A stretch of DNA of 25,785 nucleotides from a virus, in the IMG/VR virus record IMGVR_UViG_3300028393_000305, positions 1 through 25,785 of that record. The stretch is one strand, 5' to 3'. The notes under the pieces were generated by a model. The model was given only the letters and a program-made list of their open reading frames with translations, did not search any database and was not told where the DNA came from. Position 1 is the stretch's first letter. Every line of letters starts with the position of its first letter. Position numbers and translations under genes: made by a program. Positions 1 through 25,785 of the stretch are shown one piece after another.

Positions 1-17
1 AACCAGTACCGAAATTT

Positions 18-92
18 GATCCTGTAAGCATCTGGTGAGGCTGACCCTCTGTCTAAGGGTTGAGGAGGGTTCGATTCCCTTCAGGATCGCCA
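18..92 (+). tRNA. tRNA-Asp (anticodon GTC)
   Basis: Acceptor stem 18-24/82-88 pairs fully. The anticodon stem 44-48/56-60 encloses a loop with GTC at 51-53. The T stem is 65-69/77-81. Discriminator G89 fits aspartate identity, and CCA is encoded at 90-92. It opens the tRNA-rich stretch and lies 6 nt before tRNA-Leu(TAG). Confidence 0.93.
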
Positions 93-98
93 AAGTTT

Positions 99-175
99 GC
101 CCCTGTAGTCCAACTGGTAGAGGCACCGGATTTAGGTTCCGGGTGGTGGGAGTTCGAATCTCTCCAGGGGCACCA
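99..175 (+). tRNA. tRNA-Leu (anticodon TAG), short variable loop
   Basis: Acceptor 99-105/165-171 pairs fully. The anticodon stem 126-130/138-142 has TAG at 133-135. The T arm is 148-164, discriminator A172, CCA 173-175. By anticodon it reads CUA (Leu). The variable loop is only 5 nt (143-147), whereas bacterial tRNA-Leu normally carries a long variable arm. The same oddity recurs in the other two Leu tRNAs of this window. Confidence 0.9.
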
Positions 176-190
176 ATCTAAGGATATATT

Positions 191-649
191 ATGCAAAAGA
201 TGATCGTGCTTGACAATGTGTTTGATCCTGCTATAGTAGAGCAGTTGAAAGCGTTTGATTATGGTCCGCCAATGCCACAGCGTTGGTACGATTACGGCGT
301 TAGCGCATTGCATGAAAAGATCCTTGAAATCGCGAAGGAACATTTTGATCTATCGCAGACAACTGGTTATGAAATGTGGGTCAATCAAAAAGCCGTTGGT
401 TGGCATTTTGACCATGATGAATACATATATAAGCGAACGCAGGAACTGATATTTCCTGCTGTGAGCATCGTGTACTATGCACACATTGAAAACATGCAAG
501 GTGGCGATTTCACGTCCGAGAGTTTTCGATGCACACCTAAGACAAATAGATTGGTTATGTTCTCTTCGGACATTTACCATGCTGTGTATGATTACACAGG
601 CACACGATTTGCAATTAGTATGAATCCGTGGAATAACAGGCCCGTATAG
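191..649 (+). CDS. 2OG-Fe(II) oxygenase-like protein
   Basis: This 152-residue protein looks like a small Fe(II)/2-oxoglutarate-dependent oxygenase of the prolyl-hydroxylase fold. The HxD iron pair is H72-x-D74, in a run of alternating H and D. The distal histidine is H130 in the strand after NRLVMF, and R139 is a candidate 2-oxoglutarate carboxylate contact. The substrate is unknown. The start at 191 follows AAGGA with suitable spacing. It ends with TAG at 647-649, one of only two amber stops seen here, and that stop lies inside the following tRNA-Leu(CAA), which begins at 640. The fold call is by motif, so a related cupin-like role is possible. Confidence 0.75.
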   Translation: MQKMIVLDNVFDPAIVEQLKAFDYGPPMPQRWYDYGVSALHEKILEIAKEHFDLSQTTGYEMWVNQKAVGWHFDHDEYIYKRTQELIFPAVSIVYYAHIENMQGGDFTSESFRCTPKTNRLVMFSSDIYHAVYDYTGTRFAISMNPWNNRPV

Positions 650-716
650 TCCAATTGGAAGAGGCGTCGGTTTCAAACTCCGAATGTTGTAGGTTCGAGT
701 CCTACTATGGGCACCA
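640..716 (+). tRNA. tRNA-Leu (anticodon CAA), short variable loop
   Basis: Acceptor 640-646/706-712 contains one G-U pair. The anticodon stem 667-671/679-683 has a U-U at its top pair, with CAA at 674-676. The T stem 689-693/701-705 is perfect, discriminator A713, CCA 714-716. The variable loop is 5 nt. The 5' end overlaps the last 10 nt of the upstream oxygenase gene, including its TAG stop. Confidence 0.87.
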
Positions 717-731
717 ATTTAAAGGTATATC

Positions 732-1328
732 ATGCAGAAATTCAATTTGTTTTCAACACCAGTAGCAATTTTTGATTTGCCGGATTTTGAAAGAATCAAT
801 AAAATTATTTTAGATGGCAATCTCAAAGGTGTTGCTGAGCAAAATGGTTCAGATACTTTTGAGTATTCACAAGACAGAAATATCTGGAGTCATAGATATA
901 ATGAAGGTATAAATATTCTTCATGATTTCTTTTTGGAATCTGCTGCCAAATATGCAACTGAATTTTTTGAGATGGAATATAAACCAGATTTCTTTAGACA
1001 TGCTAGAGGGTGGATTAATTTTTGTAAATATGGGCAAGAATATAGATTTCATAGTCATCGAATGACTACGATTGCAGCCACTTATTATGTGGATGTAGGA
1101 GATAAAGGTGGGATCATTCGACTACTCGATCCTAGATCGACGTTAGGTTGGATTAGTCTTAATCCTGAACATTATAATGTGTTCAACTATAAGCCAAAAG
1201 CTGGACAGATGATTATGTTTCCTGGGTGGCTAGTTCATCAAGTGTCGCACAATCAAACCGATAAAGATCGTGTGGCAGTGACAACAAATATGAATCTTAT
1301 TCAGAAGCACTATGCTACCTTAGTGTAA
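732..1328 (+). CDS. 2OG-Fe(II) oxygenase family protein (PF13759-like)
   Basis: A 198-residue protein matching the phage/bacterial putative 2OG-Fe(II) oxygenase group. It has an HxH pair (H107, H109) before a strand ending ATYYV, a GG-I-x-LLDPR turn near 126-135, then the FPGWLVHQV segment with distal H169 and R180 in DKDRVAV. The first metal site is histidine-rich rather than a plain HxD, as I recall for this family. The substrate is unknown. The start follows AAAGG at about 8 nt. Its TAA at 1326-1328 sits inside tRNA-His, which starts at 1314. Base composition is more AT-rich than the neighbours. Confidence 0.82.
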   Translation: MQKFNLFSTPVAIFDLPDFERINKIILDGNLKGVAEQNGSDTFEYSQDRNIWSHRYNEGINILHDFFLESAAKYATEFFEMEYKPDFFRHARGWINFCKYGQEYRFHSHRMTTIAATYYVDVGDKGGIIRLLDPRSTLGWISLNPEHYNVFNYKPKAGQMIMFPGWLVHQVSHNQTDKDRVAVTTNMNLIQKHYATLV

Positions 1329-1389
1329 TTGGTAAGCACCCGGTGTTGTGGACGCCGGAGTTCAAGTTCGAATCTTGGAGGTAGTGCCA
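1314..1389 (+). tRNA. tRNA-His (anticodon GTG)
   Basis: The anticodon stem 1341-1345/1353-1357 holds GTG at 1348-1350. The T stem is 1362-1366/1374-1378. The acceptor is 1314-1320/1379-1385 with G1-U72, discriminator G1386, CCA 1387-1389. Normal His tRNAs have an extra G(-1) opposite C73. Here no such pair is evident, so identity rests on the anticodon and the end structure is unusual. It overlaps the upstream CDS by 15 nt. Confidence 0.85.
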
Positions 1390-1390
1390 A

Positions 1391-1398
1391 TATAAATA
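1391..1398 (+). promoter_or_regulatory. T4-type late promoter box TATAAATA (candidate)
   Basis: An exact TATAAATA lies 1 nt after the CCA of tRNA-His and directly abuts the suppressor tRNA at 1399. A T4 late start would fall inside that tRNA, so if active it would drive the short ORF and genes downstream rather than the tRNA itself. Two further exact copies follow tRNA ends at 2547 and 3687. Confidence 0.35.
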
Positions 1399-1473
1399 GA
1401 TCCTAGAGCATGACTGGCTATGCGGGTGTCTCTAAAACATCGAATACGGGTTCAAGTCCCGTTAGGATCACCA
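1399..1473 (+). tRNA. Amber suppressor tRNA (anticodon CTA)
   Basis: All four stems form well: acceptor 1399-1405/1463-1469 (7 of 7), D stem 1408-1411/1420-1423, anticodon stem 1425-1429/1437-1441 (one G-U), T stem 1446-1450/1458-1462. The seven-base loop CTCTAAA puts CTA at 1432-1434, which reads the UAG stop codon. Discriminator A1470, CCA 1471-1473. GG is present in the D loop, but position 8 is G rather than U. The acceptor stem differs from that of tRNA-Asp here by one base pair, yet A73 argues against aspartate charging. The amino acid cannot be read from sequence. Confidence 0.9.
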
Positions 1474-1493
1474 ACTGATAATGGAGTAATAAC

Positions 1494-1532
1494 ATGAAGG
1501 TATTTTTTCTGTAGGTTTTTCGTCCCCCATGA
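1494..1532 (+). other. Mini-ORF with in-frame TAG
   Basis: ATG 1494 follows GGAG at 1483-1486. The 14-nt string GGAGTAATAACATG is identical to the initiation region of the real gene at 22593. The frame runs six codons (MKVFFL) to TAG 1512-1514, then five more (VFRPP) to TGA 1530-1532. It lies directly after the suppressor tRNA and before the promoter at 1542. It may be a leader peptide, a decayed gene start or chance. Confidence 0.3.
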
Positions 1533-1541
1533 ATTTTCTTA

Positions 1542-1570
1542 TTGACTTTGAATAATCACTATCGTATAAT
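1542..1570 (+). promoter_or_regulatory. Sigma70-type promoter
   Basis: TTGACT at 1542-1547 and a perfect TATAAT at 1565-1570 are separated by exactly 17 nt. The start point would be near 1577, just before the gene at 1595. Confidence 0.85.
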
Positions 1571-1594
1571 GTTAACATCAATAAGGAAACCAAC

Positions 1595-2011
1595 ATGTCT
1601 ATCAAGTTAAAGATCAAGTCTAAACATCTCGCATTGGAAGCTGGCGTCATTCGGTTCGAGGAACAGAAACTCAAGCGCCAGATTGAATGGCTCAAGACAC
1701 ACCAAAAGGACGAGACTAAAGTTCGTTTTATGTGGAAGTCATTGAATAGCCATCGTCGTTTTGATGTTCGCAATGAAGCTCGTGCTACTCTTCTCGCTCG
1801 CGCATACATAGAAGGGCGAATTTACAAAACGGTAGAACATTGTCGTAAAGATAATGGTACGTTCAAGACGTATATTTTGCCTCGTATTGTTTCAATGGTC
1901 ATCAAATATGAGCATGGAAAAATTGAAAAGTTTATGAAGCCAGACGATGTAAAAGCCGTGCGCGACGAGGTCGTAGCGTGGCTTGAAGGTCAAGTCTGGG
2001 TTCAAGTATAA
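1595..2011 (+). CDS. Hypothetical protein, basic, 138 aa
   Basis: I do not recognise this family. It is rich in Lys and Arg, with a predicted helical N-terminal half (residues about 10-45) full of charged residues. There are no cysteines in a metal-binding arrangement and no signal peptide or membrane segment. It has its own strong sigma70-type promoter (1542-1570) and an AAGGA ribosome site at 1583-1587, so it is probably expressed early. It ends with TAA 8 nt before tRNA-Tyr, so its transcript may also carry the tRNAs downstream. A nucleic-acid-binding role would fit the charge but is not shown. Confidence 0.75.
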   Translation: MSIKLKIKSKHLALEAGVIRFEEQKLKRQIEWLKTHQKDETKVRFMWKSLNSHRRFDVRNEARATLLARAYIEGRIYKTVEHCRKDNGTFKTYILPRIVSMVIKYEHGKIEKFMKPDDVKAVRDEVVAWLEGQVWVQV

Positions 2012-2018
2012 AAGAATT

Positions 2019-2112
2019 GGGTGAGTTGATGCTATGGCGTGTGCATCTCCGGACTGTAAATCCGGTCCCTATGTGGTAAACAATGTAGGTTCGACTCCTA
2101 CCTCACCCACCA
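2019..2112 (+). tRNA. tRNA-Tyr (anticodon GTA)
   Basis: Acceptor 2019-2025/2102-2108 pairs fully. Anticodon stem 2049-2053/2061-2065 with GTA at 2056-2058. A long variable region (about 2066-2084) gives the class II form expected for bacterial Tyr. Discriminator A2109, CCA 2110-2112. Confidence 0.93.
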
Positions 2113-2117
2113 CTACC

Positions 2118-2193
2118 ATCGGATCGTGTGCCCACCGTGCGGCAGCCGATGTAAAACAAACCCGTGGCGCTTATGGAGCCAATTAACGGTGGG
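2118..2193 (+). ncRNA. Structured spacer between tRNAs (unknown RNA)
   Basis: No gene fits this 89-nt spacer between tRNA-Tyr and tRNA-Met, but it folds. CCCACCGT 2131-2138 pairs with ACGGTGGG 2186-2193, enclosing CGG/CCG (2140-2142/2146-2148) and TGGC/GCCA (2165-2168/2178-2181). A competing ATCGG/CCGAT stem (2118-2122/2146-2150) would break the first inner hairpin. It could be a degenerate tRNA, a processing element or a small RNA. Confidence 0.35.
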
Positions 2194-2201
2194 AACAGTT
2201 T

Positions 2202-2277
2202 GCCGATGTAGCTCAGTTGGTAGAGCGCACCCTTCATACGGGTATTGTCACTGGTTCAAGTCCAGTTTTCGGCACCA
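2202..2277 (+). tRNA. tRNA-Met or tRNA-Ile2 (anticodon CAT)
   Basis: The acceptor 2202-2208/2267-2273 has one U-U mismatch. D stem 2211-2214/2223-2226. Anticodon stem with CAT at 2235-2237. T arm GGTTCAAGTCC type. Discriminator A2274, CCA 2275-2277. It lacks initiator features. Whether the wobble C is plain (Met) or lysidine (Ile AUA) cannot be told from DNA. Confidence 0.88.
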
Positions 2278-2282
2278 ATTGA

Positions 2283-2357
2283 AGCAGAGTGGAGCAGTAG
2301 TAGCTCGTTTGGTTCATACCCAAAAGGTCGGCGGTGCAATTCCGTCCTCTGCATCCA
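2283..2357 (+). tRNA. Initiator-like tRNA-Met (anticodon CAT)
   Basis: The sequence tracks bacterial tRNA-fMet: TGGAGCAG then GTAGCTCG in the D arm, AGGTCG in the variable region, and CAT at 2315-2317. Positions 1 and 72 (A2283, A2353) do not pair, as expected for formylation. Six other acceptor pairs form (2284-2289/2347-2352). Oddities are a discriminator U2354, a TGC instead of TTC in the T loop, and an anticodon stem with only two of the three G-C pairs that mark initiators. CCA 2355-2357. Confidence 0.75.
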
Positions 2358-2469
2358 ATATAGTCTCGCAGCGTTTGGATTACCTAGGGCTTGAAATCCA
2401 AGGTTCACGGTCACAAAGCGAGTGTGGTGGTACTGCATGGTAAGGTTCGCTCTTACCAACTATATACAT
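2358..2469 (+). other. Unexplained spacer, possibly a decayed class II tRNA
   Basis: This 112-nt gap has tRNA-like pieces in the right order. ATAGT 2360-2364 pairs with ACTAT 2459-2463. A loop CTTGAAA at 2390-2396 carries TGA (Ser) on a poor stem. A T-arm-like hairpin is GTAAG/CTTAC 2440-2444/2452-2456 with a 7-nt loop. No CCA follows and the D arm is not recognisable. Alternative stems are CTCGC/GCGAG (2365-2369/2418-2422) and TTGGATT/AATCCAA (2375-2381/2395-2401). It may be a dead tRNA-Ser or another structured RNA. Confidence 0.3.
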
Positions 2470-2545
2470 GCCGTCTAAGCTAATCTAGTGAAAGCGCCTG
2501 CCTGAAGAGCTGGAGAGCTTGGAGCGTAACCAAGAGACGGCACCA
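2470..2545 (+). tRNA. tRNA-Phe (anticodon GAA)
   Basis: A perfect acceptor 2470-2476/2535-2541. The anticodon stem 2497-2501/2509-2513 has one U-U, with GAA at 2504-2506. T stem 2518-2522/2530-2534. The T loop reads AGCGTAA instead of the usual TTCRANN. Discriminator A2542, CCA 2543-2545. Confidence 0.85.
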
Positions 2546-2546
2546 T

Positions 2547-2554
2547 TATAAATA
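2547..2554 (+). promoter_or_regulatory. T4-type late promoter box TATAAATA (candidate)
   Basis: An exact TATAAATA lies 1 nt after the CCA of tRNA-Phe and about 23 nt before the HNH gene start. The predicted start near 2560 would give a short leader holding the ribosome site. This is the best placed of the three copies. Confidence 0.5.
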
Positions 2555-2556
2555 CA

Positions 2557-2570
2557 TCCGTAACAACGGA
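2557..2570 (+). promoter_or_regulatory. Hairpin overlapping the ribosome site of the HNH gene
   Basis: TCCGT 2557-2561 and ACGGA 2566-2570 form a 5-bp stem with loop AACA. The stem contains the first part of the GGAGG (2568-2572) that precedes ATG 2577, so it could limit initiation. Confidence 0.4.
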
Positions 2571-2576
2571 GGTATA

Positions 2577-2966
2577 ATGCCAAGAAAACCAAAAGATTTA
2601 TATAAAGAAGATATACGCGATAAACATGTTGGTCATGGAGTTGCTCGATCACCACATTGGTCAACTGTACAGCATAATCATTTAAAACTTGAACCAGCTT
2701 GTGCTGCATGTGGCGGCGGTTTGAATCTTAATGTTCACCATAAAAAACCATTTCACCTATTCCCAGAATTAGAATTAGAACCAACAAACCTAATCACGCT
2801 ATGCATGGATGGCGATAAAGATTGCCATATCAAGTTGGGTCATGGTGGCAATTTCAAAGCATATAATCCAGACGTAGAGGAACATGTGGCTATTGTAAAT
2901 GCAGACTTCACACTTCTAGAAGAATATGCGAAGAAAGCAAAAAAGAATAGGTTGCTAGTCGGATGA
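2577..2966 (+). CDS. HNH endonuclease-type protein
   Basis: A 129-residue protein with the HNH nuclease layout: a C42-x2-C45 zinc knuckle, VHH at 53-55 (catalytic-type histidine), N71 in PTNLITLC, C76, then C83-H84 and H89 in a GHGG turn. The family makes metal-dependent DNA cuts, and free-standing copies often act as homing enzymes in phages. Residues 1-30 are basic and may bind DNA. It starts after GGAGG (2568-2572), part of which lies in a small hairpin. It overlaps the next gene by ATGA. A restriction-type or packaging role is less likely at this size but not excluded. Confidence 0.85.
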   Translation: MPRKPKDLYKEDIRDKHVGHGVARSPHWSTVQHNHLKLEPACAACGGGLNLNVHHKKPFHLFPELELEPTNLITLCMDGDKDCHIKLGHGGNFKAYNPDVEEHVAIVNADFTLLEEYAKKAKKNRLLVG

Positions 2967-3610
2967 AACGCCTCGCTCTTTTTCAACACCATCCTGAATG
3001 TTCCAGGCAATGTTGTGATGGAATTGAGCGAGCATTATCTCCGCAATATGAAGTGAAGCTGTTTACGGTTCAAGATAATCTTGATGAGGTGCTAAATGAT
3101 GTGGATGGAATTGTTTTCCCTGGCGGCATTGGCGACAGTGACAGTTATCACGATTTCTTTACACGTTCTAAAGCTAACAAAGTCGCAGCGTTTCTTGATA
3201 GAGGTGGTAGGTATATCGGCATTTGCATGGGTGCTTATTGGGCTGGTTCTAGATATTTTGACATCCTTGATAAAGTAGATGCGGTTCAATATATCAAGCG
3301 GCCGACTGCTGAGATACGCCGAAGTTATGGCACGGTCGCTGATATTGAATGGCTTGGTCAAAAAGAAAAGATGTTCTTCTATGACGGTTGTGTCTTTACA
3401 GGCACTGGAAAATATGATACTATTGCCAAATATGCTAACGATGAACCGATGGCAATCATTCAAGGCAATCTTGGTTTGATTGGTTGCCATCCTGAGAGCG
3501 AGGAATTTTGGTATGAGAGCCCTTATCAGTATCTTGATGGATATTGGCACGATGGTAAACATCACCAGTTGCTACTAGATTTTGTGAATAGACTTTGGAG
3601 AGTTGGCTGA
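2963..3610 (+). CDS. Class I glutamine-amidotransferase-like protein (BPL_N type)
   Basis: This 215-residue protein has the triad glutamine amidotransferase fold, closest by eye to the biotin-protein-ligase N-terminal domain group. FPGGIGDSDSY at 52-62 forms the oxyanion-side loop. The nucleophile elbow GICMGAY carries C88. CHPESE at 175-180 supplies the H176 and E178 pair. No synthetase partner domain is attached. The reaction is unknown; it could be an amidase, a peptidase-like hydrolase or a modifying enzyme. It is translationally coupled to the HNH gene (ATGA overlap). Its TGA stop at 3608-3610 lies inside tRNA-Ser(GCT), which starts at 3597. Confidence 0.8.
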   Translation: MKRLALFQHHPECSRQCCDGIERALSPQYEVKLFTVQDNLDEVLNDVDGIVFPGGIGDSDSYHDFFTRSKANKVAAFLDRGGRYIGICMGAYWAGSRYFDILDKVDAVQYIKRPTAEIRRSYGTVADIEWLGQKEKMFFYDGCVFTGTGKYDTIAKYANDEPMAIIQGNLGLIGCHPESEEFWYESPYQYLDGYWHDGKHHQLLLDFVNRLWRVG

Positions 3611-3686
3611 GTGGCCTAAAGCACTCGTTTGCTAAATGAGCGAACCCTAACCGGTTCCGTGAGTTCGAATCTCACACTCTCCGCCA
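3597..3686 (+). tRNA. tRNA-Ser (anticodon GCT)
   Basis: Perfect acceptor 3597-3603/3676-3682. Anticodon stem 3624-3628/3636-3640 with GCT at 3631-3633. A long variable arm, discriminator G3683, CCA 3684-3686. It overlaps the upstream CDS by 14 nt. Confidence 0.94.
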
Positions 3687-3694
3687 TATAAATA
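3687..3694 (+). promoter_or_regulatory. T4-type late promoter box TATAAATA (candidate)
   Basis: An exact TATAAATA directly follows the CCA of tRNA-Ser(GCT). A late start about 6-8 nt on would lie just before tRNA-Trp at 3703. A second related box, CTAAATA, is at 3697-3703. Confidence 0.45.
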
Positions 3695-3702
3695 GACTAA
3701 AT

Positions 3703-3776
3703 ATCGGTGAAGTGTTACGGTAGCACATCAGTCTCCAAAACTGAGGGCCTGGGTTCAACTCCTAGCACCGGTGCCA
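3703..3776 (+). tRNA. tRNA-Trp (anticodon CCA)
   Basis: Acceptor 3703-3709/3766-3772 (one U-G). D stem 3712-3714/3724-3726. Perfect anticodon stem 3728-3732/3740-3744 with CCA at 3735-3737. Discriminator G3773, as in bacterial Trp, and CCA end 3774-3776. Confidence 0.93.
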
Positions 3777-3784
3777 GAATGAAC

Positions 3785-3935
3785 CGAGAAACTTTAGTTG
3801 GAACAAATCGACTGCGGGTGGTTCCGCTACGATCCGAAAAGTTCTCGCCTCATGGGTTCTCACTAACCAGAGAATCCTTCGTTTGAGGGAGCTGTAAAGG
3901 GGCAGCAGGCAAGCGTAGGAGATACGCACCCTTGC
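3785..3935 (+). ncRNA. Candidate structured RNA with three hairpins
   Basis: The 166-nt gap between tRNA-Trp and tRNA-Ser(TGA) has no ORF but folds compactly. Hairpin 1: CGAGAA/TTCTCG and CTTT/AAAG (3785-3795 with 3838-3847, one bulged A), with inner ATCG/CGAT and GCGG/CCGC. Hairpin 2: CCTCA/TGAGG (3848-3852/3884-3888) capped by an 8-bp stem 3854-3861/3870-3877. Hairpin 3: GCAAG/CTTGC (3909-3913/3931-3935) with CGTA/TACG and loop GGAGA. I do not recognise the family. No T-run follows, so it is probably released by tRNA processing on both sides. Confidence 0.5.
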
Positions 3936-3942
3936 TTATAAC

Positions 3943-4034
3943 GGAAGTGTGGCAGAGTCTGGTTTATTGCTCTAGTCTTGAAAACTAGCGTGCCTGAAAG
4001 GGTACCGTGGGTTCGAATCCTACCGCTTCCGCCA
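3943..4034 (+). tRNA. tRNA-Ser (anticodon TGA)
   Basis: Acceptor 3943-3949/4024-4030 (one U-G). Perfect anticodon stem 3972-3976/3984-3988 with TGA at 3979-3981. A long variable arm, discriminator G4031, CCA 4032-4034. Confidence 0.94.
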
Positions 4035-4092
4035 TTTCTGTTTACTATGTTGTATTGATGACAGGTTTGTTTCATGCAACATAGGAGCAAAA

Positions 4093-5838
4093 ATGAAAAG
4101 ATTACTAGCAGCCGCTGCAATATTGTGTGCGGCAATTACAGCACCATATGCACAAACGCTACCATCAGGTTCGCTTGGTACGGTAACAGGCAACACAAGA
4201 AACACATGGCAACCATTTACCTACACGTTTACTCCATCAACAACTGGAGCAAACTTTGTAGGTTTTGCCTTTCGCGAAGATCCAGCATTCTGGACATTTG
4301 ACAATGTTACTTTGACCGCTGCTGGTTCAACCACAAATCTTCTAACTAACGGAACATTCACTACAGGTGGTCGTTTTAGCGTAACAACCAACAATGGTGT
4401 TTCTAACATGCAAGCCCCAACAAACTGGGGAGTTTGGTATCAAAATGGAACATATCCTGCTGCCGCTGGCACTTGGACTGATATTGGGGGTGCTCATGGT
4501 GGCGTATGGTATGACGGCGCTGTTGGGTCGTTTGATGGCATTTACCAAGGTGTGGCTCTTACAGCTGGCACCACTTACACTATTGCTTTTGAAGTCTCTG
4601 GGAATAACACTTCTAACGGTAGTTCTATTCAGCTTGGCGTATATGGCGGCGCTTGCTCAACTGTAAGCATCTCACCTGACCAGTGTACAATTCCATCATC
4701 TGTTGGCTTTACCACATTAGCAACTCCATCACAAGGAGCAGCTGCAGGTAATCCAACACCACCACCTGTCACTCTTGTTAGTACAGCCAACGCACCATCA
4801 ACAGCAACATCCTCAACCGCATATGGAACATCTGTTGTTGCTTATAATGTTGCTAATGCGAGGGTAAATTCTGGTCAGTGGATTGCGATAACACGCACCA
4901 CAACGCCAGTGACAACGCGCCCATATACCATTACCACAGTGACAACACCACATGCGGTAGAAACATATAGCGATGGCACTACTGTCACAACTAACGGAAC
5001 ACCATTGACAACAACGCAAAATGGTGCTACTATAACAATCGGTCAACCAGTAGCGCAGACTGCATCTGTGTCTGGCGTATCTCTAAAGGATTCAATTGCG
5101 GTTCGTAATTTCAATCCATTCTTGGTCGATGCTCTATCAACTAAAGATGGTGCATGGGCTACGCCTAGCTTGGGTTATGCGAAAACAAGCGGTTCATTCC
5201 GTATCAGTGGGCTATCATTTGGCTATCAGACAACCGTTGAGAATAACACAGCTGGTATTGCTGGCAATATATCCAAGATTGAAAACAGTGGCTTCGTCGG
5301 TTCATCTTCTAGCTCGGACGCATACGCGGGTACAGCTTACTTTCTAACAAAGCAGGAAGATGTTTGGATCAAGGGTGCAGTTGGTTATAGTGCCGCTGAA
5401 TATGCCACGACAACATCGTTGCCAGTGTTTGCACTTGTGAACAGTAGCACCGTGAAGACAAGAAACTACTACGGCGATATCACATTCTATTCCGCTAAGG
5501 AGTTTGAAGGATTCAGACCACTTGTTGGTGTTGTGCTAAACAAGTCTGAGGTGGTATCGCAGGCCGAAGGTGGTAGTGCATTGCTATCCACATTGCCTGG
5601 TGTTGGTTCTTCATTCGAAGCAAGACCATATGTTGGTATCAGATATGACATTGATGATGTTTTCGGTATTGAAACAAGAGTGACACGTTCCAGAGATTTT
5701 GGTACTGTCGCGCAGATACGCGCAAGCGCGAAGATTGAAATCGTAAAGGACGCATATATAGAACTAACAGCAGGAGCTGATAAAGGTTCTAATTACACCG
5801 GCGCAGTTGGTATGATTGGATTGAAAATCAACTTCTAA
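4093..5838 (+). CDS. Secreted, probable outer-membrane barrel protein
   Basis: A 581-residue protein with a clear Sec signal peptide: KR, a hydrophobic run rich in Ala and Leu, and a cleavage site after APYA at about residue 20. Residues 21-215 are rich in Gly, Thr, Asn and aromatic residues and resemble a beta-sandwich binding domain, with a Cys pair near 195-200. Residues 215-330 are a Thr/Pro/Ser-rich linker. The last 240 residues show alternating polar/hydrophobic strands and end in Phe, as outer-membrane barrels do. It starts after AGGAG at 4082-4086. I cannot name a family. It could be an autotransporter-like surface protein, a receptor-masking factor or a misplaced virion protein. Confidence 0.75.
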   Translation: MKRLLAAAAILCAAITAPYAQTLPSGSLGTVTGNTRNTWQPFTYTFTPSTTGANFVGFAFREDPAFWTFDNVTLTAAGSTTNLLTNGTFTTGGRFSVTTNNGVSNMQAPTNWGVWYQNGTYPAAAGTWTDIGGAHGGVWYDGAVGSFDGIYQGVALTAGTTYTIAFEVSGNNTSNGSSIQLGVYGGACSTVSISPDQCTIPSSVGFTTLATPSQGAAAGNPTPPPVTLVSTANAPSTATSSTAYGTSVVAYNVANARVNSGQWIAITRTTTPVTTRPYTITTVTTPHAVETYSDGTTVTTNGTPLTTTQNGATITIGQPVAQTASVSGVSLKDSIAVRNFNPFLVDALSTKDGAWATPSLGYAKTSGSFRISGLSFGYQTTVENNTAGIAGNISKIENSGFVGSSSSSDAYAGTAYFLTKQEDVWIKGAVGYSAAEYATTTSLPVFALVNSSTVKTRNYYGDITFYSAKEFEGFRPLVGVVLNKSEVVSQAEGGSALLSTLPGVGSSFEARPYVGIRYDIDDVFGIETRVTRSRDFGTVAQIRASAKIEIVKDAYIELTAGADKGSNYTGAVGMIGLKINF

Positions 5839-5845
5839 AATATGA

Positions 5846-5920
5846 TGGGAATTAGTTAAATTGGTATAACGGGGGATTCTGACTCCCTTATTCGAGGTTC
5901 GAGTCCTTGATTCCCAGCCA
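5846..5920 (+). tRNA. tRNA-Gln (anticodon CTG)
   Basis: Perfect acceptor 5846-5852/5910-5916 beginning with U1-A72, and discriminator G5917, both Gln-like. D stem GTTA/TAAC. CTG at 5879-5881. CCA 5918-5920. Confidence 0.93.
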
Positions 5921-5924
5921 ATAT

Positions 5925-5999
5925 GGAGCCATAGCAAAACGGCAATGCGCGGGACTGCAAATCCTTGAGGTCCCAGTTCGAATCTGGGTGGCTCCTCCA
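5925..5999 (+). tRNA. tRNA-Cys (anticodon GCA)
   Basis: Perfect acceptor 5925-5931/5989-5995. GCA at 5957-5959. Discriminator U5996 is the cysteine identity base. CCA 5997-5999. Confidence 0.93.
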
Positions 6000-6015
6000 A
6001 ATATAGGATTATGTT

Positions 6016-6177
6016 ATGGCTCATAAAGCAAGACGGCGACCATCGTGGAAGAAACGTAAGTCAAAGTATTTTGAAAAGCTTAAAATTGAATTGGCAAAAG
6101 CTTTGCGAGATGAAATACAAAAAGAAATCAACAGAGAGATTTTAAGAGAGATTTCAGATGCAAACAGTACATGGTGA
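6016..6177 (+). CDS. Small basic helical protein, 53 aa
   Basis: ATG 6016 opens a 53-codon frame ending TGA 6175. The first 20 residues are strongly basic (KARRRPS, KKRKSK). The rest is a charged amphipathic helix with repeated E-I and L-R-E spacing that could form a coiled coil. A weak AGGAT site is at 6005-6009. An earlier in-phase-shifted ATG at 6011 opens a different, less likely frame. The function is unknown. Its end overlaps the next small ORF by 20 nt. Confidence 0.55.
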   Translation: MAHKARRRPSWKKRKSKYFEKLKIELAKALRDEIQKEINREILREISDANSTW

Positions 6178-6271
6178 TTTTGTTTATATGCTTTGTGGTT
6201 GGATGTATGTTTACATGAAGCGTGTTGGTGAAGCGTATCACTATTACATTTCACATAGAAAGCTTCATTAA
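6158..6271 (+). CDS. Small aromatic-rich protein, 37 aa
   Basis: ATG 6158 follows GAGAG at 6146-6150. The frame runs 37 codons to TAA 6269, six bases before tRNA-Gly. It is rich in Tyr, Met and His and has a short hydrophobic stretch (residues 8-20) that might sit in a membrane. It overlaps the 53-aa ORF in another frame. It could be spurious. Confidence 0.4.
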   Translation: MQTVHGDFVYMLCGWMYVYMKRVGEAYHYYISHRKLH

Positions 6272-6276
6272 GTTAA

Positions 6277-6351
6277 GCGGGTATAGCTCAGTGGTAGAGC
6301 ACTTCGTTGCCAACGAAGATGTCGTCGGTTCGACCCCGATTGCCCGCTCCA
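6277..6351 (+). tRNA. tRNA-Gly (anticodon GCC)
   Basis: Acceptor 6277-6283/6341-6347 (one U-G). Perfect anticodon stem 6302-6306/6314-6318 with GCC at 6309-6311. Discriminator U6348 as in bacterial Gly. CCA 6349-6351. It ends 1 nt before the stop of the convergent radical SAM gene. Confidence 0.94.
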
Positions 6352-6352
6352 A

Positions 6353-7537
6353 TCAATATAGCTTGTAACCATAAACGTCTTCGAATTTTTCATTTCGAAT
6401 GGTGTCAAGTGTCTTCGTGAATGAGATGAAAAGGTCTTCTCTTTCAGGTTTCGTTTCAAGCATATGAGCCTTGATAGCAAGAAGCTCCTTCTTGAGAACA
6501 TCAAAATTTGACGGGTGTAGAATTTCTATCGACTTATCAATCTCATTCATAACTCTTGCGCGAAGATCATTGTTTAGGTGTACCCAGTGAAGAGCATACG
6601 GTAGAGTTACCGAATAGCATCTTGTCTGCAAGATTGGGTTGATATCATAAATCTTCATCAAAAACTCAGCTAGATTTGCAAAGTCTAAAAGATTATACGG
6701 GCTGATAGCAATATTATAATGCAAATTCCATAATGGAAGCTTTGAAAATTTTATGAAGTTTTCTTCAACCACATCCCATTTCGTACCTTTTCTATTGTAC
6801 TCAGCAGCTTTCCCAACACCGTCGATGCTCATTACGATTCTAGCTTTTTCAAATTGCATTAACCTATCTATGAAAAGTGGATTCCACACACTGCAATTGG
6901 TAAACATTTCCAATACCACTTTTTTATGATATCCATTTTCAATCATGTGATCCATAAAATCATAGTACTGCTTTATCAGCAATGGTTCTCCACCTGTAAA
7001 ACATACAGTTTTGACATTATCTAATGACAGCTTTTTTAGTTCGTCGAAATTGCTTTCGGACGTGTTTGTGAAATCTCTGAATTTAAATTGTGTGTAGTTT
7101 AAAAGGACTGGGTATTCTTCTACTTCTTTTTGCCATTCAGAACTTGAATCTGCATTACACATTCTGCATTTAAAATTGCAAAGATTGCTCGCTCGCAATT
7201 CGATACGAACGATTTCTGTAGGATCTTCTGCGTTAAAATCTGATGATTGTCTATCTTCTCCTAGTCCATAACCATAGTTCCCAACACCCATCATTCTAAT
7301 TTCACTTTGTCTTGAACTTTTAAGCCCACGCTGTTCTTTTTTCCAACAGACTTCGCAGTTCTTCGGAACTTTTCCTTCTTTCAATTCGCTTTTGATGTTT
7401 GCAAGCCAATCGCTTTGCAAATAATCAATCGGTGACATTGTTTGTTTTTCCAAACTTACATGACACGGCGACGCAGTATTTTCATGGTAGTACAATCCTG
7501 TCCAGGGAGCGGGGCAAAAAAAATCATCGCTTGACAT
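6353..7537 (-). CDS. Radical SAM protein, phage twitch type
   Basis: This 394-residue protein has the radical SAM cluster motif C120-x3-C124-x2-C127 and the SAM-binding TGGEP at 181-185, followed by a TIM-barrel-like core. Four N-terminal cysteines (C8 in CPAPW, C25, and C61-x2-C64) resemble the pattern of phage 'twitch domain' radical SAM proteins and could hold a second Fe-S cluster. The substrate is unknown; such enzymes modify peptides, cofactors or sugars. I chose the ATG at 7537-7535, preceded by GGAG on the minus strand. A longer frame to 7720 would read through the antisense of tRNA-Leu and is rejected. It is the only convincing minus-strand gene and converges on tRNA-Gly. Confidence 0.88.
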   Translation of the reverse strand: MSSDDFFCPAPWTGLYYHENTASPCHVSLEKQTMSPIDYLQSDWLANIKSELKEGKVPKNCEVCWKKEQRGLKSSRQSEIRMMGVGNYGYGLGEDRQSSDFNAEDPTEIVRIELRASNLCNFKCRMCNADSSSEWQKEVEEYPVLLNYTQFKFRDFTNTSESNFDELKKLSLDNVKTVCFTGGEPLLIKQYYDFMDHMIENGYHKKVVLEMFTNCSVWNPLFIDRLMQFEKARIVMSIDGVGKAAEYNRKGTKWDVVEENFIKFSKLPLWNLHYNIAISPYNLLDFANLAEFLMKIYDINPILQTRCYSVTLPYALHWVHLNNDLRARVMNEIDKSIEILHPSNFDVLKKELLAIKAHMLETKPEREDLFISFTKTLDTIRNEKFEDVYGYKLY

Positions 7538-7559
7538 AAATAATCTCCGAGTGTATAAT
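7531..7559 (+). promoter_or_regulatory. Consensus sigma70 promoter
   Basis: Perfect TTGACA (7531-7536), 17-nt spacer, perfect TATAAT (7554-7559), predicted start near 7566. It faces tRNA-Leu(TAA) and the long block to 14211. Its -35 region covers the start codon of the minus-strand radical SAM gene, so the two transcripts would diverge and overlap. Confidence 0.9.
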
Positions 7560-7581
7560 CCTATTCTATATAGTGAGTAAT

Positions 7582-7657
7582 GCCCATGTAGGCCAATGGC
7601 AGAGTCAGGGGACTTAAAATCTCCACAGTGTCGGTTCGAGTCCGACCATGGGCACCA
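7582..7657 (+). tRNA. tRNA-Leu (anticodon TAA), short variable loop
   Basis: Perfect acceptor 7582-7588/7647-7653. Anticodon stem 7608-7612/7620-7624 (one G-U) with TAA at 7615-7617. Perfect T stem 7630-7634/7642-7646. Discriminator A7654, CCA 7655-7657. The variable loop is only 5 nt (7625-7629). Confidence 0.9.
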
Positions 7658-7682
7658 ACTAAATACCAGCATGAGAAAACCA

Positions 7683-8147
7683 ATGAACATTAATGAAGTC
7701 CGTGAATTTATCAGCAACACCTCAGCAACTACAAAAATCTATATCGGTGCAGATTCGAAACGCTACTGTCGCAAAGACGGTAAGTGGATTGCCGACTACA
7801 CGGTAGCGGTTGTTGTTCACTATGATGGCAACAAGGGCTGTAAGGTATTCGGTGATGTGACATCGGAGTTTGATTACGATAAGCGCCATGATCGGCCATC
7901 ATTCCGTTTGATGAATGAAGTCTATCGTGCAGCGAACATGTACCTAGAACTGTATGAAGCAATCGGCGACAGGCATGTGGAAGTCCACCTCGATATCAAT
8001 CCCGATGAAATGCATGGATCAAGCTGCGTTATTCAGCAAGCGACTGGATACATTCGTGGGCTTTGTGGGTTCACACCAAAGGTAAAGCCAGAAGCATTTG
8101 CTGCATCATACGCAGCCGATAGATTGAAGGAGATTCTTGCCACATGA
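7683..8147 (+). CDS. RNase H-fold protein of the YkuK/DUF458 family
   Basis: 154 residues. Family hallmarks are YIGADSK near the N terminus with D24, VHLDIN with D104, the conserved GYIRGLCGF turn, KPEAFAASYAADR at 135-147 ending with D146, and an EFDYDKRHDRPSFRL region. DUF458/YkuK proteins share the RNase H fold; these acidic residues are the likely metal ligands. The biological substrate is not established. I took the ATG at 7683, with GAG at 7673-7675 upstream; an in-frame ATG at 7671 is possible but would have the tRNA CCA end as its leader. It overlaps the next gene by ATGA. Confidence 0.82.
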   Translation: MNINEVREFISNTSATTKIYIGADSKRYCRKDGKWIADYTVAVVVHYDGNKGCKVFGDVTSEFDYDKRHDRPSFRLMNEVYRAANMYLELYEAIGDRHVEVHLDINPDEMHGSSCVIQQATGYIRGLCGFTPKVKPEAFAASYAADRLKEILAT

Positions 8148-8737
8148 GTGTTACAATTGATGATTTTGTTTTGGAATATAATAACTTCCTGACACCTGAA
8201 GAATGTATGGGATACATTGATTGTTATCATCGGTATGAATCAATGGGGCTCACAATTAATCGCCAAGCCTCTGGTGAACCGTCGATTAGAAAAGCTGATG
8301 ACCAGATGTTTGTCACTTCGCTTTTAGCCACAAATGAATTGAATATCTCTGACCTAGAACCGTTTCACTATTTTGTGAAAAAGTTTTGGGATCAAGCGTA
8401 TCCGATTTATCGCCAGAAATATGGTGTGTTGACAGATATAAGTCAACACACCGTTCGCCTCTTGAAAATTCAGAAGACGCATAAGAGCGAAGGCTATCAT
8501 GTTTGGCACTGCGAAGATGGTGACCCAAATGCAATGCGTAGATTAATGACATTCATTCTTTACCTGAACAATATTCCTGATGGTGGTGAGACCGAGTTCC
8601 TCTATTACTCGAAACGATATAAGGCTGAGGCTGGTAAGCTCATTCTATGGCCAGCAGGATATACTCACACGCATCGTGGTAACCCACCACTCAGCAATAC
8701 CAAATATATACTAACTGGATGGGTTGAACTGTCCTAA
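8144..8737 (+). CDS. 2OG-Fe(II) oxygenase, prolyl 4-hydroxylase-like
   Basis: 197 residues with the prolyl-hydroxylase double-stranded beta-helix pattern. YHVWHCE at 117-124 offers the H-x-E/D metal site (H122, E124). NNIPDGGETEF at 142-152 is the classic turn. LWPAGYTHTHRG holds the distal histidine (H175 or H177), and K187 takes the 2-oxoglutarate-binding position. The target could be a peptidyl proline, a sugar or a base. It is coupled to the YkuK gene and followed by a CAT tRNA. Confidence 0.88.
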   Translation: MSVTIDDFVLEYNNFLTPEECMGYIDCYHRYESMGLTINRQASGEPSIRKADDQMFVTSLLATNELNISDLEPFHYFVKKFWDQAYPIYRQKYGVLTDISQHTVRLLKIQKTHKSEGYHVWHCEDGDPNAMRRLMTFILYLNNIPDGGETEFLYYSKRYKAEAGKLILWPAGYTHTHRGNPPLSNTKYILTGWVELS

Positions 8738-8748
8738 CAGATTGCGCT

Positions 8749-8825
8749 GGACGGATAGCATAAATGGAAAATGCCGGTCGCTCATAACGGCCCAGATGTC
8801 GGATCATACCCGGCTCCGTCTACCA
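8749..8825 (+). tRNA. tRNA-Met or tRNA-Ile2 (anticodon CAT)
   Basis: Acceptor 8749-8755/8815-8821 (one G-U). D stem GCA/TGC. Anticodon stem 8776-8780/8788-8792 with CAT at 8783-8785. T stem 8798-8802/8810-8814. The T loop ATCATAC starts with A instead of T. Discriminator A8822, CCA 8823-8825. As the third CAT tRNA here, it is a candidate for the AUA-reading Ile2 type. Confidence 0.85.
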
Positions 8826-8847
8826 CTTATCATTGAAGGAACATCAT

Positions 8848-9468
8848 ATGTCGGACGATGAAGTTTATAGAAGACCTAGTGAAATTCCTTATAAAAATTT
8901 AAATTATCCCGTCGATAAGATCAAGACGATATCGCAAAAATTAAATTTATTTGTCGAACAACATACTGATATTTTGCAGAACCCTATTCGCAAAACACTC
9001 ATATATTCAATAGTGCCAGACTTTGATCTTGTAAATCAGGAAGTTCCGGAACTAAAAAAATTGTGTGATTGGGTAGGAGCTAAACCTATTCGATATATGA
9101 TCTTGCAAATCAAACCAAAACCAGCATGGCATCCAGGACTTGATCCGTATCATATAGATCCAACACCAACGAGAGTTAATCTCTTGTTACCAGTTAGGAA
9201 TTGCGAAGGGTCTATTACCAGATTCGTAGATGTTCCTCCTCGTTTTTTCAAAAAAGTTTGGTTAGAAGATCGACAAAAATATCAATACGATAATTTGTAT
9301 AAAGGGCTTTATCGAGAATTTAAAATTGCTGGCGAATTCGAATTAAATAATGCATATCTATTTAATGCAGGATACCCACATGGCGTATTTTGTAACCCAG
9401 ACATAATAGAGCCTCGAATTTCATTTAATGTTAATTTTGATGATGATGTATCGCATTTGCTAAATTGA
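8848..9468 (+). CDS. Probable 2OG-Fe(II) oxygenase / cupin-like protein
   Basis: 206 residues. The metal-site pattern is H102-x-D104 in YHIDP, followed by a strand with RVNLLLPV. The distal motif is NAGYPHGV with H178, and R190 in PRISFNVNF matches the 2-oxoglutarate-binding arginine. Residues 1-60 are an unrelated AT-rich leader region. The start ATG 8848 follows AAGGA at 8836-8840. The substrate is unknown. It directly precedes the sugar cassette, so a role in glycan tailoring is a reasonable inference. The motif is weaker than in the neighbouring oxygenase. Confidence 0.7.
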   Translation: MSDDEVYRRPSEIPYKNLNYPVDKIKTISQKLNLFVEQHTDILQNPIRKTLIYSIVPDFDLVNQEVPELKKLCDWVGAKPIRYMILQIKPKPAWHPGLDPYHIDPTPTRVNLLLPVRNCEGSITRFVDVPPRFFKKVWLEDRQKYQYDNLYKGLYREFKIAGEFELNNAYLFNAGYPHGVFCNPDIIEPRISFNVNFDDDVSHLLN

Positions 9469-9481
9469 TGATGGAGATATA

Positions 9482-10189
9482 ATGGCAGAGTTTCATATTC
9501 GAGGTGGATTAGGTACGCAGATTTTATCCGTGTATGCAGCCTATGCGCTTGCTATCGAACGTACCACAACCGTATCTGATATCAAGTTCAACACAGGAAA
9601 CTATCCACGCAATGACCACGACCTGGATAGGATCTACATTGACGATCTTCTCGAATTTGAATCTCGACCAAACATATCTTCCATCAATGGTACCAACAAA
9701 ACTCTGCCATTCAAAGAGCCACAATTCTCTTTGCTTCTAAAGCATTGGGATGAAGTGAAGACCAAAGTTTGGTTAAAGCCTACCATCAAAAATCAAACCA
9801 ACGAAACGATTGTTCATATTAGGCAAACAGATAGACCATTGGTTGCTATCGAAAAGTTTGACACCTTGATTGATTCGTTATCGTTGGCTTCTCATTATCC
9901 ATATGAGAACTACCAGCCAATCATCATAAGCGAAGATGAGTCCGTCATTCAGCGATACAAGCTTCAACCTGTATCGGATGCATTGGCGGACTGGAAGCGT
10001 ATTCTAAATGCCAAAACTGTATATGGCGCTTATTCTACCTTCACATTATTGGCAGCTGCGTTGAATCCAGATCAGAAATTATTTTTCTTCTCACAAGAGA
10101 AATGCGACGATCCGAGCTTGATTTTACAGGACGATTGGTGTAAGATTAGACAATTGGTTGAGTTGTTTGGCAATGTTGAATGGATGTGA
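9482..10189 (+). CDS. GT11-like glycosyltransferase (fucosyl/colitosyl type)
   Basis: 235 residues with the marks of the alpha-1,2-fucosyltransferase family GT11: RGGLGTQ at 7-13 (usual form GGLGNQ), HIRQTD at 112-117 (usual HxRRGD, donor binding) and [11 protein letters not shown] at 184-194 (usual STFSWWAA). It would use a GDP-6-deoxyhexose donor in the cytoplasm. It is shorter than typical members (about 290) and lacks the central Gly of RRGD, so it is a divergent form. Known GT11 enzymes include colitosyltransferases of E. coli O antigens, which fits the next three genes. The start at 9482 follows GGAGAT. Confidence 0.75.
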
Positions 10190-10191
10190 AT

Positions 10192-11193
10192 ATGAAAACA
10201 GCACTGATTACTGGCATAACCGGACAAGATGGATCTTATCTCGCGGAACTTCTTCTTGAGAAGGGCTATCGAGTCCATGGAATCATTCGTAGGTCGTCGT
10301 CGTTCAATACCGGGCGAATTGACCACCTCTTTGATAAGATACATCTGCACTATGGAGATATGACAGACGGCTCTAATCTTCTCAATCTAATCAGCACAAT
10401 CCAGCCAGATGAAATCTACAATCTGGCTGCACAGTCGCATGTGAAGGTAAGCTTTGAAACTCCCGAATATACCATTCAAGCTGATGGTGTCGGTATGCTT
10501 AAAATTCTCGAGGCAGTTCGATCACTAGATTTGGACACCCGCATTTACCAAGCATGTACCTCTGAGATGTTTGGTTCATCTCCTTCTCCACAAAATGAAG
10601 ACACACCATTCCATCCGTGCAGCCCGTACGGTAGCGCGAAGCTGTATTCATATTGGATCGGTAGAAACTATCGTGATTCTTATGGCATGTATGTTGCGAA
10701 TGGTATTCTATTCAATCACGAAAGCCCGAGACGTGGTGAGACCTTCGTCACGCGCAAGGTCACGAAGGCTGTAGCTCGTATTTCAAAGGGATTGCAGGAT
10801 CATATTTTGATTGGCAATCTTGATGCTGAGCGCGATTGGGGGCACGCTAAGGATTATGTGCTTGCAATGTGGATGATGCTTCAGCGGTCAGTCCCAGCAG
10901 ATTTTGTCATTGCTACAGGCAAAGCATATACCGTTAGGCATATGATCGAATGTGCGTTCGCGTATGTGAATATGACCATTCGTTGGGAAGGCAAAGGAAT
11001 TAAAGAAGTTGGTTATGATGATAATGGAATCGCTCGCGTTCGGATTGATAGTAAGTATTATCGCCCGAACGAGGTTGATTCCTTGCGTGGTGATGCAGCA
11101 CTAGCAAATGCAATTCTAGGTTGGAAACCAGAGGTTACCTTTACCGAGCTTATACACGAAATGGTCCAAAGTGATCTGGAGGATTTGAAATGA
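10192..11193 (+). CDS. gmd: GDP-mannose 4,6-dehydratase
   Basis: 333 residues, clearly GMD. The Rossmann glycine motif GITGQDG is at 8-14. The catalytic set is T123 and E125 in TSEMFG with Y146 and K150 in YGSAK. SPRRG and FVTRKV follow further on, as in the family. It converts GDP-D-mannose to GDP-4-keto-6-deoxy-D-mannose with bound NADP, the entry to fucose, rhamnose, perosamine and colitose. I chose ATG 10192 because family members begin [14 protein letters not shown]. An in-frame ATG at 10180 overlaps the previous gene. It overlaps the next gene by ATGA, so the enzymes are probably made together. Confidence 0.96.
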
Positions 11194-12341
11194 ATTACCC
11201 ACTAGCAACTGATACATGGAACTGGAGAGAAAAGTTTGCCATTCTGCGCGTGATGCGAAGCGGGCGATATACGATGGGACCAGAGGTCGCAAAGTTTGAA
11301 AATGAATTTGCGAAGAAGATGGAAGTTCGTAATGCTGTTATGACAAACAGTGGTAGTTCAGCTAATCTCGTTGGCCTTGCTGCGCTTGTTTATCTAAAAG
11401 AGATTCCAGCTGGTAGTGAAGTGATTGTGCCGGCGGTTAGTTGGTCGACCACTTATTTCCCTATTACGCAACTCGGACTTGTGCCTGTGTTTGTTGATGT
11501 TGGTATCAACTCATTCAATCTCACATTAGAAACTGTGAGAGGTGCGATTACCAAAAAGACTTGTGCGGTGTTCGCTGTCAATCTTCTCGGGCTACCATGC
11601 CAGTTGACAGAGCTTCGGCAACTGTGTGATGCTAATGACATTTATCTCATGGAAGATAATTGCGAAAGCCTTGGTGCATTGTATGATGTAAAGCAAGCTG
11701 GCACATTCGGTGAGTTCGGTACCTTCTCTTTCTTTTTCTCACACCATCTTCAGACAATGGAAGGTGGTATGATTGTGACAGATGATGATGAACTGGCAGA
11801 TTACATGCGATCCATTCGCGCACACGGATGGGTGCGTGATGTTCGTACCGATCATCTTTACGCTAAGGGTTCTGTTGACCCATTCAATGAGAGTTTCCAC
11901 TTTGTGCTTCCCGGCTATTGCGTTCGCCCATTAGAAATGAGTGGTGCTATTGGATCTGTCCAGCTCACTAAGATGGATCGAATGATTGACGCTCGCAGAA
12001 AGAATGCTGAGACGTTCACTAAGCTTTTCGGTGATGACTTTCATATTCAGACTGAGAATCGAAGAATGAAGTCGAGTTGGTTTGGCTTCGGTGTCGTTCT
12101 CAAGGAAGATAGAACAGTTACGCGGGAAGCTCTTCTCACCGACTTCAAAAGGGCAAAGATTGAAGTTCGACCAATCGTTGCTGGTAATTTTGTCAATCAA
12201 CCCGTTCTCGCGTACATGAAGCATCGCGTCGTTGGACCGCTAACGAATGCACAACTGTTGGATAAGAATGGGTTCTTCTTCGGTAATGATTGGCGCCCAT
12301 TGAAGAAAAAGATTATAGCAACAAGGAAACTAATCGGATGA
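11190..12341 (+). CDS. colD: ColD-like GDP-4-keto-6-deoxymannose 3-dehydratase
   Basis: 383 residues, DegT/DnrJ/EryC1 aminotransferase superfamily. D156 in MEDNCES should contact the PLP nitrogen. Where aminotransferases carry the PLP lysine, this protein has [11 protein letters not shown] (H185, H186). A His at this position is the mark of the dehydratase branch, as in ColD; RfbH is a more distant relative. Later segments such as RAHGW and [16 protein letters not shown] also read ColD-like. ColD removes the C3 hydroxyl of GDP-4-keto-6-deoxy-mannose, using PLP and glutamate. A perosamine synthase is disfavoured by the missing lysine. It is coupled to gmd and to the next gene by ATGA overlaps. 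Confidence 0.85.
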
Positions 12342-13204
12342 CAGCCCTCATTCTCGGCGCAACAGGTATGCTCGGTTCAGCCATGATGCGCCGACTACCT
12401 GGATCTATTGGAATATCAAGTAAGGATTGTGATCTACTCAATCAGAGACAAGTCCATGAAATCTTCGATTTTGATTTTGATGTGATCTACCATTGTGCTG
12501 GGCTTGTAGGTGGTATCATGGACAACATGAATAACCAATATTATTTTCTGATGGATAACGCAAGGATGGCACTTAACGTCATCGACATGGCTAGGACATG
12601 CGGCGTTGAAAAGGTCTATTATATTTCATCATCATGCGTTTATCCAAATGCGTGTGAACAGCCGATGAAAGAGAAGCACATTCTAACTGGTCCTGTAGAA
12701 CCAACAAACGGTGGTTATGCTATGGCTAAACTTGTTGGTATGGAAGCTGCTAGATATGCTGGTTATGTGTCGATGATTCCTTGCAATCTATATGGACCCA
12801 AGGATAACTTCTCGGAGAGCGGACATGTTCTAGCATCATTGGTTCGCAAGGTGTGCGATGCTCAAAAGAATGGTAAATCATCTATTACAGTATGGGGTGA
12901 TGGTACTGCGCGCCGTGAGTTCTTACATGTTGACGATTGTGCGGATGCTATCGTGGCTGCAACACAACTCGATGGTCCATATATAAATATTGGTTCAGGA
13001 GAAGATATCTCAATTCATGATCTCGCTCGTCTTATCATAGATATTGCGCGTTGGGATGGTAATATCGTTTTTGATACAACAAAGCCTAATGGTATGATGC
13101 GAAAACTCCTTGATACCTCGCTACTAGATAGCATTGATTGGAAACAAAAGATTAGCCTAGAGACAGGCATATCGCAAATGATTACAGATTATCGGAGCAT
13201 GTAA
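12338..13204 (+). CDS. GDP-fucose/colitose synthase (epimerase-reductase)
   Basis: 288 residues of the GDP-L-fucose synthase family (WcaG/Fcl, ColC). GATGMLG at 7-13 binds NADP. Catalytic S98 and C100 lie in SSSCVYP, Y127 and K131 in YAMAK (the same 29- and 33-residue spacing as in E. coli GFS), and H163 in SGHVLA. The NLYGP, WGDGTARREF and DDCADA segments match the family. It carries out C3/C5 or C5 epimerisation and C4 reduction. After a ColD-like enzyme the likely product is GDP-L-colitose (ColC role), but GDP-L-fucose cannot be excluded. About 30 residues shorter than GFS. ATG 12338 overlaps the previous stop; a longer upstream frame is only overlap. Confidence 0.9.
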   Translation: MTALILGATGMLGSAMMRRLPGSIGISSKDCDLLNQRQVHEIFDFDFDVIYHCAGLVGGIMDNMNNQYYFLMDNARMALNVIDMARTCGVEKVYYISSSCVYPNACEQPMKEKHILTGPVEPTNGGYAMAKLVGMEAARYAGYVSMIPCNLYGPKDNFSESGHVLASLVRKVCDAQKNGKSSITVWGDGTARREFLHVDDCADAIVAATQLDGPYINIGSGEDISIHDLARLIIDIARWDGNIVFDTTKPNGMMRKLLDTSLLDSIDWKQKISLETGISQMITDYRSM

Positions 13205-14211
13205 TGTCTGCATTCTATCCATTTCTTCGTTCACTGAATACCTTCTCGGTCGATGATATGTCGAGATTGTGTGAATTTTATGGAATGGCAATTCACGCAA
13301 CAAAGACCAATCAGATCAGGAATGCATTGCATAATGTCGCAACAATCATCATGCGACAGGAACCTGATCCGATTCTGTTTAGTCGTACCAAGAACCTACA
13401 TGAATTGCCATATAGCATCCTCGATGCTCGCAGAGGCATTCATGTTGCGCGGTCTGTATTTGCTAATGAAGTCCTCAAGCTTCGGCAGCGCAAGACCGCT
13501 AACAAATCAGCAATGGTGCAAACTTACATTGACGATGGGCTTGTGGTCATCAATGATTTTCTCGGTACCGATAATACGGATCTGATTAGAGAAATGAAAC
13601 AGTTACCGATCAGCGTCAATAAGAATGGTTCGAATGTCATTAGCACAATGACTGATAATCCTGCTCTGCGTAGTTTTCTTTTCGATAGCAAGCTTCGGGA
13701 TTGCGTGTTTGATTGCTTGATGATGTCCAAGACGCACAAGGATGCATCGAGGCAGTTCCTAGATAACACGTTTGTTCAGCGCGTTCACAATAAACCAAAC
13801 GACGGCGATGTTCAGAAAATCATGCACTTCGATACCTACTATGATGCAATGAAGTTCTGGTATTTTCCTAAAGAGGTCAAACTTGAAAATGGACCCTTTA
13901 CAATCTCGCCACAATCGCATATAATGAGTGAAGCTAGGTTGACATGGATGCAAAGCGCATACATGCGATATTATGATAAGACGATAGAGCCAGAGCGTAC
14001 CTATGGGCACGCAGAAGGATCGCTGAGAGTTTTGCCAATCGAGATGGAAGCCATGGGACTTGGCGTTGTGCCAATGGTTGTGCCAAAAGATACCCTGATT
14101 ATCTCGAATGTGTTTGGCTTTCATGGGCGTGGCGAAGCCGCAGTGGATTCGATCCGTGATGCTATTCATGGCTCAATTCGATTGAATTCTCCATTTGACA
14201 ATGAGGAATGA
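13204..14211 (+). CDS. PhyH-type 2OG-Fe(II) oxygenase
   Basis: 335 residues. The C-terminal 220 match the phytanoyl-CoA dioxygenase (PhyH) fold: MHFDTY with H208-x-D210, the ENGPFTISPQSH segment at 228-239 typical of the family, FGFHGRG with distal H307, and a late R326 for 2-oxoglutarate. The N-terminal 100 residues are helical, basic and unassigned. Phage PhyH-like enzymes have unknown substrates. As last gene of the sugar cassette (TAATG junction) it may hydroxylate the glycan or its lipid/protein carrier. Its 3' end carries the next promoter. Confidence 0.82.
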   Translation: MSAFYPFLRSLNTFSVDDMSRLCEFYGMAIHATKTNQIRNALHNVATIIMRQEPDPILFSRTKNLHELPYSILDARRGIHVARSVFANEVLKLRQRKTANKSAMVQTYIDDGLVVINDFLGTDNTDLIREMKQLPISVNKNGSNVISTMTDNPALRSFLFDSKLRDCVFDCLMMSKTHKDASRQFLDNTFVQRVHNKPNDGDVQKIMHFDTYYDAMKFWYFPKEVKLENGPFTISPQSHIMSEARLTWMQSAYMRYYDKTIEPERTYGHAEGSLRVLPIEMEAMGLGVVPMVVPKDTLIISNVFGFHGRGEAAVDSIRDAIHGSIRLNSPFDNEE

Positions 14212-14223
14212 TTGTGTTATGAT
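14195..14223 (+). promoter_or_regulatory. Sigma70-type promoter
   Basis: Perfect TTGACA 14195-14200, 17-nt spacer, TATGAT 14218-14223. It lies across the stop of the PhyH gene and starts the unit from 14245. Confidence 0.85.
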
Positions 14224-14244
14224 GAATTCAAATCGGAGTTCGTC

Positions 14245-14640
14245 ATGGCTATCCTTCCAATCTACTACACCACCACCAATTTTCGCAAACGCAAGGCTTC
14301 GTTGCCCACACGCGCATCCGAGGAGTCTGCTCGTAAAACTGCAGAACTTCTGGCGCGTGTGGGCTACGTCAAACGTGATCGTGCGCCAGTCAAAGCCAAA
14401 GCAGACCAGTGGCAGAATGAGCGCAATGTGGCACCTTTGACAGATGCTATTCCTGGCGGCATTGCAGCCAAGCGCGACAAGCTCAATGACCACAAGTGGA
14501 AGCGTGGGCTTGAAGAGACCAAAGAGACAATCAAAGAAATCCAAAACAAGGCTGCGCGTACTGCACCCGCGTATTCCAAAGGCGCTTACCAGTATATCAC
14601 TGATGGCGCAGATACCAAAACTCTCGGTCGTAAAATCTAG
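14245..14640 (+). CDS. Hypothetical basic protein, 131 aa, ends in TAG
   Basis: Start ATG 14245 with CGGAG at 14234-14238. The protein is basic (pI clearly high), helical in the middle (RASEESARKTAELL, KRGLEETKETIKEIQ) and ends YSKGAYQYITDG. I do not recognise a family. It has its own sigma70 promoter 20 nt upstream. Its stop is TAG 14638-14640, one of two amber stops seen, and the next gene begins in the same frame five codons on. Suppression at this codon would fuse the two into about 218 residues. The TAG also forms part of the AGGAG ribosome site of the next gene. Confidence 0.75.
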   Translation: MAILPIYYTTTNFRKRKASLPTRASEESARKTAELLARVGYVKRDRAPVKAKADQWQNERNVAPLTDAIPGGIAAKRDKLNDHKWKRGLEETKETIKEIQNKAARTAPAYSKGAYQYITDGADTKTLGRKI

Positions 14641-14652
14641 GAGCTATATAAT

Positions 14653-14901
14653 ATGTGGACGAAGCAAGAAATTTTCGAGATGGCGCGTGACGGTGTTATC
14701 CGTGTGACGTTTACCAAGTCTGATGGGACAGAGCGTATTATGGTATGTTCATTGTTGGATCAATATCTTCCTCCTATCATGGAAGATGCGGAAGTAACAA
14801 CGAAGGATAATCCAAATGTTCTCGCAGTGATGGATCTTCAAGCGCGAAGCTGGCGCTCATTTCGAATTAATTCGGTTATTAAAGTGGAGACAATGGAATG
14901 A
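14653..14901 (+). CDS. DUF2693-like small SH3-barrel protein
   Basis: 82 residues. The pattern of an N-terminal helix, VIRVTFTKSDGTERIM, LPP, and then VLAVMDLQARSWRSFRINSV matches the phage DUF2693-type SH3-like barrel family found in T4-like genomes. The function is not established. It starts after AGGAG 14639-14643, which includes the upstream TAG. The same reading frame continues from the upstream ORF. It overlaps the glycosyltransferase gene by ATGA. Confidence 0.8.
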   Translation: MWTKQEIFEMARDGVIRVTFTKSDGTERIMVCSLLDQYLPPIMEDAEVTTKDNPNVLAVMDLQARSWRSFRINSVIKVETME

Positions 14902-15881
14902 AACTTAAAATTACTGGCTTACGCGATACTGCAAAGCCGATGACAATTGATCCTGCACAAAATGGCACGTATGGGCATATCGGTTCGCAGGGCGGCACCG
15001 AGCAGATGTACAAGGGTCTTATGGACCGGTTGCCAGCTGAACTAAAAGAACCATTCAATATCATTTGTTCGCGTGTGCGCGAGGTAGATTCCTCGAAGCG
15101 AAATCTTCTTTGGTTGCATGATACCTGGGACGATCCTGAATCGCAGCATCTAAAAGAAAAGTCTAGTCTCGAACGGTTCGAAAAGCTGATCTTTGTTTCG
15201 AACTACCAGCAAGAAACTTATAACATGGCGCTGCAGGTTCCTTATGATAAGGGTATCGTATTGCAGAACGCAATCGTTCCTATCGAGGATCATGTAAAGC
15301 CAGAAGGTACAATCAATCTTATCTATCACACCACGCCACATCGTGGGCTAGAACTCCTTGCACCTGTCGTTGATTTTATGACAGATCGAGGAATTGATTA
15401 CCATCTCGATGTTTATTCGTCGTTTGCAATCTATGGTTGGGAACATCGAGACGATCCGTATCTGCCTCTTTTCGATAAGCTCAGAGCCAATCCTAATGTG
15501 ACATATCATGGATTTCAACCTAATGTGGTTGTTCGTGAAGCTTTGAAGAAAGCACACATTTACGCATACCCAAACATCTGGCCCGAAACATCTGGCATTT
15601 CTGTTATTGAAGCCATGAGTGCTGGCTGTGATGTTGTGTGTCCTAATTTCGCTGCATTGCCTGAGACAACTGCCAACTTCGCTACGATGTACGGTTGGTC
15701 AGAAGATGCCAACGTCCATGCGAACAGATTTGCCGGACTTCTAATGTTAGCTATCAAGAATTTCTGGGATCAGAATAATCAAAACAAGTTGAACTTCCAG
15801 AAAATGTACACCAACAATTTCTACAATTGGGACTATCGCATTCAGCAGTGGGTTGGCTTCCTTGGCGGACTTAAAGGTTGA
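14898..15881 (+). CDS. Glycosyltransferase, GT4/GT-B type
   Basis: 327 residues. N-terminal half: GSQGGTEQMY at 30-38, LLWLHDTWDD at 70-79 and LIFVSNYQ at 97-104, the acceptor-side Rossmann domain. C-terminal half: LIYHTTPHRGLE at 141-152 and the donor EX7E motif in PETSGISVIEAMSAG (E230, E238). It would transfer a sugar from a nucleotide donor to an unknown acceptor in the cytoplasm. Similar enzymes occur in large T4-like phages. It may work with the sugar cassette upstream, although it lies in the next transcription unit. Its last codons hold the next promoter. Confidence 0.88.
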   Translation: MKLKITGLRDTAKPMTIDPAQNGTYGHIGSQGGTEQMYKGLMDRLPAELKEPFNIICSRVREVDSSKRNLLWLHDTWDDPESQHLKEKSSLERFEKLIFVSNYQQETYNMALQVPYDKGIVLQNAIVPIEDHVKPEGTINLIYHTTPHRGLELLAPVVDFMTDRGIDYHLDVYSSFAIYGWEHRDDPYLPLFDKLRANPNVTYHGFQPNVVVREALKKAHIYAYPNIWPETSGISVIEAMSAGCDVVCPNFAALPETTANFATMYGWSEDANVHANRFAGLLMLAIKNFWDQNNQNKLNFQKMYTNNFYNWDYRIQQWVGFLGGLKG

Positions 15882-15906
15882 CAATACCTAAGCTGTGTGA
15901 TATGAT
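15878..15906 (+). promoter_or_regulatory. Sigma70-type promoter
   Basis: Perfect TTGACA 15878-15883 overlapping the stop of the glycosyltransferase, 17-nt spacer, TATGAT 15901-15906. It precedes the gene at 15933. Confidence 0.88.
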
Positions 15907-15932
15907 GTTCTCTAATATGAAAGGATCAATAC

Positions 15933-17060
15933 ATGGCTAAGAGTCTGCTACAGATGGCACCCAAGAAGAAGGTCAAGCGGATCACACCGCGCGGGCTAGA
16001 TCAGAAGTATCTTGGTGAAGAGCCGACTTGGGAGGATCAACAGTTCCTTGGTGAGTCAGCTCTTTCATCAAAGATTGCTGGCGCATATAATTGGTACAAC
16101 TATTTTTCAAACTCCAAGATGAACCGTGAGTTCCTCGAGGAGTTTATGGTTGCTGAAGGTATGTCCAAAGCTGCTTTGCAGATGATGAATAAGGTTGATG
16201 ACCATCACATTCTCCCTAGCATATGGAAGATGGCGCGTATGATTACGATGGGTTACGATGCTCCCAAAGAGCGTCGGATAATCCTATTCAATGACATTAC
16301 CGAAATTGTGAAGCGTGGTATTGCTATCGCTGAGGCTGAAAGGCCGCCGTCCGCTATGTCCAAAAGCACGGTGACAAACAATCTGCTGGCTGATGTTGAG
16401 TCTATGGTAGATGCTAATGATGAACAGCTCACCAAATTTTACGAACTCCTGAAAAACAAAGCACCAAAGCCGGCGATGGTTACAGATATTGCTAACTATT
16501 ACCAGCCGTGGGTTGATGAAATGAAGGAAGCATACGCAACAAAAGACACCGATTTCAAGTATGCTTATCGTCATATGACCAAGAAACAAATCAAGGAGCG
16601 CATTGCTCTATTTGAAGGAATCATTAATGATTGCAAGTCTTATGTGGGTAATAATCGCAAGGCTGTTGTACGCAAGCCACGCAAGATCAAACCTAAGAGC
16701 GATACCGTTATCGTCAAAAGCCTCAAGTGCCAGAAGGAAGACGTTGACCTGAAAATCGTCAGCATTGACCCTACCAAGATCGTCGGCGCTAAAGAGTTGT
16801 GGACATTTAACACTAAATATAATGTTCTCGCGCACTACGTTTCTGATACAGGTTTGTCTGTAAAGGGAACAACTCTTCAAAATGTAAATGATAAGTTGTC
16901 CTCGCAAAAGAAACTTCGTAAGCCAGATCAGGTGTTGCCTGGTATCACTGGATCTACATCCAAAGCTGCCATCAGGTCGTTTGAAGCTATCACAACCAAG
17001 GCCAGTGAACCAAATGGACGAATCAACGAATACACAGTCCTTCTTCGTGCAATCAAATAA
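15933..17060 (+). CDS. Large hypothetical phage protein, 375 aa
   Basis: I do not recognise a named domain. The N terminus is basic (KKKVKR). Residues 35-150 are helical, with NWYNYF and IWKMARMIT segments that recall uncharacterised proteins of T4-like phages. A basic linker (RKAVVRKPRKIKPK) lies near 240-252, and a C-terminal beta-rich domain follows (LWTFNTKYNVLAHY and after). No signal peptide or membrane segment. It has its own promoter and an AAAGGA site at 15919-15924. The charge pattern suggests nucleic-acid contact, but this is inference only. Confidence 0.85.
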   Translation: MAKSLLQMAPKKKVKRITPRGLDQKYLGEEPTWEDQQFLGESALSSKIAGAYNWYNYFSNSKMNREFLEEFMVAEGMSKAALQMMNKVDDHHILPSIWKMARMITMGYDAPKERRIILFNDITEIVKRGIAIAEAERPPSAMSKSTVTNNLLADVESMVDANDEQLTKFYELLKNKAPKPAMVTDIANYYQPWVDEMKEAYATKDTDFKYAYRHMTKKQIKERIALFEGIINDCKSYVGNNRKAVVRKPRKIKPKSDTVIVKSLKCQKEDVDLKIVSIDPTKIVGAKELWTFNTKYNVLAHYVSDTGLSVKGTTLQNVNDKLSSQKKLRKPDQVLPGITGSTSKAAIRSFEAITTKASEPNGRINEYTVLLRAIK

Positions 17061-17379
17061 TATCGTAAAGTTTCCGAAAAATAATCCTCGCGCACATGTG
17101 ATCGTGATAGACGACAACGATGAGGAACGGATTAAGTTCAAGCATGACTTTGTAGACCAAGCGGTACATGATGTTGGCAAAAAGCTTATGTACCTCTTGT
17201 CGACCAAAGGCTTCGATATAACCACGCCAGAGTTTGACGATAGCTATACGTTCACGATGGAATCCCTTCGTGCTACTCTCTTGCAGTCCATGGGTGTTAG
17301 CCATCCTTTCCTCATCTTTATCAATGACTTCATAGAAGGTTTGAATAAGCTTGATGAAGAGCTTGACGACGACGAATAA
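17014..17379 (+). CDS. Hypothetical acidic protein, 121 aa
   Basis: The start at ATG 17014 overlaps the previous gene by 47 nt; AAGG at 16999-17002 is the nearest site. A GTG at 17047 in the same frame is an alternative. A long upstream frame to 16888 is mostly overlap and is rejected. The protein has AHVIVIDDND, a helical middle and an acidic tail (DEELDDDE). I do not recognise the family. Its last codons hold the -35 box of the next promoter. Confidence 0.75.
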   Translation: MDESTNTQSFFVQSNNIVKFPKNNPRAHVIVIDDNDEERIKFKHDFVDQAVHDVGKKLMYLLSTKGFDITTPEFDDSYTFTMESLRATLLQSMGVSHPFLIFINDFIEGLNKLDEELDDDE

Positions 17380-17391
17380 TCCGTGTACTAT
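17363..17391 (+). promoter_or_regulatory. Sigma70-type promoter
   Basis: TTGACG 17363-17368, 17-nt spacer, TACTAT 17386-17391. It lies in the 3' end of the upstream gene and serves the RNase H gene. Confidence 0.7.
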
Positions 17392-17417
17392 ACAGAATGA
17401 AATAAGGAACCGTGGTA

Positions 17418-18278
17418 ATGATTCTCGTTGACTTTAGCCAAGTTATGATATCCAATCTGATGGTTCAATTGTCCAACAATGACCAGAAGCTTGATGAATC
17501 AATGGTCCGCCATATGGTTCTTTCAAGCTTGCGTATGTACAAGCAAAAGTTTCCTGAGTATGGCGAGATTGTCGTTTGTTGCGATGGTCCGTCATATTGG
17601 CGTCGGCAGGTATTCCCTCACTACAAGGCCAATCGGAAGAAGAACCGTGACAGTTCTGGGCATGATTGGGCTACCATCTTTGAATCCCTCCACAGAATCC
17701 GTGACGAGATTCGCGACAACATGCCATATCCTGTGCTGATCTTTGATCGCGCAGAGGCCGATGATGTTATCGCTTCTCTGTGTCATGCATATGGTGAGAC
17801 GATGAACTTGCCTACCGCTGAAAAGATCCTCATTCTTTCCAGTGATAAGGACTTCGCTCAGCTCCAGAAGTATGCCAACGTCCAGCAATACTCGCCCATC
17901 ATGCGAAAGCATATTGCTATTGATAACCCTGAGCGGTTCAAGCAGTACCACATTCTGCAAGGCGATAGTGGCGATGGTGTGCCAAACTTCCTGTCCGTCG
18001 ATGACACCTTCGTGTCTGGTGGTAGACAGAAGCCATTGCCCAAGAAGAAGCTTGAGGAGTGGACTACGCTCCAGCCCGAAGCATATTGCACTGGTGAAAT
18101 GCTGCGAAACTATTATCGCAATAAGAAGCTGGTCGACCTTGATGAGGTGCCTCAGGAATTGCAGACGCAATGCGTTGAGGCTTATCGTTCATACGAGCGG
18201 CAGCCGCGCAGTAAGATCCTCAACTACTTCATTCAGAACCGCTTGCGTACACTAACGGAATCTATTGGAGAATTTTGA
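17418..18278 (+). CDS. rnh: T4-type RNase H (5'-3' exonuclease, FEN-1 family)
   Basis: 286 residues, close to T4 Rnh (305). Metal-binding acids appear in order: D5 in ILVDFSQ, D56 in CCDGPSYWR, E113-D115-D116 in AEADDVIAS, D143 and D145 in SSDKDFAQLQ, and D183/D186 in QGDSGDGVPN, the last within the helix-three-turn region. The FPHYKANRKKNRD segment is the family's basic stretch. It removes RNA primers and flaps during phage DNA replication. I chose ATG 17418 (AAGGA at 17404-17408, 9 nt); the GTG at 17412 is too close to the site. It ends in an ATGA overlap. Confidence 0.94.
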   Translation: MILVDFSQVMISNLMVQLSNNDQKLDESMVRHMVLSSLRMYKQKFPEYGEIVVCCDGPSYWRRQVFPHYKANRKKNRDSSGHDWATIFESLHRIRDEIRDNMPYPVLIFDRAEADDVIASLCHAYGETMNLPTAEKILILSSDKDFAQLQKYANVQQYSPIMRKHIAIDNPERFKQYHILQGDSGDGVPNFLSVDDTFVSGGRQKPLPKKKLEEWTTLQPEAYCTGEMLRNYYRNKKLVDLDEVPQELQTQCVEAYRSYERQPRSKILNYFIQNRLRTLTESIGEF

Positions 18279-18553
18279 TGACGGATCGGTTAGAGCGCGA
18301 TATCACAGCGATGGAAAAAGAAATCCGGCAGTTAAAAACAAAGCTGGATAATTCCATCATTGATATCCGTGCAGTCAATTTTTATGGTTGGGTTAATTCT
18401 GCGCCAGCTATAAAAGCTAGAACTTGGGAAGTGGTGCGTCACGAAATTCAATACAAGCGTCAGGGGTCATCTGAGTGGGTATCTATTCCCACAATCAATC
18501 GAGACGATGAAAATTCATATATAAAGATTGAAATACCAACTGGAGAACTTTAA
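18275..18553 (+). CDS. Hypothetical protein with coiled-coil start, 92 aa
   Basis: Residues 1-30 form a heptad-like charged helix (RLERDITAMEKEIRQLKTKL). The rest is beta-rich with RHEIQYKRQGSSEW. No known family. It is coupled to RNase H by ATGA and ends 2 nt before the MazG-like gene, so it may act in the same replication or nucleotide setting. Confidence 0.75.
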   Translation: MMTDRLERDITAMEKEIRQLKTKLDNSIIDIRAVNFYGWVNSAPAIKARTWEVVRHEIQYKRQGSSEWVSIPTINRDDENSYIKIEIPTGEL

Positions 18554-18555
18554 GA

Positions 18556-18990
18556 ATGAAAGCATTTCAAGACTGGCCCTGCATTGATATGGCAAAGTAT
18601 GCCGAATTTGTTATGGCTGTGACAAGTAAGGAAAGTCGTGTAGCTGCGGATTTTCTTGACAGAGTGCGTGAAATACACTATGATAAGGATACAGTCATTA
18701 ATGTGCCATTGCTTCTGACTGCGATGATTGGCTTGACCAGTGAAGCTGGCGAGGCCCAAGAAATCCTCAAGAAGGTTTTGTTTCAGGGCAAGCCATACAC
18801 CGAAGAAACTCGTTACCACCTAATGTGCGAACTCGGTGACGTAATTTGGTATTGGGTCAATGCGTGTAATGCGTTGCAGATTGATCCGAATAAGGTAATT
18901 GCATTGAATGTGGAGAAGCTTCAGGCTAGATATCCTGGTGGCACATTCGATGCCTTCTATTCTGAAAATCGTAAGGAAGGTGATATCTAA
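18556..18990 (+). CDS. MazG-like nucleotide pyrophosphohydrolase
   Basis: 144 residues. The all-alpha NTP pyrophosphatase pattern is visible: GLTSEAGEAQEILKK with E63 and E66, then LMCELGDVIWYWV with E92 and D95, and the closing NVEKLQARYPGG. Together they would hold Mg2+ and hydrolyse a (d)NTP or ppGpp-like nucleotide to the monophosphate. In phages such enzymes are proposed to clean pools or to lower alarmone; the substrate here is unknown. It sits between RNase H and DUF6433, near the dNMP kinase further on. TAATG junction with the next gene. Confidence 0.85.
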   Translation: MKAFQDWPCIDMAKYAEFVMAVTSKESRVAADFLDRVREIHYDKDTVINVPLLLTAMIGLTSEAGEAQEILKKVLFQGKPYTEETRYHLMCELGDVIWYWVNACNALQIDPNKVIALNVEKLQARYPGGTFDAFYSENRKEGDI

Positions 18991-19283
18991 TGGTTAAGAA
19001 GTTGGTGTTGGTAGAAGCAATCTCGCAGTACCGCATGACGTATGTTATGGAAGTCGAAGACGATCCACAGCATGCCTTGGATGCGCTCACACTAGGTGAA
19101 GCCACAGAAGAAATGAGTCAGGAGTGGTTAGGTGAAACTATTTTCTCCCATCAAGAGATTACTGATGAACAGTATCTCAAAATTTTCAACGAAAGAAACG
19201 GTTACCTCGAAACTTGGACCGACGATCAAAAGCGAAAGTTCATTTATCGAGTTGACTATACAGGAGGATCCGTGGATGAATAA
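18990..19283 (+). CDS. Hypothetical protein, 97 aa
   Basis: An acidic protein beginning MVKKLVLVEAISQYRMTYVMEVED. An alternating hydrophobic start suggests two beta strands, followed by helices. Not recognised. It begins at the TAATG junction with the MazG-like gene. Its last 8 nt overlap the next start, and it holds the AGGAGG used by that gene. Confidence 0.75.
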   Translation: MVKKLVLVEAISQYRMTYVMEVEDDPQHALDALTLGEATEEMSQEWLGETIFSHQEITDEQYLKIFNERNGYLETWTDDQKRKFIYRVDYTGGSVDE

Positions 19284-19698
19284 GCGACCGCCATTGGCAG
19301 GTATTATCGCAAAGATTGAACTTCAAAAGACGAAGGCTAAACAGGTCGAGTTTTTGAGAAAGTACAGTTGCAAGGAACTCAAGATCGTACTTGGTTATGG
19401 TATGGACCCTGGTGTGAAGTGGTTGCTTCCTGAAACCGATCCTCCATACAAGGCTCTTGAGGAGTCTACTGATCAGGAAGGGCGCTTCTATAATGAGATC
19501 AACAAGCTTGAATATTTCATTGCATCGCCTGAAGGTTTGAATGTCAATCAGGTTCGTCGTGAGGTTCTTTTCATTCAGATCCTCGAGACAATTGATCCGC
19601 GCGATGCCAAGCTTCTTTTGCGTATGAAGAACAAGCAATTGAAGGTCAAGGTCGATGCGGTCAAGGAAGCGTTTCCTAATCTAACCACTAACTGGTAA
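19276..19698 (+). CDS. DUF6433-like phage protein
   Basis: 140 residues. WLLPETDPPYK at about 49-59, the RREVLFIQILETIDPRDAKLLL stretch and the KEAFPNL end match a conserved T4-like phage family (DUF6433 by memory). The function is unknown. The start ATG 19276 has a strong AGGAGG at 19262-19267. A longer frame from 19132 is overlap with the previous gene. Confidence 0.82.
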   Translation: MNKRPPLAGIIAKIELQKTKAKQVEFLRKYSCKELKIVLGYGMDPGVKWLLPETDPPYKALEESTDQEGRFYNEINKLEYFIASPEGLNVNQVRREVLFIQILETIDPRDAKLLLRMKNKQLKVKVDAVKEAFPNLTTNW

Positions 19699-19704
19699 GG
19701 TAAA

Positions 19705-20307
19705 ATGAACACAGCATTTGTTATTGGTAACGGTATGTCGCGCACTGGTTTTGATTTGCTTCGCTTGAAGCCTTTCGGTACCGTGTTTGGTTGCAATGCT
19801 CTTTATCGGCAGTATTATCCTGACTATGAGTTGCCCGATTATCTGGTGGCTATTGATGAAGGTATCATGCGCGAGATTGAAGCTTCGGACTTTCCGTCCA
19901 AGCGCGTGATCTTTCCTCCGATTGATGAGCGGTGGGAACCCGCTTCATGCAATCAGGGCCGTCCGCGTAGCAATGCTGGCATGAACGCAATGCGCGAGGC
20001 TATCAAGTTGGACTTTGACCAGCTGATCTGCCTCGGGTATGATTTCCTCATCAAGGATCCCGCTGCGTCTGTGTCCAATCTTTTTCATGGTACAGACAAC
20101 TACGGACCCGAGACACGCGCAAGCGCGAACGATAACCCTGGGCGTGTTCGCTACCTTCAGTGGCTCGTCAATCAGCATCCCGAGATTGATTTCATTTTCA
20201 TCTTCCCCTCGGATGCTATCGTAACGCCTATTGAAGGTCCTAACGTGTTTATCAATACCTACGAAAACCTTCAGCAGTTTACAACCCAACTTGTGGATGC
20301 TCAATAA
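19705..20307 (+). CDS. Rossmann-like phage protein (DUF115/MptE-like?)
   Basis: 200 residues opening AFVIGNGMSRTGFDL, then FGCNALYRQYYPDY and YLVAIDEG. The GNGxSR loop with a following GCNALY is seen in phage proteins distantly like DUF115/MptE-like or sialyltransferase-type folds, which bind a nucleotide or nucleotide-sugar at such a glycine loop. A HGTDNYGPETR segment lies near 128-138. The function is unproven. Given the two other glycosyltransferases, a sugar-related role is possible. TAATG junction with the next gene. Confidence 0.7.
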   Translation: MNTAFVIGNGMSRTGFDLLRLKPFGTVFGCNALYRQYYPDYELPDYLVAIDEGIMREIEASDFPSKRVIFPPIDERWEPASCNQGRPRSNAGMNAMREAIKLDFDQLICLGYDFLIKDPAASVSNLFHGTDNYGPETRASANDNPGRVRYLQWLVNQHPEIDFIFIFPSDAIVTPIEGPNVFINTYENLQQFTTQLVDAQ

Positions 20308-20672
20308 TGAATATGCCTGCGGCCCTTGATCTCGCTCTTTCTATCTTCATCTGGTTTAGTTCATCAGCCTTCGGCTACTTTGCAGCACGATGGTTCTGCC
20401 GCAAGTTCCTGGATAAGGATGATGATGTCGTTTCGCTAGGTACGGTATCTGCGGACGATATCATGGACTTTTCAGATGATGATAAGCCTTTCGTTCCCGT
20501 GAAGATTATCAAGGAGAATGGTCTCCATTATGCATGGTTTACCAATAACAACCTATTTGCAGGCCAAGCGGTGAGCGACGCCGAAATCCGCCTGACGGTT
20601 CAGGATCATCTTCTCGACCAGCTTGGGTTGAAGATAGCCTACGCCTATGAAGAACCAGAAACTGTTGCATAA
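20307..20672 (+). CDS. Single-pass membrane protein, 121 aa
   Basis: One clear membrane helix at about residues 6-26 (LALSIFIWFSSSAFGYFAA), then RWFCRKF as a positive flank that predicts a cytoplasmic C-terminal part. That part is acidic near 37-58 and then folded (LHYAWFTNNNLF). Not recognised. It is followed by an AT-rich terminator-like hairpin, so it is likely the last gene of its unit. Confidence 0.75.
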   Translation: MNMPAALDLALSIFIWFSSSAFGYFAARWFCRKFLDKDDDVVSLGTVSADDIMDFSDDDKPFVPVKIIKENGLHYAWFTNNNLFAGQAVSDAEIRLTVQDHLLDQLGLKIAYAYEEPETVA

Positions 20673-20680
20673 TTTATTAC

Positions 20681-20713
20681 AAAAATAATTCGTTTTTCTG
20701 AAATTATTTTTTC
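20681..20713 (+). terminator. AT-rich terminator-like hairpin
   Basis: AAAAATAATT 20681-20690 pairs perfectly with AATTATTTTT 20702-20711 around an 11-nt loop and ends in a T run. The stem has no G-C pairs, so the strength is uncertain. It marks the break before the block of small genes. Confidence 0.55.
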
Positions 20714-20789
20714 TAGTGATTTCAATGACTTAGTGGCATCCCTTTGCTAAGTTGTTGATTTTGCTAGAGTTTTTTATAGGAGGGTACCA

Positions 20790-20818
20790 TTGACAATGGG
20801 GTGGATCTCTGGTATTAT
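20790..20818 (+). promoter_or_regulatory. Sigma70-type promoter
   Basis: Perfect TTGACA 20790-20795, 17-nt spacer, TATTAT 20813-20818. It is the only clear promoter in the 187-nt gap 20673-20859 and faces the run of small genes. The rest of the gap is AT-rich and featureless apart from the hairpin at 20681. Confidence 0.85.
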
Positions 20819-20859
20819 TAGAATATAAGATGAGTTGAGAGACAAGAGAGACCTTGAGC

Positions 20860-20961
20860 ATGACAATAGCAGATACCGCCCTAATCTTCTCCCCCTTCAT
20901 CGCACTGGCTACGGTCATGCTGGTGGCTTTCGCCATCGTCGCCGTCCTCGACAACCGCTAA
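20860..20961 (+). CDS. Small membrane protein, 33 aa
   Basis: A 33-codon frame whose residues 8-29 form one hydrophobic helix (LIFSPFIALATVMLVAFAIV), ending VLDNR. Codons end mostly in C, unlike genes on either side. It is the first ORF after the promoter at 20790, with AGAGAG upstream. Small size limits confidence, but its place and the neighbouring similar ORF support it. Confidence 0.5.
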   Translation: MTIADTALIFSPFIALATVMLVAFAIVAVLDNR

Positions 20962-20976
20962 CAGGAGCTTGACAAT

Positions 20977-21096
20977 ATGGAATATGCAACCTTCACCGCC
21001 GTTCTCCTCATTGTCGCGTTCGTGTCGTTTTGTGTCGGCGTCCGAATGGGTTCGGCCTACGTTGCCAAGCGTATGATCGAGGAGTTCGGCAAGTGA
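20977..21096 (+). CDS. Small membrane protein, 39 aa
   Basis: ATG 20977 follows AGGAG at 20963-20967. Residues 5-24 are a hydrophobic helix (TFTAVLLIVAFVSFCVGV), followed by a basic-acidic tail. GC-rich codons. It may pair with the 33-aa protein just upstream in a phage-lysis or membrane role, but there is no direct evidence. Confidence 0.55.
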   Translation: MEYATFTAVLLIVAFVSFCVGVRMGSAYVAKRMIEEFGK

Positions 21097-21158
21097 ACAC
21101 CGACACAACCACCACCCAGACCGACGATTACCAGATTCCCTACGTCTCCCTTCGCTAA
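21093..21158 (+). CDS. Possible 21-aa peptide (GTG start)
   Basis: GTG 21093 overlaps the previous TGA (GTGA). The frame encodes 21 residues, Thr-rich then QIPYVSLR, ending TAA 21156. GGAG lies upstream at 21080-21083. It fills the gap neatly and has the same C-ending codon style, but it is short enough to be chance. Confidence 0.35.
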   Translation: MNTDTTTTQTDDYQIPYVSLR

Positions 21159-21173
21159 TACAGGAACTTGACA

Positions 21174-21377
21174 ATGACTGCTTTTCCCCGCGCCTTCACC
21201 GTTTACGGCTCTTTCTACGGCTCGGACGAGCTTCCCGAGGCCGTCGCGTCTTTCCCCACCTATCTCGAGGCTGAGATTTTCATCCGTCATTACCACGACA
21301 CCGACCCGGTGGTTGAGTATGATCGGTACCTTATTGAGATGACCGTCGGTGGTGTTCGCTTCGCCGCCTACGCCTAA
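21174..21377 (+). CDS. Hypothetical protein, 67 aa
   Basis: Starts after AGGA with the same ACAGGA(A/G)-CTTGACAAT leader as its neighbour upstream. The protein (FTVYGSFYGSDELPEAVASF, then an ETD-type acidic middle and VGGVRFAAY) looks like a compact alpha-beta fold. Not recognised. High GC compared with the phage average. Confidence 0.65.
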   Translation: MTAFPRAFTVYGSFYGSDELPEAVASFPTYLEAEIFIRHYHDTDPVVEYDRYLIEMTVGGVRFAAYA

Positions 21378-21392
21378 TACAGGAGCACAGCA

Positions 21393-21611
21393 ATGTCCAA
21401 AGTGGCTATCCGACCAAGTGTGGCAGAATTCCTTGAAAAGTATCCGACCGTTGATGGCTATACCTTGCTTTGTGTTTGCGAGGAAATCAACCGTCGTACC
21501 GGTGCTGGTATTGGCGCTTACGGAATTCTGACGCAAGCCTTGCTTCTCGACAACGCCGGTAAATACCTAGTCCGCGTTTGCGAATCCTTCCAGAACCAAT
21601 CTTCCAACTGA
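21393..21611 (+). CDS. Hypothetical protein, 72 aa
   Basis: The third gene with the repeated leader (AGGAGCACAGCAATG). The protein runs RPSVAEFLEKYPTVDGYTLLCVCEEINRR and ends VCESFQNQSSN; it is helical with three cysteines and no metal pattern. Not recognised. Confidence 0.65.
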   Translation: MSKVAIRPSVAEFLEKYPTVDGYTLLCVCEEINRRTGAGIGAYGILTQALLLDNAGKYLVRVCESFQNQSSN

Positions 21612-21622
21612 GGTAAATGAAA

Positions 21623-22060
21623 ATGGCTACTCGTTCCGCTATCGGCTTCCAGGAATTTGACGGCACCGTGACTGGCATTTATTGCCATTGGGATGGCTAC
21701 CTCGAGGGCGTGGGTCGCACCCTTGTTGAGAGCTATTCGGACCTTGAGACCGTTCTCGACCTTATCGACCACGGCGATGTTTCGTCCCTTGATGCCACGA
21801 TCGGTATCGCTCACCCGTTCTCCCGCTTCGGCACTGACCTGACTGACCAGCAGTGGGAGTCGCTTTACGGCGGCATGACCACCTTCTACACCCGCGACCG
21901 TGGCGAGACTACGCCTGCGCGTGACTTTACGGACGCCGACGCTTTCGTGGCTCATTACAGCGATTGCGAGTTTTTCTACCTGTTTGACGGCCACACCTGG
22001 TCGTACCGTACTCGCCGTACCACGGACTTTGTGCCCGTGACGGTCGAACTCCACGCTTGA
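21623..22060 (+). CDS. Conserved hypothetical protein (IYCHWDGY type), 145 aa
   Basis: The N-terminal segment TGIYCHWDGYLEGVG, then LVESYSD and LIDHGDVSSL, matches an uncharacterised family seen in many phages and plasmids. The later part (FVAHYSDCEFFYLFDGHTWSYR) is aromatic and beta-rich. No function is known. I chose ATG 21623 over 21617 because GAGG at 21610-21613 is 9 nt away. The end carries the next promoter. GC-rich codons as upstream. Confidence 0.8.
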   Translation: MATRSAIGFQEFDGTVTGIYCHWDGYLEGVGRTLVESYSDLETVLDLIDHGDVSSLDATIGIAHPFSRFGTDLTDQQWESLYGGMTTFYTRDRGETTPARDFTDADAFVAHYSDCEFFYLFDGHTWSYRTRRTTDFVPVTVELHA

Positions 22061-22085
22061 CAATCCGATCCAAACCAGCTATTAT
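22057..22085 (+). promoter_or_regulatory. Sigma70-type promoter
   Basis: Perfect TTGACA 22057-22062, which includes the upstream TGA, then a 17-nt spacer and TATTAT 22080-22085. It faces the gene at 22109. Confidence 0.85.
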
Positions 22086-22108
22086 TAGAGAATAGAAGGA
22101 GAGAACGA

Positions 22109-22387
22109 ATGGCACATTATGGCTTTCACGAAGCACTCAAGCATGGCTTTGTAGTCGCGTCCGATCCCGCGCTAGATTGGGTCGTGGTCTGGAATGGCTT
22201 CAAGACCTTCAGCGTGTATGACCTTTGCACCGACGCCAACTGGAAGACCGGCCTGAACGAGGTTGATATGTTCACGTCGGATGTGGCTGACCACGAGGAT
22301 GCCAAGCAATCCGCAGCCGACTATTTTGCCCGTATCTATGCCAGCTTTGAGGAAATTGAAGCCGAAGCAACCTTGATGGGAGTTTAA
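22109..22387 (+). CDS. Hypothetical protein, 92 aa
   Basis: Starts after AAGGAGAG at 22095-22102. The protein has FVVASDPALDWVVVWNGFKTFSVYDL then an acidic helical tail. Not recognised. First gene behind the promoter at 22057, followed at 2 nt by the next ORF. Confidence 0.7.
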   Translation: MAHYGFHEALKHGFVVASDPALDWVVVWNGFKTFSVYDLCTDANWKTGLNEVDMFTSDVADHEDAKQSAADYFARIYASFEEIEAEATLMGV

Positions 22388-22389
22388 AA

Positions 22390-22581
22390 ATGACCAAGCT
22401 TTATATTAGCCAGCGCGATGCTTGGGATGTTTCCGACTATGTGGAACAGCTTATGACCCTCAGTGAGGTCGTGGAAGTTCCTGGCGTGAATGAGCAAATC
22501 AGCCAGCTTCGGTATGAGATGCTACATAAGTTTACCAAGGAAGAACTTGAAGCCCAGGGCGTCGTCCCTCTCAACGGTTAA
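22390..22581 (+). CDS. Hypothetical protein, 63 aa
   Basis: A small acidic helical protein (YVEQLMTLSEVVEVPG, then QLRYEMLHKFTKEELEAQG). Not recognised. It starts 2 nt after the previous stop, with GGGAG at 22379-22383. It likely shares the transcript with its neighbours. Confidence 0.65.
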   Translation: MTKLYISQRDAWDVSDYVEQLMTLSEVVEVPGVNEQISQLRYEMLHKFTKEELEAQGVVPLNG

Positions 22582-22592
22582 GGAGTAATAAC

Positions 22593-23081
22593 ATGCCGAA
22601 TTGGTGCAGCAATACCATCACTGTTTCCCATGAAGATGGCGAGCAAATGGCTAAGTTTGAGAAGGCTATGGGCGAAGGCAATCTGTTTCAGACCTTCGTT
22701 CCGCTTTCGAGCGGCGAGTGGGACTACGGTACTGCCTGCGAGGAGTGGGGTACCAAGTGGGACGTGAATGGTGGTGATTTCAATTTTGATGATATGGCTG
22801 GCGATTATAATACTGGCTTTGGTTTCTTTGATACAGCCTGGGGCCCTCCGATTGCTTTCTATGAAGCAATGAAGGAGCTTGGTTTCCAGATCACTGCTAC
22901 TTACCACGAGCCGGGCCTCGCTTTCATTGGTCAGTGGTCCAATGAAGATGGCGACGAGTGTTTCGAATATGACTTCGAACAGGAAGACTGGCGTGATGGC
23001 ATTCCAGAGGAACTGACCGAGCAGCTAGAAGCTGATTACGATTCCTGGCTTGAATCCCAAGAAGAGATTGAGGAGGAATAA
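22593..23081 (+). CDS. YubB/Api92-like ferredoxin-fold protein
   Basis: 162 residues opening MPNWCSNTITV, with a WGTKWD motif in the middle and FDTAWGPPIAFYEAMKELGF, then YHEPGLAFIGQW. This is the pattern of the DUF1281/YubB ferredoxin-like family found on plasmids and phages; the fold name does not imply an iron-sulfur cluster. The C-terminal 40 residues are very acidic. No confirmed function. The ribosome site and start are GGAGTAATAACATG. Confidence 0.85.
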   Translation: MPNWCSNTITVSHEDGEQMAKFEKAMGEGNLFQTFVPLSSGEWDYGTACEEWGTKWDVNGGDFNFDDMAGDYNTGFGFFDTAWGPPIAFYEAMKELGFQITATYHEPGLAFIGQWSNEDGDECFEYDFEQEDWRDGIPEELTEQLEADYDSWLESQEEIEEE

Positions 23082-23083
23082 TC

Positions 23084-23347
23084 ATGCCGTACAAGACCGT
23101 CGAAGTTTGGATTGATGACGAGGAAATTAAAGAGGGTATCGACGAATTTGATGACCAGGACCTCATTGACGAACTGGAACATCGTGGGTACTACGTCGAG
23201 AAAACAATCGCAATTTCTGGTGAGACCACGGACTCAATTGCAACGGCAATCTGGGCGCTGTACCAAGCATATATAACCGAGACCGATGCAGGTTTCAGAC
23301 GAACCGCAGCTAAGGTATTCTGGGAACATTTAGGAAAGACGGCCTAA
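23084..23347 (+). CDS. Hypothetical acidic protein, 87 aa
   Basis: Starts 2 nt after the previous stop, with GAGGA close upstream. Residues 1-40 alternate acid and hydrophobic (VEVWIDDEEIKEGIDEFDDQDLIDELEHRG); the second half is helical. Not recognised. The TAATG junction with the next gene suggests coupled translation. Confidence 0.7.
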   Translation: MPYKTVEVWIDDEEIKEGIDEFDDQDLIDELEHRGYYVEKTIAISGETTDSIATAIWALYQAYITETDAGFRRTAAKVFWEHLGKTA

Positions 23348-23583
23348 TGAACGAACTTATCCACGCCGAAATCAAGATTAGCTTTATGAACTGGATCCAA
23401 TCCGAAATCTTTCGGATCAAGGAAAACAATCCAGAAATTCGTGTGGGTCGGATCGCTCAGGATGTGACCGACACCGCATTTGCGGTTTTGCTCGGCGTGT
23501 GGGAAACCTCTCACGGTGCAAAGCAGATGGCCGAAGAGTTCTACCAAGTGGCTGATGCAATGGTGGCTAAGGCTAACCGCTAA
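23347..23583 (+). CDS. Hypothetical protein, 78 aa
   Basis: A mostly helical protein (KISFMNWIQSEIFRIKENNPEIR, then a helix ending AEEFYQVADAMVAKANR). No known domain. Begins at the TAATG junction and precedes the dNMP kinase by 11 nt. Confidence 0.7.
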   Translation: MNELIHAEIKISFMNWIQSEIFRIKENNPEIRVGRIAQDVTDTAFAVLLGVWETSHGAKQMAEEFYQVADAMVAKANR

Positions 23584-23594
23584 AGGATGATGAT

Positions 23595-24185
23595 ATGTTG
23601 ATTGGTCTCTGTGGTCTCATTGGTTCTGGTAAGGGTACCGTCGCTGAATATCTCATGGAAGAGCATTACTTCCTTGGTGCTTCCTTCGCTGAAAAGCTGA
23701 AGGATGCCTGCGCTTGCATCTTCGGATGGGATCGTGATATGCTTGAAGGTGATACGCCTGAGAGCCGTCGCTTGCGTGAAATAGTTGATCCCTGGTGGGC
23801 CGATCGGCTTGGCATTCCTCATTTCAGTCCTCGGTTTGCACTCCAGCACGTCGGTACTGAGGTCATGCGTGGTACATTGCATCCTGATATCTGGGTGTTG
23901 GCTACTGAGCGGATGCTGAGCTACCATCTGTCGTTGGACTTCTCTGAGAACATTGTTATTGCCGATGTCCGCTTTCCCAATGAGATAGCTATGATCCGTC
24001 GGCTTGGCGGGCAAGTCTGGCATATCCAGCGTGGCAAATTGCCTGACTGGTTTGGCAAGAAGCATCCTGCTGGCATCCATGAGTCCGAATATGCATGGAA
24101 TAATGAGACCTTTGACCTGACGATCCATAACAATGAGACGATGAGTAGCCTATACAAAAAGGTTGACACCATCGTCCAGAAGTGA
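23595..24185 (+). CDS. Deoxynucleoside monophosphate kinase (T4 gp1-like)
   Basis: 196 residues. The Walker A loop GLIGSGKGT is at 7-15, and the dNMP-kinase segment IVIADVRFPNEIAMIRRLGG is present near the middle, with the HESEY element after it. These enzymes phosphorylate dNMPs (in T4 dTMP, dGMP and hydroxymethyl-dCMP) to diphosphates for phage DNA synthesis. The substrate range here is unknown. It starts after AAGGATGATG. The last codons overlap the next promoter. With RNase H and the MazG-like protein it forms the DNA and nucleotide part of the window. Confidence 0.9.
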   Translation: MLIGLCGLIGSGKGTVAEYLMEEHYFLGASFAEKLKDACACIFGWDRDMLEGDTPESRRLREIVDPWWADRLGIPHFSPRFALQHVGTEVMRGTLHPDIWVLATERMLSYHLSLDFSENIVIADVRFPNEIAMIRRLGGQVWHIQRGKLPDWFGKKHPAGIHESEYAWNNETFDLTIHNNETMSSLYKKVDTIVQK

Positions 24186-24191
24186 TATGAT
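24163..24191 (+). promoter_or_regulatory. Sigma70-type promoter
   Basis: Perfect TTGACA 24163-24168, 17-nt spacer, TATGAT 24186-24191 just after the kinase stop. It precedes the gene at 24215. Confidence 0.88.
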
Positions 24192-24214
24192 GTTTCCACA
24201 ATAGGAGATCAAGC

Positions 24215-24592
24215 ATGAAAGTTGGCGATGTGGTAACTGTTATGGTTCGCGATCCTCGCAATGCAGCCATGTATTGTGCTGGCGTTGTGCGCGAGTGGAA
24301 CGAATACACCGGCACCATCGTGCCTAATCTCAAAGGCTTTGGCCCTGATGTTTTCTGCCTGTCTACGGGTGATGCCAAGTTTCCCGTGCGCATGATAGAG
24401 AAGGCTAGGACCACATTCTATCGTGCTGAATTTGAAGGTGCTACTGTCACGCCTACATCCAAGACCTTCATCGTCAAGGGTTCAAAGCCCGGCTCGTCAT
24501 ACACTGTTACCTGTGATGGTTCGCACTGGAGCTGCACATGTGTTGGTTTTGGCTTCCGTAAAGACTGCAAGCATGTTCGGGAGTGCAAGTGA
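24215..24592 (+). CDS. SWIM-type zinc-finger protein
   Basis: 125 residues. The first 60 (VGDVVTVMVRDPRNAAMYCAG and on) look like a small beta-barrel. The C terminus has the SWIM pattern C107-x-C109 ... C118-x-H120 in a short helix, which would bind zinc and may contact DNA, RNA or protein. Phage SWIM proteins of this size are uncharacterised. It has its own promoter and AGGAG at 24203-24207, and a TGATG junction with the next gene. Confidence 0.8.
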   Translation: MKVGDVVTVMVRDPRNAAMYCAGVVREWNEYTGTIVPNLKGFGPDVFCLSTGDAKFPVRMIEKARTTFYRAEFEGATVTPTSKTFIVKGSKPGSSYTVTCDGSHWSCTCVGFGFRKDCKHVRECK

Positions 24593-24897
24593 TGCCTTTC
24601 GGCGGATATAATAAACTAGACGATGGTGAGTATAAAGATTTTTCACCGTGGGGCCCAAGGAGAGAACCGTTGATTACCGAAGAGCGTTTACACGAGATCA
24701 TTACTCAAGCTGGCTTTCGCGTTGATGAAGATGAGATACTTTCTCGCTGGCGCGAAGGTGTGGATATTTCCGATGATGTTATGAAGCTTATCAAGTTGGT
24801 CGCTGAGGAGTGTATCAGACTTGGCGAAGAATCGCAATATAAATGCAGGACATTTCCTGTGTCGGTAGCAATCAAAGATCATTTTGGAATCAAGTAA
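24592..24897 (+). CDS. Hypothetical protein, 101 aa
   Basis: The frame could extend upstream to 24583, but the ATG at the TGATG junction is the natural start. Helical and acidic (ITEERLHEIITQAGFRVDEDEIL), then EECIRLGEESQYKCR. Not recognised. Confidence 0.7.
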   Translation: MPFGGYNKLDDGEYKDFSPWGPRREPLITEERLHEIITQAGFRVDEDEILSRWREGVDISDDVMKLIKLVAEECIRLGEESQYKCRTFPVSVAIKDHFGIK

Positions 24898-25181
24898 TGC
24901 CTAGATATTCGTTGGTACGTGACAAAGATGGTGCTGGTGACTCCGGGCCTATGTGTGAAATCCTTGACGCTGAGAGCGGCACGGCTGTAAAGAATGCTGA
25001 CTACCCTATGGTTGGTTATGGTGTTCGCGTTGGCTCGCCGTATGGTCGTACATACTCCGCACAAGATTATTGGCAGACAACACCGATTACCGAAATCACT
25101 GAGGAGTCTGTCAATGATGAAGGTTTCTGGACCGTGAAGTTCAAGACCAAAAACTCAAGCTACATATGGAAGGAGTTTTGA
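24897..25181 (+). CDS. Hypothetical protein, 94 aa
   Basis: Starts at the TAATG junction. Beta-rich with Gly and Tyr (VGYGVRVGSPYGRTYSAQDYW), ending NSSYIWKEF. Not recognised. The upstream part of its frame (to 24843) overlaps the previous gene and is ignored. Confidence 0.7.
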   Translation: MPRYSLVRDKDGAGDSGPMCEILDAESGTAVKNADYPMVGYGVRVGSPYGRTYSAQDYWQTTPITEITEESVNDEGFWTVKFKTKNSSYIWKEF

Positions 25182-25182
25182 T

Positions 25183-25401
25183 ATGACAGTCCGCATTGAA
25201 TATATGATAGTAAATGTTATCGGTTCAGTTATTACCAATTGGTGTACAACGGAAGGTTCCGTACAAAATGATCCACAGGTGTACATACCTCGCGCATACG
25301 CGGCAGCGAATCGTTTTTCTCAAGGAATGAACGGTCATAAGGCGCGAGTCCGTATAGTTGATGAACAAACAAGCAGAATAGTGGATATGGTAAATGTCTG
25401 A
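25183..25401 (+). CDS. Hypothetical protein, 72 aa
   Basis: Begins 1 nt after the previous stop with AAGGAG at 25169-25174. The protein is beta-rich, with RAYAAANRFSQGMNGHKARVRIVDE near the end. Not recognised. Overlaps the next gene by 8 nt. Confidence 0.65.
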   Translation: MTVRIEYMIVNVIGSVITNWCTTEGSVQNDPQVYIPRAYAAANRFSQGMNGHKARVRIVDEQTSRIVDMVNV

Positions 25402-25785
25402 TAAAGATGATATGTGGGAAGCTTTTGCAAAGATAGGTGAGCTAATGGAAGAGCGTGAAAAAGAACTTGACAATCTCGCAGAAACCTGCGATTATGATAT
25501 GAAGCTTGCAGTTACTCGTTGGGTGTTCAAACACATTGCAGCTCATGGCGCAGAAGGTGGTTCTTATCGCCATCTGATTTATGATCGTCTTGGTTTTGGA
25601 CCTGATGCTTATGCGCCATTGTGTAGTGATGGGCTATTCATCAGTAATGAGTTTGATGCTGAGGCTTTGCCGAATGCCAGACATATGCTCAAAGGAGCAT
25701 TCGAAAAGGGTCGCGAAGATATGCGCGAATATCATTTCAAAGAACTAAAAGAAGTCCTGAATTGTTGTGATGAGCCAGGATGCTA
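25394..25785 (+). CDS. Partial hypothetical protein, at least 130 aa
   Basis: ATG 25394 opens a frame that runs off the window without a stop. Acidic helical start (MWEAFAKIGELMEEREKELDNLAE), then YRHLIYDRLGFGPDAYAPLCSDG and a helix ending KELKEVLN and NCCDEPGC. A family could not be assigned. It continues the run of small coupled genes. Confidence 0.75.
   Translation, partial: MSDKDDMWEAFAKIGELMEEREKELDNLAETCDYDMKLAVTRWVFKHIAAHGAEGGSYRHLIYDRLGFGPDAYAPLCSDGLFISNEFDAEALPNARHMLKGAFEKGREDMREYHFKELKEVLNCCDEPGC

Follow-up and report, generated by a model that had tools for sequence, protein, structure and literature searches.

The window, the complete record of 25,785 bases, is a fragment of its virus. 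It carries an array of tRNA genes: ARAGORN lists 16 and Rfam gives 15 matches. Rfam finds a tRNA at 2470–2542 (41.6 bits) that ARAGORN misses; its anticodon, read by eye, is GAA (Phe), and a tRNA-Phe(gaa) is called by ARAGORN in the corresponding array of the related record G006. Three genes (191–649, 732–1328 and 2963–3610), which encode two 2OG-Fe(II) oxygenases and one GATase/BPL_N-like protein, have their stop codons inside the next tRNA gene (Leu at 640, His at 1314, Ser at 3597), as if gene and tRNA traveled together as a cassette. Arrays of relatives also hold a conserved "tRNA-SeC(tca)" (L086:8210–8287, L101, L017:1849–1926 and L020:2057–2134). Its loop, CTTTCAA, would give UUC (Glu) if read one base earlier, so the caller has probably slipped in register rather than found an opal suppressor.

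Within the array of the window lie a tRNA with a CUA anticodon, a very short open reading frame interrupted by UAG, a predicted hairpin and a gene for a 138-amino-acid protein, all on the same strand (Table 1).

Table 1. Features of the CUA tRNA locus and the basis of each assignment
Feature	Position	Strand	Basis
tRNA with CUA anticodon (1432–1434), predicted amber suppressor, CCA encoded	1399–1473	+	ARAGORN; Rfam; compensatory stem changes in G006
Shine–Dalgarno GGAG of the leader ORF	1483–1486	+	Sequence
Leader ORF MKVFFL-UAG-VFRPP-stop	1494–1532	+	Sequence; same layout in 48 distinct leaders
Predicted hairpin, 5′ arm (anti-Shine–Dalgarno) TTTTCTTATTGA, directly past the leader stop	1534–1545	+	Fold computed on L280, whose sequence is identical
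σ70-like promoter TTGACT-17-TATAAT within the hairpin	1542–1570	+	11/12 consensus matches
Predicted hairpin, 3′ arm TCAATAAGGAAA, with Shine–Dalgarno AAGGA (1583–1587) of the downstream gene	1578–1589	+	Fold
Putatively regulated gene, 138 aa, "SIELKIK" family	1595–2011	+	153 relatives in viral contigs

A conserved tRNA with a CUA anticodon

A reading made from the sequence alone had described this tRNA as having paired stems throughout, an encoded CCA end and a CTA anticodon, and all three points are borne out. ARAGORN calls exactly the same segment with the CTA anticodon, and Rfam model RF00005 matches it with 50.9 bits (E = 2.2e-8), above the gathering score of 29. Read directly, the acceptor (GATCCTA/TAGGATC), D (GCAT/ATGC) and T (ACGGG/CCCGT) stems pair, as does the anticodon stem GGTGT/ACATC around the 7-base loop CTCTAAA. 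Position 73 is A, and position 8 is G where U is usual. The segment is a genuine tRNA with a CUA anticodon, and this anticodon supports the prediction that it serves as a phage-encoded amber suppressor.

The identical 75-base tRNA is present in two IMG/VR records, G001 (106,948 bases) and G004 (29,811 bases). The version in G006 is 87% identical. There the loop CTCTAAA is unchanged, but the anticodon stem is GTCGT/ACGAT, with two pairs altered on both sides. These two compensatory changes around an identical loop indicate that selection maintains a tRNA with a CUA anticodon. A larger relative with a CUA tRNA, G025, has 154,689 bases. Four further relatives (G008, G009, G011 and G012) have large tRNA arrays and no match to the CUA tRNA of the window, and are termed CTA-minus below.

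The name tRNA-Pyl given to such genes is merely ARAGORN's label for a CTA anticodon. CUA tRNAs associated with the leader described below have G1:C72 in 48 of 48 cases and A73 in 39 of 48; we take A73, G1:C72 and U35 to be compatible with lysine identity or with others. Homologs with a sense codon at the position of the stop, which could reveal the inserted residue, were sought, but the candidates merely start later.

UAG remains a stop codon in the genes of these phages

The sequence-only reading had noted that TAG terminates two genes out of about 40, and had taken this scarcity as fitting limited or late readthrough rather than recoding. The count holds, at two of 42 hand-picked genes (TAA, 21; TGA, 19), and one of the two TAG stops, at 649, lies inside the tRNA-Leu gene. 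With gene calls from a purpose-written simple caller, run with codes 11 and 15, TAG ends 2/43 genes in the window, 11/152 in G001, 6/49 in G004, 4/33 in G006 and 17/192 in G025, all of which have the CUA tRNA. The shares are alike in the CTA-minus relatives (G009, 14/217; G012, 11/167; G008, 6/117; G011, 13/103), and so a small number of TAG stops says nothing about the tRNA. The preference for limited readthrough over recoding therefore stands, and the argument from scarce TAG stops falls, because the share is ordinary for the phage family.

A search for in-frame TAG gave no sign of general readthrough of genes. With tblastn, none was found inside homologous alignments when the four CTA-minus proteomes were compared with seven tRNA-bearing records, nor among those seven records themselves. 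Proteins that end at TAG and have an ortholog mostly end at the same residue as orthologs that end at TAA or TGA, although some, with weak matches, are unaligned at the last residue (for example, G001 105207–105428 and G020 7520–8992). Coding density in G001 changes from 0.937 to 0.943 when TAG is turned from stop to sense, which is not a marked rise. Early-TAG genes of at least 50–60 codons are absent from the window, G001, G004, G006 and G025, and neither TAG depletion nor backup stops give a clear signal in tRNA-bearing phages. The TAG shares, the in-frame TAG search and the C-terminal alignments rule out recoding (code 15) of this phage. As judged from these comparisons, UAG stays a stop everywhere tested in this phage family except in the leader.

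One apparent readthrough fusion in the window was also rejected. The TAG at 14640 is followed in frame by 86 codons that take in the next gene (14653–14901), but relatives of the 131-amino-acid protein that ends there stop at the same residue, three CTA-minus relatives with TGA and one with TAG. In G001 and G006 about 350 bp separate these two genes, and hence the window seems to carry a deletion at this point.

These data bear on the possibility that the tRNA acts as a general suppressor, through which many phage genes, perhaps late ones, would be read through to a limited extent or partly recoded. Such a role would agree with the conservation of the tRNA and its CUA anticodon, and long in-frame coding stretches do follow 3 of the 17 TAG-ended genes of G025; yet they also follow 9 of 44 in the four CTA-minus relatives. 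In G001 none of the 11 TAG stops is followed by such a stretch, and the extensions there are short and noncoding. The case at 14640 is not conserved, TAG shares equal those of relatives that lack the tRNA, and G001 (106,948 bases, a record that is possibly incomplete) has no match to an RF-1-domain protein. We regard general suppression as extremely unlikely. A crude survey took the CUA-tRNA loci among the matches listed and dropped 38 of 122 for size (under 4 kb) or because ARAGORN called no CTA tRNA; of the 84 kept, which are short loci, seven show at least five TAG per 1000 codons with TAG as sense.

A stop-interrupted leader follows the tRNA

The leader ORF starts 20 nt past the tRNA and reads ATG AAG GTA TTT TTT CTG TAG GTT TTT CGT CCC CCA TGA, with TAG at 1512–1514, the Pro-Pro codons at 1524–1529 and the final TGA at 1530–1532. 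It is the only TAG motif of this type in the window, G001 and G025. The 99 nt behind the tRNA are identical in the window and G006, although the tRNAs differ. Among the tRNAs compared with that of the window, the nearest were the CTA tRNAs of L114, L122 and L168, each of which precedes an ORF of the same kind (MKEFHS-UAG-IKKPP, MRNYS-UAG-IIRPP and MKRYHL-UAG-ITRPP, respectively). Other CUA loci yielded, among others, MKEFFA-UAG-ITHPP, MKDFRL-UAG-IRPP, MEKLSA-UAG-IRPP, MRNKQL-UAG-QVRGPP and MYKNIFR-UAG-VSRGPP.., and in many loci the start lies 15–25 nt behind the tRNA. Most of these leaders are followed by a homolog of the gene at 1595–2011; in L144 and L188 a different gene follows.

Searches of PHROG and Pfam gave no match above cut-off for the product of the gene at 1595–2011. 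Its AlphaFold2 model is all-helical (pLDDT 91.2), and a PDB fold search with the model gave no match at E ≤ 0.001. Among the fold matches at E above 1 is the helical hairpin of seryl-tRNA synthetase, at best a hint.

Viral contigs were also scanned with a profile of the gene only. The best 80 of the 153 relatives were taken, and 78 of them had at least 200 nt upstream. A CUA tRNA lies within 700 nt upstream in 67 of these 78 loci, mostly 106–126 bases off, and a TAG leader with Pro-Pro is present in 65 of 78. Of the 11 loci in which no CUA tRNA was called, ten nevertheless contain a leader-type ORF; the exception is L311, where the 227 nt upstream hold no leader and no CUA tRNA. L347 has a UCA tRNA, L329 has its CUA tRNA farther upstream, and L324 and L338 have tRNAs that ARAGORN does not name. 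In L332, L334 and L359 the leader-type ORF is present and a CUA tRNA was not found. The anticodon loops of the tRNAs at L324:2742–2817, L338:886–959 and L330:2770–2845 could not be placed by ARAGORN (apparent six-base loops or a shifted CUA); these three tRNAs adjoin intact UAG leaders.

A leader search that was agnostic to the identity of the internal stop but required Pro-Pro found leaders in 66 loci. The loci include near-duplicate contigs, so counts are given as distinct leaders, of which there are 48. The internal stop is TAG in 47, TGA in one and TAA in none. Twelve loci had no leader by this filter, several because it is longer or differently built. Longer early-TAG ORFs that end in PP-stop occur in L290–L293 and L332, and L346 has an upstream ORF ending R-UAG-KVFKPP-stop. 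A scan with the leader pattern alone returned 19 stretches, seven of them already known from the tRNA scan and several others in contigs of the gene scan. The CTA-minus record G009 has one overlapping TAG-PP motif, and some records have single TGA or TAA versions. Single motifs may thus arise by chance; the linkage and covariation do not.

With the isolates and a contig from a bacterial assembly added and duplicates removed, 45 leaders were compared. The stop comes immediately after Pro-Pro in 38; in the other seven, Pro-Pro lies within a longer frame, several times as RGPP, RDPP or RSPP. The residue before Pro-Pro is Arg or Lys in 28. Outside Pro-Pro and the Ile or Val after the internal stop, the peptide is highly variable, and the shortest form is M-UAG-I..PP. 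This variability is relevant to a different reading of the leader, in which the peptide itself is functional, or acts back on the processing of the tRNA or the decay of the transcript, with a secondary part for the hairpin. The 99 identical nucleotides and the start so close behind many tRNAs would fit that reading, but a peptide that varies so widely is better suited to be an arrest tail, and hairpin and gene are conserved along with the leader. We consider a functional peptide very unlikely.

The gene occurs in three of 50,697 phage records, BUCT-ZZ01, DSS3_MAL1 and NCTB. Synechococcus phage BUCT-ZZ01 (host S. elongatus PCC 7942) has a CUA tRNA, the leader MGGDAS-UAG-INLKPP and matching hairpin arms, and DSS3_MAL1 has a CUA tRNA, the leader MKS-UAG-IRPPP and matching arms. 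Phage NCTB has the gene, no tRNA was found within 2.5 kb, and its leader region is built differently. Upstream of position 2486 (L392) it reads ATG TTG AAT AAC TGA, with AGA GGA CCG CCT (RGPP) in another frame, which may represent a form of the switch that is gated by frameshifting. Among 84,980 bacterial and archaeal species genomes there is one relative, on a metagenome-assembled contig with the full module, and the CTA-minus records G008, G009, G011 and G012 have no match to the gene. One record with the CUA-tRNA module, G021 (L223), has beside L196 a 135-amino-acid frame with an RF-1 domain (56.5 bits).

Anticodon and internal stop change together

The sole TGA leader, in L347, reads ATG TTG TGA GTA TAC GCG CCA CCT TAA and stands behind a tRNA to which ARAGORN assigns the anticodon UCA. 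Among 2041 tRNAs, those nearest to this UCA tRNA are mostly CUA tRNAs of the module. TGA still ends 23 of 131 genes in the record, and L347 is therefore not from a recoded phage. A scan for UCA tRNAs gave, among the matches listed, 25 that ARAGORN confirms. By the filter used for the other leaders, a TGA partner accompanies two of them, and no partner with TAG or TAA was seen. One of the two is the leader MKKQKLYEL-UGA-VIEPP-stop of L446, 18 bases past the UCA tRNA and before a gene like that for peptidyl-tRNA hydrolase 2 (PTH2). The other is a PTH2-like gene in L397 that starts MES-UGA-VLDKTYVYVFVRKDLP, where a GTG directly behind the TGA is an alternative start. Only three UCA/TGA pairs were found (L347, L446 and L397); a search via the gene of L347 returned 17 loci, none of them a new and close UCA relative. 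In the sequences at hand, the anticodon matches the interrupting stop, CUA with UAG and UCA with UGA.

A hairpin is predicted to bury the Shine–Dalgarno sequence of the downstream gene

In the minimum-energy fold, the Shine–Dalgarno sequence of the downstream gene is at least half paired in 46 of the 48 distinct leaders (median z = −2.95 versus shuffled loops). For the duplex between arm and Shine–Dalgarno sequence, a leader's own pairing beats 1878 of 1980 foreign pairs over the 45 leaders, and in 45 of 45 the arm is on average stronger than its shuffled self. A toeprint is displaced by about 15–17 bases relative to the first nucleotide of the codon in the P site. By such offsets, a ribosome that terminates at UAG 1512 would leave the 5′ arm free, and one held at Pro-Pro-stop would cover all or most of it. 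The locus has two elements of a SecM-type arrest-peptide translational attenuator: a leader ORF with a ribosome binding site upstream of the gene, and a predicted Shine–Dalgarno-burying hairpin whose 5′ arm an arrested ribosome could reach.

The promoter-like sequence within the hairpin is a point against control by the leader. Shuffles of this region contain 1.6 such sites on average, and a site beyond shuffles (fraction < 0.05) is present in 8 of 45 leaders. A transcript from this promoter would be without the 5′ arm, and thus an unregulated transcript is possible, which complicates the model. If this promoter were what expresses the gene, the leader would be a relic with no regulatory effect. 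The near-consensus site of the window fits such a scheme, but 37 of 45 leaders have no site beyond shuffles. Moreover, an unused stop codon, Pro-Pro and anti-Shine–Dalgarno arm would not persist over such divergence, and the stop codon of a relic would not track the anticodon. A relic leader is hardly credible.

A probable suppressor-gated translational switch

The best explanation that joins the tRNA, its linkage to the interrupted leader and the gene, the match between anticodon and stop, and the conserved hairpin is that the CUA tRNA serves as input to a dedicated, SecM-like translational switch encoded beside it. We hold this to be quite probable. Charging of the tRNA, readthrough, pausing at Pro-Pro, opening of the hairpin and the direction of control (ON) are the steps that we infer. 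A ribosome that starts at 1494 would normally terminate at UAG 1512–1514, too far upstream to reach the hairpin, so that the gene would be off. When the phage CUA tRNA is present and charged, a fraction of ribosomes would read UAG as an amino acid, translate another four to five codons and then pause at Arg-Pro-Pro-stop. A ribosome paused there would cover the 5′ arm, the hairpin could not form, and the gene would be on.

The accounts given in two reports favor such a pause: RxPP and R/HxPP are stalling motifs (PMC10951233), and RAPP and RGPP are robust arrest sequences (PMC12992588). Against arrest, many leaders end in KPP, HPP or other sequences, the stalling strength of which is less documented in these sources. 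The hairpin might instead be opened by slow termination at Pro-Pro-stop, or by a string of ribosomes, with no nascent-chain arrest involved. The frequent placement of Pro-Pro directly before the stop would suit this mechanism, and E. coli termination is described as least efficient after poly-Pro C-termini (review PMC6412442). However, the seven leaders with Pro-Pro in a longer frame fit elongation arrest, and the tight position of the arm suits a ribosome held in place. Slow termination in place of arrest is an unlikely variant of the suppressor-gated switch.

A second layout and other CUA tRNAs

When CUA tRNAs were collected with no selection for the gene, 13 of 102 among the matches listed had a TAG-PP leader, and none had a TGA or TAA version. 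By the same strict definition, a TAG-PP leader adjoins 9 of 497 other tRNAs (Fisher p = 6.6e-6), and three of these nine represent leaders of the module type that were picked up from a neighboring tRNA. Most CUA tRNAs among the matches listed have no recognized partner yet, and no leader of this type adjoins the two CUA tRNAs of phage XacN1.

Some CUA tRNAs are instead accompanied by a second layout, in which a gene of the P0001 family has UAG as its own codon 3–6 behind a good Shine–Dalgarno sequence (ATG NNN TAG ATT GAA...). P0001 is found in 25 of 120 loci of the CUA scan, among the matches listed; 17 are gated, all by TAG, six have a sense start and two are unclear. The proteins, of about 80–200 amino acids, are encoded beside CUA tRNAs in L123, L139, L147, L174, L178, L184, L202, L265 and others, including L272:2977–3222. 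For this family, PHROG gives no match and Pfam only one that falls below cut-off. The family also occurs in G002, a phage record of 518 kb, and in an isolate, Rhizobium phage RHph_I1_18, where an unannotated MSEFM-UAG-NESCREVIFHFNK.. lies just upstream of an annotated tRNA-Pyl(cta). PTH2-like partners recur as well (L188 and L105; by eye also L218, L397 and L446). L188 matches Pfam PTH2 with E = 0.0023, under the curated cut-off, and L105 matches a PHROG annotated "hydrolase" with E = 4.9e-8.

Taken more broadly, suppressor tRNAs of standard-code phages may be regulatory, each the private key of an adjoining stop-interrupted element. Two layouts would then exist, an arrest leader before a SIELKIK or PTH2-like gene and a UAG at codon 3–6 of P0001 or PTH2-like genes themselves, and CUA/UAG and UCA/UGA would change together. 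We judge this generalization likely, if less so than the switch at the present locus.

If true, many phages of water and soil would share a natural genetic circuit that is induced by a nonsense suppressor. Standard-code phages often carry stop-reading tRNAs that have no known target, and the module would supply a defined one. It predicts an inducible switch, and shows how a phage could own a suppressor with no rewriting of its proteome. For synthetic biology it would offer a natural, orthogonal, tRNA-gated translational switch in amber and opal versions, and two isolates, BUCT-ZZ01 and DSS3_MAL1, carry the module.

Comparison with known systems

We found no report of a module of tRNA, leader and hairpin in the open-access literature. 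The nearest natural relative in design is SecM. In the description given in PMC7897499, a stem-loop buries the Shine–Dalgarno sequence of secA, and the stalled ribosome opens it. The phage locus resembles SecM-secA, as presented there and in PMC10951233, in its short upstream ORF, its putative proline-rich arrest motif at the end of that ORF and its predicted Shine–Dalgarno-burying stem-loop. SecM and the RAPP-type leaders ApdA and ApdP sense secretion or membrane insertion; here, by contrast, the motif stands behind an in-frame stop, and the putative arrest motif would be reachable only via a suppressor tRNA encoded next door. For ApcA, ApdA and ApdP, as treated in PMC7897499, no hairpin that buries the Shine–Dalgarno sequence is predicted, unlike for the phage module.

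XacN1 and RsoM2USA (MG752970) are standard-code phages with a CUA tRNA in a large tRNA set, and its target is not known from their descriptions (PMC5852040, PMC8504454). For XacN1, the account in PMC5852040 has the authors reading through 18 amber stops in silico and finding no target. A 2026 paper on jumbo phages treats suppressor tRNAs as recoding tools (PMC13037316). Code 15 phages encode a tRNA with the same anticodon, but there TAG is sense across genes, unlike here.

An engineered parallel also exists. Liu et al. (2011), as summarized in a review (PMC6412442), built a transcriptional switch for an unnatural amino acid from a UAG-interrupted leader peptide. There, too, a TAG lies in a regulatory leader and a tRNA-CUA controls the downstream gene. 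According to that summary, their switch is man-made, of the tna type and acts through transcription termination, whereas the phage module is natural and seems to act on translation initiation.
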